Virus record (IMG/VR): IMGVR_UViG_3300035698_004988
Location: 1-45,961 of that record
From: a virus
Strand: one strand, 5' to 3'
Length of the DNA: 45,961 nt
Every line of letters starts with the position of its first letter. Within the stretch, counting starts at the first letter, position 1. The translations under genes and the position numbers were made by a program. Under the pieces are notes generated by a model, which worked only from the letters and a program-made list of their open reading frames with translations, had not been told where the DNA came from and searched no databases. Below are positions 1 to 45,961 of this stretch, in pieces.

Positions 1-127
1 GCCCGCTCAGGAATTTTATATCCTCTATGAATGTCCATAGTATTTATATTAGCCACGTAGTTAGCGAGTTCTCTAGCATCGCCTTTACTTAGTATATCGA
101 GAGCAGTCTCTGTCTGACTTTTATTCA
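1..127. repeat. Terminal direct repeat, left copy
   Basis: These 127 bases are identical to 45835-45961. An exact odd-length overlap at the two ends is the usual mark of a circular assembly path (k-mer overlap), so the unit genome is 45,834 bp. It lies inside the coding sequence of the largest virion gene, which reads through without interruption when the ends are joined. A true short terminal repeat cannot be excluded from sequence alone. Confidence 0.93.
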
Positions 128-3100
128 TCATAGTGTCTATAGATGTCTTATCCATAAACTTAGCTATAGTAATATCACCGGCTAGATATTCATTAGCTGC
201 ATTCTTTACATTCATATATGAACCTGTCCAAGCCATTAGTCGAGACATCTCATCGACTGCAACATAACCACCGCCGCTCTTATCAAGAATAACTTTAGCG
301 AAGTTAGTAACTCTATCATCTAGTCTATTACTCTTAGCTTTCTTCCCGAGCTCCACAAACATAGCGTCTTCATATATCGACTTTTTCTGTGAGACTACAG
401 AGTGGAAGTTGTTGTTGAAGTCAATTGCTAATTCAGGGTCTACAGCTTCAAGTCCTTTACCACTAAGTACCGCTGATGTTATCTTAGACATATTAGCAGT
501 GAACTCTCTAACGTTTACAACTTGACCACCTTCGGACATAGTTTGTAGAGCGTTACGAATCATCATGCTTAGAGCTACTTCAGTATTGATAGCTGTTAGT
601 CTAGTTCTCCACCATGCACTGGATACGTTTGTAAAGAAGCGAGTAACAGGTCCGGTTACTTCACCCTTCATTAAGACATTGCTATAGAGTTCATCTAAAT
701 AAAGCTTATCCTGTGCAGATAACTCAACTTGATTCATCCTATTATATAGTTCAGGAAGATCATCTGCTAAAGAGTTTCGTATCATTAGTCTCTGATATGA
801 ACGTAATATGTTACTAAATACAGAGCCTGACTTAACTGTACCTTTACCTTTTCTCTTAAGTGTCTCACTACCGATTAGAGATGGATTGATTGCATCAGTT
901 GACCGCTCACCTTCGAGTCCAGTTCCGGATAGATTTTTCATATGTTGTTTTATTATATCTTGCTCGACTCCTTCACTCTGATAGTAGAACTGACGGAGTC
1001 CGAACTTTATATCATTGTTAAACATTTCAGTTACATATTCCGTAAGACGACCTTCTGCTCTAGCTTTAGTTGCACCTTCTAATAATGCAAACTGTTCATC
1101 CTTATTAAACTTAGCTACATCTCCAGGAGGCTTTTTATAATCCATCCAAAAGCGGAGCGATTCTTCCATTCTTTCAATCGCGATAGGGCCTTGGAGCATG
1201 CCTTCTAGTCTAGTAGCTATCTGCAGTTCTTTATCAGTTAGTGGAAGAACTTCACTTCTAGTATCTTCACTAAACAGATACTTAGCTATCCTATCATTTT
1301 CTTCCTTAGTTACACTAGCTATGAGATCTTTAAGATTAGTCGTTAGACTTTTGAGTTCTTGTCTATTTAACTGAGTCTCGATTGGTATACCAGATAGAGC
1401 TTTCGCTATATTAGTCTCAGCTTCCGCTGATGCTTTCGAAGATTTTATATTTATATCAGATGCTAGTTTATCAACTGGTATGCCAGTGTCTCCTTCGAAA
1501 TTTCCAAACGCAAGTCGAGATGGTTGAAGCCAGTTGAAGTAGTTGTGTTCTTTATCACGAGCCTTCTTGATTTCTACTTTTTTATTAACCTTATCAATTC
1601 TTTTCTCTCTACTCCGCACGATGCCCTTTTGTAAGTTTGCAATGTTATCGTCATATGATATTATCTCAGCACCGGTATCAGCTGCTTTGACTGTTCTATT
1701 GTGAATGAGGAAGTTCTTATTAGTATCAGTTTGTTCCATTGAATCTTTTAGTGTCTTAAGTTCCTCAATAGTCATATCGGCTTGAGAACGCTTACCAGTT
1801 ACGTCAAAAGCAAGCTGCCGATATTGAATGTCTCCCATCTTCTTTTCTTTTTGTAGCTTGTGATTTTCCTTTTTAAGTTTGTTAGATTCTTTTGTTTTAG
1901 TATCTAAAACCTTTTTAGTCATTACTTCATCTTTAACTATAGTCTCCGCAGCTACATCAATCTTAGCTTCTTTTTGAATATCTGCTAATTCAGTAAGTAA
2001 TTTATTCTCTCTAACTTTAGCATTTTTTAATTTATTATTATAATCAATAGAATCACCAAGTGCGAGTTGTATAGGAGATTCAGAACCTAAATATTCAGGA
2101 CCTTCTCCAGCTTCTACTTTACTTAATAAATATTCAAATACTTCAATTTCTTCTCGAATGGTTTCAAGTTGTTGAGATTTAATTTTAAGTTGCATTTCAG
2201 GAGAATCTATTAATTCTGATTTAGCTTGATTAAATATAGCTCTAGCCTTAACAGCACCTTCTTCTCTTGTCAAGAACGCTCCGGTCTCATCTACGAATCC
2301 GCTCTCTGCGACGTCTGCTGCATTAAACTCAGGAGGTAATACATGTATAGCCGCATCTATCTTAACGATATTACCATCCTTCATTTTAAAACCCATACTT
2401 ATAGACGGTTTAGCTTTAGATATATCCTCACGCGATTTAAAAAATGCTTCTAGTTCGTCATCTGGAACAATACTAGCAATCGGTATACCTATACCTTTAT
2501 CACCTACATCAGCAATTCTCTTATTTATAAAATCAAGAGCTTCTTGTTCTTGTTCTTTAGACAGTTTAACATTCTTCTCTGACTCAAATAGTCTTATTCT
2601 ATCTACTACCATAGATTTAGGTGTTACTGTTTTGCCTTGAGATGGACGGAGTGGATTGATTTCCTTCACCTTAACAACATTTCCTTCTACTACTATTTCA
2701 ACATCACGTCCACTTTCTATAGCTTGTTCTCTTATAGACTCAGCAGCAGATTGAGCATCTTTACTAGTTTCAAATTTCATAGATTGGAATCCATCTATAC
2801 CAATATCTGATTTAGTAATCGCACTCTCTTTAATACTTTTAGATACGCTTTCAGATATTGTAGATGATACGGCTCCAGCTCCGCCTAGTATAGGACCTGC
2901 TATCGCACCACCAGCAGCTGCCTTTAATATTCTATTAGCAGCTTCTTCTAGTTCTGGCAAGTCTCTACCTGTTATTCCAGGAGCTAATACACTAGTAGTC
3001 TCTTGTAAAGCTTCTTGAATACCTTCAGTTATAGAAGTTTTCAATGCTTCTTTTCCAAACTTACCAGTCTCTTTAAAAATCTTACCTAATGCTTTATTCT

Positions 3101-3824
3101 TAGCCGATTTAATTATTTCTTTTATAGAACCTTTACCTACATCGGCAAATTTAATGACTCTCTCTATTTGCAATAGTTCTATAGTTGCATTTATCGAACC
3201 GACTACCATTCCTTCTATCTTAGCCTGTTCAAGAGTTGCTCCATTCTCTATAGCATCGAATACAGCATTTTGGCCTTCAACAGCATATGCTACACTAAAT
3301 GCAGCTAAAGGCCCGCCAATCAGAGAAGCTCCTATAGTACCGGCCATAAATGGAATAGCATCACCAACGGAATTAGCTATAAAGCCTGCAACTCCACCAT
3401 CTTTTCCTGGTTGGAATTTAGGTTTCTTGGATATCTCTCTAGCCTTATCAGCCAATTCATTTATTCTATCTACATCAAAAATAGATGTCTCTGCAACATC
3501 TGCGAATTGAGCTAGTAAACCGCTTCCTACGTTAAGACTTCCTCTACCTAGAGCTCTAATAAATTCATCAGCAGGGCCTTGATACTCACGTTGTGGGATA
3601 GTAGGTTTAGGTTGAGCATGAAAAGCATCAGTTAGTATAGATGATTCAGGTAGTCCAATAGGAATAGGAATACCTTCTATTCCTGTAGAAGTAACTCCAG
3701 TAGGAACATCAAGTATAAATGAGCTTTCACCATGAACAGGTTGCGTCTGCTCAGGAATGAATGAGCTCTCTTCTTCTCTATCTTGTATAAACGAACTTTT
3801 ATCTTCGATGAATGAAGTTGCCAT
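1..3824 (-). CDS. Giant internal virion / DNA-ejection-type protein (N-terminal 1,274 codons, continues across contig ends)
   Basis: The gene starts at ATG 3824 (TAATG overlap with the upstream gene; GAGG about 10 bases upstream), stays open to base 1 and continues in frame from 45834 to TAA at 45333, giving 1,441 residues. The first 40 residues carry four copies of a [ST]SFIx[DE] motif. Glycine/alanine-rich hydrophobic stretches lie near residues 150-185 and 300-316, and a lysine/glutamate-rich coiled-coil region near 640-660. The rest is long, helical and charged. It is the last of three large proteins after the tail genes, the place where podoviruses keep internal core or ejection proteins that enter the host with the DNA. 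No lytic transglycosylase or RNA polymerase motif was seen. The role is inferred from size, position and composition. Confidence 0.8.
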   Translation of the reverse strand, partial: MATSFIEDKSSFIQDREEESSFIPEQTQPVHGESSFILDVPTGVTSTGIEGIPIPIGLPESSILTDAFHAQPKPTIPQREYQGPADEFIRALGRGSLNVGSGLLAQFADVAETSIFDVDRINELADKAREISKKPKFQPGKDGGVAGFIANSVGDAIPFMAGTIGASLIGGPLAAFSVAYAVEGQNAVFDAIENGATLEQAKIEGMVVGSINATIELLQIERVIKFADVGKGSIKEIIKSAKNKALGKIFKETGKFGKEALKTSITEGIQEALQETTSVLAPGITGRDLPELEEAANRILKAAAGGAIAGPILGGAGAVSSTISESVSKSIKESAITKSDIGIDGFQSMKFETSKDAQSAAESIREQAIESGRDVEIVVEGNVVKVKEINPLRPSQGKTVTPKSMVVDRIRLFESEKNVKLSKEQEQEALDFINKRIADVGDKGIGIPIASIVPDDELEAFFKSREDISKAKPSISMGFKMKDGNIVKIDAAIHVLPPEFNAADVAESGFVDETGAFLTREEGAVKARAIFNQAKSELIDSPEMQLKIKSQQLETIREEIEVFEYLLSKVEAGEGPEYLGSESPIQLALGDSIDYNNKLKNAKVRENKLLTELADIQKEAKIDVAAETIVKDEVMTKKVLDTKTKESNKLKKENHKLQKEKKMGDIQYRQLAFDVTGKRSQADMTIEELKTLKDSMEQTDTNKNFLIHNRTVKAADTGAEIISYDDNIANLQKGIVRSREKRIDKVNKKVEIKKARDKEHNYFNWLQPSRLAFGNFEGDTGIPVDKLASDINIKSSKASAEAETNIAKALSGIPIETQLNRQELKSLTTNLKDLIASVTKEENDRIAKYLFSEDTRSEVLPLTDKELQIATRLEGMLQGPIAIERMEESLRFWMDYKKPPGDVAKFNKDEQFALLEGATKARAEGRLTEYVTEMFNNDIKFGLRQFYYQSEGVEQDIIKQHMKNLSGTGLEGERSTDAINPSLIGSETLKRKGKGTVKSGSVFSNILRSYQRLMIRNSLADDLPELYNRMNQVELSAQDKLYLDELYSNVLMKGEVTGPVTRFFTNVSSAWWRTRLTAINTEVALSMMIRNALQTMSEGGQVVNVREFTANMSKITSAVLSGKGLEAVDPELAIDFNNNFHSVVSQKKSIYEDAMFVELGKKAKSNRLDDRVTNFAKVILDKSGGGYVAVDEMSRLMAWTGSYMNVKNAANEYLAGDITIAKFMDKTSIDTMMNKSQTETALDILSKGDARELANYVANINTMDIHRGYKIPER

Positions 3825-4870
3825 TATTTTACAGCCTCGAATTTATTCTTACTAGCTTTAAATTCAATAGGGTCTATCCAACCAACTTTGTCTGTTTCAG
3901 TATCACGGACATGTATGAAATTAGCAGGAACGTCTTTAGGTCTACTTCGTTTAGAAGTTTTTGATTCTTTCTTTTTACTGATAGATTCTTTAACAGATTC
4001 TTTTGCTGTAGTAGGAGGCTTCTTAGGCGCTTGTGCATCCCACTCTTCCTGAGTAAATCCTTCAGCCATAGCATCTGTATAATCCATTAGAACTTCTTTA
4101 TCATCCCAAGGATTCCAACCTACTGTACCTCCTGGGAAGCTACCTTTAGTCAAACCTCTTATATCCGCATCTTCACCGAGTCTCTCAGCGCGAGCAAGAC
4201 GACCTCTAGTACCGACTGGCATCCTTTCTATGTCAGCTGATGTAAAGTTAGCAGCAAGACCGACTTGTTTAATCTTAGTCTTTTCTTTAGTCTGCTCATT
4301 TCTTAAATCTTCTTGTGCTTTACCAGTCTTTTCACCAAGAAGCTCTAAAGTTTCACTTAAGTTACTTCTAATTTCAGGGTTATTAGAATTTAGTAAAGCC
4401 TTATACACAGTTCCAGTTTGAACTTTCAGCGTGTTGAGAGCAGCAGTTGTATTATTATCATCGAACATACCGTCTACATAATTAGCAACAGTTTTATTTG
4501 TATTAGTCTGTTTATCTAACTCAAATCTTAGACTATCATTTACTGATTTTTGAGCAAACTGTTGTTGCTGTAAAGCTTCAATAGCTTGTCTACTATACTT
4601 CTGATTCATTTGCAACTGCATATAGCTCCTCTGTGCAACAGGATCTTTTATATTTAACATAGACTGTAGCTCAGTCTGTGCAGTATCATCATCTATTGTA
4701 GCCGTCTTAGACTGAACAATAGATTGTCTTTTCAACTCACTCATTCTGGAATTAAACATAGCGTCTAGACCTTTGTCTAGAGCTTCTTTTTTAAACGCAG
4801 CTTGTTCCTTTTTAAAATTAAACTCACGTTCTCTATTCTTAGCAGCTAAAACTCCAGCTAATGATGCCAT
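3824..4870 (-). CDS. Glutamine/lysine-rich coiled-coil virion protein, probable internal (ejection) protein
   Basis: 348 residues, starting at ATG 4870 with AAGGAG upstream and a TAATG overlap with the preceding gene. The N-terminal half is strongly helical and Gln/Lys-rich (an AAKNREREFNFKKEQAAFKKE stretch spread over residues 9-29, then a QQQQ tract near 100). The C-terminal 70 residues form a basic Lys/Ser-rich tail with a short globular end. It has no membrane segment or enzymatic motif. It sits between the S74-domain protein and the giant protein, with overlapping start and stop codons on both sides, so the three are probably made together and act in one internal complex. I do not recognise a named family. 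Confidence 0.7.
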   Translation of the reverse strand: MASLAGVLAAKNREREFNFKKEQAAFKKEALDKGLDAMFNSRMSELKRQSIVQSKTATIDDDTAQTELQSMLNIKDPVAQRSYMQLQMNQKYSRQAIEALQQQQFAQKSVNDSLRFELDKQTNTNKTVANYVDGMFDDNNTTAALNTLKVQTGTVYKALLNSNNPEIRSNLSETLELLGEKTGKAQEDLRNEQTKEKTKIKQVGLAANFTSADIERMPVGTRGRLARAERLGEDADIRGLTKGSFPGGTVGWNPWDDKEVLMDYTDAMAEGFTQEEWDAQAPKKPPTTAKESVKESISKKKESKTSKRSRPKDVPANFIHVRDTETDKVGWIDPIEFKASKNKFEAVK

Positions 4871-5940
4871 TAGTTAATCTCCTTCCTAAGTTCATTCATA
4901 CCATCTACTAGTAAACCAATCATAGAATTAAATTTAATATACTTAACTCCATTTACCTCAATGACTCCTTCAGGCATTACCGCTTCGACATCCTGAGCCA
5001 TTAGACTAGATTCAATCTCATCTTTACCTATGAAATTATATTCATAAGATTTTAATTTGGCAATTCTATCAAGAGCAGGCTTTGTTAATCGTATGTTTTC
5101 TTTTATTCTAATATCAGAAGCTGCACCAATAGCAGCAATATTCGATGCACCAGAACTAAAGCTTTCAAAACCGGCACCTAAATCTTTAATACTAGAAGAA
5201 ATCTCACCAAACGTAGAACCGTAACCTGGTTTAATAAGAGTCTGCTGCGTTGAAGCAGTTGATGTTCCAGCAAGAAGTTGAGCATAATTAAACGGGTCTC
5301 TTCGTAGATATTCTTGATACGCTCTATCAAGCGGAAACTGTTCTTGAGCTTGTTTAGCAGTAGCAATTCCTGCTTGTTGTTGAAATTGCTGATAAGGTAG
5401 AGATGTAGCATCCATTCTCCTACTCGCTGCATTCTCTGCAGATTCAAAACCTCTAGCTTCACCAGACTCTAGAGCACTGAATAAAATCGGAGCTACATTC
5501 TGACCGAAGAAGTCGCTTCCTTTTCTAGATAAATAATCACTAGTCCCTCTACTATATAAAGTGCCAGGTTGATTCGCAGATTCCTTTATAAAAGGAAGTA
5601 CATTCTCTCTCCAAGCTTCCATAACGGGATTAGCAAAATTACTTTGCCATCTACTAGTCGTAGCAGCAGGGTCGAACTCATACGCAGGTTTTCCAGATAT
5701 TAAATCGCTTGTAGCTTGATCTATAGTATCTGAATACTGACCACCAGCAAATTGACTATAAGCTTGATTGAACAACTCTGGAGTATCTGCAGTGAGCTGA
5801 CCTGGGTATTTAGAACCGGCTTGAGTTTGGTCTATATACTTAGTTATCCAATCCGTTACAGTATCTAAACCTTCTTGCTGCTTAGAATTTATTGTTGAAG
5901 CAGTTTTTGAACTAGCTCCTGTTGGTTTAAAGCAACTCAT
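4870..5940 (-). CDS. Virion protein with C-terminal peptidase S74 (intramolecular chaperone) domain
   Basis: 356 residues, ATG 5940 with AAAGGAG upstream. The last 80 residues match the endosialidase-type intramolecular chaperone: SDIRIKENI at 275-283 holds the Ser-Lys pair (S275, K280), followed by YEYNF, a SLMAQDVEAVMPEGV-like segment and a final helix. This family folds as a trimer and then cuts itself off just before the conserved serine. The upstream 270 residues are Gln/Ser/Ala-rich and helical, unlike a fibre. A cysteine at residue 3 follows the start (MSC). In this genome the domain sits in the ejection-protein block rather than on a fibre gene, so the mature product would be about 274 residues. 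Overlaps the acetyltransferase gene by 14 bases. Confidence 0.8.
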   Translation of the reverse strand: MSCFKPTGASSKTASTINSKQQEGLDTVTDWITKYIDQTQAGSKYPGQLTADTPELFNQAYSQFAGGQYSDTIDQATSDLISGKPAYEFDPAATTSRWQSNFANPVMEAWRENVLPFIKESANQPGTLYSRGTSDYLSRKGSDFFGQNVAPILFSALESGEARGFESAENAASRRMDATSLPYQQFQQQAGIATAKQAQEQFPLDRAYQEYLRRDPFNYAQLLAGTSTASTQQTLIKPGYGSTFGEISSSIKDLGAGFESFSSGASNIAAIGAASDIRIKENIRLTKPALDRIAKLKSYEYNFIGKDEIESSLMAQDVEAVMPEGVIEVNGVKYIKFNSMIGLLVDGMNELRKEIN

Positions 5941-6394
5941 CTTTAATCTCCTTTATATAGGATGTTTCTATTTTCTTCGCACCAATCTTTTCATATAACA
6001 TACATGTTTTATCATGAAGGTCACTAGCAAGCATACTAGCATTTAACATTATATGAGAGCAGTTATTATCCTTTGCCCATTTAATAGCAGAGCGAATAAG
6101 TTTAATTCCTCTTCCTCTATACTCATGTAACACATACCAGAAATGTTCATTAGCTACTTTGTCTCCATTGAGTGGATTATTAAACATCTCCACTCCAAAT
6201 ATTCCAACAACTTTATCATCATTCATCATAGCTAGGAGAACACAATCTTCATCATCAATCAGTCTCTGAAGCGATGATGCAAAGGTAGGAATATCAACTT
6301 CTATATTAAAATCATCACCATTATATTCCTCATACCACTCAGCTATTATTGCCGATAGTTCAACTATCTCATCATTATATTCTATAATTTTCAT
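5927..6394 (-). CDS. GNAT-family N-acetyltransferase
   Basis: 155 residues, ATG 6394 preceded by AAAGGAAAC. The acetyl-CoA loop (motif A) is visible as YRGRGIKLIRSAIKWAK at about 92-108, followed by a strand (CSHIMLNAS) and the C-terminal LYEKIGAKKIETSYIKE typical of GNAT folds. Such genes recur inside phage structural operons, where they may modify a virion or host protein; the substrate is unknown. It is separated from the upstream tail gene by about 110 bases of repeat DNA, so it may be a later insertion with its own leader, and it overlaps the S74-domain gene downstream. Confidence 0.85.
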   Translation of the reverse strand: MKIIEYNDEIVELSAIIAEWYEEYNGDDFNIEVDIPTFASSLQRLIDDEDCVLLAMMNDDKVVGIFGVEMFNNPLNGDKVANEHFWYVLHEYRGRGIKLIRSAIKWAKDNNCSHIMLNASMLASDLHDKTCMLYEKIGAKKIETSYIKEIKDELL

Positions 6395-6421
6395 TGTTTC
6401 CTTTATGGCCGAAAAGCTCGT

Positions 6422-6464
6422 TCGGTGCTACGCACCTCACTCGAACGGGTCTTCCTTGGTAAAC
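6422..6464 (-). repeat. Fold-back repeat block, copy A
   Basis: Read on the minus strand this holds GTTTACCAAGGAAGACCCGTT, then GTGAGGTGCGTAGCACCGA. GGTGC-TAC-GCACC is a hairpin, and CGTTCG/CGAACG arms surround it. Nearly the same block recurs at 22978-23017, and a degenerate form on the plus strand at 26778-26816. Each copy precedes a gene start in the same orientation, like REP-type intergenic repeats. Confidence 0.7.
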
Positions 6465-6486
6465 ATGCGGGATGGATTTTCGTCCA

Positions 6487-6507
6487 CATATTCACATTGT
6501 GAATCAG
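6487..6507. repeat. 21-bp palindrome family, site 1 (degenerate)
   Basis: CATATTCACATTGTGAATCAG. The dyad here is ATTCACA-T-TGTGAAT (7-bp arms, 1-base spacer); the right end has lost the TATG of the family. It overlaps the stop codon of the 55-residue gene and lies just before repeat block A on the minus strand. Confidence 0.6.
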
Positions 6508-6671
6508 TTGCCGATTATACCATCCTCTAAAACCTTCTCAATATATATACTGCCCTTTAGAGACTCTTGGAGGACACGTTCTAATTTTCGGAGATAGTCT
6601 TTTAGTTCTTCACTTTCTCCATCCGGTATGATGGGGAAGTTTATCTCTCTTATATTAAATTCTTCTGCCAT
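6504..6671 (-). CDS. Small acidic protein of unknown function (55 aa)
   Basis: ATG 6671 shares its A with the TAA stop of the beta-propeller tail gene (TAATG), and the frame stays open to TGA at 6504. The product begins MAEEFNIREINFPIIPD and has a helical charged middle (DYLRKLERVLQ). It is probably translationally coupled to the tail gene. Small proteins in this slot of podovirus late operons are often tail or head accessory factors, but I recognise no family. It is the last gene before the repeat-filled gap ahead of the acetyltransferase. Confidence 0.6.
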   Translation of the reverse strand: MAEEFNIREINFPIIPDGESEELKDYLRKLERVLQESLKGSIYIEKVLEDGIIGN

Positions 6672-8752
6672 TATTCTCTATCCGTTTCTCGTTTTAGTTT
6701 TATGTGAGCCGCTCGAATTTGGATATCTTTTGCGGAATCTTGCTTTAATCTAAATCTGACTTTTCTATCCACGATGTCGATCGGATGTCTGTGATGAGTC
6801 CAACTGTTAGCATTACCGCTAGATATACTACTATCATTAGATACTACAATCCAGCTTGTTCCAGAGTCGATGCTATATGCTAGGTCGTATGTTCCAGATA
6901 TAACTGTTGACATTAAGTTGAATGAAACCCAAGCCGCTCGGAATAGACTCTCTTCACCGTCATATGTTATGTCCATCGTTTCATATGTGCAGGAGATATT
7001 ATTATCATAGTCTTTCCCACCAGATTCATTTAGTTTGAATATGTAGCCATCAGCAGATAAAATAACTGCAACAGGTTGGTCAGCTTGAGTGGATGATGCA
7101 TCAGCGTATAGTATATACACATCAGCATATGTTCCAGCTAACTCTGCTCCATCTGCATACCAACCGACTATATTACTGAAGAGACTAAAGTCTCGGACTG
7201 TGTTATTAAATTCATGATATTCCCAAGTCGTAGGTGTTTGTTTATAGTTATATACATAAGCCTTGCTGCTATAAGTATCTCCAGATGATGGAAAGAATAA
7301 ACATAGTTTATGTTTTGGAGTATCTATTCCGATAACTATATTATCTTTATTAGCTACATTTAATGCGTTGAAGAATGAATCTTCAATCGCCATGCCTATC
7401 GGTATTAGTTGTTGACCGCCTGAGTAACCGTATATTTTCTGATCGGTTCCTATGAAGTAGTGAATATTTACGAAGTCCCATATGCCCTTCTCTGCAAATA
7501 GTCCAGTCTCATAGACGAGTGTTGGGAAGATGAAGAGCGTTGTCCCGCCGATATATCGACAAGTTGTTATCGTATTCTCAGAGTATATAATCATATCAGA
7601 GCCGAGTTTCTTAGCTCGAAGTATCTTACCTCTAGTATCAGTTAGAGTAGTTGAGCCACTAGTCCCAGTTGTGTAGTCGTCTATATCACCCAGGTCTGCA
7701 AAAACCAAACTCCTAATATGCGTACTTCCGTTATTGTAGTTCATTAGGAAGAAGTGATTCCGAAACTCTTCAATCTCTTTAGCATAACCGAATGTAGCAA
7801 AGTCAGTCATATCTAGAGCCGCTAATACATCAGAAGAATCACCTTCAAAATATTGAGGCTTATCTACATTATTAGATAGTATTAGAGCAGTTCCACCATT
7901 ATTAGTAAACTCATTAGTATCATGAGCGAGAGTATGACTCCACCTATCACTAGCTCCACCCGTGAATCCAGTAGTTACTTTTAAATCGTCAAGATAAATA
8001 ATCTTACCATCAAGCTCAGTAGCGTGATTGCAGTATAGAGATACTCCAAGTGCTGCGTTTATAGTAGTTGTAATAGCTGCATCTGTTAGTGGAACGTTGA
8101 AGTTATACCAAGTATCAGCGGCCATAGCAATAGGATTTGTCAGCTCAATATAGTTAGTAGTTACTGTCCCTGTCTTAGGCCCTCCAGCTCCAGCCGTTTC
8201 TGATATTACTATTTCTAAAGAACCGGCTGATAATGTTGAATTACATCTAACCCAGAATGTAAACATGTTGTGGGTGGTTATGTCTATAGAAGATGCAAAA
8301 TCCTCATATGCCATTAAGTCTCCAACAGATGCGTCAGCTATAGCCGTTATCTTAGCCGAGTTAGAACCTACCTTCTTAATAGTACTCTCAGTAACAGCTG
8401 AGTCGGAACCAGCTCCAGACACCCAAGCATCTTCGCAATCTTCAATCGTAGTAGCTGCCCCGATATTGAGCCATTGGTTACTATCACTATCATATTGATA
8501 TATAGATGTAGATGTACAAGCTATCTGGTGTATATCGCCGACTGCGTCCATATATTGTATAAGCTCCATTCCGATTCCTGGAAGAGGTAGGTTGATGCCA
8601 GCTAATGTATAACCAAGCCGCTTGCGAACTCCCCAGTTTTCAACAACCATGTTGACTAGATTAGGCGAAGCAGACGGAATCTGTGTAGGCTGGAGGTCTT
8701 TGTTCAAGCCATTAGTGGCGATAGGTATCGGAGTAGTTTTATATTCAGACAT
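6671..8752 (-). CDS. Tail tube / stabilisation protein with beta-propeller repeats and an inserted carbohydrate-binding-like domain
   Basis: 693 residues. ATG 8752 is chosen because AGGAG lies 7 bases upstream; an upstream in-frame start would overlap the previous gene. The N-terminus (LNKDLQPTQIPSASPNLVNM, then GVRKRLGY) is typical of podoviral tail nozzle or stabilisation proteins built on a propeller, with repeated hydrophobic strands such as ICYQYDSDSNQW-like and DQKIYGYSGG. Residues of roughly 90-250 form a Ser/Thr-rich jelly-roll-like insertion containing WVSGAGSDSAV and WYNFNVPLTDAAI, which resembles sugar-binding domains. It follows the adaptor and a fibre, in the order expected for tail assembly. 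The exact role (nozzle or hub) is inferred. Confidence 0.72.
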   Translation of the reverse strand: MSEYKTTPIPIATNGLNKDLQPTQIPSASPNLVNMVVENWGVRKRLGYTLAGINLPLPGIGMELIQYMDAVGDIHQIACTSTSIYQYDSDSNQWLNIGAATTIEDCEDAWVSGAGSDSAVTESTIKKVGSNSAKITAIADASVGDLMAYEDFASSIDITTHNMFTFWVRCNSTLSAGSLEIVISETAGAGGPKTGTVTTNYIELTNPIAMAADTWYNFNVPLTDAAITTTINAALGVSLYCNHATELDGKIIYLDDLKVTTGFTGGASDRWSHTLAHDTNEFTNNGGTALILSNNVDKPQYFEGDSSDVLAALDMTDFATFGYAKEIEEFRNHFFLMNYNNGSTHIRSLVFADLGDIDDYTTGTSGSTTLTDTRGKILRAKKLGSDMIIYSENTITTCRYIGGTTLFIFPTLVYETGLFAEKGIWDFVNIHYFIGTDQKIYGYSGGQQLIPIGMAIEDSFFNALNVANKDNIVIGIDTPKHKLCLFFPSSGDTYSSKAYVYNYKQTPTTWEYHEFNNTVRDFSLFSNIVGWYADGAELAGTYADVYILYADASSTQADQPVAVILSADGYIFKLNESGGKDYDNNISCTYETMDITYDGEESLFRAAWVSFNLMSTVISGTYDLAYSIDSGTSWIVVSNDSSISSGNANSWTHHRHPIDIVDRKVRFRLKQDSAKDIQIRAAHIKLKRETDRE

Positions 8753-8760
8753 TTTATCTC

Positions 8761-9762
8761 CTAAGCTTGAGCTACTAAACCACCAGTACCAAACGGTATC
8801 CAAGAAATATCACCAAGTGCAGTCCCTGTAACTTTTACATAATCTCCACTCGCAACCGGACAAGTCGCAGAAGCTACTGGAGTATCATAATTAGGAACTT
8901 CGCTTTTTACTCTCAAAGTTGATGCATCAATACTATCAGTATATATCTGTATATTTTCCTGTACTCCTGAAGGATTATCAACAGAATATGCTACAATAAT
9001 ACCGTCAGACTGTGCAAGATATACAGTATCAAGTACTAGAGCAGATGAAACTGTATCAACAACTACCCATGATCCTAATCGATTAGCTGATATCTGATCA
9101 TCTATATAAGCCTTAATACTCTCAGCTGTAGATACAACAACATCAGTAGCGGTAGCCCCCATAGCATCATCATCTATTACAGATAGTGAATTAGCTACAT
9201 CAATCATACCATCTGACGAAAAACCAATCGGTTGTTTAGATGGAGCGTCATCATCATCTCCATCATTTAGCATAAGGATAAACTGCCCCTTCTGGTCATC
9301 CCCAGTTCCTTCATGTGAGAATTCAATATATCCAAGTGTAGATGATTCATCACCTGACTGAAGTCCTTTAACAACGAACTTAGACTGCCTACCTCCATCT
9401 GTATCTTCCGAATCGGAATTCTTAAGTGTTAGTGTAACATCAGCTGCAGAGAATTCTCTAGTAGCTGCTAACAGCGTAGCTATGATATTAGTAGATACGA
9501 GTGTCCAACCTCCGGCAAGTATAGTAGGTTTAGAATAATCAGTCAGAATGTACATTGCATTATCTATAGTACTATTAGAGTCAATCCAAATACTACCATT
9601 ATCATTAGCTGCAAACGCAGCACCTCCAGGTCTAACAGCGGGCTCACTATCACTAAGCAAGACTCTCGATTTCAATAGGTCTTTTAAATTCCTAATATAG
9701 CTCGGCCATGTTGAATTAAGCGAATGGTCAATCGGAACTGTAGTATCCCAACTAGATGCCAT
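8761..9762 (-). CDS. Tail fibre / appendage-like structural protein
   Basis: 333 residues, ATG 9762 with AAAGGAG upstream. It begins with a short anchor-like segment (MASSWDTTVPIDHSLNSTWPSYIRNLKDLL), then beta-rich, Asp/Ser/Thr-rich sequence with the fibre-type linker TDVVVSTAESIKAYIDDQI at about 205-223. This linker recurs in many phage fibres before a C-terminal head domain. The C-terminal 100 residues are beta-rich. It lies between the adaptor and the tail protein, spaced 8 bases from the latter. Receptor binding is plausible but inferred. Confidence 0.7.
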   Translation of the reverse strand: MASSWDTTVPIDHSLNSTWPSYIRNLKDLLKSRVLLSDSEPAVRPGGAAFAANDNGSIWIDSNSTIDNAMYILTDYSKPTILAGGWTLVSTNIIATLLAATREFSAADVTLTLKNSDSEDTDGGRQSKFVVKGLQSGDESSTLGYIEFSHEGTGDDQKGQFILMLNDGDDDDAPSKQPIGFSSDGMIDVANSLSVIDDDAMGATATDVVVSTAESIKAYIDDQISANRLGSWVVVDTVSSALVLDTVYLAQSDGIIVAYSVDNPSGVQENIQIYTDSIDASTLRVKSEVPNYDTPVASATCPVASGDYVKVTGTALGDISWIPFGTGGLVAQA

Positions 9763-9779
9763 TTTACTTCTCCTTTATA

Positions 9780-10547
9780 TTAATACCAACTAGTTGTATT
9801 CCCAAAATTAGGGTCGCCAACTGTATTATTAGTAACTGCAACGCCGTTATTACTTTGAGCATTGCCACCAGTTCCTCTCTGTACTTGTTTATCTTCAGCT
9901 GACTGACTCTTATCTCTGTTCAATGCAGCAAGAAGCGTCCCTCCAACTATTCCTTTATGATAGTCTCGACCAAGTGCGAGACCGTGCCAGAATATATAAC
10001 TCGTCTCCATCTCTAGAGACATAAAGACCATAGCAGTTACATACTGTTCTACAAACAAGTCGATTATAGCAATTGGACAGACTGTAGAGTCAGCAGCGAA
10101 AGTCGGAATAGCAGATGCTCTTATCCTCAGCTCGAGATTATCTATCGCAGGCCGATTGAGAATTATGTTAGTTCCAAATAACAATCCATACTCAGGCCAT
10201 CCTTTAGCATTATCCTCAGGATTAACAACAGTTCTATCCCACCACTGTCTATTCTTCATACTAAGAATCTTATTTCTAGTTCCGTCAGCTTCGACTACTC
10301 GAACCGTCAAGATGTCAATAAGCGTCCCGATACTGACAGAGCTCTCTTCAAGTGAAGATATGGAGACAGAAGTCGCATCCTCTGTAATAGTTAAATCATC
10401 ACAGATATGATTACTATCTTCAAACGCATGTTCAGTTACTGCAACTTTAAGTGCATTATCGCAGAGAGTATCTATCAAATCCGCTTTATCGCTTCTGCCA
10501 GTATTGAGAATTACAGCCGCACTTATTTCAGCTCTTGTCTTTGCCAT
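9780..10547 (-). CDS. Head-tail adaptor (connector) protein
   Basis: 255 residues, ATG 10547 with TTAAGGAG upstream. The N-terminal half is helical (TRAEISAAVILNTGRSDKADLID...), followed by a beta segment and WWDRTV, GWPEYGLLFG and LELRIRASAIP. This order is characteristic of podoviral gp4/gp10-like adaptors that sit under the portal. The C-terminal 45 residues are Gln/Asn/Gly-rich and probably flexible. Position after the small virion proteins and before the fibre and tail genes fits. The assignment rests on pattern resemblance. Confidence 0.65.
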   Translation of the reverse strand: MAKTRAEISAAVILNTGRSDKADLIDTLCDNALKVAVTEHAFEDSNHICDDLTITEDATSVSISSLEESSVSIGTLIDILTVRVVEADGTRNKILSMKNRQWWDRTVVNPEDNAKGWPEYGLLFGTNIILNRPAIDNLELRIRASAIPTFAADSTVCPIAIIDLFVEQYVTAMVFMSLEMETSYIFWHGLALGRDYHKGIVGGTLLAALNRDKSQSAEDKQVQRGTGGNAQSNNGVAVTNNTVGDPNFGNTTSWY

Positions 10548-10559
10548 AATAAAATCTCC

Positions 10560-10913
10560 TTAAGCTGAATAACCTTGTGCAATTATACAAATCGGAGCAC
10601 CTGCACCTGTATCTACATTCAATGTTCCAGTTAATTTTAACGGGTGAATAAATTCTAAAGTAATGTGCCCATTAATCTCTGCAGTTGTCCATTCAAAAGG
10701 TCCTATTAGTATTGCAGCTACATCAAGAAAAGTTATAGTAGCTACATCTGCATCACCAAGTATATCCAATCTTTCTAAATATAAATTACCTGTAGATGGA
10801 GCAGCCTTAACAATCTCTGTCCCAGACACATCAGCTGAGTAAACTGATGCACACCAGAACACTTTTTGAGGAGCTCCTATACCGACTGTTGTAACATTAG
10901 CTGTAATAGTCAT
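10560..10913 (-). CDS. Small beta-rich virion protein, unknown function (117 aa)
   Basis: ATG 10913 with ATAAGGAG upstream, 12 bases before the adaptor gene. The product is almost entirely beta and small residues (MTITANVTTVGIGAPQ...), with no charged coiled coils or enzyme motifs, typical of capsid cement, head fibre or minor tail proteins. Spacing of about 20 bases on each side and the uniform ribosome binding sites place it in the late operon. No named family was recognised. Confidence 0.65.
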   Translation of the reverse strand: MTITANVTTVGIGAPQKVFWCASVYSADVSGTEIVKAAPSTGNLYLERLDILGDADVATITFLDVAAILIGPFEWTTAEINGHITLEFIHPLKLTGTLNVDTGAGAPICIIAQGYSA

Positions 10914-10932
10914 AATAAATTCTCCTTATAAT

Positions 10933-11226
10933 TTATGCGTGAAGTTTAACGAAAGTTCCAGCCGTAGATGCAGTAGGAGCAACTGTACAAGTATAACCAG
11001 CTTCACTATCGGCAGTTTGATCATAAATATAATCTCCAGTCGCAATAGGATATGTACCATGACTATTTGCATCTACAGTCGGTGCTCCAGTACATCTCCA
11101 TACACGCCTTCTAGCCTTACTACCAGCACTACCCGTCCCTAAAGCTGATATTCCAATAGCTTTCTGAATTTTTCTCATAGCGCTAGCTCCATTTCGTGCT
11201 TGTTCTATTGTTGTATTATTAGCCAT
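10933..11226 (-). CDS. Small virion-type protein, unknown function (97 aa)
   Basis: ATG 11226 with TTAAGGAG upstream. An N-terminal helix (EQARNGASAMRKIQKAIG) is followed by a Gly/Ser/Thr-rich beta part containing TGDYIYDQTADSEAGYTC. The TGDYIYD segment echoes the repeat-like beta modules of other head-decoration proteins in this operon. It directly follows the deacetylase gene. The function is unknown; a minor structural role is inferred from context. Confidence 0.65.
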   Translation of the reverse strand: MANNTTIEQARNGASAMRKIQKAIGISALGTGSAGSKARRRVWRCTGAPTVDANSHGTYPIATGDYIYDQTADSEAGYTCTVAPTASTAGTFVKLHA

Positions 11227-11244
11227 CTTTAAATCTCCTTAAAC

Positions 11245-11832
11245 TTAATTTATATTAGCTATAGCCTTCATTGACGTAATTTCTTTACCATCTAAATTGC
11301 TTATAAAATTGCTAAAATCGTAATCTGAAGTATTTGCATGCCCATGAAAGTAATATAAAGCAAGACAGTCTTTACTAATTAAAGTAGTACTTTCAGTAGC
11401 TCCTACAAACCTACTAGCATCTAAATCATTAACTCCACTATTTACATCTCTAATTTGAATACAATGATTTAGTAGTTCTAAAATAGTTTCTTGATTCCAA
11501 TTACCTCCTATACTACCATAAGGTAATGCTAATAGATTAATCCCATCTTCAAATCCGTTAGTTGACAACCAAGTCTTTGCTCTATTAAAACTAAACAATA
11601 TCTCATTCATATTTTCACAGTTAGATGGAGCATCATGTGTCCACATATGATTAGCAATAGTATGGTTCATATCATCATGCATAATTCTAAGTTGCTCTAC
11701 TGTAAGGTATCTACTTCTTCCAATTACCATAGGATTTATATAGAAAGTTCCGATTATGTTTTTAATATGCAATAACTCAGCCCAAGCAAATTGCTCTCTA
11801 ATCCCGTCATCAAAACTAATAGCTACTTTCAT
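11245..11832 (-). CDS. Polysaccharide deacetylase-like (NodB/CE4 fold) protein
   Basis: 195 residues, starting with an ATGA overlap after the glycosyltransferase gene (AGGA upstream). The opening ISFDDG (D8, D9) and the HxxxH pair in ANHMWTHDAP (H62, H66) supply the metal triad of carbohydrate esterase family 4; LPYGS near 108-112 resembles its RxxPY motif. The known reaction is removal of N-acetyl groups from peptidoglycan or other polysaccharides. Coupling to a glycosyltransferase-methyltransferase suggests the two act on the same sugar, either a virion glycan or host envelope. The protein is short for the family and ends soon after a YYFHGH motif, which may be the second histidine motif. 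No signal peptide is seen. Confidence 0.75.
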   Translation of the reverse strand: MKVAISFDDGIREQFAWAELLHIKNIIGTFYINPMVIGRSRYLTVEQLRIMHDDMNHTIANHMWTHDAPSNCENMNEILFSFNRAKTWLSTNGFEDGINLLALPYGSIGGNWNQETILELLNHCIQIRDVNSGVNDLDASRFVGATESTTLISKDCLALYYFHGHANTSDYDFSNFISNLDGKEITSMKAIANIN

Positions 11833-12980
11833 AGCTTCTTCCTACATATACAAATTACTGACATGTAGTCTACTATCTCTTTCTTATATTTAACATCTTC
11901 AACAATGAATCCATTATCTTCAACTAACTTAATAAACTCATCTTTAATCCAAAAATGTTTATGTTCAGAGTTAGTTACAATTATTTTCGACAATGTAGAT
12001 ACATCTGGAGTAGATATAACCGCATAAGAATCATCGTACATACAATTTTTAATAGTAGAAAATAAATTAGTATAATTTTTAATGTGCTCTAAAACATCCG
12101 CACATATAACAATATTATACTTATCCTCATCATGCTCGACCTCAAAATCAGCGACTCCCCAATGCATATTTTTATCGGTATATGAAGATTCACAGAATTT
12201 AATTGTACTATCGATATCTATACCAGTAACATTATCACATACTGTACTTATATACTTAGATAATTTTTTACCAAAACCGCATCCTAAATCAACAGCGGTT
12301 TTTAAATCATGCTCGCATATAAGTTCAGCAGCTATTTTATAAGTCGCTAATTGATATTCTCTAGATGTAGGATAATGAACTCTTCCAAGCCCTAAATGCC
12401 CAACAACAACTCTAGTATCTATTCTAATAGTCTTACCTAAAGCTTTAACATCATCACAGAACTTTATATCACTTCTCTTCTGTCTAAGATTACCATCTTC
12501 ATGTCTTACCATCACATCTTTAAAATACGGTTCTTCTATATCCTTAAACACATCTAACTTTATTAAAGTACAACCGAACGCACATACATCTACATTATAA
12601 GACATTCCATCAGTAGGTAGTTGGAGAGAACAGTATAAATTTCCTTTTTTAATATATCCAACCTGACTATCTTCATCAGATTTTCTAACGACCAACCCAC
12701 TAACAACATCGGCATCTGCGTTACCCATAAGACAATCCAACATTTCATCCTCTACTATATGGTCAGTATCTATGAATAATATATGCGTACATTCTTGTTC
12801 TATTGCCATCTTAGTTAAGGCGTTTCTAGCTTCTGCAACTTTAGCTTTGTCAAGGGCTAGAAGCACCAAATGATGCTTCTTAGCCCATGACGAAAATACG
12901 CTAATATGATTAACATAAGCTTTGGGTTCTACAGGCCCGCAACTATGAATCGCAACTGCAATTTTGGCTTTTTCTTTCAT
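11829..12980 (-). CDS. Bifunctional protein: GT-A glycosyltransferase plus SAM-dependent methyltransferase
   Basis: 383 residues, ATG 12980. The N-terminal part (about 1-205) is a GT-A-like glycosyltransferase: a Rossmann-type start, ARNALTKMAI at 51-60, and the metal-binding DxD in FIDTDH (D71, D73). The C-terminal part (about 215-383) is a class I methyltransferase with motif I DLGCGFG at 231-237, the acidic end of strand 2 in GIDID, and VICADVLEHI at 291-300. The fusion predicts addition of a sugar and methylation of a sugar. It sits between a decoration-type gene and a deacetylase gene, so a virion glycan that is glycosylated, methylated and deacetylated is a reasonable inference. No membrane anchor is seen. 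Confidence 0.82.
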   Translation of the reverse strand: MKEKAKIAVAIHSCGPVEPKAYVNHISVFSSWAKKHHLVLLALDKAKVAEARNALTKMAIEQECTHILFIDTDHIVEDEMLDCLMGNADADVVSGLVVRKSDEDSQVGYIKKGNLYCSLQLPTDGMSYNVDVCAFGCTLIKLDVFKDIEEPYFKDVMVRHEDGNLRQKRSDIKFCDDVKALGKTIRIDTRVVVGHLGLGRVHYPTSREYQLATYKIAAELICEHDLKTAVDLGCGFGKKLSKYISTVCDNVTGIDIDSTIKFCESSYTDKNMHWGVADFEVEHDEDKYNIVICADVLEHIKNYTNLFSTIKNCMYDDSYAVISTPDVSTLSKIIVTNSEHKHFWIKDEFIKLVEDNGFIVEDVKYKKEIVDYMSVICICRKKL

Positions 12981-13000
12981 GTTTATTTCATTTCCTTTCT

Positions 13001-13531
13001 TTACAGACAGTTAATAATAACGTCTGTAGCAATAGTAGCTGTTCCAGTACCATCAGTAGCAACAGCTTCGGCCGCGATGAAGTGATTAGAATATATAACT
13101 GCAATACCGGCAGCAGCTGTAGCACTTTTAGTTAAAGTTCCGACTCCATTAGCAGTTATTAACTCTGCACCAACTGCAATAGCCGTACTCTTAGGATTCC
13201 TAGTCGGCACATTTCTACAATGGCCTCTAATCTGAATCCAACCATAACAAGCCGCACCAGATATTCCAAATGCAGTAACTGCAATACCTGCAGCCATCAT
13301 AATGTCAGCAGATACAGGCATATTAACTGATTCAAAATAATCAGTCTCTGTACCGTCAATGTTGTCTACATCATAGCAACATGTAGCAAGAGCTCCTATA
13401 GCCGTAGCATTACGATTTTTAACATATCTGTATACTTTTCCATCCTTTTCTTTCTTAACATTCCCGACTCCATCGAGGTCACTAGTATCCATATCTGTTA
13501 ACTCTGTATTAAACAGAATCTTCTCAGCCAT
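13001..13531 (-). CDS. Probable capsid decoration (cement) protein
   Basis: 176 residues, ATG 13531 with CTAGGAG upstream, directly after the major capsid gene. It is low in charge after the first 40 residues and dominated by Ala/Gly/Ile/Val/Thr beta sequence with TRNPKSTAIAVGAE and GTATIATDVIINCL, as in many phage head decoration proteins. Two cysteines are adjacent (ATCCYD). The assignment rests on position and composition, not on a recognised motif. Confidence 0.6.
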   Translation of the reverse strand: MAEKILFNTELTDMDTSDLDGVGNVKKEKDGKVYRYVKNRNATAIGALATCCYDVDNIDGTETDYFESVNMPVSADIMMAAGIAVTAFGISGAACYGWIQIRGHCRNVPTRNPKSTAIAVGAELITANGVGTLTKSATAAAGIAVIYSNHFIAAEAVATDGTGTATIATDVIINCL

Positions 13532-13567
13532 TATATTATCTCCTAGATTAAAGTTATTATTGTTTTA

Positions 13568-13588
13568 CATATTCACAATTTGAATATG
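13568..13588. repeat. 21-bp palindrome family, site 2
   Basis: CATATTCA-CAATT-TGAATATG, with perfect 8-bp arms. It lies 3 bases after the major capsid stop codon and 37 bases before the next start, inside the structural operon. Confidence 0.85.
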
Positions 13589-13591
13589 ATA

Positions 13592-14656
13592 CTACGAACT
13601 GTACTCCATCACAGCATGACGACGAGGTTGGTCAGTTATAAGACCACTTGTCATACAAGTAATGTAAGCAACACGCTCGAGCTGATTTGCAGTACTCTTC
13701 CACTCAGTCATATCAAACCACATGTTAGGATTGTATACCATCTCGATGTGATTAAGATTTAACATGAAGATATGACCACTAGAGTCTAGTCCAGATGAGT
13801 AAGACATCGGAGCACCTTTAAACGTCATAGTAACAAATCCGAGGTCAGCAGCTTTCCTGTTAAACGCACTTCTAACAACCTGTTGCTTATCTCCAACTTC
13901 ATCCTCATATGCTTCAAAGATATTCTGGTCCATGATAATAAAGTTCGGAGCTTCTTTGTTAGCATTGACAGTGTTAAAGATGTGCCTCATATCAGGAACT
14001 AAGTTCAAGGAATAAGGTACGTTGAGGTCAAGAAGCCTGTTATCAACATTCTCAGTCTGACTATCAGCAGCTGCAAAATTCCTCCACCATGTATTTGTCC
14101 TACTAATATTACCATTACTCGAGCCGGTTGCATAAGTACCACTAGCAGTACCAGTCCCGACAGCAGACTCAGCGGCGATGTTCGGACAAATATCATAGAT
14201 ACCATTAAACCTGTCATCCTCATCAGAAGGTGCATACACACCCCATCTGTACAAATCGCGCTCGAGGTCAGTTGACAAAGCATCCTTCGCAGCCATCAAC
14301 CTTCGAGTCAAATAATCTTTAATCTTGAATGGTCCAGCATTCTTATTATCGTCAATAAGTGTTCTATTAACATCTACCAAGAAGTATCGCCAATCCCATC
14401 TAGCGAGAGTGTCAAGCTTCTCAACCTTCTGTTTTAATACCGAACCCTTATTAAAGCCTTGAGTACTCTTCTGTCCATACCCGATTGTTCTAGTAATATA
14501 CTCTCCACCAACCTGAGTGGTCATACTACCATTCTCTCTAAGAGCTAGAGAGAGCACATTCGACTCTAATATGTTATCAGTAACTTCTGGACGGATTTCA
14601 TACCAAGTGTTCGTGAAATCATCATCCAATGTTCTAGTTAATGTAGGCAGAGCCAT
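13592..14656 (-). CDS. Major capsid protein (HK97-like fold inferred)
   Basis: 354 residues, ATG 14656 with AAAGGAG upstream. It follows the scaffold-type gene and precedes the decoration gene, and its length is typical for a short-tailed phage capsid subunit without a fused scaffold. Visible elements include an N-terminal arm (MALPTLTRTLDDDFTNTWYEI), a long helix (KDYLTRRLMAAKDALSTDLERDLYRWG, near 115-140, matching a spine helix), a Gly/Ser-rich variable loop near 165-185, and a C-terminal beta part with LNLNHIEMVYNPNMWF. It is followed immediately by the 21-bp palindrome. Confidence 0.88.
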   Translation of the reverse strand: MALPTLTRTLDDDFTNTWYEIRPEVTDNILESNVLSLALRENGSMTTQVGGEYITRTIGYGQKSTQGFNKGSVLKQKVEKLDTLARWDWRYFLVDVNRTLIDDNKNAGPFKIKDYLTRRLMAAKDALSTDLERDLYRWGVYAPSDEDDRFNGIYDICPNIAAESAVGTGTASGTYATGSSNGNISRTNTWWRNFAAADSQTENVDNRLLDLNVPYSLNLVPDMRHIFNTVNANKEAPNFIIMDQNIFEAYEDEVGDKQQVVRSAFNRKAADLGFVTMTFKGAPMSYSSGLDSSGHIFMLNLNHIEMVYNPNMWFDMTEWKSTANQLERVAYITCMTSGLITDQPRRHAVMEYSS

Positions 14657-14775
14657 AAATTAGTCTCCTTTAAATTAGTTGTCATTTTAAATTAGTTACA
14701 CGCAATTAAAGGTTTTATTAAACCCCAGTATGTATGGATACTTAATAGTAACTATCTTGCCATACGTTAATAGTC
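14657..14775 (-). promoter_or_regulatory. Leader of the major capsid gene: possible promoter and short hairpin
   Basis: This 119-base gap is the longest inside the head-gene cluster. On the minus strand it shows TTAACG, 17 bases, TATTAA, a weak sigma-70-like pair. Then come a small GGTTT-AATA-AAACC hairpin and two copies of AACTAATTTAAA, the second running into the AAAGGAG ribosome binding site. An extra promoter or processing site would help make capsid protein in excess. This is suggestive only. Confidence 0.3.
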
Positions 14776-15540
14776 TTATTGTTTCCGACTCTGTAATACT
14801 TTATCGGCGGCAGCAGATAATGCAGCCTTAAAACCTCTACGAGTATTAGGTCTATCGTTATCATCACTACTTTTATTGTTTTCTGATCTCTTCTTATCAT
14901 GTGCGTCTTGAGCCGCAGCAGCTCTAGTTCCTAAGTTCATTGGTTTCTCACTTTCAACATCTTTCTGTCCTGGAGAACCAGCGGCCTTATTACCCTTAGC
15001 AAGAACATATGCATCATCTATTGCCATACCAGGATACTTATCAATGATAGCCGTTATCTCATCCTTATAATCATCAAAATCAGAGAACCTATTCCTAGCA
15101 TCTTTGACTCCAGAAGCCGCTTCATTCTGTAACAAGTATTTCTGAATACCATTTATAGTATCAGTAATGCCCTTCAATGAATCACCAACTTCACTAGTAG
15201 CTATCTGAGTCTTAGCATCTATAGCAGTATCAACCGCAGTAGCTATGATATCGAGCATCTCTTCATTACTCAAATCGTCAAAGTTAGTTTTACTATCATT
15301 ACTGCTAGTTAACATCTTCTTGATATCAGCTTCTTTTTTTAACTTATCAGCTGCTGCTGCATCATTAATAGCCTTCTGTGCAGCATCATTACTAGCATCT
15401 TTACTTTTTGTTAACTCCACTAACTTCTTCAATTCGTCTATCTGCTGTTGTAGCTGGGACGATGTTAGTCCCTCCTTCTCCTTCGCTGCTGCTGCTATCT
15501 TCGCTTTTTCCAATGCTTTGATTTCTTCCGGCGTCATCAT
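14776..15540 (-). CDS. Probable scaffolding protein
   Basis: 254 residues, ATG 15540 with TTTAAAGGAG upstream (MM start). It is highly charged and helical: Lys/Glu/Ala-rich from residue 5 to 110 (ALEKAKIAAAAKEKEG, LQQQIDELKKLVELTKSK), an acidic middle, and a basic C-terminus (RRGFKAALSAAADKVLQSRKQ), which is the usual capsid-binding end of scaffolds. It lies directly before the major capsid gene. Scaffolds direct procapsid assembly and then leave the shell. Role from composition and order. Confidence 0.75.
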   Translation of the reverse strand: MMTPEEIKALEKAKIAAAAKEKEGLTSSQLQQQIDELKKLVELTKSKDASNDAAQKAINDAAAADKLKKEADIKKMLTSSNDSKTNFDDLSNEEMLDIIATAVDTAIDAKTQIATSEVGDSLKGITDTINGIQKYLLQNEAASGVKDARNRFSDFDDYKDEITAIIDKYPGMAIDDAYVLAKGNKAAGSPGQKDVESEKPMNLGTRAAAAQDAHDKKRSENNKSSDDNDRPNTRRGFKAALSAAADKVLQSRKQ

Positions 15541-15736
15541 CTTTAATCTCCTTTAAACTATTAGATTTCTTTTTTTCTTCTATCAAATTCTTCCTGTACT
15601 CTCTTATAGAAAACCTATGCTCAAACTTAATCGCCTTGATAAGTCTAATCAACTCTCTCTTACTAACATGCCCATTTATAAACTTAACACTAACATTCCC
15701 AATATCACTTACTATTACCTCGACTTTTCTATCCAT
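15401..15736 (-). CDS. Small protein overlapping the scaffold gene (111 aa), unknown function
   Basis: ATG 15736 shares bases with the TAA of the zinc-ribbon gene (TAATG). Residues 1-65 are outside any other gene and look genuine: a beta start (MDRKVEVIVSDIGNVSVKF) and a basic helix (RELIRLIKAIKFEHRFSIREYRK). The last 46 codons overlap the scaffold gene in another frame and encode a Ser/Glu-rich tail, probably disordered. An overlap of 140 bases is unusual here. The stop at 15401 could mark real translation, or the functional part could be only the N-terminal half. Confidence 0.6.
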   Translation of the reverse strand: MDRKVEVIVSDIGNVSVKFINGHVSKRELIRLIKAIKFEHRFSIREYRKNLIEEKKKSNSLKEIKDDDAGRNQSIGKSEDSSSSEGEGGTNIVPATTADRRIEEVSGVNKK

Positions 15737-15996
15737 TATAAGTATCCTAATTCTAGATCATTTTCTTTTGCATAGTGCCTCATTTCATCTTTACTGTGAA
15801 AAGTTTCTCCGTTTGGACTAACATGCTCTAAATGTACACCATCTGCGGGAAATACTACTACACCAACTTTAGTCCCGTTAAATACCTTGAGCATCTTAGT
15901 TCCGCATTCACAAATAACATCATCATCATACTTACTAACTAACTCATTATCCTTCCTGATAAAACATTTCTGACATTCGTAGTTAAAAGATAACAT
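15736..15996 (-). CDS. FmdB-like zinc-ribbon protein (86 aa)
   Basis: ATG 15996 is chosen because AAGGAG lies 6 bases upstream; it starts one base after the portal stop codon. The sequence opens MLSFNYECQKC and has a second pair CECG about 25 residues later, a CxxC...CxC zinc ribbon of the FmdB type. The C-terminal HSKDEMRHYAKENDLELGYL resembles a conserved end seen in small phage proteins encoded between portal and scaffold. The function is unknown. Its start overlaps nothing and its stop overlaps the next start. Confidence 0.75.
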   Translation of the reverse strand: MLSFNYECQKCFIRKDNELVSKYDDDVICECGTKMLKVFNGTKVGVVVFPADGVHLEHVSPNGETFHSKDEMRHYAKENDLELGYL

Positions 15997-15997
15997 A

Positions 15998-17674
15998 CTA
16001 AGCTCCTTGGTTTTTCGTAGCAGGAATAGTCGGCAGACCACCTTGTGCATTTCCAGGCGCATTAGGAACCTTTCCTAATATACCTTCAAATGCAGGATCT
16101 CCGGACGCATCAGCTACATATTTTTTCATAGCTTCTATATTTATACCTGGTATCTGTGAAAGTTCAGCAAGTAACATAATCGATTCTACCTTCCTCTGTG
16201 CCATGCTGAGATTACGTTTAGTAGATAGTGTAACATCATAGAGATAATCCCCCTCAAGCTCATCTCCTGTAAACTTAACCCATTCATTACCTACCATAGA
16301 ATATCTGGGTAGTTTCCAATATCTGAATATAATATTATTAACTTTCCGTATAGTATCAGTATACAAATCCACAACTGAACTCATCCTTCTAGACGTCCTC
16401 AATTCAGAACCTTCTTTAACAAATGTAGCTTCTCTAGCAGTATTCCTTCCACCAGAAAATTCACCCAACTGATTTCGACTAAAGCCAATAGCATCTCTAG
16501 CATTGCTCATATTATTATTAGATTGAACAATAAAGTCCATCATATTACCTTGCGGAAATGCCATAAATGAATCCTTAATTGGAGCACCACCTTTAACCAT
16601 ACCCAATGCTCCAACATCTCCACTAATTAATTTATTAAGTTCATCCTCTTCCATCGCATTTTTATTACCTAAAAACTTTAGAGTATTTATTCTCCTCTGT
16701 TTAGTAGATTGTAAAGATATATCCTTCTGTTCATTCTGAATCTGTCCGAGATAGTATGCTTGAGGAGTCGACCAGAATGAACGAGGATGCTTGACAAGTG
16801 TAGTACTGACAAACGGCAAACCTCCAAGCTGAAGAGCATCAATATCATTCCGTAAAAACCTATCATAATCGGGAGAAACAACAATAATCTTACCAGTCAT
16901 TCTATCATGAATTTCCCAAAGAACATTAAACACAGACTTTGTATTCTCATTATAAGAAGAATTTGTAGTATGTGAAGCTCTCTTATTCTTAGCCATCACA
17001 TGTCCATAGCTGTTCATGAATGCTTCCATAGATACTTGTGGCTCAAGTATCGATTTATTCTTATACTTCGGGTCTTTTTTAATATACTCATTTAAACGAA
17101 TAACTCGATGTGCAATCCAAGGCGCATCATCAATGCTCTTAGTCCCCCAAGGCACAACTATATCATGCGGACTAACGGCTGCTACCCAAGGCATCCCAGG
17201 TGCAGTATTCATATTCTCAATCCGCTTACCCTTCTTATCAAACTGAGTAAATGTCAAACCCATCAAGTTCTGGCCTTTACCTGCATCAAAGTACGGCGAC
17301 CAACCGAACTCACTGTCATAACCAATCTTAATAATCGCACGACTGAAGAGATATGAATTAATCATACTATCTTCTACAGCCGATTTAAGTTTTAACTTTT
17401 TAATGAGCCAGTTATCAGTAGCTTCTAGAACAGGCAATCTATCTACAGCCGATGGATGCTCAGCAGATAAAAGCATCTCAGGGTCAGGAACAGTGAGACT
17501 ACTCAAAAGACTATCGCCCATCGAGTATATTAAATTAGGCCCTACAGTACAATCCGACTGAGGGTCGTTAGTATAATCAAGCTCAAGCTTGTTCCAACTA
17601 TCCTCTCTACCAAACTGCCTTCTATATTCTAGACCATTATCTATTTCCGTCATCCATTCTTCAGATTTAAGCAT
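15998..17674 (-). CDS. Portal protein
   Basis: 558 residues, ATG 17674 with TTAAGGAG upstream; the gene overlaps the large terminase by 8 bases. Portal features include the early helical region with ADxxRQFGREDSWNKLELDY-like sequence near 15-35, the DPEMLLSAEHPSAVDR segment, a central AVSPHDIVVPWG, LVKHPRSFWSTPQAYYLGQIQ preceding a long stem helix (IQNEQKDISLQSTKQRR), and a C-terminal helical crown. Portals form the dodecameric ring at the packaging vertex that docks terminase. Order terL-portal-zinc ribbon-scaffold-capsid supports the call. Confidence 0.88.
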   Translation of the reverse strand: MLKSEEWMTEIDNGLEYRRQFGREDSWNKLELDYTNDPQSDCTVGPNLIYSMGDSLLSSLTVPDPEMLLSAEHPSAVDRLPVLEATDNWLIKKLKLKSAVEDSMINSYLFSRAIIKIGYDSEFGWSPYFDAGKGQNLMGLTFTQFDKKGKRIENMNTAPGMPWVAAVSPHDIVVPWGTKSIDDAPWIAHRVIRLNEYIKKDPKYKNKSILEPQVSMEAFMNSYGHVMAKNKRASHTTNSSYNENTKSVFNVLWEIHDRMTGKIIVVSPDYDRFLRNDIDALQLGGLPFVSTTLVKHPRSFWSTPQAYYLGQIQNEQKDISLQSTKQRRINTLKFLGNKNAMEEDELNKLISGDVGALGMVKGGAPIKDSFMAFPQGNMMDFIVQSNNNMSNARDAIGFSRNQLGEFSGGRNTAREATFVKEGSELRTSRRMSSVVDLYTDTIRKVNNIIFRYWKLPRYSMVGNEWVKFTGDELEGDYLYDVTLSTKRNLSMAQRKVESIMLLAELSQIPGINIEAMKKYVADASGDPAFEGILGKVPNAPGNAQGGLPTIPATKNQGA

Positions 17675-19232
17675 ATTTATAACTCCTTAACTGTCTACTC
17701 TCAACAGCTTCAGCATTTAAACCTATATCATAAGGATATCTATTTAATTTTTTAGCTCTACCCAACATTTCATCTATTATCATCTTACCTGATAGAGTAC
17801 TATGTGAAGTATTATCTTCTTTATGTTTCGTTTCTTGTTCTCCAATTTCGTACCAGAACTTAATCTGCATAGAGAGAGCATCAATTATATCATCATGAGC
17901 ACCATTAGGAAAAGATAGAAGCTCACGTTCAAGCTCGCCCATACCAGTTCTAATACTTATCCTGCCAGCAGCAAAGTACGGCTGCAATCCGCGAACTCTA
18001 TCAACTTTCGAGCCGGTCATTCCAGTAATAGCTTCTACATAGAATGGCATATTAAGTGTATCTTGTCTTCTCTTAACCCAATATACTAATGTCCTCTGAT
18101 ACGCAATAGCTTCTACCTTAACAACAAGCGGTTTATATGCTCGATAATGATCAAATATTGCATCCACTTGCTCTCCAGGATTCATCCTATCTCTAGTATA
18201 GTGAATAATAAATATACCACCAGTTTCTCTACACATAGCAGTCGTAAGAACAACTGTATAGTCTGGGTCAGATGAACCCTCTTTCTTAGCAGACGCAGGG
18301 TCAACTGATGTACAATAAACCATATCTTTAGAAGCTACAGTTGCATAATACTTAATCCAATCTCTCTTAAACATACTAGCTATACCGCTGAGAGGCGTGT
18401 TTAAGAATAGAGTTGAGAACATATAAGCTCCCATATTCTCCTCTAACTCTTTCAACACTGGCTCATTGTATCTATCCCAAACTATTTTCCCATTCTCTCT
18501 AGCCGAACGAGTTAATATTTTATAGTCAGATGTATTTTCTATGAGCCATCCAAGCAAGTCTCTCTCACACCATCTCGTCCCAATAACAACAATCTTAGAC
18601 TTCTGCGGATGAAGTAGTAGTGGATGAACTAATCTATGAAAACCAATCGCCTTTTCAATATCCATCTGAGTAGGTTGTTGCATAACGCCAGTCATATCAT
18701 CGATCTCAGGACTAACAGTATCGTCCTCTATTATAAGGTCATAATGCCTAGACGTAACAGCTGTTCCAGTTCCTGCAGCTTCAAACGTACCTTCAGGATA
18801 GGCTCCACTTCTTCTAATCGTCAAACAATCCGCAGACCACACGCTATTCTTCTCAGGCAGCAGTTCAGGATATAGAGCTCGTAGAAGCTTATTCTTCTCT
18901 ATCATCTGCTTAATAGACTGTAGTTTTTTCCGAGCATTGCTCATTGAATTTTGAACTATCAATATTCTAATGTTCGGATTATTCAAAGCTAGCCATATCG
19001 GAAAAGCTATAGAACCAAGAGATGATTTAAACCAGTCTCGAGGTAGTATTATAATAACTCTCTTATTATTCTCATCTTGCAAATCATCACAGATAGGCTT
19101 GTGAATGTGAGATGTGAAATCAGAGAATCCAAGTATACCACGAGCGAAGAAGAATAGACTCTCTCTACCTCTCTTCCTGAGATCTTCTATAGTCTTAGGG
19201 TCTAACACAACTTTTTTAACTTCACTTAACAT
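17667..19232 (-). CDS. terL: Terminase large subunit
   Basis: 521 residues. The ATPase domain has a deviant Walker A, LPRDWFKSS at 63-71 (Lys69 in place), Walker B LIIEDD at 166-171 and coupling motif GTRW at 218-221. The nuclease domain has SVDPAS with D311 in an RNase H-like strand, DYTVVL, VKVEAI, and HDDIIDALSM near the C-terminus. It drives DNA into the procapsid and cuts the concatemer. The start at ATG 19232 overlaps the stop of the small membrane protein; the portal follows. Confidence 0.95.
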   Translation of the reverse strand: MLSEVKKVVLDPKTIEDLRKRGRESLFFFARGILGFSDFTSHIHKPICDDLQDENNKRVIIILPRDWFKSSLGSIAFPIWLALNNPNIRILIVQNSMSNARKKLQSIKQMIEKNKLLRALYPELLPEKNSVWSADCLTIRRSGAYPEGTFEAAGTGTAVTSRHYDLIIEDDTVSPEIDDMTGVMQQPTQMDIEKAIGFHRLVHPLLLHPQKSKIVVIGTRWCERDLLGWLIENTSDYKILTRSARENGKIVWDRYNEPVLKELEENMGAYMFSTLFLNTPLSGIASMFKRDWIKYYATVASKDMVYCTSVDPASAKKEGSSDPDYTVVLTTAMCRETGGIFIIHYTRDRMNPGEQVDAIFDHYRAYKPLVVKVEAIAYQRTLVYWVKRRQDTLNMPFYVEAITGMTGSKVDRVRGLQPYFAAGRISIRTGMGELERELLSFPNGAHDDIIDALSMQIKFWYEIGEQETKHKEDNTSHSTLSGKMIIDEMLGRAKKLNRYPYDIGLNAEAVESRQLRSYKYA

Positions 19233-19449
19233 CTAATTTTTTCTCTATCCTCATTAAAGAATCATTGATAGTTTTCATCAACTTCTCATTACCATTCTTA
19301 TACTCATTAAACGTAGTAATATAAACCATCTTAACAATTTCATCTTTATTATGTTTAATCTTTTCTGACATTGAACCCCAAGCTATTAAGCTAGGAGCAA
19401 GTGCTCCAATTAAAATACCAACTAGAAATCGCCACCAACCGTTAGACAT
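19222..19449 (-). CDS. Small membrane protein with coiled-coil tail, holin-like candidate (75 aa)
   Basis: ATG 19449 with AAAGGGG upstream. One hydrophobic segment (FLVGILIGALAPSLIAWG, about 8-25) is followed by a charged helix of about 50 residues (EKIKHNKDEIVKM... LMRIEKKLDVK). One-span proteins next to the terminase genes in podoviruses are often holins or spanins. The position directly before terL supports a lysis role, but no diagnostic motif is present. It overlaps terL by 11 bases. Confidence 0.6.
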   Translation of the reverse strand: MSNGWWRFLVGILIGALAPSLIAWGSMSEKIKHNKDEIVKMVYITTFNEYKNGNEKLMKTINDSLMRIEKKLDVK

Positions 19450-19466
19450 GAAGATTCCCCTTTAAA

Positions 19467-20036
19467 TTACCAGCCGCTAATATCAATGTCCCAATCAGTT
19501 ACATCAGTGTAATCTAAAAGAACGAAGAACACATCATAACCGCTAGCATCAAATGCAATTCTAGACATACCATTATTAGCATTACCGTCTGCAACCTTAA
19601 CTTCAGTAATCCATCTATCAGTAAGTACCATAGTATCTACATAGTAGTAGTTAGCAGTAGATAACTGGTCTCCAGATGTCATAGCAACAGAACCAATTAA
19701 AGATATATCATCATAACTTCTCTTAACACTATCTAAATATCTAGCACCATAGAAATACGCAGTACAACCCATTCCAGCCGAAGCTACTGCTGACGCTCTA
19801 ACTTCTACATTATTCATAGCTTCAGGAATTCTATATGCAAAAGATGGAACATTAGCACCCTTCTTAGTAGTAGCAGTTAAGATAGAATCTGATGCTGTAA
19901 TAGATCTATGATTAACCCAAGGAGCATGCTTTGTAGCTATAGTAACTTTAGTCATTTTTAATTTTTCCTCGAAATATTTACTTAGCCTTTTCTCTCTTCT
20001 ATACCATTTTAAAACAAGCTTATCAATAAATTTCAT
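19467..20036 (-). CDS. Beta-rich virion protein, unknown function (189 or 162 aa)
   Basis: The ATG at 20036 forms an ATGA overlap with the small coiled-coil gene upstream (189 residues). A second ATG at 19955 (MTKVTIATKHAPW) has GAGGA about 10 bases upstream and would give 162 residues, removing a basic helical leader (KFIDKLVLKWYRREKRL). Both may be used. The body is beta-rich, Ala/Ser/Thr/Tyr-rich with WITEVKVADGNANNGMSRIAFD and ends DWDIDISGW, resembling a head or tail decoration protein. No family was recognised. Confidence 0.6.
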   Translation of the reverse strand: MKFIDKLVLKWYRREKRLSKYFEEKLKMTKVTIATKHAPWVNHRSITASDSILTATTKKGANVPSFAYRIPEAMNNVEVRASAVASAGMGCTAYFYGARYLDSVKRSYDDISLIGSVAMTSGDQLSTANYYYVDTMVLTDRWITEVKVADGNANNGMSRIAFDASGYDVFFVLLDYTDVTDWDIDISGW

Positions 20037-20173
20037 TTCGCCAATAACTCTTTCCAATTCATTAGCTTATCTTTTAACTCAGTTATTTCAATATCTTTCT
20101 CTCTGCAATCGTTTTCTAATTTCTTAATTTTATTTTTTAGTTTCCTTTTCTGAGCCTCGCTTATTTCCAGCAT
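20033..20173 (-). CDS. Small coiled-coil protein (46 aa), unknown function
   Basis: ATG 20173 to TGA 20033, a single leucine-zipper-like helix (MLEISEAQKRKLKNK, then KLENDCREKDIEITELKDKL). Its start lies inside the 3-prime end of the preceding gene and its stop overlaps the next start (ATGA). It fills what would otherwise be a gap. In lysis cassettes short coiled coils of this type can be Rz-like, but there is no signal peptide here. Call it a probable small gene. Confidence 0.45.
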   Translation of the reverse strand: MLEISEAQKRKLKNKIKKLENDCREKDIEITELKDKLMNWKELLAK

Positions 20174-20492
20174 CTTTGACACATCCATCACAAAGCTCCT
20201 TAATACCTTCTAGCATATCATCGACCTGACCTACAACAATAGTACTATACATATCATTAACTCTACTCTTAATAATAACAATATCTTCAGTTTTAACTTC
20301 TAACTTCCCACCTTCATATATTCTTAAAGCTAACTTATATCTATAAGCCTTACTCTCCTTAGCAGTACTGTCTGTTTTTAGTCCTGCAAGAAGAGCATTA
20401 GCGCATACATCACTGAGATGTAAAATAATATCACCTTCTTTGATAAGCTCTTTCTTTAAATTAAAAAACGTTTGATTAAAATTAATCTTCAT
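20130..20492 (-). CDS. Conserved small phage protein, unknown function (120 aa)
   Basis: ATG 20492 with GAGAGGAAAAG upstream. The pattern (DVCANALLAGL, then YRYKLALRIYEGGKLEVKTEDIVIIKSRVNDMYSTIVVGQVDDMLEG) matches a small family I know from many phage late operons, in which a helical protein begins with a DxxxNALL motif. The role there is undetermined. The last 14 codons overlap the 46-residue gene. Basic, Lys/Glu-rich C-terminus. Confidence 0.65.
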   Translation of the reverse strand: MKINFNQTFFNLKKELIKEGDIILHLSDVCANALLAGLKTDSTAKESKAYRYKLALRIYEGGKLEVKTEDIVIIKSRVNDMYSTIVVGQVDDMLEGIKELCDGCVKDAGNKRGSEKETKK

Positions 20493-20511
20493 GGCTTTTC
20501 CTCTCTAAACT

Positions 20512-20736
20512 TTACTTAAATAATTCTAAACTCTCGGTTAATGTTTGTATTTGTTTGTTTGCCTTGCTTACTTTTCTTTCCAGTAGCTTATACCATTCTA
20601 GCGGTAGGTTTGCCGCTGTTGTTATGTACCCTTCCAGTAAGAGTATCTCAACCTCGACATCGTCCTTATTGATGATGTCCGTGAAGGTTCGCTCGACCTC
20701 TTTGCTGCTTATTATTTTAGTTGTTAAGTCTGCCAT
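20512..20736 (-). CDS. Small helical protein, unknown function (74 aa)
   Basis: ATG 20736 with GTAGGAG upstream, 8 bases after the fibre-like gene. Mostly helical, with a C-terminal heptad-like stretch (LERKVSKANKQIQTLTESLELF). Together with the upstream fibre-like gene it uses a more mixed third-position base content than its neighbours, suggesting the pair arrived together. A fibre chaperone or attachment factor is possible but not shown. Confidence 0.55.
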   Translation of the reverse strand: MADLTTKIISSKEVERTFTDIINKDDVEVEILLLEGYITTAANLPLEWYKLLERKVSKANKQIQTLTESLELFK

Positions 20737-20744
20737 TGTATCTC

Positions 20745-22940
20745 CTACTTTGCTGTTATTGTTCTAGAACCAACAGTGTCTAGTTCATAATGAACGCCCA
20801 CTGTAGCTACTAAGGCGTCGCCTGCGTAAGCGTCCCCAGTTGACGTAACCCTCTCTATTGTGAATAAAAGTTGGTCTCCAATCGTTACGGAAGACCCATT
20901 ATTGCCTTTTGTGGAACCATCTATAGCCACAACGTCGGAGCGATAACATTTATATTGTGTGTCTATAGCTACATCTGGGCTGTCAATTATAGTTACTGCA
21001 TCTAGGGTTGTGTCGTCCCTAAAAAGAACATACGTAAGCCGCCATTGGACATTGTCAGTGCCACTCGGTGCGGCTATGCCCTGCCAATGAACATGGAAAG
21101 TAAAATTACTTCCCTCTTTGTAGTCATGTTGCATTTCAATAGCACCAGAGGCTTTTTCTCCTATAGCGTACGCCAAGGTGGTTATTCCAGTATCAGCACC
21201 TGCTTCGTCTAGGAAATTGCCCTCGTCAGGCTGCGAAGACGCTGGACGCGACAACACTGCCGCACCCACGTTAATATCTCTCCATACAGTTGCAGTGCCA
21301 TTGAACTCTAGCGTTCCGTCTGCCTCAAATTTGGTGTAGTTAGTATTAGTAGCCCCGTCCCCAATGTGGGTTATACCATTAAGGCTAAGGCCAGTTCCAT
21401 CAGTGGCTATTTGAAAATATGGAGCAGAACCAATATCAACAAGTTTAAAGTAACCATACTTTTTAGACAATCCACTTGGGAAACCATAAACCTGCAATTC
21501 TTTCGTCTCTGCGTCAGCAGAAAGACTAAACAGTTTAACATCGCCTTCGGCAGAATGGTTTAAGTTCAATTCACCAGCACCATCAGTGTAGATGTAACTT
21601 TTACCAGACTGGCAAGTTAAGTGCATAGCCGGACTGTTGTTTTCGTCATATATTAAAAGATGGCCTTCGCCATTACCCTTACCCTTAATCTCAACATAAC
21701 TGTCTGTATTAGCGCCTTCGTCGGTAGTTAAGATTAAGTAGCCATCTGTCCATTTAATCCAACCGTCAGTATTGTCATGTCCAATTGCAATTTGGTCTGA
21801 ATCGTCTGTGGAAGAAACAGCAAACCTATGTGTAGGTGTAGCAGCACCAACCATTACATTGCCTTGTAGGTTGCATAGGTAAATATCCCCGTCAGAACCA
21901 CCGCCTTCGCCTAACGTTGTTGCTCCTGGATTTATTCTTACATCGCCACCATCACCATCACCACCATAATACTTAGCCCTACTTCCAGCGCCAGAAGTTA
22001 AGACTATGTCAGCACCGTCAAAGCCAGAACCGGAAGCTACTACTTTGCCATCCCCACCAGTTACGGTTAAGACATTAACAGCATCGCCTGTTGTTGAGGT
22101 ATCGCCGGTAATTACTGCTTCGCCGCCAACTTCAAAAGTATATGTCGGTGTGGTTGCTGTGCCTATACCTACTGTACCCCGTTTAGTGGCTAATAAAACA
22201 TAACCATCTACAGCACCTCCTTGAGCGCCTGCACCTACTACGCCGCCATCAATATAAATATCACCACCACTGCCAACAAGTCCTGGGGATGTAGCAGTTC
22301 CACCAGGCCCTCCTTCTATATGACCATCGCCGCCAGCATAAGCGTCACCGCTACCTTCGCCATCAAGTCCTGTACCGCCTATAAAATCAATGAAGTCGGG
22401 AGCGTCAGGAACTTCAGCGGTTCCATCATCGCCAGTAAAGAAAGCCTTGCCAGTGGTTATAGTAAGGTCGCTTGCAACAGTTAAAGTGTCATTTGTGTTA
22501 ACAGCACCCATCATGCTAATACCACCGCTAGGTGCGTTTATTGAGATAAGGCCCACAGTCTGAGCAATTGTTACGTTATCACGGGATTGAGTAATACTAA
22601 ATGTCGGGTCAGAAGCAACCGCACCTTGTATCATACTAAAGACACCGGCATTGACTGAAGCTGAACCCATCGTTAGGTTGTCTATACCTGTTAAATCACC
22701 AACATTAACCAAGTTCTGATTATTTAAATCGACAACAGTAGTAGCACCAGCATATGGAACATAAGAATCAGTAACAAAACTCTCAAGTGCGAATGTACCG
22801 CTAGCATCAGGAAATGTGAACAGTCTATGTGCAGTTAATGAACTACATTCAAAAACCGCATCATAAATCCCATCCTCATCTCGGATCTTAAAATGATTAT
22901 CTTTAAAAATCGATTTGTCTAGTCTTCGTTCTAAGCTCAT
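20745..22940 (-). CDS. Tail-fibre-like protein (731 aa)
   Basis: ATG 22940 (weak ribosome binding site). The N-terminus holds FTFPDASGTFAL then SYVPYAGATTVVDLNNQNL, a module repeated in phage fibres. The middle is Gly/Asp-rich (GGDGDGGDVRINPG and related segments at about 210-350), a repetitive collagen- or helix-like shaft. The C-terminal 190 residues (WRDINVGAAVLSRPASSQPD, then EMQHDYKEGSNFTFHVHW) form a conserved beta head domain found on many metagenomic phage fibres. Expression next to the small terminase, away from the other tail genes, and a more GC-rich codon mix than its neighbours suggest acquisition by transfer. Confidence 0.75.
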   Translation of the reverse strand: MSLERRLDKSIFKDNHFKIRDEDGIYDAVFECSSLTAHRLFTFPDASGTFALESFVTDSYVPYAGATTVVDLNNQNLVNVGDLTGIDNLTMGSASVNAGVFSMIQGAVASDPTFSITQSRDNVTIAQTVGLISINAPSGGISMMGAVNTNDTLTVASDLTITTGKAFFTGDDGTAEVPDAPDFIDFIGGTGLDGEGSGDAYAGGDGHIEGGPGGTATSPGLVGSGGDIYIDGGVVGAGAQGGAVDGYVLLATKRGTVGIGTATTPTYTFEVGGEAVITGDTSTTGDAVNVLTVTGGDGKVVASGSGFDGADIVLTSGAGSRAKYYGGDGDGGDVRINPGATTLGEGGGSDGDIYLCNLQGNVMVGAATPTHRFAVSSTDDSDQIAIGHDNTDGWIKWTDGYLILTTDEGANTDSYVEIKGKGNGEGHLLIYDENNSPAMHLTCQSGKSYIYTDGAGELNLNHSAEGDVKLFSLSADAETKELQVYGFPSGLSKKYGYFKLVDIGSAPYFQIATDGTGLSLNGITHIGDGATNTNYTKFEADGTLEFNGTATVWRDINVGAAVLSRPASSQPDEGNFLDEAGADTGITTLAYAIGEKASGAIEMQHDYKEGSNFTFHVHWQGIAAPSGTDNVQWRLTYVLFRDDTTLDAVTIIDSPDVAIDTQYKCYRSDVVAIDGSTKGNNGSSVTIGDQLLFTIERVTSTGDAYAGDALVATVGVHYELDTVGSRTITAK

Positions 22941-22977
22941 AATATAATCGGCCTACTGCCGCTCGCTTCGCTCGCTC

Positions 22978-23017
22978 TCGGTGCTTCGCACCTCACAACG
23001 GGTTTTCCTTGGTAAAC
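22978..23017 (-). repeat. Fold-back repeat block, copy C
   Basis: Minus-strand text GTTTACCAAGGAAAACCCGTT then GTGAGGTGCGAAGCACCGA, near-identical to block A at 6422-6464. GGTGC-TTC-GCACC forms a hairpin and a GCGAGCGAAGCGAGC palindrome follows before the fibre gene start at 22940. Confidence 0.75.
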
Positions 23018-23111
23018 GAACCGGTTGAATTTTTATTAACTTGTAAATGAGCAACATATTCATTGTGTGAATATGAAGAGACCGGTTTACCAAGTCGGAC
23101 TGATACCCGTT
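22997..23111. repeat. Long fold-back element enclosing the 21-bp palindrome
   Basis: Left arm 22997-23025 (AACGGGT, CTTGGTAAAC, CCGGT) pairs with right arm 23081-23111 (ACCGG, GTTTACCAAG, ACCCGTT). The 21-bp palindrome at 23055-23075 is in the loop. The element fills the gap between the small terminase and fibre genes; as RNA it would make a long stem capped by a second hairpin. Confidence 0.65.
23055..23075. repeat. 21-bp palindrome family, site 3
   Basis: CATATTCA-TTGTG-TGAATATG, with perfect 8-bp arms and a loop sequence different from other sites. It lies in the loop of the larger fold-back between terS and the fibre gene. Confidence 0.85.
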
Positions 23112-23115
23112 AGAA

Positions 23116-23676
23116 TCAGCTGCCCGTAATAGTTCCGGTCTCTTCAAGTTTCTCCTCATTGATATCTGACCCGACGGATTTTTCATTCTCGATAATTGCA
23201 GGTTGAGCAGAGAGGTCTAGAGATTCTTTAAGATTATTTAAATCAGTCGCATTGATTATTATTTGAGTTTTGTTCCCGACATCTCCGCTCAATTTTTGTT
23301 CTTTGGGATATCCAGTCCGATCAAGAATTTCAGTCGCGCCTTTCAATGAGATCTTCTCGTCGTTAGAAGAGAGAGTGCCGATCAGTTTATTGGCAGCGGA
23401 TATTGCCGCTTCTTGTAGGACGGTTTTTACTTCATCAATTTCAGCACTTGCATGTTCCGCTTGAACTTCCTCTATCTTATCCCGCCGAATGGCAAGTTGA
23501 TGCTGGAAGGATGGAGAGTTGATGACGATGTTTATGTAAGTTTTAGACATGCCGACTAGTTTTGAAATCTCTTTCGGCATTATTCCAGCGACGCAATAGT
23601 CGAGTATCTTGTAATGCCGAGGCGTCATTTTTACAATGCTAATGTTGTTTTTATATTTTGTGTTTAGTTGGTTCAT
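23116..23676 (-). CDS. terS: Terminase small subunit-like DNA-binding protein
   Basis: 186 residues from ATG 23676; an upstream in-frame TTG at 23772 is rejected because it would sit on the -10 of the late promoter. A helix-turn-helix is visible at about 15-50 (TPRHYKILDYCVAGIMPKEISKLVGMSKTYINI, spread over two helices and a turn). A coiled central region (IRRDKIEEVQAEHASAEIDEVKTVLQEAA) would oligomerise, and the C-terminus is acidic, as expected for contact with the large subunit. Recognises phage DNA and starts packaging. It is the first gene of the left arm, far from terL, with six genes between. Confidence 0.7.
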   Translation of the reverse strand: MNQLNTKYKNNISIVKMTPRHYKILDYCVAGIMPKEISKLVGMSKTYINIVINSPSFQHQLAIRRDKIEEVQAEHASAEIDEVKTVLQEAAISAANKLIGTLSSNDEKISLKGATEILDRTGYPKEQKLSGDVGNKTQIIINATDLNNLKESLDLSAQPAIIENEKSVGSDINEEKLEETGTITGS

Positions 23677-23761
23677 GATAAATGGTAATCGGCAATTCCA
23701 GAAATTAAAAATCGATCGGTTCGATGACTGTTTATATGGATATAAGGCTGTTTGAGGAGAT

Positions 23762-23792
23762 ATTATAGACAATTATTTTTTGTACAAAAAAT
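23762..23792 (-). promoter_or_regulatory. Candidate late promoter with 18-bp palindromic operator
   Basis: TATAAT at 23767-23762 (minus strand) lies about 85 bases before the terS start. The -35 position has no good hexamer; instead a perfect 18-bp palindrome, ATTTTTTGTACAAAAAAT, covers 23775-23792. A strong -10 with a palindrome over the -35 suggests control by an activator or repressor. The same TTGTCTATAATAT text occurs at the candidate promoter near 27,420. Confidence 0.5.
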
Positions 23793-23848
23793 GAGGACAA
23801 TCTAAAAATCACAAAAATCTTCTGAGAGGGTCTACTACACCACCGCCA

Positions 23849-23861
23849 CCCCCAGTGGGGG
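23849..23861. repeat. GC hairpin in the divergent control region
   Basis: CCCCC-AGT-GGGGG followed by GTTT on the plus strand. This is the only strongly GC-rich spot between the two arms. It could insulate the left and right promoters or be part of a replication origin. It has no proper U-tract. Confidence 0.4.
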
Positions 23862-23922
23862 GTTTCCGCTATTTGTGTATCCGCTTTATATTTTAATTCT
23901 CAAATTGTTCGGCTGTCGAATC

Positions 23923-23954
23923 GTTTGACGACTGGATTGTTTGTCGACTGGAAT
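23923..23954. repeat. 16-bp tandem repeat in the control region
   Basis: GTTTGACGACTGGATT followed at once by GTTTGTCGACTGGAAT (14 of 16 identical); a weaker third unit may precede at 23907. It lies about 205-240 bases upstream of the predicted sigma-54 start site, so it could bind an enhancer protein, a phage regulator or an initiator (iteron). Confidence 0.5.
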
Positions 23955-24023
23955 AATTCGAGCGGATCGATTTGTTTGTTAGATGGTTAACAAATAACAC
24001 CGCTGCCCACAATTTGTCAATCG

Positions 24024-24040
24024 CCTGTCAAAATGACAGG
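24024..24040. promoter_or_regulatory. Dyad CCTGTCA-N3-TGACAGG, candidate activator site
   Basis: Perfect 7-bp arms around AAA. Its centre is about 128 bases upstream of the predicted sigma-54 start, the usual distance for a bacterial enhancer-binding protein. The DNA between is AT-rich and gene-free. Confidence 0.5.
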
Positions 24041-24134
24041 TTATATACAAATACCCCATCTTAACAATCGCCATAAACCCTTTACCCACAAGGGGTTATA
24101 TCAATATTTATTTTTGTTTTAATTTATCCGTGTT

Positions 24135-24150
24135 TGGCACGCGGTTTGCT
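24135..24150 (+). promoter_or_regulatory. Sigma-54 (RpoN) promoter for the early arm
   Basis: TGGCACG, four bases, TTGCT: every consensus position of the -24/-12 element is matched, with GG at 24136-24137 and GC at 24148-24149 exactly 10 bases apart between them. It points to the first cassette gene; the expected start is near 24160, 26 bases before the first boxA. Transcription would need host RpoN and an enhancer-binding ATPase. Confidence 0.75.
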
Positions 24151-24185
24151 TATTGTTTATTGGAAACACAATTGATTTTACACCC

Positions 24186-24199
24186 GCTATTTGAAAATT
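24186..24199 (+). promoter_or_regulatory. boxA-like element 1
   Basis: GCTATTTGAAAATT, followed by GAATATATAAT, where the 5-prime stem arm begins. It matches rRNA-leader boxA (GCTCTTTAACA type) in order and in its position immediately before a stem. Confidence 0.55.
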
Positions 24200-24200
24200 G

Positions 24201-24473
24201 AATATATAATTTATTGAGCGCATTTTACAAACCAATTGAAAGTGGTGATAAAATGGACATATTTGAATTAAAACAAAATGCTCGATTGTTAAAAGCAATA
24301 TCGACAGTTAGGCCAATCGTTTTGGATCTGGTAAAAAACGATAATGACGATACTGAAGCGATGAATTGTCTAAAATTATTAGATAGTCTGGACGATATAA
24401 CGACAGATTCGATATTAATGGATATTGAAGATATAAAATAAAACAAACGAATGCGCTCAATAAATTGTATATT
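24201..24473 (+). repeat. Gene-flanking inverted repeat 1 (cassette 1)
   Basis: Arm 24201-24224 (core AATTTATTGAGCGCATT) pairs with 24450-24473 (core AATGCGCTCAATAAATT). 24 pairs with one G-U wobble and no gaps. The only gene inside is at 24253-24441. Confidence 0.9.
24253..24441 (+). CDS. Cassette 1 early protein, unknown function (62 aa)
   Basis: ATG 24253 with AAGTGGTG upstream; a TTG further upstream is inside the stem arm and is rejected. The product is small, acidic and helical (MDIFELKQNARLLKAIS, then LLDSLDDITTDSILMDIEDIK). It is the first gene after the sigma-54 promoter, so it should be made at once on infection. Such genes often target host functions, but nothing here identifies a target. 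Confidence 0.7.
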   Translation: MDIFELKQNARLLKAISTVRPIVLDLVKNDNDDTEAMNCLKLLDSLDDITTDSILMDIEDIK

Positions 24474-24479
24474 AAAAAC

Positions 24480-24493
24480 GCTATTTGACAATT
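24480..24493 (+). promoter_or_regulatory. boxA-like element 2
   Basis: GCTATTTGACAATT, directly before the 5-prime arm of stem 2 and 6 bases after the 3-prime arm of stem 1. It differs from element 1 at one base. Confidence 0.55.
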
Positions 24494-24826
24494 GAATATA
24501 TAATTATTTGAGTGCATCGGAAAACGGAGACTCAATATGAAACATCGAATACTAACTTGCAAAAACCATACAGGCCTACGCTGGAGTTGTAAAGATATTG
24601 CTTGGAGTGATGATCATTATAATCATTCTAGGAATATAATGTTTTGTGGAATACCTTCAGGTAAAGGTATGTATAGTGATAATAGCGGTTTGGATTGTAT
24701 ACTAGTATCAAAAGGAAAAATAATACAAGAATGCACGTGCTCAGCCAAAGACTTAATTATAGCGAGCGAAGATAAACTAGTAACATGTTAAACATATAAT
24801 TGATGCACTCAAATAATTGTATACTC
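24494..24826 (+). repeat. Gene-flanking inverted repeat 2 (cassette 2)
   Basis: Arm 24494-24518 (core AATTATTTGAGTGCATC) pairs with 24802-24826 (core GATGCACTCAAATAATT): 17 perfect pairs, a G-U wobble at the same place as in stem 1, then six more pairs with one mismatch. Four core positions differ from stem 1, all compensated on the other arm. Confidence 0.9.
24537..24791 (+). CDS. Cassette 2 early protein, cysteine-containing, unknown function (84 aa)
   Basis: ATG 24537 with CGGAGA upstream. Cysteines at LTCKN, WSCKD, MFCG, LDC, ECTC and a terminal VTC suggest metal binding or a compact fold, but spacing does not match a named zinc finger. It is otherwise beta-leaning with GKGMYSDNSGLDCILVSKGK. 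It sits alone inside its inverted repeat. I recognise no family. Confidence 0.7.
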   Translation: MKHRILTCKNHTGLRWSCKDIAWSDDHYNHSRNIMFCGIPSGKGMYSDNSGLDCILVSKGKIIQECTCSAKDLIIASEDKLVTC

Positions 24827-24829
24827 AAA

Positions 24830-24843
24830 GTTCTTTGACAACT
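24830..24843 (+). promoter_or_regulatory. boxA-like element 3
   Basis: GTTCTTTGACAACT, the closest of the three to the bacterial rRNA leader form, followed at once by GAATA and the 5-prime arm of stem 3. Confidence 0.55.
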
Positions 24844-25316
24844 GAATAAATGCCGATTGTCGGATATATCTTAAAATCGAAAGTAGGTGTATTATGAGTA
24901 AGAATATAACGACAATAGAAGATAAAAACTACCAGTTACACTCTGTTAAGGTAGGGACGGTTAAGATTGGTCTAGTGCCAGTGCTCGCTGCTACAACTGT
25001 TCAGGACATTTTGAACAGTTACCCTGAAGATTTGATAGTTAGTGACTGGCATAAAGGGGCGGCTGTTAGACTGCAAGCAATGGCGAGAAATTGCCACTCA
25101 CAGGATAAACTGTCGAAGGGCGATTTTGGACGGATAGCTAGCACGCTATTGCTAGAGGACGCGGCTAGATATCAAGGTAACTTTTCATTGCTCGAAACTG
25201 ATGTTCAAGCCGTTTATGAGAATGAAAAAGATGATATTGCAGCGAATGAAGATAAAGTTTGGGCGGAATTACTGTAAACAAGTTAACAATCACAATAACA
25301 ATCGGCATATTCAGTT
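24840..25316 (+). repeat. Gene-flanking inverted repeat 3 (cassette 3)
   Basis: AACTGAATA (24840-24848) pairs with TATTCAGTT (25308-25316), and TGCCGATTGT (24851-24860) with ACAATCGGCA (25298-25307). 19 pairs are broken by a two-base bulge. The 3-prime arm contains CATATTCA, the half-site of the 21-bp palindrome. Confidence 0.85.
24894..25277 (+). CDS. Cassette 3 early protein, unknown function (127 aa)
   Basis: ATG 24894 with GTAGGTG upstream. A beta N-terminus (YQLHSVKVGTVKIGLVPVLA) is followed by a helical region with SDWHKGAAVRLQAMARNCHSQD and an acidic C-terminus. Codon use is slightly more GC-rich than that of its neighbours. It is the third and largest cassette gene under the sigma-54 promoter. 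No recognised family. Confidence 0.7.
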   Translation: MSKNITTIEDKNYQLHSVKVGTVKIGLVPVLAATTVQDILNSYPEDLIVSDWHKGAAVRLQAMARNCHSQDKLSKGDFGRIASTLLLEDAARYQGNFSLLETDVQAVYENEKDDIAANEDKVWAELL

Positions 25317-25347
25317 TGTTTTGTTTCTTTTATTTTTGGAGATTATT

Positions 25348-25530
25348 ATGATAGTTTGTAAACACGAGCCAGTTGACGAGATACTAAATAGAAAATTTAC
25401 TGTAATATTTGAAGTAGATGATATTAACATGTTAGACAATCTTATAGATAAAGCAGAAGGGAATACAAACTTTGAGAAAGTTGTGTATAGAATGATAGTA
25501 GAAGGCTATAACAAAATGATTGGGAGTTAG
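25348..25530 (+). CDS. Small early protein, unknown function (60 aa)
   Basis: ATG 25348 with TTGGAG 7-8 bases upstream. It begins MIVCKHEPVDEILNRKF and has a helical C-terminus (NFEKVVYRMIVEGYNKM). The first gene after the three cassettes and not flanked by an inverted repeat, so it may be expressed by read-through. Confidence 0.6.
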   Translation: MIVCKHEPVDEILNRKFTVIFEVDDINMLDNLIDKAEGNTNFEKVVYRMIVEGYNKMIGS

Positions 25531-25531
25531 A

Positions 25532-25612
25532 ATGGATACTATTTTATTGTTACTATGGTTTGTGCATAGTATAATGATGTTGAGATACTTCTATAGAGTT
25601 ATGGGAGATTAA
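25532..25612 (+). CDS. Tiny membrane peptide (26 aa)
   Basis: ATG 25532 with GGGAG 6 bases upstream, ending TAA at 25612, followed at once by the next ATG. The sequence, MDTILLLLWFVHSIMMLRY..., is one hydrophobic span. The good ribosome binding site and tight packing support expression; the role is unknown. Confidence 0.5.
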   Translation: MDTILLLLWFVHSIMMLRYFYRVMGD

Positions 25613-25804
25613 ATGGAGACTATAAAAGCGATATTAATGAGACGAGATGATATGTCAAGTGAAGATGCAGACTTACTGATAGAAGAAGCGAGAGAAGATT
25701 TGATGTCGAGACTGGAGCATGACTGCGACTTGATAAACTTAGACGTTGAAATATGCATGGAGTATTTCGGCCTTGAGCCGGACTACATCGACCAACTAAT
25801 TTAA
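25613..25804 (+). CDS. Conserved small phage protein (63 aa), unknown function
   Basis: ATG 25613 with GGGAG upstream. The pattern MxxxDxMSxEDADxLIEEAREDLMxRL...EYFGLEPDYIDxLI matches a small acidic helical family found in many phage early regions; its role is not known. The two genes before it are packed against it without gaps. Confidence 0.7.
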   Translation: METIKAILMRRDDMSSEDADLLIEEAREDLMSRLEHDCDLINLDVEICMEYFGLEPDYIDQLI

Positions 25805-25813
25805 TGTAACCAT

Positions 25814-25834
25814 CATATTCACAGTTTGGATATG
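25814..25834. repeat. 21-bp palindrome family, site 4
   Basis: CATATTCA-CAGTT-TGGATATG. One arm position is G instead of A, so one pair becomes non-Watson-Crick. It begins 9 bases after a stop codon and 53 bases before the next start. Confidence 0.75.
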
Positions 25835-25886
25835 ATAAAATAACGAACATATTTTATATTAAACTAGAATTGAAAGGGTTTTTAAA

Positions 25887-26240
25887 ATGGTAGAGTTAGA
25901 TAAAATGACACAGACTAGAACTAGTTTAAATAAGTTCATCTACGATAATAAGATTAGTGAAAGTGTATTGAAAGAGAGAACAGATAATGTTCCTAGACAT
26001 ATATTTCACTGTATGATATTGATTGCAATATCGACTGGTAACTCAGAACTATCTGAGCATTATCATAATTATGAGAGATTCACAAATATGCTACCAATTG
26101 AGAAATTAGTACTTATAACTGCTATAGCAGCTATCGGAGATACTACATCAGAAGCTGAAATCGACGGAAACCTGCTAGATTTGTTATTAGGAGGCTTAAT
26201 CCTCAAACAACTAGCAAAAGACCTGAAAGGACTAAAATAA
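25887..26240 (+). CDS. Early helical protein, unknown function (117 aa)
   Basis: ATG 25887 with GAAAGGG upstream. Predicted all-helical: TSLNKFIYDNKISESVLKE, RHIFHCMILIAIS, and a hydrophobic C-terminal half (KLVLITAIAAIGDT, LLDLLLGGLILKQLAKDLKG). The C-terminal hydrophobic stretch could be amphipathic or membrane-associated. No named family. Confidence 0.6.
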   Translation: MVELDKMTQTRTSLNKFIYDNKISESVLKERTDNVPRHIFHCMILIAISTGNSELSEHYHNYERFTNMLPIEKLVLITAIAAIGDTTSEAEIDGNLLDLLLGGLILKQLAKDLKGLK

Positions 26241-26241
26241 T

Positions 26242-26487
26242 ATGAAGTGTTGTAATACTTGTTTGTTGAAGACTAATTGTGTCTATCGCGGAATTATAGA
26301 TCCGTGCGATGACTACGTTGTAAACACTCACATAATAAAACTCAGAAACATGGCGGCTAGAATTACTTCCGCTAAATTGTCGTTTGAAGAACACCGTTTT
26401 ATCGATTCATGCACGACACTTCTATCCTTCACAACTAAACAGGAGATGTGGTTGGTTTCGATCTACAATCGAATAACTAAAACGTAA
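26242..26487 (+). CDS. Small zinc-binding-type protein (81 aa)
   Basis: ATG 26242, one base after the previous stop. The start MKCCNTCLLKTNC with a further cysteine in IIDPCDDY gives a CCxxC...C...C cluster that could hold zinc or iron-sulphur, then a helical body. It is followed by a terminator hairpin. Function unknown. Confidence 0.6.
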   Translation: MKCCNTCLLKTNCVYRGIIDPCDDYVVNTHIIKLRNMAARITSAKLSFEEHRFIDSCTTLLSFTTKQEMWLVSIYNRITKT

Positions 26488-26504
26488 ACACCCTTTCGAG
26501 TCTT

Positions 26505-26535
26505 GCCGGCGGACTATAAATGCCGGCTGGTTTTT
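26505..26535 (+). terminator. Intrinsic terminator
   Basis: GCCGGC (26505-26510), 11-base loop, GCCGGC (26522-26527), then TGGTTTTT. A GC stem with a U-tract 18 bases after a stop codon. It closes the transcript of the first early group. Confidence 0.7.
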
Positions 26536-26564
26536 AATCAACTACATTTTATTTGGAGAGTATT

Positions 26565-26759
26565 ATGATAATAAATAAACTTGACATATTACAAGCGAGT
26601 CTGTTAGCTCAACTAATATCACTACGAGCTAGACTCGAAGCAGTCGATAAATATTCTATGAATCAAGATATGATTATAGAAGGCAGTTTGTTAAGAGCAC
26701 AGATTATATCTATAATGGATGAGATAGAAGAAACTGATAAACAACTTGGCAAAAACTAA
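26565..26759 (+). CDS. Small coiled-coil protein (64 aa), unknown function
   Basis: ATG 26565 with GGAGAG upstream; an earlier TTG is rejected because it would place the ribosome binding site inside the gene. The product is one long helix rich in Leu, Ile, Glu and Arg (LLAQLISLRARLEAVDKY, MDEIEETDKQLGKN). No family recognised. Confidence 0.6.
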   Translation: MIINKLDILQASLLAQLISLRARLEAVDKYSMNQDMIIEGSLLRAQIISIMDEIEETDKQLGKN

Positions 26760-26777
26760 TCCCGTATAAGAGGCAAA

Positions 26778-26816
26778 AACCCGTCGTGAGTGGAGCTGGA
26801 GAGAGCGAAGCGAACG
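26778..26816 (+). repeat. Fold-back repeat block, degenerate copy D
   Basis: AACCCGTCGTGAG, then GAGAGAGCGAAGCGAACGG, matching the minus-strand text of blocks A and C (AACCCGTTGTGAG... GAGAGCGAGCGAAGCGAGCGG). It has the same orientation relative to the gene downstream. Confidence 0.55.
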
Positions 26817-26830
26817 GAAGCGTAACGAGA

Positions 26831-26860
26831 GGCCGAAGGCCGGTCTTCGACATTTTATTT
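26831..26860 (+). terminator. Candidate terminator hairpin
   Basis: GGCC-GAA-GGCC (26831-26841), or the alternative CGAAG-N6-CTTCG (26834-26849), then ACATTTTATTTT. The two stems are mutually exclusive. It lies between the coiled-coil gene and the 85-residue gene. Confidence 0.45.
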
Positions 26861-26894
26861 TAAAATCGCTAACATTTAACTAGGAGTTTTTAAG

Positions 26895-27152
26895 ATGGAG
26901 AATTTACCAAGAGATGTTGAAATTAGTTTAATTAGATATGCTAGAGATAAAATACCAACTGGAAGTTTTCTACGAGCTGTTTTGGAGAATAATTTGATGG
27001 AAGCAGTTGGGAGAGCGGATAAGCATAATATAAAAGCATTACATGCAATATGTTCATATGTCTACAATCATATGCCCAATGTTTGTCATGGAAGTCCAAA
27101 GATAGTAGATAAGTGGCTTACAGGAGATGATTCATCATATCCAAATAATTGA
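26895..27152 (+). CDS. Conserved small phage protein (85 aa)
   Basis: ATG 26895 with TAGGAG upstream. The pattern IxxYxxxxIPTGSFLRAVLENNLMEAVGRAD...YVYNHMP..CHGSPKIVDKW belongs to a small helical family common in phage genomes (GGFLRAVLxNDLxEAxGRAD type). Its function is not established. After it begins the gene-free hairpin region. Confidence 0.75.
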   Translation: MENLPRDVEISLIRYARDKIPTGSFLRAVLENNLMEAVGRADKHNIKALHAICSYVYNHMPNVCHGSPKIVDKWLTGDDSSYPNN

Positions 27153-27177
27153 CGACAATGGCTATCGGTTTAGTCTA

Positions 27178-27353
27178 CTGAAAACCCAACATCCTAGGAG
27201 CCACCCCCCTTTGTGTGTAAAGAGGAGTTCTTTATTATTATTATAAATATATATATATACATTATATATATTAAATATATACAATTAAAGAGTACACCTC
27301 TCAAGAATTTCAGGACGAAAGGGCCTCCCCGACCTAGGATGTTGGCTTTTCAG
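27178..27353. repeat. 176-base imperfect fold-back element (structured RNA, MITE-like or origin)
   Basis: CTGAAAA-c-CCAACATCCTAGG (27178-27198) pairs with CCTAGGATGTTGG-c-TTTTCAG (27333-27353): 20 of 21 positions pair. Inside, CCCTTT pairs with AAAGGG and an AGAGG(A)GT segment with AC(A)CCTCT, and the tip is a TATA-rich run. Stem-on-stem pairing over the full length suggests one long hairpin. Together with its flanks it fills a 336-base stretch without a credible gene. The AT-rich tip could suit an origin. Confidence 0.7.
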
Positions 27354-27397
27354 AAGAGTATCGTTATTGTGAATATCGTTTATCCACAATTATTGTT

Positions 27398-27428
27398 TTG
27401 ACAATTTTTGAATAATCTTGTCTATAAT
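27398..27428 (+). promoter_or_regulatory. Candidate sigma-70 promoter
   Basis: TTGACA (27398-27403), 19-base spacer, TATAAT (27423-27428). Both hexamers are perfect but the spacer is two bases long. It precedes the gene at 27489 by about 60 bases, after the long hairpin. TTGTCTATAATAT is shared with the minus-strand promoter at 23,770. Confidence 0.5.
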
Positions 27429-27488
27429 ATTATCAATTTTGACCTTATATTAATATCGAAACAACCGTTTTATTTTAAGGTATATAAA

Positions 27489-27674
27489 ATGCACATAGAG
27501 ATAGATGAATATAATCCACTTTTTGAAGTCTTTAATAGTAAAAGGATAGCACTCGGCTATACTACATGTAAAGCAGCTATGATGGAAGCGATGAAGCTTT
27601 TTGTAGAGAAACCGACTCCGTCTTATATATCAAGTAAAGAACAAGGAAGTTCAGATAATGATTCTAATGCTTAA
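27489..27674 (+). CDS. Small protein, possible ribbon-helix-helix-like (61 aa)
   Basis: ATG 27489 with TTAAGG upstream; an earlier in-frame ATG at 27408 overlaps the promoter and is rejected. The layout is a short strand (MHIEIDE), then two helices (SKRIALGYTTCKAAMMEAMKLFVEK) and a disordered Ser-rich tail. This resembles ribbon-helix-helix DNA-binding proteins, but the match is loose. It has its own promoter candidate. Confidence 0.5.
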   Translation: MHIEIDEYNPLFEVFNSKRIALGYTTCKAAMMEAMKLFVEKPTPSYISSKEQGSSDNDSNA

Positions 27675-27677
27675 ATT

Positions 27678-27696
27678 AATAACAATAGCTGTTATT
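27678..27696 (+). terminator. Weak hairpin after the 61-residue gene
   Basis: AATAACA-ATAGC-TGTTATT begins 4 bases after the stop codon. It is a 7-bp AT-rich stem with no U-tract, just ahead of palindrome site 5. Confidence 0.3.
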
Positions 27697-27704
27697 ACAA
27701 TCGT

Positions 27705-27725
27705 CATATTCAATAGATGAATATG
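27705..27725. repeat. 21-bp palindrome family, site 5
   Basis: CATATTCA-ATAGA-TGAATATG, with perfect arms and a distinct loop. The upstream TTACAATCGT resembles the 3-prime arm of cassette stem 3 (AACAATCGGCATATTCA). CCGTTCGTTTACC downstream resembles part of fold-back blocks A and C. Confidence 0.85.
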
Positions 27726-27785
27726 CTGTTTCGAGCGTAGCCCGTTCGTTTACCGATTACTATTATCACTTAAATCGAGTCTATT

Positions 27786-28283
27786 ATGAACAAACAAACT
27801 ATCAGAAACTACATCATTCAAAACTTCCTCCGGCGGAATTATAACATCTTCATCGCTATCTCTGATTCTTCAATTGTACTCGAGCGGGATGGAATTTGTG
27901 GAAGGGCTGTTATTTTAACTACTACAAAATCATCTGTTGGGCGATTGATTCTAGACTTGAGGAATATGAAGGATAGAGCAACTCTACCGTACTCAAGCTA
28001 CACATATATCATCGGTTTTGAGGTAGTAACTAAGAACATATGGCTCATACCTGTCGATGATATTGCAGATAATAGAACACTCTTATTAGGTGAAGGTAAG
28101 AAGCATTATCTACTCCTATCTTACGATAAAACAAATGAAGAACCAACTATCTCATCTAAAGCATTGCAAGAAGGCATTGCTGCAACTATTGCGAAAATGA
28201 ATAAGAAAGAGATAAATGAGAGTAATGAGAGTAAGCAGAAGGATAGGATAGATGATATTCTAAACACCGATTTTGAGAAATGA
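27786..28283 (+). CDS. Unknown protein, possible nuclease-like fold (165 aa)
   Basis: ATG 27786, weak ribosome binding site. An alternating beta-alpha start (NYNIFIAISDSSIVLERDGICGRAVILTTT) leads to IIGFEVVTKNIWLIPVDDI, a pattern reminiscent of the core of PD-(D/E)XK-type intron endonucleases in which a strand is followed by WxIPxDxI. The catalytic D...ExK pair is not clear. The C-terminus is a charged disordered tail (EINESNESKQKDR). Low confidence in function. Confidence 0.55.
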   Translation: MNKQTIRNYIIQNFLRRNYNIFIAISDSSIVLERDGICGRAVILTTTKSSVGRLILDLRNMKDRATLPYSSYTYIIGFEVVTKNIWLIPVDDIADNRTLLLGEGKKHYLLLSYDKTNEEPTISSKALQEGIAATIAKMNKKEINESNESKQKDRIDDILNTDFEK

Positions 28284-28295
28284 AAGGACTTCAAA

Positions 28296-28685
28296 GTGAT
28301 TAGATATAGTGAGGATAAACTACCGATTGCTGGAGAGAAAGTTTCAATTCAACCCGTCAAACACTTAACACTGCTACATTTAGCAGATGACATATTACAT
28401 CCGTATTTTGCTAAAAATATAACTGGAATTGTTTTGGATAGATATGTTTATGTTAAAAATAACTTCCCAAAAATACTCGGCTTTAAAATGAAGCATATAA
28501 TACCCGTGCAGATGATAGATGGAAAAGTTTTAATTGTATCTCCACTTTTCTTAACATCAGAAGAGCCGATTGATAAGGTTAAGAAGAAAGGAAGGAAGAA
28601 GACAAATGAAATAAAAAAGATGATATTGGACAGGATAGCTGAGTTGAAAAGGTTAGGTAAAGTAAACAAAAATTTTAGTTTCTAG
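28296..28685 (+). CDS. Unknown protein (129 aa)
   Basis: GTG 28296 with AAAGGAC upstream, 12 bases after the previous stop. A beta-rich body with LPIAGEKVSIQPV and KMKHIIPVQMIDGKVLIVSPLF is followed by a very basic helical tail (KVKKKGRKKTNEIKKMILDRIAELKRLGKV), likely nucleic-acid binding. No family recognised. Confidence 0.55.
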   Translation: MIRYSEDKLPIAGEKVSIQPVKHLTLLHLADDILHPYFAKNITGIVLDRYVYVKNNFPKILGFKMKHIIPVQMIDGKVLIVSPLFLTSEEPIDKVKKKGRKKTNEIKKMILDRIAELKRLGKVNKNFSF

Positions 28686-28706
28686 AAACGAAGAAAGGTA
28701 ATAATT

Positions 28707-29087
28707 ATGCGAGAAGTTTTGAAACAAGTCAAGACGAAAAATAAGGTTGTAGCAGAAGTAAATGTGCCTGTCTATGAGACAGTAGAGGAAATCATTAATA
28801 GCGAGTCTGCCGAGCGGATTATTGCAGTCTTTAACAACGGTAATCATGTCCGAATTATGGGCAATGAGAGAGCCAAATACTCTGGAACTAAGACAGGTAA
28901 GAAGTTGAGACGTAAGATGGCATTCAATTGCCTCACAACTGATGAGTTGATGGCAAGAGCACAAGATTCAGACGCACTCGAGGCATTCTTGAATAGTCCT
29001 GAGATTCAGGCAAGAGTTGATGCACAGATTGCTGCTGAAGGTGGTGAAGTTGAAGCGGTTGAAACAGCTGAAGTACAAGCTGAATAG
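28707..29087 (+). CDS. Unknown early protein with acidic tail (126 aa)
   Basis: ATG 28707 with AAAGG upstream. A beta-rich, basic N-terminal half (KNKVVAEVNVPVYETVEEIIN... GTKTGKKLRRKMAFN) is followed by LTTDELMARAQDSDALEAFLNSPEIQARVDAQI and an acidic tail GGEVEAVETAEVQAE. The basic plus acidic layout suits a DNA- or RNA-binding protein with a displaceable tail. It is followed by a strong terminator. Confidence 0.6.
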   Translation: MREVLKQVKTKNKVVAEVNVPVYETVEEIINSESAERIIAVFNNGNHVRIMGNERAKYSGTKTGKKLRRKMAFNCLTTDELMARAQDSDALEAFLNSPEIQARVDAQIAAEGGEVEAVETAEVQAE

Positions 29088-29103
29088 TCATATCCTCCTC
29101 CGC

Positions 29104-29141
29104 ACTAGGCTACAGAGCATCGTAGCCTAGTCTTTGTTCTG
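29104..29141 (+). terminator. Strong terminator-type hairpin
   Basis: ACTAGGCTAC (29104-29113), 8-base loop, GTAGCCTAGT (29122-29131): ten pairs. CTTTGTTCT follows. It begins 16 bases after a stop codon and is followed by palindrome site 6. Confidence 0.75.
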
Positions 29142-29157
29142 TAATAATTTAATGTAT

Positions 29158-29178
29158 CATATTCACAATTTGAATATG
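29158..29178. repeat. 21-bp palindrome family, site 6
   Basis: CATATTCA-CAATT-TGAATATG, identical to sites 2 and 7, between the terminator and the next transcription unit. Confidence 0.9.
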
Positions 29179-29246
29179 TTGTTTTGACGCAGTAGCGAAA
29201 TTGGAAGAAAACAAATAAGAGCAAGAATGAGAGATGGAGTATGAAT

Positions 29247-29417
29247 ATGGTAACTAAAAAGAAGGATATAGAACTAGGAAGCGACTCACGCTCATTAGAC
29301 CGGCCAGCTTGGACAAGTGAAGACTTATTCGCTTTCAATCATAAACATCGCTTCAATATTAAGACGCGTGAGCCGCTAACAGAAAATTACTACATTCGCA
29401 GACAAGGATTAGCATGA
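29247..29417 (+). CDS. Small basic protein, unknown function (56 aa)
   Basis: ATG 29247 with GGAG 7 bases upstream; an ATG two codons earlier is too close to that site. The sequence MVTKKKDIELGSDSRSLDR... includes WTSEDLFAFNHKHRF and ends YYIRRQGLA. Its stop overlaps the next start (ATGA), so the pair is coupled. No family recognised. Confidence 0.55.
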   Translation: MVTKKKDIELGSDSRSLDRPAWTSEDLFAFNHKHRFNIKTREPLTENYYIRRQGLA

Positions 29418-29632
29418 GTTTCTTAGCTCTATCATATAATGAAAAGACTATTATGATTGACAGTTTGCATATTATGCGAGCCGATCTTGCGGTAGAGGCT
29501 AGAGAGAAAGCAATTGCTAAGAGCAATAAGAGGAAGGGTAGTAAGAAGAAAAAACCGATGGTTTTTAAAAATGAAGAAATGAAAAAGGCATTTGAGGCGA
29601 TGAGTCCTGAGTGTCAAGCTTTGTTTACATGA
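29414..29632 (+). CDS. Small lysine-rich protein, unknown function (72 aa)
   Basis: ATG 29414, ATGA overlap with the upstream gene. Helical start, then a strongly basic stretch (AIAKSNKRKGSKKKKPMVFK) that could bind nucleic acid, and MKKAFEAMSPECQALF at the end. Codes next to the sigma-like gene. No known family. Confidence 0.6.
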   Translation: MSFLALSYNEKTIMIDSLHIMRADLAVEAREKAIAKSNKRKGSKKKKPMVFKNEEMKKAFEAMSPECQALFT

Positions 29633-29661
29633 CTAAAACATACTAGCTAAAGGAGTAAGCT

Positions 29662-30120
29662 ATGCTTGATGATGAGATTGTTCTTCGTAATTGCTATTAC
29701 TGGGCTTCAAAATTAATGTGTAAAGGAATTGACTTCAATGCTCTCGTATCTGTCGGCTACATAGTTGGGAAGCCTCTGAAGGATGAGCGGTTGTTAAAGG
29801 ACTGGCTACATTTCTCTATGATGAAATATATAGTTGCTGAGACAGAGAGTAGGAATCACTGCGTTGGGGATGATACAAGCTATATGGATAATGTGGAAGC
29901 AGCTAAGGAAACATGTGATTATAATGACTTGTATCTTAGTATCAACAATGCAGGTCTATCAATTCGGGAATACTCCGTATTAAACCTACACTTCTTCAAA
30001 GGGGAGAGTCAGACAAAGATTGCACATCTTCTAAACATAACTCAACCGACCGTTTCGGTTTATATTAAGAGGGCTATGGAGAAGATTAGAAATAAGCATT
30101 TGAAAGGAGTTAGGAAATGA
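29662..30120 (+). CDS. Sigma-70 region 4-like transcription regulator
   Basis: 152 residues, ATG 29662 with AAGGAG upstream. The C-terminal helix-turn-helix (SIREYSVLNLHFFKGESQTKIAHLLNITQPTVSVYIKRAMEKIR split over about 104-146) is the sigma region 4 / LuxR-like DNA-binding fold used to contact the -35 element. The N-terminal half is helical and could bind RNA polymerase. Because the late promoter at 23,770 has a good -10 but no -35, this is a candidate late activator. Region 2 motifs are absent. It is coupled to the next gene by an ATGA overlap. Confidence 0.7.
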   Translation: MLDDEIVLRNCYYWASKLMCKGIDFNALVSVGYIVGKPLKDERLLKDWLHFSMMKYIVAETESRNHCVGDDTSYMDNVEAAKETCDYNDLYLSINNAGLSIREYSVLNLHFFKGESQTKIAHLLNITQPTVSVYIKRAMEKIRNKHLKGVRK

Positions 30121-30332
30121 TTTACCTATTAACTGTAAGAAAAGGTGTATATTATGACTCATATGATGCTAAAGTTATAAGAGCATGTAATGAAACTGAA
30201 GCTCGAAAAATAGCTAACAAGACTATTGGAGATGAAGGTAAAGTTTGGGAAGATAGAATTGTTGTATCTTGTAAGATTGTTGAAGAAGTCGAAAAAAGTA
30301 AACCAATTTTAGAAAGTTATTGTGCAGGTTAA
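30117..30332 (+). CDS. Conserved small phage protein (71 aa)
   Basis: ATG 30117 overlaps the stop of the sigma-like gene. The pattern YLLTVRKGVYYDSYDAKVIRACNETEARKIA...ILESYCAG belongs to a small family seen in many phages (YDSxxxxVIxAxxExxAR...SFxAG). Function unknown. Confidence 0.7.
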   Translation: MIYLLTVRKGVYYDSYDAKVIRACNETEARKIANKTIGDEGKVWEDRIVVSCKIVEEVEKSKPILESYCAG

Positions 30333-30351
30333 TTTTAAGGAAAAATAGAAA

Positions 30352-31263
30352 ATGATAATAAAAGCTGAGAAGAAGTTCGAAATAAATTACATAGATCCAT
30401 CAAGCATCTCTGCATTCAATCGATGCCCAGCGAAGTATATGATGTCTAGACTGATGGGTCTTAACAAACCGGAGAGGACGACTACAGCTATGGACTACGG
30501 CAGTGATATTCACGAAGCTGTGCCGTACTGCTATGACCTAGAAACTCTCCCGACTGCAATCGACATCTTCAATAAGAGATGGTTGGCTAGAAATCATCCA
30601 TTCGATAAGAAAAGGAATATCGAGCGGGCTGAAATTACTCTATCTGAATTTGCAAACACTCATACTCAAAACTGTGCCTACGAAGTCCTTGAACTCCCGA
30701 TAGAAGCACCGACTCAATCTGAAATATCTAAAAACGAGGTGCCTTTTCTAGTCGACATAGGAGGACCTCTCTGCTTAGCTGGAAGGATTGACTTAGCTGT
30801 TAGGTGGAAGTCGGATAAGAGTCTCTGGGCACTAGACTATAAAACATCTCAAGAAGTATCTCTCCGTCTTTTTAATAACTTCGAGAACAGTCCACAAGCT
30901 ATCGCCTATACACTCGCTCTATCTCAGATAACTGGAGAGAGAGCTAGAGGCCTTATAATCGAGGCGATTCGAGTTTCTGTATCTAATGCCGAATCACAGA
31001 TGCATCTTATATTTGTGAAAGATCATCAAATAAAAGACTTCATTGACTTCGCAAACCTCACTGCTACAAGGATTATGATTTGTAATGAGAAGCAAGAGTG
31101 GCCGATGACTTGTTCCAACTGCTGTCCGTATAGCTCATTCGGGATGCCAGGTTATCAATGTGATTTCTTACAAATATGCGACTCGCCTGTTCATGAAGAT
31201 ATGTTTAGATTTTATGATAGAAGAAAACCATTCCACCCGTTTATTATAAATACAGGAGACTGA
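30352..31263 (+). CDS. PD-(D/E)XK exonuclease, Cas4/RecB-type with probable Fe-S cluster
   Basis: 303 residues, ATG 30352. Catalytic core: H54 in DYGSDIHEAV, D147 in AGRIDLAVRW, then D162 and K164 in ALDYKTS. QAIAYTLAL follows as motif QxxxY-like. Cysteines C25 (FNRCP) and the C-terminal group C254, C257/C258, C270, C276 fit the iron-sulphur staple of Cas4/AddB nucleases. It lies two genes before the Sak4-like ATPase, so a single-strand annealing recombination pair is likely: nuclease resects ends, ATPase and DUF669-like protein handle the strand. Confidence 0.85.
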   Translation: MIIKAEKKFEINYIDPSSISAFNRCPAKYMMSRLMGLNKPERTTTAMDYGSDIHEAVPYCYDLETLPTAIDIFNKRWLARNHPFDKKRNIERAEITLSEFANTHTQNCAYEVLELPIEAPTQSEISKNEVPFLVDIGGPLCLAGRIDLAVRWKSDKSLWALDYKTSQEVSLRLFNNFENSPQAIAYTLALSQITGERARGLIIEAIRVSVSNAESQMHLIFVKDHQIKDFIDFANLTATRIMICNEKQEWPMTCSNCCPYSSFGMPGYQCDFLQICDSPVHEDMFRFYDRRKPFHPFIINTGD

Positions 31264-31266
31264 AAG

Positions 31267-31443
31267 ATGAGCGACGAAACTACTAAAGAAATAAATGTTA
31301 AACTTGAAAAAATAGCAGTTGTTGAAGAAATCAAGTTATCTCTCTCTCAGATAGAAAGGTTTACTGGGAAGAGAGGAAGCGTTATGAACATGAAGACAAG
31401 GATGTGGACACAACATATTAGAAAACTAATTGCAAAACTGTAG
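31267..31443 (+). CDS. Small basic helical protein (58 aa), unknown function
   Basis: ATG 31267 with GGAG 8 bases upstream, ending TAG at 31443. The sequence MSDETTKEINVKLEKIA... includes SLSQIERFTGKRGSVMNMKT and a basic end. It is squeezed between the nuclease gene and a zinc-binding gene with TAGTG overlap. No family recognised. Confidence 0.55.
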   Translation: MSDETTKEINVKLEKIAVVEEIKLSLSQIERFTGKRGSVMNMKTRMWTQHIRKLIAKL

Positions 31444-31697
31444 TGAATAGAAAAATACCTAAAAACTGTGGTTATTGTTTTTATGAGATTTATGACTGTA
31501 CTTGGTGTCTAAAGCATGACATATCTACATCAAATGTACATACTTGTAAAAACTACCGGCCGAAAATTATATATCTACGTTGCTACGATACTTTGGAGTT
31601 TGTAGACTATAAACAATATGAGTATAGTGATGCTGATATAGAGAGAGATAAAGAATATCATAAGGATGATAAGAGAAGGAGATTTCTAAAATGTTGA
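31443..31697 (+). CDS. Zinc-binding-type small protein (84 aa)
   Basis: GTG 31443, sharing bases with the preceding TAG; the ribosome binding site is weak, so coupling is assumed. NCGYCFYEIYDCTWC then HTC gives a CxxC...CxxC...C pattern near residues 9-35, followed by a charged helical end (SDADIERDKEYHKDDKRRRF). Resembles phage zinc ribbons. Function unknown. Confidence 0.5.
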   Translation: MNRKIPKNCGYCFYEIYDCTWCLKHDISTSNVHTCKNYRPKIIYLRCYDTLEFVDYKQYEYSDADIERDKEYHKDDKRRRFLKC

Positions 31698-31933
31698 TGA
31701 TTGGATTAGTTATGGTAGTGATAACACTTAGTGTGATGGGTTACATAGCAACTAAAGATCTAGGAATTAAAGAAGCTTTTAAATTGATTTCGATGATAGT
31801 CATAGTAATTACTTGGTTAGGAACAATGGCATGCTGTTTAAGTTATGGAATTAGCAAAATAGAAATGAGGAAATATAATGAGGCGAAAGAAATCCAAAAG
31901 ACCGTCCAAGAAACAAGCAACATCTCGGAATAA
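31691..31933 (+). CDS. Two-span membrane protein, possible holin (80 aa)
   Basis: ATG 31691 with AAGGAG 9 bases upstream. Two hydrophobic segments (LMIGLVMVVITLSVMGYIA, about 2-20, and LISMIVIVITWLGTMACCLSYGI, about 32-54) are joined by a short charged loop. The C-terminus is charged. Two-span topology fits a class II holin, but it lies in the replication arm rather than in a lysis cassette, so this is only one possibility. Confidence 0.55.
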   Translation: MLMIGLVMVVITLSVMGYIATKDLGIKEAFKLISMIVIVITWLGTMACCLSYGISKIEMRKYNEAKEIQKTVQETSNISE

Positions 31934-32081
31934 GAACTTTGAAATCTTCAGGATTAGAGGGATGATTGCGAACTTGGAGAATATGGAACATGATCTAAGT
32001 GACTATGAAAAGCAAGTTGCAATAAATGCAATAGGTTGGTTGAATAGTTTAATAAATTGCATAAAAAGAAAGAAAATATGA
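31878..32081 (+). CDS. Small basic protein (67 aa), unknown function
   Basis: ATG 31878 with GAGGAAA upstream; overlaps the membrane gene by 56 bases. A very basic N-terminus (MRRKKSKRPSKKQATSRNK) is followed by a helical body (RGMIANLENMEHDLSDYEKQVAINAIGWLN, in two helices). Likely nucleic-acid binding, but no family is recognised. Its stop overlaps the next start. Confidence 0.55.
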   Translation: MRRKKSKRPSKKQATSRNKNFEIFRIRGMIANLENMEHDLSDYEKQVAINAIGWLNSLINCIKRKKI

Positions 32082-32821
32082 AAGCAAAAGACCTGTTACT
32101 ACTAAGCAACTTCCCATCGGTCATGTTCTATGGCCCTGCTGGAAGCGGAAAAACTGCTCTAGTCAGCCAAGCTAAGAACAGTTATATGTTCGACTTTGAT
32201 GGAGGGATGCGTACAGCTGCTATTCTAGAAGATAAATTCACATCTCTCCGACAGGATTGTGAGTTTGATACTTACATAGACAAGAACCCATTCGCACCGA
32301 CTGCTTGGCTTGCGGCTGAGAAGAAGTTAGAGGATTTGCAGAGGAAGTCGGCAGCAGGAACGCTTGAATATGACTGTCTTATCATCGATAGTCTAACAGG
32401 AATGGCTCGATGTATGCAATTGCAAGTTATGGCTATGGCCGGCGGGTCTTTTAATAAGCCGCAAATACAACACTGGGGAACGCTTGTTAATTTAGTTGAG
32501 AAGGTGCTTACTCTAATCCGCTCGTTTAAGTGTTTGTTTCTTGTAACGGCTCATGAGCTATCATTTGAGGTTGATGCTATTAACTTAATACGACCACTCT
32601 CTATAACTAAAGACCATAGTAAGAATAAAATAATGTGGCTCTTCGATGAGGTTCTACATACTAAAATAAAACCGGCTGGAGGTGGGAAGTATAAATACAC
32701 TGCCAGCGGTTTATCAACGACATCTATTGCCGCCAGAACTAGGTCGAAGATGGATAAGGAAGTTGAGATTATAGATGAAGGTTTGGCAGGATTACTTGAT
32801 AAAATGGGATATAAGAAATAA
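32078..32821 (+). CDS. Sak4-like RecA-fold ATPase (single-strand annealing)
   Basis: 247 residues from ATG 32078 (ATGA overlap); a TTG seven codons upstream is less likely. Walker A GPAGSGKT at 19-26, MFDFDGGMR at 37-45, Walker B CLIIDS at 100-105, and QIQHWGTLV then a KCLFLVTAH sensor strand. This is the Sak4/RecA-like family of phage recombinases. Its neighbours (Cas4-type nuclease, DUF669-like protein) are the usual companions. Confidence 0.8.
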   Translation: MKAKDLLLLSNFPSVMFYGPAGSGKTALVSQAKNSYMFDFDGGMRTAAILEDKFTSLRQDCEFDTYIDKNPFAPTAWLAAEKKLEDLQRKSAAGTLEYDCLIIDSLTGMARCMQLQVMAMAGGSFNKPQIQHWGTLVNLVEKVLTLIRSFKCLFLVTAHELSFEVDAINLIRPLSITKDHSKNKIMWLFDEVLHTKIKPAGGGKYKYTASGLSTTSIAARTRSKMDKEVEIIDEGLAGLLDKMGYKK

Positions 32822-32833
32822 GGAGATTGCATT

Positions 32834-33586
32834 GTGAAGAAAGAAGACTGGGTAAAAAGACAAGCTAATAGTTATCAATCGAAAGAAGGCTTTATATTTG
32901 TACCTTTGCTTAGAGGCTTTGATGAGATAAAACCGATTTGGGAACTCTTAGATCTAGTGAGAGGTCGTACAAATGGAGAAATAATCTTATGCGGAGGCTA
33001 TGCTAGATACTGTGCATCACCTAGACAAGAGCCTTTTAAAGCTGGTGATGTAGATGTATATTGCGAAACAGAAGATGCGTTTATGCAATTGAAAGAAGCC
33101 ATAGATCGTGAATTGAAAATTGAATATGATAATGAGACAGCCATTACATATAAGAGAAAAAGAAAAGGTAAACTAAAAGGCTGTCCTAAATTACAAATAA
33201 TTAAGCCTGTGAATAGAGGAGCTATGGTTGCAAAAGGTAATGTAGAGACTATAATATCTAACTTTGACTTTACAGTAGTTCGTGCCGCTATTATGTCTCC
33301 ATCTGAGGTTATGGTAGATGCAGACTTCATGCATGATGAAGAACATAGCTTGATTAGAATAAAGAATATCCATTGCCCAATTAGTTCTAACCTACGTTGT
33401 ATGAAGTATGCTAAGAAGGGATATTTCTTGACTCCATCTGAGTGTATGAAACTGTTCGCTGATTGGGATAAGAGAGATGATAGTTATAGAAATGATTTGA
33501 TTAACTTCCTGATTGACGTAGATAAATCGGGTGGATTTTCGGAAGATGAAGTTGATAGACTAGAAGCAATGATGAGATTAGATTGA
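32834..33586 (+). CDS. Nucleotidyltransferase-fold protein (250 aa)
   Basis: GTG 32834 with AAGGAG upstream. The signature of the polymerase-beta-like fold is present: CGGYARYC (G54, G55) followed by AGDVDVYCE, where D72 and D74 would bind metal. ISNFDFTVVRAAI continues the core. The C-terminal half is helical with SECMKLFADWDKRD. Substrate unknown; related phage proteins have been annotated as tRNA nucleotidyltransferase-like, but no tRNA-binding part is visible. Confidence 0.7.
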   Translation: MKKEDWVKRQANSYQSKEGFIFVPLLRGFDEIKPIWELLDLVRGRTNGEIILCGGYARYCASPRQEPFKAGDVDVYCETEDAFMQLKEAIDRELKIEYDNETAITYKRKRKGKLKGCPKLQIIKPVNRGAMVAKGNVETIISNFDFTVVRAAIMSPSEVMVDADFMHDEEHSLIRIKNIHCPISSNLRCMKYAKKGYFLTPSECMKLFADWDKRDDSYRNDLINFLIDVDKSGGFSEDEVDRLEAMMRLD

Positions 33587-33664
33587 TTGTTTTAGAAAGG
33601 AGGTCTTTGTTCATTAGAACTAACTAAAAATAATATTATTTAGAAGAAAGAAAGGAACAGAAGT

Positions 33665-34099
33665 ATGACGATTTTGAATGTAGATACTAGCAATCCAGAA
33701 CTGTTGAAGAAAAGAACATTTGACCCAGTCCCGCCGGGGAAGTACGTTTGCGAAGTTGCAAATGACTTAGTAGTAACGCAGTCTAAATCATCAACGAATC
33801 AGATTGTTAAAATCGAGCTGAGAGTAGTTGATGATGGGGAATTTAAAGGCCGGAAGATTTTTGACAACTTGATAATTGGAGCAACACCTGAGACTAAGGC
33901 TAAGACCGAGTGGAAGATAGCTCAGTTTGCCATTGCTTGTGGAGTCTATGATAAAGAGACTGTGAAAGCTGGTATTGATTTGGAGCTGTTTAAAGGAACA
34001 ACTGCTGAAGTAGATGTTGGGAATAAAGTCGAGACTTATCAAGGTGAGACTAGGGCGAAGAACTTCGTAAAAGAATATTTGTTCGATAGAGGAGAGTAG
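33665..34099 (+). CDS. DUF669-like protein, probable single-strand DNA-binding partner of the recombinase
   Basis: 144 residues, ATG 33665 with AAAGGAAC upstream. The pattern FDPVPPGKYVCEVANDLVV... IKIELRVVDDGEFKGRKIFDNL... KTEWKIAQFAIACGV matches DUF669, a beta-barrel family encoded beside Sak4 ATPases. It likely binds single strands during annealing. It ends 5 bases before palindrome site 7. Confidence 0.75.
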   Translation: MTILNVDTSNPELLKKRTFDPVPPGKYVCEVANDLVVTQSKSSTNQIVKIELRVVDDGEFKGRKIFDNLIIGATPETKAKTEWKIAQFAIACGVYDKETVKAGIDLELFKGTTAEVDVGNKVETYQGETRAKNFVKEYLFDRGE

Positions 34100-34104
34100 T
34101 TTAT

Positions 34105-34125
34105 CATATTCACAATTTGAATATG
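34105..34125. repeat. 21-bp palindrome family, site 7
   Basis: CATATTCA-CAATT-TGAATATG, identical to sites 2 and 6; 9 bases before the long structured stem. Confidence 0.9.
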
Positions 34126-34133
34126 TAGATTTT

Positions 34134-34213
34134 AGCAAGTCGGAGTGATTTCTACAGGCTCTGACTCGACGGGTGTCAACCTGGACTCTTATACACTCCG
34201 GCTTGCTTTTGTT
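34134..34213 (+). terminator. Long stem with branched loop and U-tract (terminator or structured RNA)
   Basis: AGCAAGTCGGAGTG (34134-34147) pairs with CACTCCGGCTTGCT (34194-34207): 14 pairs with one G-U wobble. The 46-base loop contains further pairing (ACAGG with CCTG; GAC with GTC). TTTTGTT follows. It ends the recombination operon and starts the accessory island. The loop is larger than in a simple terminator. Confidence 0.65.
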
Positions 34214-34243
34214 ATCATTATTTTTATAATTTAGGATTAACTT

Positions 34244-34411
34244 ATGGACGAAATAAGAAGACTCGAAACAATGTCTGCGGGTATTTGCAAATGCGTTGAA
34301 GATGACCCCGAAGGAAAACGATGTTTAGCTTGTCGTGCTGGTTCAGCCTTAAATGAAATAGGCGATATATCGCGGCAGCTATTAAGTGAAGTGCTTAATG
34401 GAGACGACTAA
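34244..34411 (+). CDS. Small cysteine-containing protein (55 aa), unknown function
   Basis: ATG 34244 with TTAGGAT upstream, TAATG overlap with the next gene. Cysteines in AGICKCVED and RCLACRAG give a CxC...CxxC pattern, possibly zinc binding. GC content and codon choice differ from the upstream operon, as in the rest of this island. Confidence 0.55.
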   Translation: MDEIRRLETMSAGICKCVEDDPEGKRCLACRAGSALNEIGDISRQLLSEVLNGDD

Positions 34412-34590
34412 TGGAAAAGCACCTACTATTGCCTGCAAGCAATACAGATATTCAGGTTATACGGGAAGGGAGATATTGCCCCGCAAGCATGGCTTATTGT
34501 TTGGGTAATGATTATGCCGAGCTTCGACTTATTCCTCGCAATAGGCCACGATTATATAATATAGATTTTGATACAAGAGGAGAATTTTAA
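34411..34590 (+). CDS. Small protein with LLLP N-terminal module (59 aa)
   Basis: ATG 34411 overlaps the previous stop. It opens MEKHLLLPAS, the first of three consecutive genes beginning ME[KR]xLLLP. The rest (IREGRYCPASMAYCLGNDYAELRLIPR) is not related to the others. The next gene starts 2 bases after its stop. Unknown function. Confidence 0.55.
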   Translation: MEKHLLLPASNTDIQVIREGRYCPASMAYCLGNDYAELRLIPRNRPRLYNIDFDTRGEF

Positions 34591-34592
34591 TA

Positions 34593-35129
34593 ATGGAAAA
34601 GCCCCTACTACTCCCAAAGGCTGACCGCTTGGCAAATATGAATGGTCAAAGGGCACACGATACCGCACACGCCCTTTTCTGGGCTGGCGTTAAGGAAGTG
34701 CCAGAATTGAAGAGGCAGGTTAAGGAAATAATGACCGCAGAATCGGGAGAGTGTGAACCGGCTTTTCTCGGTTTCTTAGGCATATACTATCACCTGAGCG
34801 AGATAATTCCACACGATAGGATTATATACGACTTGGGCTGTTGTTGGGGCTTTCAGGCTTGGTTTTTCCGGAACCATAAATTATACGTTGGGGTTGATAT
34901 GAGTAATTGTAAAAAATTCCAACTTCAAAACACAGAGTATTACACGAATACAATTGCGGATTTTATCACGTTAGACCTCGTGAAAATCCCCAGTTTTGCT
35001 ATATGCAACTATGTGCCGCCGTGGGTTGATGATAACGAAAAGCTGGTACGAGAAGCGTTTCGCCACGTTTTTGTATTTTATCCAGAAAGTGAGAAAAATG
35101 GAAAGAAGTCTACTACTCCCAAAGCCTGA
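34593..35129 (+). CDS. SAM-dependent methyltransferase-like protein with LLLPK module (178 aa)
   Basis: ATG 34593 with AGAGGAGAA upstream. It opens MEKPLLLPKADRLA, the shared module, then a helical region and a Rossmann-type core: IIYDLGCCWGF at about 77-87 (motif I) and YVGVDMS (end of strand 2). ICNYVPPW could be the catalytic-loop strand. Target unknown. The gene is short for a full methyltransferase and overlaps the next gene by 32 bases. Confidence 0.6.
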   Translation: MEKPLLLPKADRLANMNGQRAHDTAHALFWAGVKEVPELKRQVKEIMTAESGECEPAFLGFLGIYYHLSEIIPHDRIIYDLGCCWGFQAWFFRNHKLYVGVDMSNCKKFQLQNTEYYTNTIADFITLDLVKIPSFAICNYVPPWVDDNEKLVREAFRHVFVFYPESEKNGKKSTTPKA

Positions 35130-35646
35130 ACGCTTGGCTCTTGTAGCCGGAGCGGGACGGTTTCGGATGGTGATTAATTTAAGCCTAGACTTGTGTTCTG
35201 GTTCTAGGCTTCGACTTAATTTTGATGGCTGCCTTGAAGTAAGATGTCCGCCCCACGTTATGGCGTGGATGACTTTATTTTGGGGCAATGACAGAGGCCC
35301 TAAATCTCGCCACTGTAAGCCGATTAAGCCCCGCTTCCAAGTCAACGACCGGCTCTGGTTGAAAGAGCCGTTTTGCAAAATAACTTTTAACCAAGCCATG
35401 AGGACAAATGAATGGGAATGGAAAGAGAAAGAAGGTCAAAGAAATGATAAAGGCATATTGCCTCTCTATGCAAAATGTGTATTATATAAAACTTTCGACA
35501 TACAATGTCCTTTCGGTAAATGGAAATCTCCAGCATGTATGCCTAAATGGGCTGCCCGCCACTGGTTCAAAGTAAAGTCGGTTAAGTGTGAGCAAGAAGA
35601 TGGCGTTTGGTATTTTGTTTATTTAACAGAGAGGGTTGAGAAATGA
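35098..35646 (+). CDS. ASCH-like domain protein with LLLPK module (182 aa)
   Basis: ATG 35098, inside the 3-prime end of the methyltransferase-like gene. It opens MERSLLLPKPERLA; 27 of 30 bases of this module match the preceding gene. Then come IKPRFQVNDRLWLKEPF and WKSPACMPKWAARHWFKVKSVK, the pattern of phage ASCH-like (RNA- or modified-base-binding) proteins, often labelled morphogenetic in databases. Function unproven. ATGA overlap with the next gene. Confidence 0.65.
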   Translation: MERSLLLPKPERLALVAGAGRFRMVINLSLDLCSGSRLRLNFDGCLEVRCPPHVMAWMTLFWGNDRGPKSRHCKPIKPRFQVNDRLWLKEPFCKITFNQAMRTNEWEWKEKEGQRNDKGILPLYAKCVLYKTFDIQCPFGKWKSPACMPKWAARHWFKVKSVKCEQEDGVWYFVYLTERVEK

Positions 35647-36218
35647 AAATTAACGATTATATTTCAAAGATTAAGAAGTTGGGTGCTTGTGGTGAAGCCG
35701 TAGAAGCGGCTCATAATTATACTACATCGCAGGAATTGTGGGACGATTGCAAACGTGGTGATTGGATGCTTTGGCTTGCTGGAAAATTGTCGGGAGAGCG
35801 AGAGGGGGAAAAAAGGAAGAGGCTTGTTCTGGCGGCCTGTAAATGTGCTAGGTTATCTTTGGTTTATGTTAAGGATGGTGAATTAAGACCATTAAAGGCG
35901 ATTGAAACGGCAGAAAAATGGGCTAAAGGGGAAGGCGGAGTTTCTATTCAAGATGTAAGAGAGGCCGCCGATGCCGCCTATATCGCCTATGCCGCCACCT
36001 ATGCCGCCGCCTATGCCGCCTATGCCGCCGCCGATGTCGCTGATGCCGCTTATGCCGCCGATGCAGCCGATGCCGCCGCCTATACCGCCGCCGATGCCGC
36101 CGCCTATACCACCGCCTATGCTAAACCAAAAACATTGGCTGAGTGTGCTGAAATTGTTAGAGAATATTACCCTGATGTTGATGTATTGTTCGAAGCTTGG
36201 AACCGGAGGATTGAATAA
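35643..36218 (+). CDS. Immunity-protein-like protein with Ala/Tyr/Asp repeat tract (191 aa)
   Basis: ATG 35643 (ATGA overlap). The N-terminal part with SQELWDDCKRGDWMLWLAGKL and LAACKCARLSL resembles a family of putative immunity-like proteins common in bacteria and phages. Residues 107-160 are a low-complexity run of AAY, AAD and AAT triplets. The last 30 residues (TLAECAEIVREYYPDVDVLFEAW) are a normal helix. The tract is coded by near-repeated GCCGCC(TAT/GAT) units, so length may vary between relatives. Function unknown. Confidence 0.65.
   Translation: MKINDYISKIKKLGACGEAVEAAHNYTTSQELWDDCKRGDWMLWLAGKLSGEREGEKRKRLVLAACKCARLSLVYVKDGELRPLKAIETAEKWAKGEGGVSIQDVREAADAAYIAYAATYAAAYAAYAAADVADAAYAADAADAAAYTAADAAAYTTAYAKPKTLAECAEIVREYYPDVDVLFEAWNRRIE
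35962..36120 (+). repeat. GCCGCCTAT/GCCGCCGAT imperfect microsatellite in coding sequence
   Basis: About 160 bases of imperfect 3-, 6- and 9-base repeats built from GCC, TAT and GAT. The GC content is far above the surroundings. It is in frame and free of stops, and would be prone to slippage. Confidence 0.8.
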
Positions 36219-36376
36219 TGGCAAAGACAGAACAGGAACAAGAGGTTGATGTAATTATCAAGATGCAGGCCGAGATTGACAGGCTGAATAAAGCCCTGGA
36301 AGCCATAGCAATCGATGAATTTTCATCAGTTGAAGATTTGCGATGGGTGGCAAAGAAAGCTCTGAAAGGAGATTAA
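36218..36376 (+). CDS. Small coiled-coil protein, QAEIDRL module (52 aa)
   Basis: ATG 36218, TAATG overlap; GGAGG lies 9 bases upstream. EVDVIIKMQAEIDRLNKALEAIA forms a zipper over residues 9-31, followed by VEDLRWVAKKALKGD. The 5-prime part shares sequence with the next gene and with the tiny gene at 36708. Unknown function. Confidence 0.6.
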   Translation: MAKTEQEQEVDVIIKMQAEIDRLNKALEAIAIDEFSSVEDLRWVAKKALKGD

Positions 36377-36379
36377 ATA

Positions 36380-36715
36380 ATGGAAACAAACGAGCATACC
36401 GAGGCTGATGTAATTATCGAATTGCGGGCCGAGAACAAGCACCTTCGCGGCAGATTGTTTCTGGGCAATAGATTTCAAGGGCCACATGAAGACTTGTCTG
36501 ATTGCCCCGCATTCTGCGATGGGTGCCACTGCACTGTTGAGACTTTGGTGCATAATATACAGCGAGCCGATAAGCTCCAGGCCCAAAAAAAGAAGGCGAT
36601 AGAATTGTTGGAAAAATGGTACACGCATAGCAGGAGTCCAATGATGTCAATTCAAGATACAGAAGAGTGTATTAACGACGTTTTGATTATTCTGAAAGGG
36701 CGGGATAATGGGTAA
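36380..36715 (+). CDS. Small protein with zipper and cysteine motif (111 aa)
   Basis: ATG 36380 with AAAGGAG upstream. EADVIIELRAENKHLRGRL repeats the module of the previous gene. A CPAFCDGCHC cluster (four cysteines) could bind zinc, and the C-terminal half is helical (KKAIELLEKWYTHS, TEECINDVLIILKG). Unknown function. Confidence 0.6.
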   Translation: METNEHTEADVIIELRAENKHLRGRLFLGNRFQGPHEDLSDCPAFCDGCHCTVETLVHNIQRADKLQAQKKKAIELLEKWYTHSRSPMMSIQDTEECINDVLIILKGRDNG

Positions 36716-36782
36716 GGCAAACGAAGAATTACAGGCCGAGCTTGACAGGCTGAAAAGTTTAGTTATTGAAAGAAACTATTAG
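36708..36782 (+). CDS. Tiny coiled-coil peptide (24 aa), module remnant
   Basis: ATG 36708 to TAG 36782, overlapping the previous stop. MGKANEELQAELDRLKSLV is almost only the QAExDRL module of the two preceding genes. It may be a real peptide or the remains of a third module copy whose body was lost. Confidence 0.4.
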   Translation: MGKANEELQAELDRLKSLVIERNY

Positions 36783-36796
36783 ACGGAGGTAGTTAA

Positions 36797-38293
36797 ATGA
36801 GCTTAAGTAAGAATGCAGAGTTCTTATTAAACAGTAGATACTGTAGAAAGCATGAGAGCATAGACGGACTGTTTAATCGTGTGTCTGTAGCATTGTGTGA
36901 TGGAGATGATAAGTTTAGAGTTAGTTTAAAGAACGCGATGAAAAATGGATACTTCCTGCCTGCATCTCCGACACTTCGTAATGCTGGTATTAAGAATGCT
37001 CTACTTCATCCATGTCATGTTCTCCCGATTGATGATAGTATAGAAGATATAATGAAGTGTCTTGCGAATTCTGCAACTGTTTTTCATCATGGAGGTGGAG
37101 TTGGTTTTAACGCTTCTAAACTCAGACCTAAGGGGGCGGGTCTATCACTTGGTGGAACATCGAGCGGAGTTGTTTCCTTCCTCAGACTATTCGACGACCT
37201 CACTGATGTTGTTAAGCAAGGGGGTTTTAGACGAGGCGCTTTGATGGGCGTTCTTAATCACAATCATCCAGAGATTGCCAGCTTCATAACATCCAAACTA
37301 ACAGGTTCTCTTACCAACTTCAACATATCAATTCTAGTAGATGATGAATTTATGATGAAGGCGACTACTAATAATTCAGATGATGTTGTTCTAGAATTTA
37401 ATGGTAATCATTATGAGAACATTAAAGCCAATGATCTATTTGACCAGATAGTATTCTCAACATACATTTGTGGAGATCCTGGTTTGTTATTCTACGACCG
37501 CTTGAATCGAGATAATCCACTATATCCGAAGATTAAGATTGAGGCTACAAACCCTTGCGGAGAAGTGCCGCTTCCACCTATGACATCTTGTAATCTAGGC
37601 TCTATTAATTTAACTAAGTTTGTTAAGAAAGATGGCAGCTTTGATTTTGTTAAATACTCTGACTATGTAGTACTAGGTATGAGAACGTTGAAGAATGTTA
37701 ATAAAATAGCTTGGTATCCGTTTAAGAAGATGACTAAGAATATGAAGGAGTATGACATCTGCGGACTTGGGCACTTTGGATTAGCTGACGCGTTGATAAT
37801 GATGGGGATTCGTTATGACGACTATCATGCTATTAACTTCTTAGATGAATTATCTAAACCATATGTTAGAATAACAAATGAGATGGGTGGTGATAGTTTC
37901 TACAAACGCTCTCAAGCACCGACTGGAAGTTTAAGCATTATTGCCGATTGCTCAGCAGGAATCGAGCCGGTTTTCGAACGAAACTTCGAGCGGCACTTAA
38001 CAGTTGGTGTGTTGTCTGAAGTTCGGGAACTTTATAAGTCTAAATATTGTGTAACAGCGCATGAGATAGACCCGATTTCACATTTGAAAGTTCAAGCTAA
38101 GATACAGTCCTTCACTGATGCAGGTGTTTCTAAGACAATCAATCTGCCGCATGATGCTTCGTTAGATGATATTAGGAAGATTTATATTCGTGCTTGGAAA
38201 AGTGGTTGTAAAGGAATAACGGTTTTCAGAGATCAGTCTAAAGAAGGCGTTTTTAAGAAAGTTAAATGTAGTGATGATAGTTGTTATCTATAG
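36797..38293 (+). CDS. nrdJ: Ribonucleotide reductase, class II (adenosylcobalamin-dependent)
   Basis: 498 residues, ATG 36797 with GACGGAGG upstream. Active-site N252-P-C254-G-E256 carries the thiyl-radical cysteine; C73 (HPCHVL) and C265 (TSCNLGSINL) are the redox pair; PTGS (QAPTGSLSIIA) is the substrate loop; C491 and C496 form the C-terminal shuttle. No separate small subunit or glycyl-radical activator gene is present, as expected for the B12 class. It makes deoxynucleotides for phage DNA using host cobalamin. It lies with the dCMP deaminase in a nucleotide-supply cluster. Confidence 0.9.
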   Translation: MSLSKNAEFLLNSRYCRKHESIDGLFNRVSVALCDGDDKFRVSLKNAMKNGYFLPASPTLRNAGIKNALLHPCHVLPIDDSIEDIMKCLANSATVFHHGGGVGFNASKLRPKGAGLSLGGTSSGVVSFLRLFDDLTDVVKQGGFRRGALMGVLNHNHPEIASFITSKLTGSLTNFNISILVDDEFMMKATTNNSDDVVLEFNGNHYENIKANDLFDQIVFSTYICGDPGLLFYDRLNRDNPLYPKIKIEATNPCGEVPLPPMTSCNLGSINLTKFVKKDGSFDFVKYSDYVVLGMRTLKNVNKIAWYPFKKMTKNMKEYDICGLGHFGLADALIMMGIRYDDYHAINFLDELSKPYVRITNEMGGDSFYKRSQAPTGSLSIIADCSAGIEPVFERNFERHLTVGVLSEVRELYKSKYCVTAHEIDPISHLKVQAKIQSFTDAGVSKTINLPHDASLDDIRKIYIRAWKSGCKGITVFRDQSKEGVFKKVKCSDDSCYL

Positions 38294-38302
38294 GAGATAG
38301 TT

Positions 38303-38524
38303 ATGCTTAGAGCATGTAAAAATCATGGGACATATGTTATTGTAATACATGATAATGTTTTTGGATGTCCTGTATGTAAAGAAATAGATGAACTTAAAGA
38401 ATGTATTAAAGGACATATTGATGGGTATGATGAAATAGAAAAAGAAAATGCTGATTTGAGAGATGATTTAACTGAAGCGAGACATGAGCTGGCTAAGGAG
38501 AGAGGAGAACTCGGTGAGAATTAG
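38303..38524 (+). CDS. Small zinc-finger/coiled-coil protein (73 aa)
   Basis: ATG 38303 with TAGGAGATAG upstream. RACKNHG and FGCPVCKE supply a C...CxxC pattern (possible zinc site with a histidine), followed by a 45-residue coiled coil (EIEKENADLRDDLTEARHEL). Position between the reductase and deaminase genes. No known family. Confidence 0.6.
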   Translation: MLRACKNHGTYVIVIHDNVFGCPVCKEIDELKECIKGHIDGYDEIEKENADLRDDLTEARHELAKERGELGEN

Positions 38525-38939
38525 TAAAGACAAATACTTTATGAGCATTGCTAAGGTCTGTTCGACTAGATCTCCAGACCCGTCTACTAAACACGGCTGT
38601 ATAGCTGTTACTAAAGCGGGAAGTATTTTATCAACTGGGTATAATGGAGGACCGAGAGGTGTTGATGACTCGAAGATACCGACTACAAGACCTGAGAAGT
38701 ATATGTACTTCGAACATGCAGAGAGGAATTGTATTTATAATGCGGCTCGAGTTGGCGTACCGCTAGACGGGTGTATCTTCTACGTTACAGGTATACCATG
38801 TAATGAATGTTTGCGAGCTATGTATCAGGTGGGGGCTAGTGAGATTGTTATGACTTATACTGTTTGTGTTTCGACTACAGAAGATTGGTTTAGATTCATA
38901 TCGTTTATGGAAGATTATGTTAAGATGAGGTATTTTTGA
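38514..38939 (+). CDS. dCMP deaminase
   Basis: 141 residues. GTG 38514 is chosen because AGAGGAG lies 6 bases upstream; an ATG ten codons earlier lacks a binding site. Zinc and catalytic residues: H68-A-E70 in FEHAERN, and P95-C96-x-x-C99 in GIPCNECL. KHGCIAV, GYNGGPRG and TGIPC complete the family pattern. It converts dCMP to dUMP, feeding dTMP synthesis; no thymidylate synthase gene was found, so the host enzyme or a dU-containing genome is implied. Confidence 0.88.
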   Translation: MRISKDKYFMSIAKVCSTRSPDPSTKHGCIAVTKAGSILSTGYNGGPRGVDDSKIPTTRPEKYMYFEHAERNCIYNAARVGVPLDGCIFYVTGIPCNECLRAMYQVGASEIVMTYTVCVSTTEDWFRFISFMEDYVKMRYF

Positions 38940-38954
38940 AATGAAAGGTAAAGA

Positions 38955-40283
38955 ATGAAAGTTAACATTGCAGATATAAGATTAGAAAAGAAGGATGATA
39001 AGACTAAGAGAGTACGAAAAGACTTCGGGGACATTTTCCAACTAGCGGATAGTATTAAACGAGGTGGTTTGCTTCATCCACCTGTTGTAAATATCGACCC
39101 GATTGGGGAGAAGAAATATGTTCTCATAGCTGGAGAGAGAAGGATTAGAGCCTGCATCTTTAACGGATGGACAGAGATTCCTGTTACTCTCTTCGATGAT
39201 ATGGATAGTCTTGACAGAAAGATTTTAGAACTAGAAGAAAATACAATTAGGCAAGACCTTACCTGGATGGAACAGATAGAAGCAGTCAGGCAGCTTGATG
39301 AAATGAAGAGAGAGAAGCATGGTAGTGCGACTCAAAGTAAAACTAGTGAAGGTTGGAGCATACAAGATACTGCAGATACAATCGGCATGTCTAAAGGCTC
39401 AGCTGGTCAGGATATAAAACTTGCGAAGGATTTATTAGCACGACCAGACTTAAAAGCGAAAGTTAAGAAGCTTCCAAAACATGCGGCTAGGAAAATTGTT
39501 AAGCAGACATTGGAAGAGGAGGCTCTCAAACGACTTATATCAATGAAGCAGCTTACAGTATCATCTGATTTAAGACTAGGCAGCTGTGTTAATTTAATAC
39601 ACGATTTGAAGGATGAGAGTATTGATTTATGGCTTACTGACCCCCCATTCGGAGCGGCACATATAGTAGGAGCTAGTGGAAGCGATTCACCGTCAGAGGG
39701 GATGCCGCTTTATAACCTTACAGAATCAAACGTCGGAACTGATGAAGAGATGAGTAAGGTTTATAAAGAATTGATTCCACTAGTTTATAAGAAACTAAAG
39801 CCTGGAGCACATGTATATATGTTCTTCGGGCATGCTTGGTATTGTCGTCTTTTCAGGATGCTAACTGATGCTGGTTTTCACATCGATGAGCAACCGCTGA
39901 TATGGGATAAGATGAGGGTTTCAGTAATGGCGAAAGACCTTCATTACATGTCATCTTATGAAGGTATATTATTTGGATATAAGCTTCCTGCTGGTAGGAT
40001 ATTGACAAAGCCAGTTGCGAATGTTTTATCTGTGCCGGCTATGTCTCATCAGGCTAAGACGCACTCGCTTCAGAGACCGCATGAGCTGTTGAAGATACTA
40101 ATTGAGAATAGCTCTAATGTTGGAGAGACAGTTCTAGATACATTCGCAGGGTCAGCTAGTACACTCGTATCGGCTAGGAAATTACAGAGAAATGCGATTG
40201 GCTTTGAGTTAGATGAAGGGAACTTTTTAAGAGCTCAGAATTTTATGAATGAAGAACTTGGAGAATTTAATAATGGGAGCTAA
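38955..40283 (+). CDS. ParB-domain / DNA methyltransferase fusion (442 aa)
   Basis: ATG 38955 with AAAGG upstream. The N-terminal part is ParB/Srx-like: LADSIKRGGLLHPPVV near 30-45, then the box AGERRIRAC at 59-67, and a helix-turn-helix (WSIQDTADTIGMSKGSAGQDI) at 134-154. The C-terminal part is a DNA methyltransferase of the beta order: TDPPF at 228-232 first, then LDTFAGSAST (AdoMet motif) near 404-415, with RPHELL between. The class could be N6-adenine or N4-cytosine. It probably protects phage DNA from host restriction; the ParB part may give sequence targeting. Confidence 0.85.
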   Translation: MKVNIADIRLEKKDDKTKRVRKDFGDIFQLADSIKRGGLLHPPVVNIDPIGEKKYVLIAGERRIRACIFNGWTEIPVTLFDDMDSLDRKILELEENTIRQDLTWMEQIEAVRQLDEMKREKHGSATQSKTSEGWSIQDTADTIGMSKGSAGQDIKLAKDLLARPDLKAKVKKLPKHAARKIVKQTLEEEALKRLISMKQLTVSSDLRLGSCVNLIHDLKDESIDLWLTDPPFGAAHIVGASGSDSPSEGMPLYNLTESNVGTDEEMSKVYKELIPLVYKKLKPGAHVYMFFGHAWYCRLFRMLTDAGFHIDEQPLIWDKMRVSVMAKDLHYMSSYEGILFGYKLPAGRILTKPVANVLSVPAMSHQAKTHSLQRPHELLKILIENSSNVGETVLDTFAGSASTLVSARKLQRNAIGFELDEGNFLRAQNFMNEELGEFNNGS

Positions 40284-40287
40284 GTAG

Positions 40288-40506
40288 ATGACGATGTTTG
40301 AGGATTTTATGAGAGGTCAAGCTAGACAAACATCTGCACAGGAAGTACGTATGAGACAACAAGCAGCAGCAGAAGCTTTTGGAAATATAAATAATGGATG
40401 GAGATTTGATGATTTAGAAGAAAATGTCTTCATAAGTAAGAGAACAGGGAATAAGACTAAGAAACTAACGGACGCAGTTTGGATTAAGGAGATAGAAGGA
40501 TGCTAG
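40288..40506 (+). CDS. Small protein, unknown function (72 aa)
   Basis: ATG 40288 with GGGAG upstream (a second ATG two codons later is possible). A Gln/Ala/Arg-rich helix (MRGQARQTSAQEVRMRQQAAAEA) is followed by NGWRFDDLEENVFISKRTGNK. Overlaps the csrA start by seven bases (ATGCTAG), so the two are translationally coupled. Confidence 0.6.
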   Translation: MTMFEDFMRGQARQTSAQEVRMRQQAAAEAFGNINNGWRFDDLEENVFISKRTGNKTKKLTDAVWIKEIEGC

Positions 40507-40688
40507 TACTATCAAGAAATGTTGAAGAAGTCATTGTCATAGAAAATGATATAAAGATAACTATTTTAGAAGTAAGAAGGAAGAGAGTTAAGGTTGGGAT
40601 AGATGCACCTAAAGGTATTAGCATAGATAGGAAAGAAGTTTATGATAGGAAGCATGAAGATGATAATAGCAACACTAATAGAAATTAA
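40500..40688 (+). CDS. csrA: CsrA/RsmA-family post-transcriptional regulator
   Basis: 62 residues, ATG 40500. MLVLSRNVEEVIVIENDIKITILEV, then VKVGIDAPKGISIDRKEVYDR, matches the whole CsrA domain: conserved L4, R6 in beta-1, and GIDAPK with the R in IDRKEVY near 44. CsrA dimers bind GGA in mRNA leaders and block or protect transcripts. The C-terminal 12 residues are a charged tail. A phage copy could rewire host carbon or motility control, or act on phage leaders rich in AAGGAGA. GGAAG before the gene offers no obvious feedback hairpin. Confidence 0.92.
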   Translation: MLVLSRNVEEVIVIENDIKITILEVRRKRVKVGIDAPKGISIDRKEVYDRKHEDDNSNTNRN

Positions 40689-40833
40689 AACCGGAAGGAT
40701 ATTCGAGTCTACAGGATATTGGAACGGAAAAGGATTTGAATTAGAATGTCCTCTATGCTTTGCTAAGTTATACATACATTCAAATGATTGTATAAAATGC
40801 GATGAGCACGAAGAACATATGTTTAAACTTTAA
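40660..40833 (+). CDS. Small zinc-ribbon protein (57 aa)
   Basis: ATG 40660 is chosen because AGGA lies about 8 bases upstream; ATGs at 40642 and 40654 are alternatives in the same frame. ECPLCFAKLYIHSNDCIKC gives CxxC...CxxC, a zinc ribbon, at about 30-48. It overlaps the end of csrA by 29 bases. Unknown function. Confidence 0.6.
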   Translation: MIIATLIEIKTGRIFESTGYWNGKGFELECPLCFAKLYIHSNDCIKCDEHEEHMFKL

Positions 40834-40867
40834 GACAAATTAAAAAATCGTACTTAGGAACTAACAA

Positions 40868-41035
40868 ATGAAACATAATAAGCACGATAATTGCAGAACA
40901 TGCATATGGTTTATTACTAAAGATGAGATAGTTACATCTAAATTTTGGTATGTAGGATGGTGTAGAAGGTTTCCTAATTGGAAAGAAGTAGAAAAATATC
41001 ATTACTGTGGAGAATATAAAATTGAAAGTAGCTGA
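40868..41035 (+). CDS. Small cysteine-rich protein (55 aa)
   Basis: ATG 40868 after TTAGGAAC. NCRTCIWF, VGWCRRF and HYCGEY place cysteines as CxxC...C...C, a likely metal site, in a Trp/Lys-rich protein. Its 3-prime end overlaps the start of the polymerase gene by 14 bases. Unknown function. Confidence 0.55.
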   Translation: MKHNKHDNCRTCIWFITKDEIVTSKFWYVGWCRRFPNWKEVEKYHYCGEYKIESS

Positions 41036-43493
41036 TATAGGCTCAACTGATGCAAAGATTATGATAGTTTCGGAGGCACCTGGACGGACTGAAGAACAGA
41101 CTGGAAGACCTTTTTCAGGAGCTAGTGGACAATTGCTACGACAGATGCTACAGCATGTCGGGATAGATTATAATCAATGCTACGTTACGAATGTAGTTGA
41201 CATACGACCGCCTGATAATGGCTTCTCGTCTTTCTATGAACAGAAGAATAGGAAAGAACCGACAGCCTTACTACTAAACTATCACGATGCTCTTAGAGCT
41301 AAGATATTAAAAATCCGGCCGAATATTGTTATCGCTCTAGGAGCCGAAGCTCTCCGCGCTATTACTAATAAGAGAGGGATAGAAGCATGGAGAGGTAGTG
41401 TTATGAAGTATGATGAGGTTAAGATACTTGCTACTTATCATCCATCTACAGTTCTTCGAAGCTACAACATGCATCCAATAGTCGAGATGGATTTGACTAA
41501 GGCTCTTGCTGAGAGTACGTCTAAAGGATATTACTATCAAGAACCTAGTACAGTTATAAGACCTAGTCTAGTACAAACACTCAAGTGGTTGAAAAATTGT
41601 AAAAACTATCCTAGAGTTAGTTGGGACATAGAGACTATAGGACAGCATGTTAGGTGTATTGGTTTAGCAGTTGGGGCTAGTATAAATCCTAGTTCAATTG
41701 TTATACCATTTATAAAATTCCCATCATCTAATATGGTAATGCCAGGAGAGAAAAATCTAATCCGCATTGGAGAAGGTAGTGGGGATATGACGTCTTACTG
41801 GAATAAGCATGATGAGTTGCTTGTACTCAATGCGCTGGCAGATGTTCTTGAGAATAAGAGTATTCAGAAGGTCGGGCATAATAGTATCAGCTTTGATGCT
41901 TCAATTATGAAGAAGGAATTTAATATTGACATAGCTAATCACTACATGGATACTATGCATGCTTTCCATTTAATCTACTCTGAGCTTCCTATGGGTCTTA
42001 AGTTCTTGTCAACAATAATGATGAACATACCGAACTACTGGAAGGAGAAACAGACTAGCTCAGATAATAGTGAGTGGAAGTATTGCGGGATGGATGCAAT
42101 TTGTACACTTGTAATATCATATAAGCTTGATGATGAGATTAACAGTAAAGGGATGAGAAGGTTGTATAGACATATAAATAATCTAGCCATATCTCTAACT
42201 ACTATACAAAATAGAGGGATTACAGTAGATACAGTTGCTCGTGATGCTATGATAGTTGAGCAAAAGAAAAAGCTTGTGGATATTACAGTAAATATAGAAA
42301 GTGTAGCTGGGAAAGGCTTCAATCCTAATAGTCCGAAGCAAGTTAAAGAACTTCTTCATGATAAGATGAAGTTTCCTACTACGTATAAGAAAGGAAATAT
42401 TACAACTGATGAGGCTACGATTAAGAAACTGATTCGTAGGTATCCACAGGAGATTATTCTTAAGAACATCGTATCTTATCGAAAGGTTACTAAACTTATA
42501 AATACATTTTTAGAAATAAATCTAGATGATGATGGGAAGATGAGGACAAATTATAATGCGAGTGGGACTAAGAGCGGAAGGATTTCTTCATCTAAAACGC
42601 TTTGGGATAGCGGTATGAATCTTCAGAATATTCCGGTCGGAAAATCTAAAGGCGTTGAAAATATTAGGAATATATTTGTACCTTCTAAATGTGCTATGTT
42701 TCGAGGCGTATCAATATGTCAAGGATACGGATGTAAAGTATGCGGAGGTTCTGGTAAAAAGTTATTCATAAAAGCTGACTTAGAACAGGCTGAGGCGTTG
42801 GTTGTTGCTGAGATACTATTCCGACATGGAGACCCAACACTGAGAAACCTGCACAAAGACAGAGACTTCGATGTTCATATTTGGATGATAGATCAAATAT
42901 ATAAGTATACAAAGGTTGCTAGTCTTAAAGGCCGGCGGGATATTGGTAAGTTGGTAAATCATTCTGGTAACTATAGAGCCGGTCCTGGAGTTCTTGTTAA
43001 TAAAGCTATTAAGGAAGAGATAGAAGGGATTGATTTTCAACTCGCTAAGCTTGTACTAGCAGCCAGACTAAAAGCGATTCCTGGATTGAAAAAGTGGTGG
43101 AGGTGGGTTGAGAAGAAGGTGGCATCTACTAGAACACTCGAGACTTGTTTCGGGAGGAAGAGGATATTCTTCGGTCGGCTTGATGAAACTACCTTCCGTG
43201 ATGCATACTCATTCGAGCCGCAGTCTATAGTTGGTGATGTTACTAATAGGATATTGACGAAGATTGAGATGAATGTTGATAGTAAGATTGATTTATTGTT
43301 ACAGGTTCATGATGAAGTTGATGGTGAGTGTTATGAGAAAGATTTAGATGAAGTTGTTACTGAGATAAACTTAGCCTCTTTGATTCCAATATTCATAAAT
43401 GATACACCGCTAATAATTCCGATCGATGTAGAGGTCGGGAGTAACTGGAGAGATGTTGTTTCGTATAAGGAGTATAAGAATAGAAATAAATAA
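41022..43493 (+). CDS. Uracil-DNA glycosylase (family 4-like) / 3-5 exonuclease / family A DNA polymerase fusion
   Basis: 823 residues. TTG 41022 has GGAG 9 bases upstream; GTG 41007 is an alternative. Domain 1 (about 1-165) is UDG-like: VSEAPGRTEEQTGRPFSGASG, TNVVDIRPPDN, VIALGAEAL, ATYHPSTVLR. Domain 2 (about 190-375) is a DnaQ-type exonuclease: SWDIETIG, GHNSISFDASIM, CGMDAICT. Domain 3 is PolA: SGTKSGRISSS, NLQNIP, ADLEQAEALVVAE (motif A), the O-helix RDIGKLVNHSGNYRAG, and LQVHDEVDGE (motif C). A CxxG..CxxC-type knuckle (CQGYGCKVCGGSG) is inserted before motif A. It should be the replicative polymerase, able to read or remove uracil. Confidence 0.88.
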   Translation: MKVADIGSTDAKIMIVSEAPGRTEEQTGRPFSGASGQLLRQMLQHVGIDYNQCYVTNVVDIRPPDNGFSSFYEQKNRKEPTALLLNYHDALRAKILKIRPNIVIALGAEALRAITNKRGIEAWRGSVMKYDEVKILATYHPSTVLRSYNMHPIVEMDLTKALAESTSKGYYYQEPSTVIRPSLVQTLKWLKNCKNYPRVSWDIETIGQHVRCIGLAVGASINPSSIVIPFIKFPSSNMVMPGEKNLIRIGEGSGDMTSYWNKHDELLVLNALADVLENKSIQKVGHNSISFDASIMKKEFNIDIANHYMDTMHAFHLIYSELPMGLKFLSTIMMNIPNYWKEKQTSSDNSEWKYCGMDAICTLVISYKLDDEINSKGMRRLYRHINNLAISLTTIQNRGITVDTVARDAMIVEQKKKLVDITVNIESVAGKGFNPNSPKQVKELLHDKMKFPTTYKKGNITTDEATIKKLIRRYPQEIILKNIVSYRKVTKLINTFLEINLDDDGKMRTNYNASGTKSGRISSSKTLWDSGMNLQNIPVGKSKGVENIRNIFVPSKCAMFRGVSICQGYGCKVCGGSGKKLFIKADLEQAEALVVAEILFRHGDPTLRNLHKDRDFDVHIWMIDQIYKYTKVASLKGRRDIGKLVNHSGNYRAGPGVLVNKAIKEEIEGIDFQLAKLVLAARLKAIPGLKKWWRWVEKKVASTRTLETCFGRKRIFFGRLDETTFRDAYSFEPQSIVGDVTNRILTKIEMNVDSKIDLLLQVHDEVDGECYEKDLDEVVTEINLASLIPIFINDTPLIIPIDVEVGSNWRDVVSYKEYKNRNK

Positions 43494-43509
43494 TAGTATT
43501 TAAAATCAA

Positions 43510-43530
43510 CATATCCATATTGTGAATATG
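43510..43530. repeat. 21-bp palindrome family, site 8
   Basis: CATATCCA-TATTG-TGAATATG. One arm base differs, breaking one pair. It lies in the leader of the helicase-like gene, 12 bases before its start. Confidence 0.7.
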
Positions 43531-43542
43531 ATAGGACAAAAC

Positions 43543-44736
43543 ATGGCTCGTAAGCTACCAGATGGAATTTTAAAAGGATTCGCAAAATTTACAGAAGAAA
43601 CAGAGATACCAGCTCTCTTCTCTCTATGGGTTGGTATATCTACTATATCATCTTGCTTAGGTAGAGACTGCTTCATAGACCTAGGACACTTTACAGTATT
43701 CCCAAATACCTACATCATTTTAGTAGCAGGCAGTGCTAAGTGTAGGAAGTCAACTTCAATCGGAACGGGCCGGAAATTTATGGAGAAGGTTACTCCTAAA
43801 GTAAAACTACTGTCGCAGAAGATGACACCTGAGGCGTTGATAGGGGCACTAGCTGGGACAACTGTAGAAGGAGATACGATGCTTCTTAATGAAGCAGAGG
43901 GGATTTTGGTTGTAGATGAGTTGGCTACGCTTATAGATAGGAACGCTTTTAAGAGCGGAATGATTCCTCTATTAACGAAGCTATATGATTGTGATGACTT
44001 TCAATATGAAACTAGGGGAAGGGGTAGTGAGGAGATACGAAATCCATGCTTGTCGATACTAGGCGGCAGTACGACCGACTGGATAAAAGAATCTATACCT
44101 GTTGCATCTATAGGTGGAGGATTTACATCTAGGGTAGTTTTCGTATTTAAAGATACGTTTGAGAAGTTGATACCTTGGCCTAATATGAGTGAGGAGACTA
44201 AGAAACTTGGGGATGATATAGTACATGACTTGAATAAAGTAGGTAGTATGAGAGGTAATTTTACAATAACACCTGAGGCAAGGTCTGAATATGAGGATGA
44301 GTATAAGAGGTTCATGAATAAAAGTGAGCTGTTTGATGATAGTAACTTAGCTGGTTATGCTGGGAGGAGACACATTACACTTTTGAAAGTAGCTATGGCC
44401 ATATCAGCATCAGTGAGAGATAATAAAGTTATAGATAGAGTCGATATGAATATTGCAATGTCAGCTATGCAGATGGTGGAAGTAGATATGCCGAAGGTTC
44501 TTAAGGCAATTAAGTCTGAGTTTGTTGGTGATGTTAGTGAGGAAGTGTTGGCACTTATCATGACTAATAAGACGATGTATCGAAGTGCGTTGGTTAAGAA
44601 GATGGCGTATCGGCTGAGCTCACAGCAGTTGAATATAATACTAGACACTTTGATGGAGCTGGAGAATGATAACGGGGCGAAGATTATTGTAGTTGAGATG
44701 GAAGGAACTAGGACTAAATATATTTATGTGGAATAA
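43543..44736 (+). CDS. Helicase/primase-associated ATPase, DUF3987-like (397 aa)
   Basis: ATG 43543 with AGGA 7 bases upstream; an ATG at 43528 lies in palindrome site 8. WVGISTISSCLGRDCFID at 29-46 then VAGSAKCRKST at 61-71 is a P-loop in which Arg replaces the usual Gly before Lys69; LVVDELATL (D124, E125) is Walker B; LSILGGST is a sensor strand, and GFTSRVVFV supplies an arginine. This layout matches DUF3987-type replicative ATPases found where DnaB is missing. It follows the polymerase, so it is the best helicase candidate in the genome. Confidence 0.72.
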   Translation: MARKLPDGILKGFAKFTEETEIPALFSLWVGISTISSCLGRDCFIDLGHFTVFPNTYIILVAGSAKCRKSTSIGTGRKFMEKVTPKVKLLSQKMTPEALIGALAGTTVEGDTMLLNEAEGILVVDELATLIDRNAFKSGMIPLLTKLYDCDDFQYETRGRGSEEIRNPCLSILGGSTTDWIKESIPVASIGGGFTSRVVFVFKDTFEKLIPWPNMSEETKKLGDDIVHDLNKVGSMRGNFTITPEARSEYEDEYKRFMNKSELFDDSNLAGYAGRRHITLLKVAMAISASVRDNKVIDRVDMNIAMSAMQMVEVDMPKVLKAIKSEFVGDVSEEVLALIMTNKTMYRSALVKKMAYRLSSQQLNIILDTLMELENDNGAKIIVVEMEGTRTKYIYVE

Positions 44737-44908
44737 GAAAATATTCTATCCTCAATATTGTGTACCTTGTGCATTCTCATGGATAGGAAAAAGAATAAAA
44801 GAATGTTGTCCGTTATGCGGCAGTGATGATAATATACTCACAGTTAAAACTGAAGACCTAGGAGAAATCAAGAATGGAAAGCCAAGGAACCACTCTTGCA
44901 AAGCCTAG
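44726..44908 (+). CDS. Small zinc-binding-type protein (60 aa), last gene of the right arm
   Basis: ATG 44726 lies within the last codons of the helicase gene. YCVPCAFSW and ECCPLCGSD give CxxC...CxxC, a zinc ribbon near 12-32. The 3-prime half is coded by a 13-bp inverted repeat region that may end minus-strand transcription, so this sequence does two jobs. Unknown function. Confidence 0.6.
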   Translation: MWNKKIFYPQYCVPCAFSWIGKRIKECCPLCGSDDNILTVKTEDLGEIKNGKPRNHSCKA

Positions 44909-44916
44909 GTCTTCAG
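44850..44916 (-). terminator. Convergence-point inverted repeat, candidate terminator for the left arm
   Basis: CTGAAGACCTAGG (44850-44862) and CCTAGGTCTTCAG (44904-44916) are perfect 13-bp complements. On the minus strand the stem is followed by TTTTAACTG, a short U-tract. On the plus strand A-tracts follow instead. It lies where the two arms meet. The CCTAGG core is shared with the long hairpin at 27.2 kb. Confidence 0.5.
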
Positions 44917-44935
44917 AAAAAAGAGAAGGCGACGT

Positions 44936-45319
44936 TTACGTTTGTTGTCCGCGCTTCATGGACTCTATCACTGTATTCTTTCTTCTATTATCTAAGACAA
45001 GTCCAAGACCACCACCGGCTATGAACATGTTTCCTAATGCTCCCCAGCTCGTTACTTGTCCAGAGGCTAGAGTTGTTATCATCTTAGTTAGCATTGCTTG
45101 ATTCTCATACTGCCGCTCCAAATCGCCCGCTGCAATTTCAAATTCTGACATCGCTGCATCATAGTGGACTTTCAGCATATCAGCTGCAACAGGTTTTTTC
45201 GTAGTTGGGCTAGTCGTCATAGGTGTACAACCGTATGCTGTTATCCACAAGACTAACATTAGTAACGGGACGATGATTGTGAATCTATTATACTCAATCC
45301 AGTCATAAATCTTCTTCAT
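44936..45319 (-). CDS. Membrane protein with two hydrophobic segments, possible holin or envelope factor (127 aa)
   Basis: ATG 45319 with AAAGGAAAAA upstream, 13 bases after the giant ejection gene. Span 1 is FTIIVPLLMLVLWITAYGC (about 13-31) and ends in a lipobox-like AYGC (C31, but Tyr at -2 is atypical). A helix follows (AAGDLERQYENQAMLTKMITTLA), then a glycine-rich span 2 (ALGNMFIAGGGLGLVL, about 94-109) and a basic tail. Last gene of the late operon, a usual place for lysis genes. Holin or ejection partner are both open. Confidence 0.6.
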   Translation of the reverse strand: MKKIYDWIEYNRFTIIVPLLMLVLWITAYGCTPMTTSPTTKKPVAADMLKVHYDAAMSEFEIAAGDLERQYENQAMLTKMITTLASGQVTSWGALGNMFIAGGGLGLVLDNRRKNTVIESMKRGQQT

Positions 45320-45332
45320 AATTTTTCCTTTC

Positions 45333-45961
45333 TTATCTACCTTTTCTGGTTTCTCTTGACTTACGTATTTCTCGAACAGCTGTGCTAACTGCTCCGAGTC
45401 CTCTTACTTTCTTCTTAAAAGTTTTAGTTGGAGTAGGTACAAATTCCATAGCAAAGAAGAACACAACATCAGTTATAGCTGAGATAGCTTCTGTAGTGCT
45501 AATCAATCCTTCAGAGAATTTATTCTGTATCTGACTAATTCTATCACTTAGGTCTTTTAATTTACTTGCTGCAGGAGTTAAGAATGTATATGTCATCTTA
45601 CCTAAACTATACGCGGCAGGTAGGCCTAGTGCCATTAGTATTCTATTAGCCGTCCAAGAGCCGATATAGCCTTTAGCTATATTATTTGCAGCGCGTTTTG
45701 CTTTTGAATACTCTCTATTCTTAACTCCATCTATTAGAGGTTTGACACCTCTCTGAACGTATAGATCATATCGGCCTCTAACATATGTAAAGATGCCAGT
45801 TATAAGTCGATTCTTCTTCTGTCTTTCAATACCAGCCCGCTCAGGAATTTTATATCCTCTATGAATGTCCATAGTATTTATATTAGCCACGTAGTTAGCG
45901 AGTTCTCTAGCATCGCCTTTACTTAGTATATCGAGAGCAGTCTCTGTCTGACTTTTATTCA
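45333..45961 (-). CDS. Giant internal virion / ejection-type protein (C-terminal part; see 1-3824)
   Basis: This is the 3-prime end of the 1,441-residue gene whose 5-prime part lies at 1-3824; an ATG at 45890 is internal, not a start. The C-terminal 165 residues are basic and helical (RQKKNRLITGIFTYVRGRYD...), with a hydrophobic stretch around SWTANRILMALGLPAAYSLGKMTYTF and FFFAMEFVP near the end, followed by TKTFKKKVRG and a basic tail. Stop TAA at 45333. Confidence 0.8.
   Translation of the reverse strand, partial: NKSQTETALDILSKGDARELANYVANINTMDIHRGYKIPERAGIERQKKNRLITGIFTYVRGRYDLYVQRGVKPLIDGVKNREYSKAKRAANNIAKGYIGSWTANRILMALGLPAAYSLGKMTYTFLTPAASKLKDLSDRISQIQNKFSEGLISTTEAISAITDVVFFFAMEFVPTPTKTFKKKVRGLGAVSTAVREIRKSRETRKGR
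45835..45961. repeat. Terminal direct repeat, right copy
   Basis: Identical to bases 1-127; see the left copy. Joining the two makes a 45,834-bp circle with an intact giant virion gene. Confidence 0.93.

Follow-up and report, generated by a model that had tools for sequence, protein, structure and literature searches.

Phage small genes enclosed by RNA helices behind boxA-like leaders and a putative sigma54 promoter, in a layout similar to that of rRNA operons

Organisation of the three-cassette region

The stretch of DNA analysed here, referred to as the window, is a virus record of 45,961 bases, having its late genes (terminase, portal and virion protein) on the minus strand and its replication genes (nuclease, Sak4-like protein, ribonucleotide reductase, DNA polymerase A and primase) on the plus strand. 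At the divergent point of the window, which is the head of the plus-strand operon, three small genes are found in tandem, encoding proteins of 62, 84 and 127 aa, each one lying between two complementary arms and with a boxA-like string preceding the 5' arm (Table 1). The preliminary description of this DNA had already placed three consecutive genes each inside its own inverted repeat with such a string in front, as was confirmed by a mechanical arm search and a pattern scan; the putative sigma54 promoter and the enhancer-like palindrome upstream of the cassettes had been overlooked. The early timing assigned there to the cassettes is an assumption, and sigma54 transcription requires an activated enhancer-binding protein.

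Table 1. Positions of the features of the three-cassette region in the window
Feature	Position	Strand	Remarks
Candidate enhancer (upstream activating sequence), palindrome CCTGTCAAAATGACAGG	24024..24040	.	sole TGYCANNNTGRCA in the window, 0.105 expected
Putative sigma54 (-24/-12) promoter TTGGCACGCGGTTTGCT	24134..24150	+	sole 0-mismatch match in the window; syntenic in L007, L189, L190, L192 and L193
boxA-like 1, GCTATTTGAAAATTGAATA	24186..24204	+	pattern scan; same place in relatives, e.g. TGTTCTTTAACAAGTAAATA in L193
5' arm of stem 1	24198..24224	+	mechanical arm search, fold
Gene 1, 62 aa, no family	24253..24441	+	upstream gene of similar start in L172, by eye
3' arm of stem 1	24450..24476	+	mechanical arm search, fold
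boxA-like 2, GCTATTTGACAATTGAATA	24480..24498	+	pattern scan
5' arm of stem 2	24492..24518	+	mechanical arm search, fold
Gene 2, 84 aa, no family	24537..24791	+	homologous gene after the gene 3 homolog in L180, by eye
3' arm of stem 2	24802..24828	+	mechanical arm search, fold
boxA-like 3, GTTCTTTGACAACTGAATA	24830..24848	+	pattern scan
5' arm of stem 3	24840..24860	+	sequence inspection, fold
Gene 3, 127 aa, conserved first-operon protein	24894..25277	+	homologs behind sigma54 promoter and boxA in relatives
3' arm of stem 3	25298..25316	+	sequence inspection, fold

The window DNA had no match in the comparison with phages, and no Rfam match was found in it, the enclosed product being not rRNA but conserved protein genes. 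Pfam and PHROGs gave nothing significant for the enclosed proteins. The gene 3 protein was found at E=3.1e-4 by a profile of its relatives built without the window protein; it had no match in the comparison with phages and none in viral contigs. Its model, with a pLDDT of 79, has a predicted beta-hairpin plus helices, and the fold search with this model returned no match. Elsewhere in the window, the product of positions 29662-30120 matches phage RNA polymerase sigma factors (PHROG E=2.7e-9), so that a second promoter class is possible, the DNA polymerase A (41007-43493) carries a uracil-DNA glycosylase-like domain at its N-terminus, and a ParB-like domain is fused to a DNA methyltransferase domain at 38955-40283.

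Regarding the promoter, exact matches to TGGCACN5TTGCW number one in the window against 0.02 expected, and this site is situated 36 bp upstream of boxA 1. The CCTGTCAAAATGACAGG palindrome lies about 107 bp further upstream, a typical enhancer distance, and two to three TGYCANNNTGRCA copies are present in each of L190, L192 and L193, 93-182 bp upstream of their sigma54 promoter. Thus, the palindrome is at the typical distance in the window and in these three contigs and is absent from L007 and L189, with one further copy in L181, elsewhere. NorR may be considered as the activator, the CCTGTCAAAATGACAGG palindrome being no more than loosely similar. A second palindrome, TAAACCCTTTACCCACAAGGGGTTATA, is found at about 24073-24099 of the window, just 5' of the sigma54 site, where AAGTCCTT-type palindromes are seen in L189 and others. 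If the sigma54 promoter drives the unit, its expression should consequently depend on an activated enhancer-binding protein. In addition, there is no terminator after the cassettes in the window, and therefore the transcript may run on into the replication genes.

The pattern GYTMTTTGAMAANTGAATA is matched without mismatch at three sites only in the window, namely the three boxA-like sequences, and 0.0000 are expected per window in a Markov-1 simulation, a figure that shows rarity only, as the pattern was derived from the sites. In cassettes 1 and 2 the sequence is GCTATTTGA, which departs from the usual GCTCTTTGA by a single base. The published gamma-proteobacterial boxA consensus is GYTCTTTAANA (PMC5725501); it is fitted by the boxA of L190 and L193, which contain GTTCTTTAACA. 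The search for a host rRNA boxA, in a sample of one phylum, returned a single match, at a locus without an rRNA hit. There is one boxA-like sequence to a record or to a cassette, and the reversed control is nearly without matches. Its reading as a -35 element (TTGACA) was rejected by eye, as many copies have TTGAAA and no -10 element is situated at 16-18 nt. The identities of the sigma54 promoter and of boxA are strongly supported.

Boxes of this kind without arms are also known from other contexts. The boxA-like sites in named phages have no arms, and boxA-like leaders without arms are likewise present in other mobile elements. As a side observation, the boxA-like CTTTGACAACTGAATA stands between genes, without arms, at position 2501 of L208 (a Streptococcus element), L209 (phage CampHawk) and L210 (a gut phage).

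Pairing of the arms in the window and in the MQTK group

Stems 1 and 2 have 27 nt each, with 26/27 positions paired including G-U, and stem 3 carries a 2-nt bulge. The 5' arms of stems 1 and 2 differ at positions 15, 16, 22 and 27 of 27, and all four differences are compensated in the partner arm, with a T-G wobble at position 10 common to both (24207/24467 and 24501/24819); comparison by hand thus bore out what had been claimed from the first inspection. It had also been proposed that each stem pairs with its own partner, on which duplex energies and the minimum free energy (MFE) fold agree. The own duplexes of stems 1-3 reach -31.1, -32.1 and -22.7, the best swapped pairs reaching -20.8 and -23.4. 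For stems 1 and 2, the own duplexes are thus 8-11 kcal/mol stronger than the swapped ones. In the MFE fold of 24160-25340, the three own stems are formed, with base-pair fractions of 0.87, 0.95 and 0.68, and no swapped stem appears. The swapped pairing of cassettes 1 and 2 was therefore rejected, being the weaker duplex and absent from the fold. Moreover, the gene-flank complementarity of genes 1-3 has z values of -6.2, -7.1 and -2.3, while 15 other genes in the window range from -1.4 to +2.8.

Relatives with covarying arms, for which a search had been suggested in the preliminary description, were found in another phage group, designated MQTK and apparently unrelated to the window. This set comprises L027, L037 and L138, which have an orthologous protein in common, and the relatives of that protein, giving ten orthologous small genes with proteins 75-88% identical. 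All ten units have a sigma54-like promoter, boxA, 5' arm, gene and 3' arm, the arms having diverged yet still pairing, and in the MQTK group the sigma54 site is also preceded by a conserved block. The gene-flank complementarity of the units with arms has z values from -3.0 to -8.9. In four further orthologs (L160, L161, L164 and L167; z -0.7 to 0.5), the promoter is of the sigma70 type and both boxA and the arms are missing, indicating that promoter, boxA and arms come and go together.

Eight MQTK units can be placed in a common register, in which 93.8% of the cells are paired, a percentage raised by the choice of the register for best pairing, and double changes occur in 13/20 pairs. The covariation of these eight units is 0.779, compared with 0.176 +- 0.041 after shuffling (0/500) and with no more than 0.195 in slid registers. 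Across 17 cassettes, own partners beat all random assignments (0/20000 permutations), the same search being used for own and swapped partners; L159 and L163, which pair outside the common register, are counted among the 17. As the covarying cells include G-U pairs, they argue for RNA rather than DNA. The covariation support comes from the MQTK group and from cassette 1 against cassette 2; L007, the closest relative of the window, ends just inside boxA. An RNA helix around the gene is close to certain. The layout resembling an rRNA operon and the RNA nature of the stems, both advanced in the preliminary description, are strongly supported, and the same layout is present in four more lineages.

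Occurrence in relatives of the window and in other lineages

Contigs found by terminase similarity provide a test free of motif selection, and L007, found by this similarity only (terminase 77% identical), has TTGGCAC-N5-TTGC followed by CACTTTGAAAAGT at the syntenic site. In L189, L190, L192 and L193, the sigma54 promoter is followed by boxA at the syntenic site and then by a homolog of window gene 3. This boxA is degenerate in L189, present as three tandem copies of TTCTTTAACAATCT in L190, placed before each of two genes in L192, and reads TGTTCTTTAACAAG in L193. In L190, the three tandem boxA lie at about 528-660 on the minus strand (TTCTTTAACAATCTA, period 15), downstream of the sigma54 promoter. 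Gene-enclosing complementarity was not found in these four contigs (z -0.7 to 0.9). Promoter and boxA are thus the shared core; the window carries arms, which were not found in L189, L190, L192 and L193. Since the arms are absent where sigma54 and boxA are kept, boxA does not require arms, and the helix is not obligatory there. L172, L179 and L180, inspected by eye, are apparently units with sigma70-type promoters and without the module.

When viral contigs were scanned for sigma54 plus boxA, arms were also found in L027, L037 and L138, as well as in L046, L044, L111 and L133, the latter four being repetitions of the design outside the MQTK group, with a second boxA cassette having its own helix in L133. 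These non-MQTK cases come from scans that demanded sigma54 and boxA, which biases this non-homology sample. Altogether, the design is present in the window phage and in about five other uncultivated phage lineages, apparently unrelated to it. Homology of the gene 3 and MQTK families is not supported, although both models read as beta-hairpin plus helices, that of MQTK being poor. The design may therefore have arisen separately. No MQTK or L046 protein was found in named phages, and named phages with similar polymerases have no strict sigma54 plus boxA unit.

An intrinsic terminator stands 3' of the 3' arm in L154, L158, L162, L046, L044 and L133, similarly to the end of an rRNA trailer, and therefore boxA is unlikely to serve there for reading through to genes farther away; in these relatives, a role of boxA in folding or tethering fits better. 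Short repeated strings were noted downstream of the unit, CTGCTAATTGC in L037 and CTGGTC in L044 and L111. The scan of genome contigs returned ten matches, mostly coding or unrelated. Separately, two WOR-3 genomes, L149 at about 999 (minus strand) and L150 at 5343, carry a pilin-like gene (MRRKGFTLIELMIVV) that is preceded by sigma54 plus GTTCTTTGACAA and has no arms. A Candidatus Rifleibacterium contig (L144, 2729-2970, minus strand) has sigma54, boxA and complementary arms; the arms are separated by about 150 nt, in which no ORF reaches 50 aa, so that a small RNA is possible.

Proposed mode of action, alternatives and significance

The leader-trailer helices of rRNA are substrates of RNase III, and the Nus complex is recruited by boxA (PMC10250234); a contribution to rRNA folding is also ascribed to this complex (PMC6614801). 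The phage units are similar to rRNA operons in the order of promoter, boxA, 5' arm, gene and 3' arm, with a terminator in several relatives, in the long covarying helix and in the letters of boxA. They differ in enclosing protein genes of about 60-150 aa, with one helix per gene and in tandem, and in having a putative sigma54 promoter plus an enhancer-like site where rRNA operons have a sigma70 rrn promoter.

We consider it probable, with reservations, that the phage unit is built like an rRNA operon, with sigma54, a boxA served by Nus factors, a helix and a processed or end-protected mRNA. The position and rarity of promoter, palindrome and boxA are observed, as are the RNA helices with their covariation in relatives, whereas the use of sigma54, the binding of Nus factors, cleavage by RNase III and the stability of the mRNA are what we infer. 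The host sigma54 RNA polymerase would be activated by an enhancer-binding protein bound to the palindrome upstream, starting at about 24160, and the boxA of the leader would then recruit NusB/S10 and other Nus factors to the elongating polymerase, conferring protection against Rho. Since boxA directly adjoins the 5' arm, the boxA complex may retain this arm while the gene is transcribed and up to the appearance of the 3' arm, and each mRNA would thereby become enclosed in a leader-trailer helix. Cleavage of the helices by RNase III may then yield a separate mRNA for every gene, and the paired ends would resist exonucleases and 5'-end-dependent decay, resulting in high and durable expression.

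Alternatively, only the helix may matter, forming a panhandle mRNA that is stabilised or cut by RNase III, the boxA-like block being part of the arm or leader and not a Nus site. This is unlikely, yet it is the strongest of the alternatives, as the helix often starts within or beside the boxA block, the complementarity extends by eye into boxA in L046, L111 and L165, and covariation proves the helix and not Nus binding. Against it, boxA is kept without arms in L193, in L190 as the tandem triplet and in L192 before two genes, and its letters match rRNA boxA, with the restricted number of sites and the almost empty reversed control mentioned above.

It is still less probable that boxA confers antitermination or another Nus-dependent control and that the arms remain uncut, as insulating or translation-control structures. 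Some mRNAs, among them suhB, are known to be controlled through boxA (PMC5725501), and the arms are dispensable in the relatives of the window; however, they lie outside the ribosome-binding site and coding sequence and enclose the whole gene, to which end protection or excision fits better. As to cassettes acting at the DNA level, with the arms as recombination sites or as the terminal inverted repeats by which gene cassettes move, three tandem cassettes with inverted repeats do recall mobile elements, but we regard this as very improbable: the arms are unit-specific among cassettes and orthologs and covary only with their own partner, G-U pairs included, boxA is one-sided, the unit lies between sigma54 and a terminator, the gene occurs without arms in the sigma70-driven orthologs, and no target-site duplication or empty site was seen at the arms. 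Chance occurrence of AT-rich repeats and consensus-like strings, in an AT-rich region whose first cassettes share a 49-nt direct repeat, is refuted by the permutation, shuffle and slide controls and by recurrence in unrelated phages, leaving it a negligible share.

Returning to the rRNA-operon-like unit, other known systems share some of its parts. In lambda, nutL/nutR (N, boxA, boxB) also place boxA in a phage leader; in contrast, the phage units are gene-sized with their own long-range stem, and several relatives have a terminator just behind the gene. No N-like protein was found among the proteins scanned, and no N gene or boxB was recognised. In T7-type early mRNAs, RNase III divides the phage mRNA into gene-sized pieces at local hairpins between genes, whereas the arms described here are on opposite sides of the gene and after boxA. 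Cellular mRNAs controlled by boxA, such as suhB, have boxA in the leader of a protein gene, but a gene-enclosing helix and a sigma54 promoter are not described there (PMC5725501). Among open-access papers, which is weak evidence, no literature on sigma54 plus boxA phage units or on phage mRNAs so built was found, nor any report of sigma54 promoters in phages. The parts are known, and the rRNA-operon layout has been moved onto protein genes, a combination that a specialist may judge to be a separate kind.

If this reading is true, stable mRNAs are also produced by a boxA and leader-trailer device whose best-known setting is rRNA, and a gene of 0.4 kb would allow this device to be examined independently of ribosome assembly, making the roles of Nus factors against Rho and in RNA tethering separable. 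It would also offer a cassette that can be transferred to other genes to obtain stable mRNA in bacteria. The sigma54 orthologs and their sigma70 counterparts would constitute a natural experiment on why promoter and processing travel together. Whether unrelated phages repeatedly adopted a unit of sigma54 and rRNA-type boxA, with end-protected mRNAs of small genes gated by a host stress or nutrient regulator, appears to us evenly balanced; in that case, phages would tie their replication-side operon to the sigma54 activators of the host.
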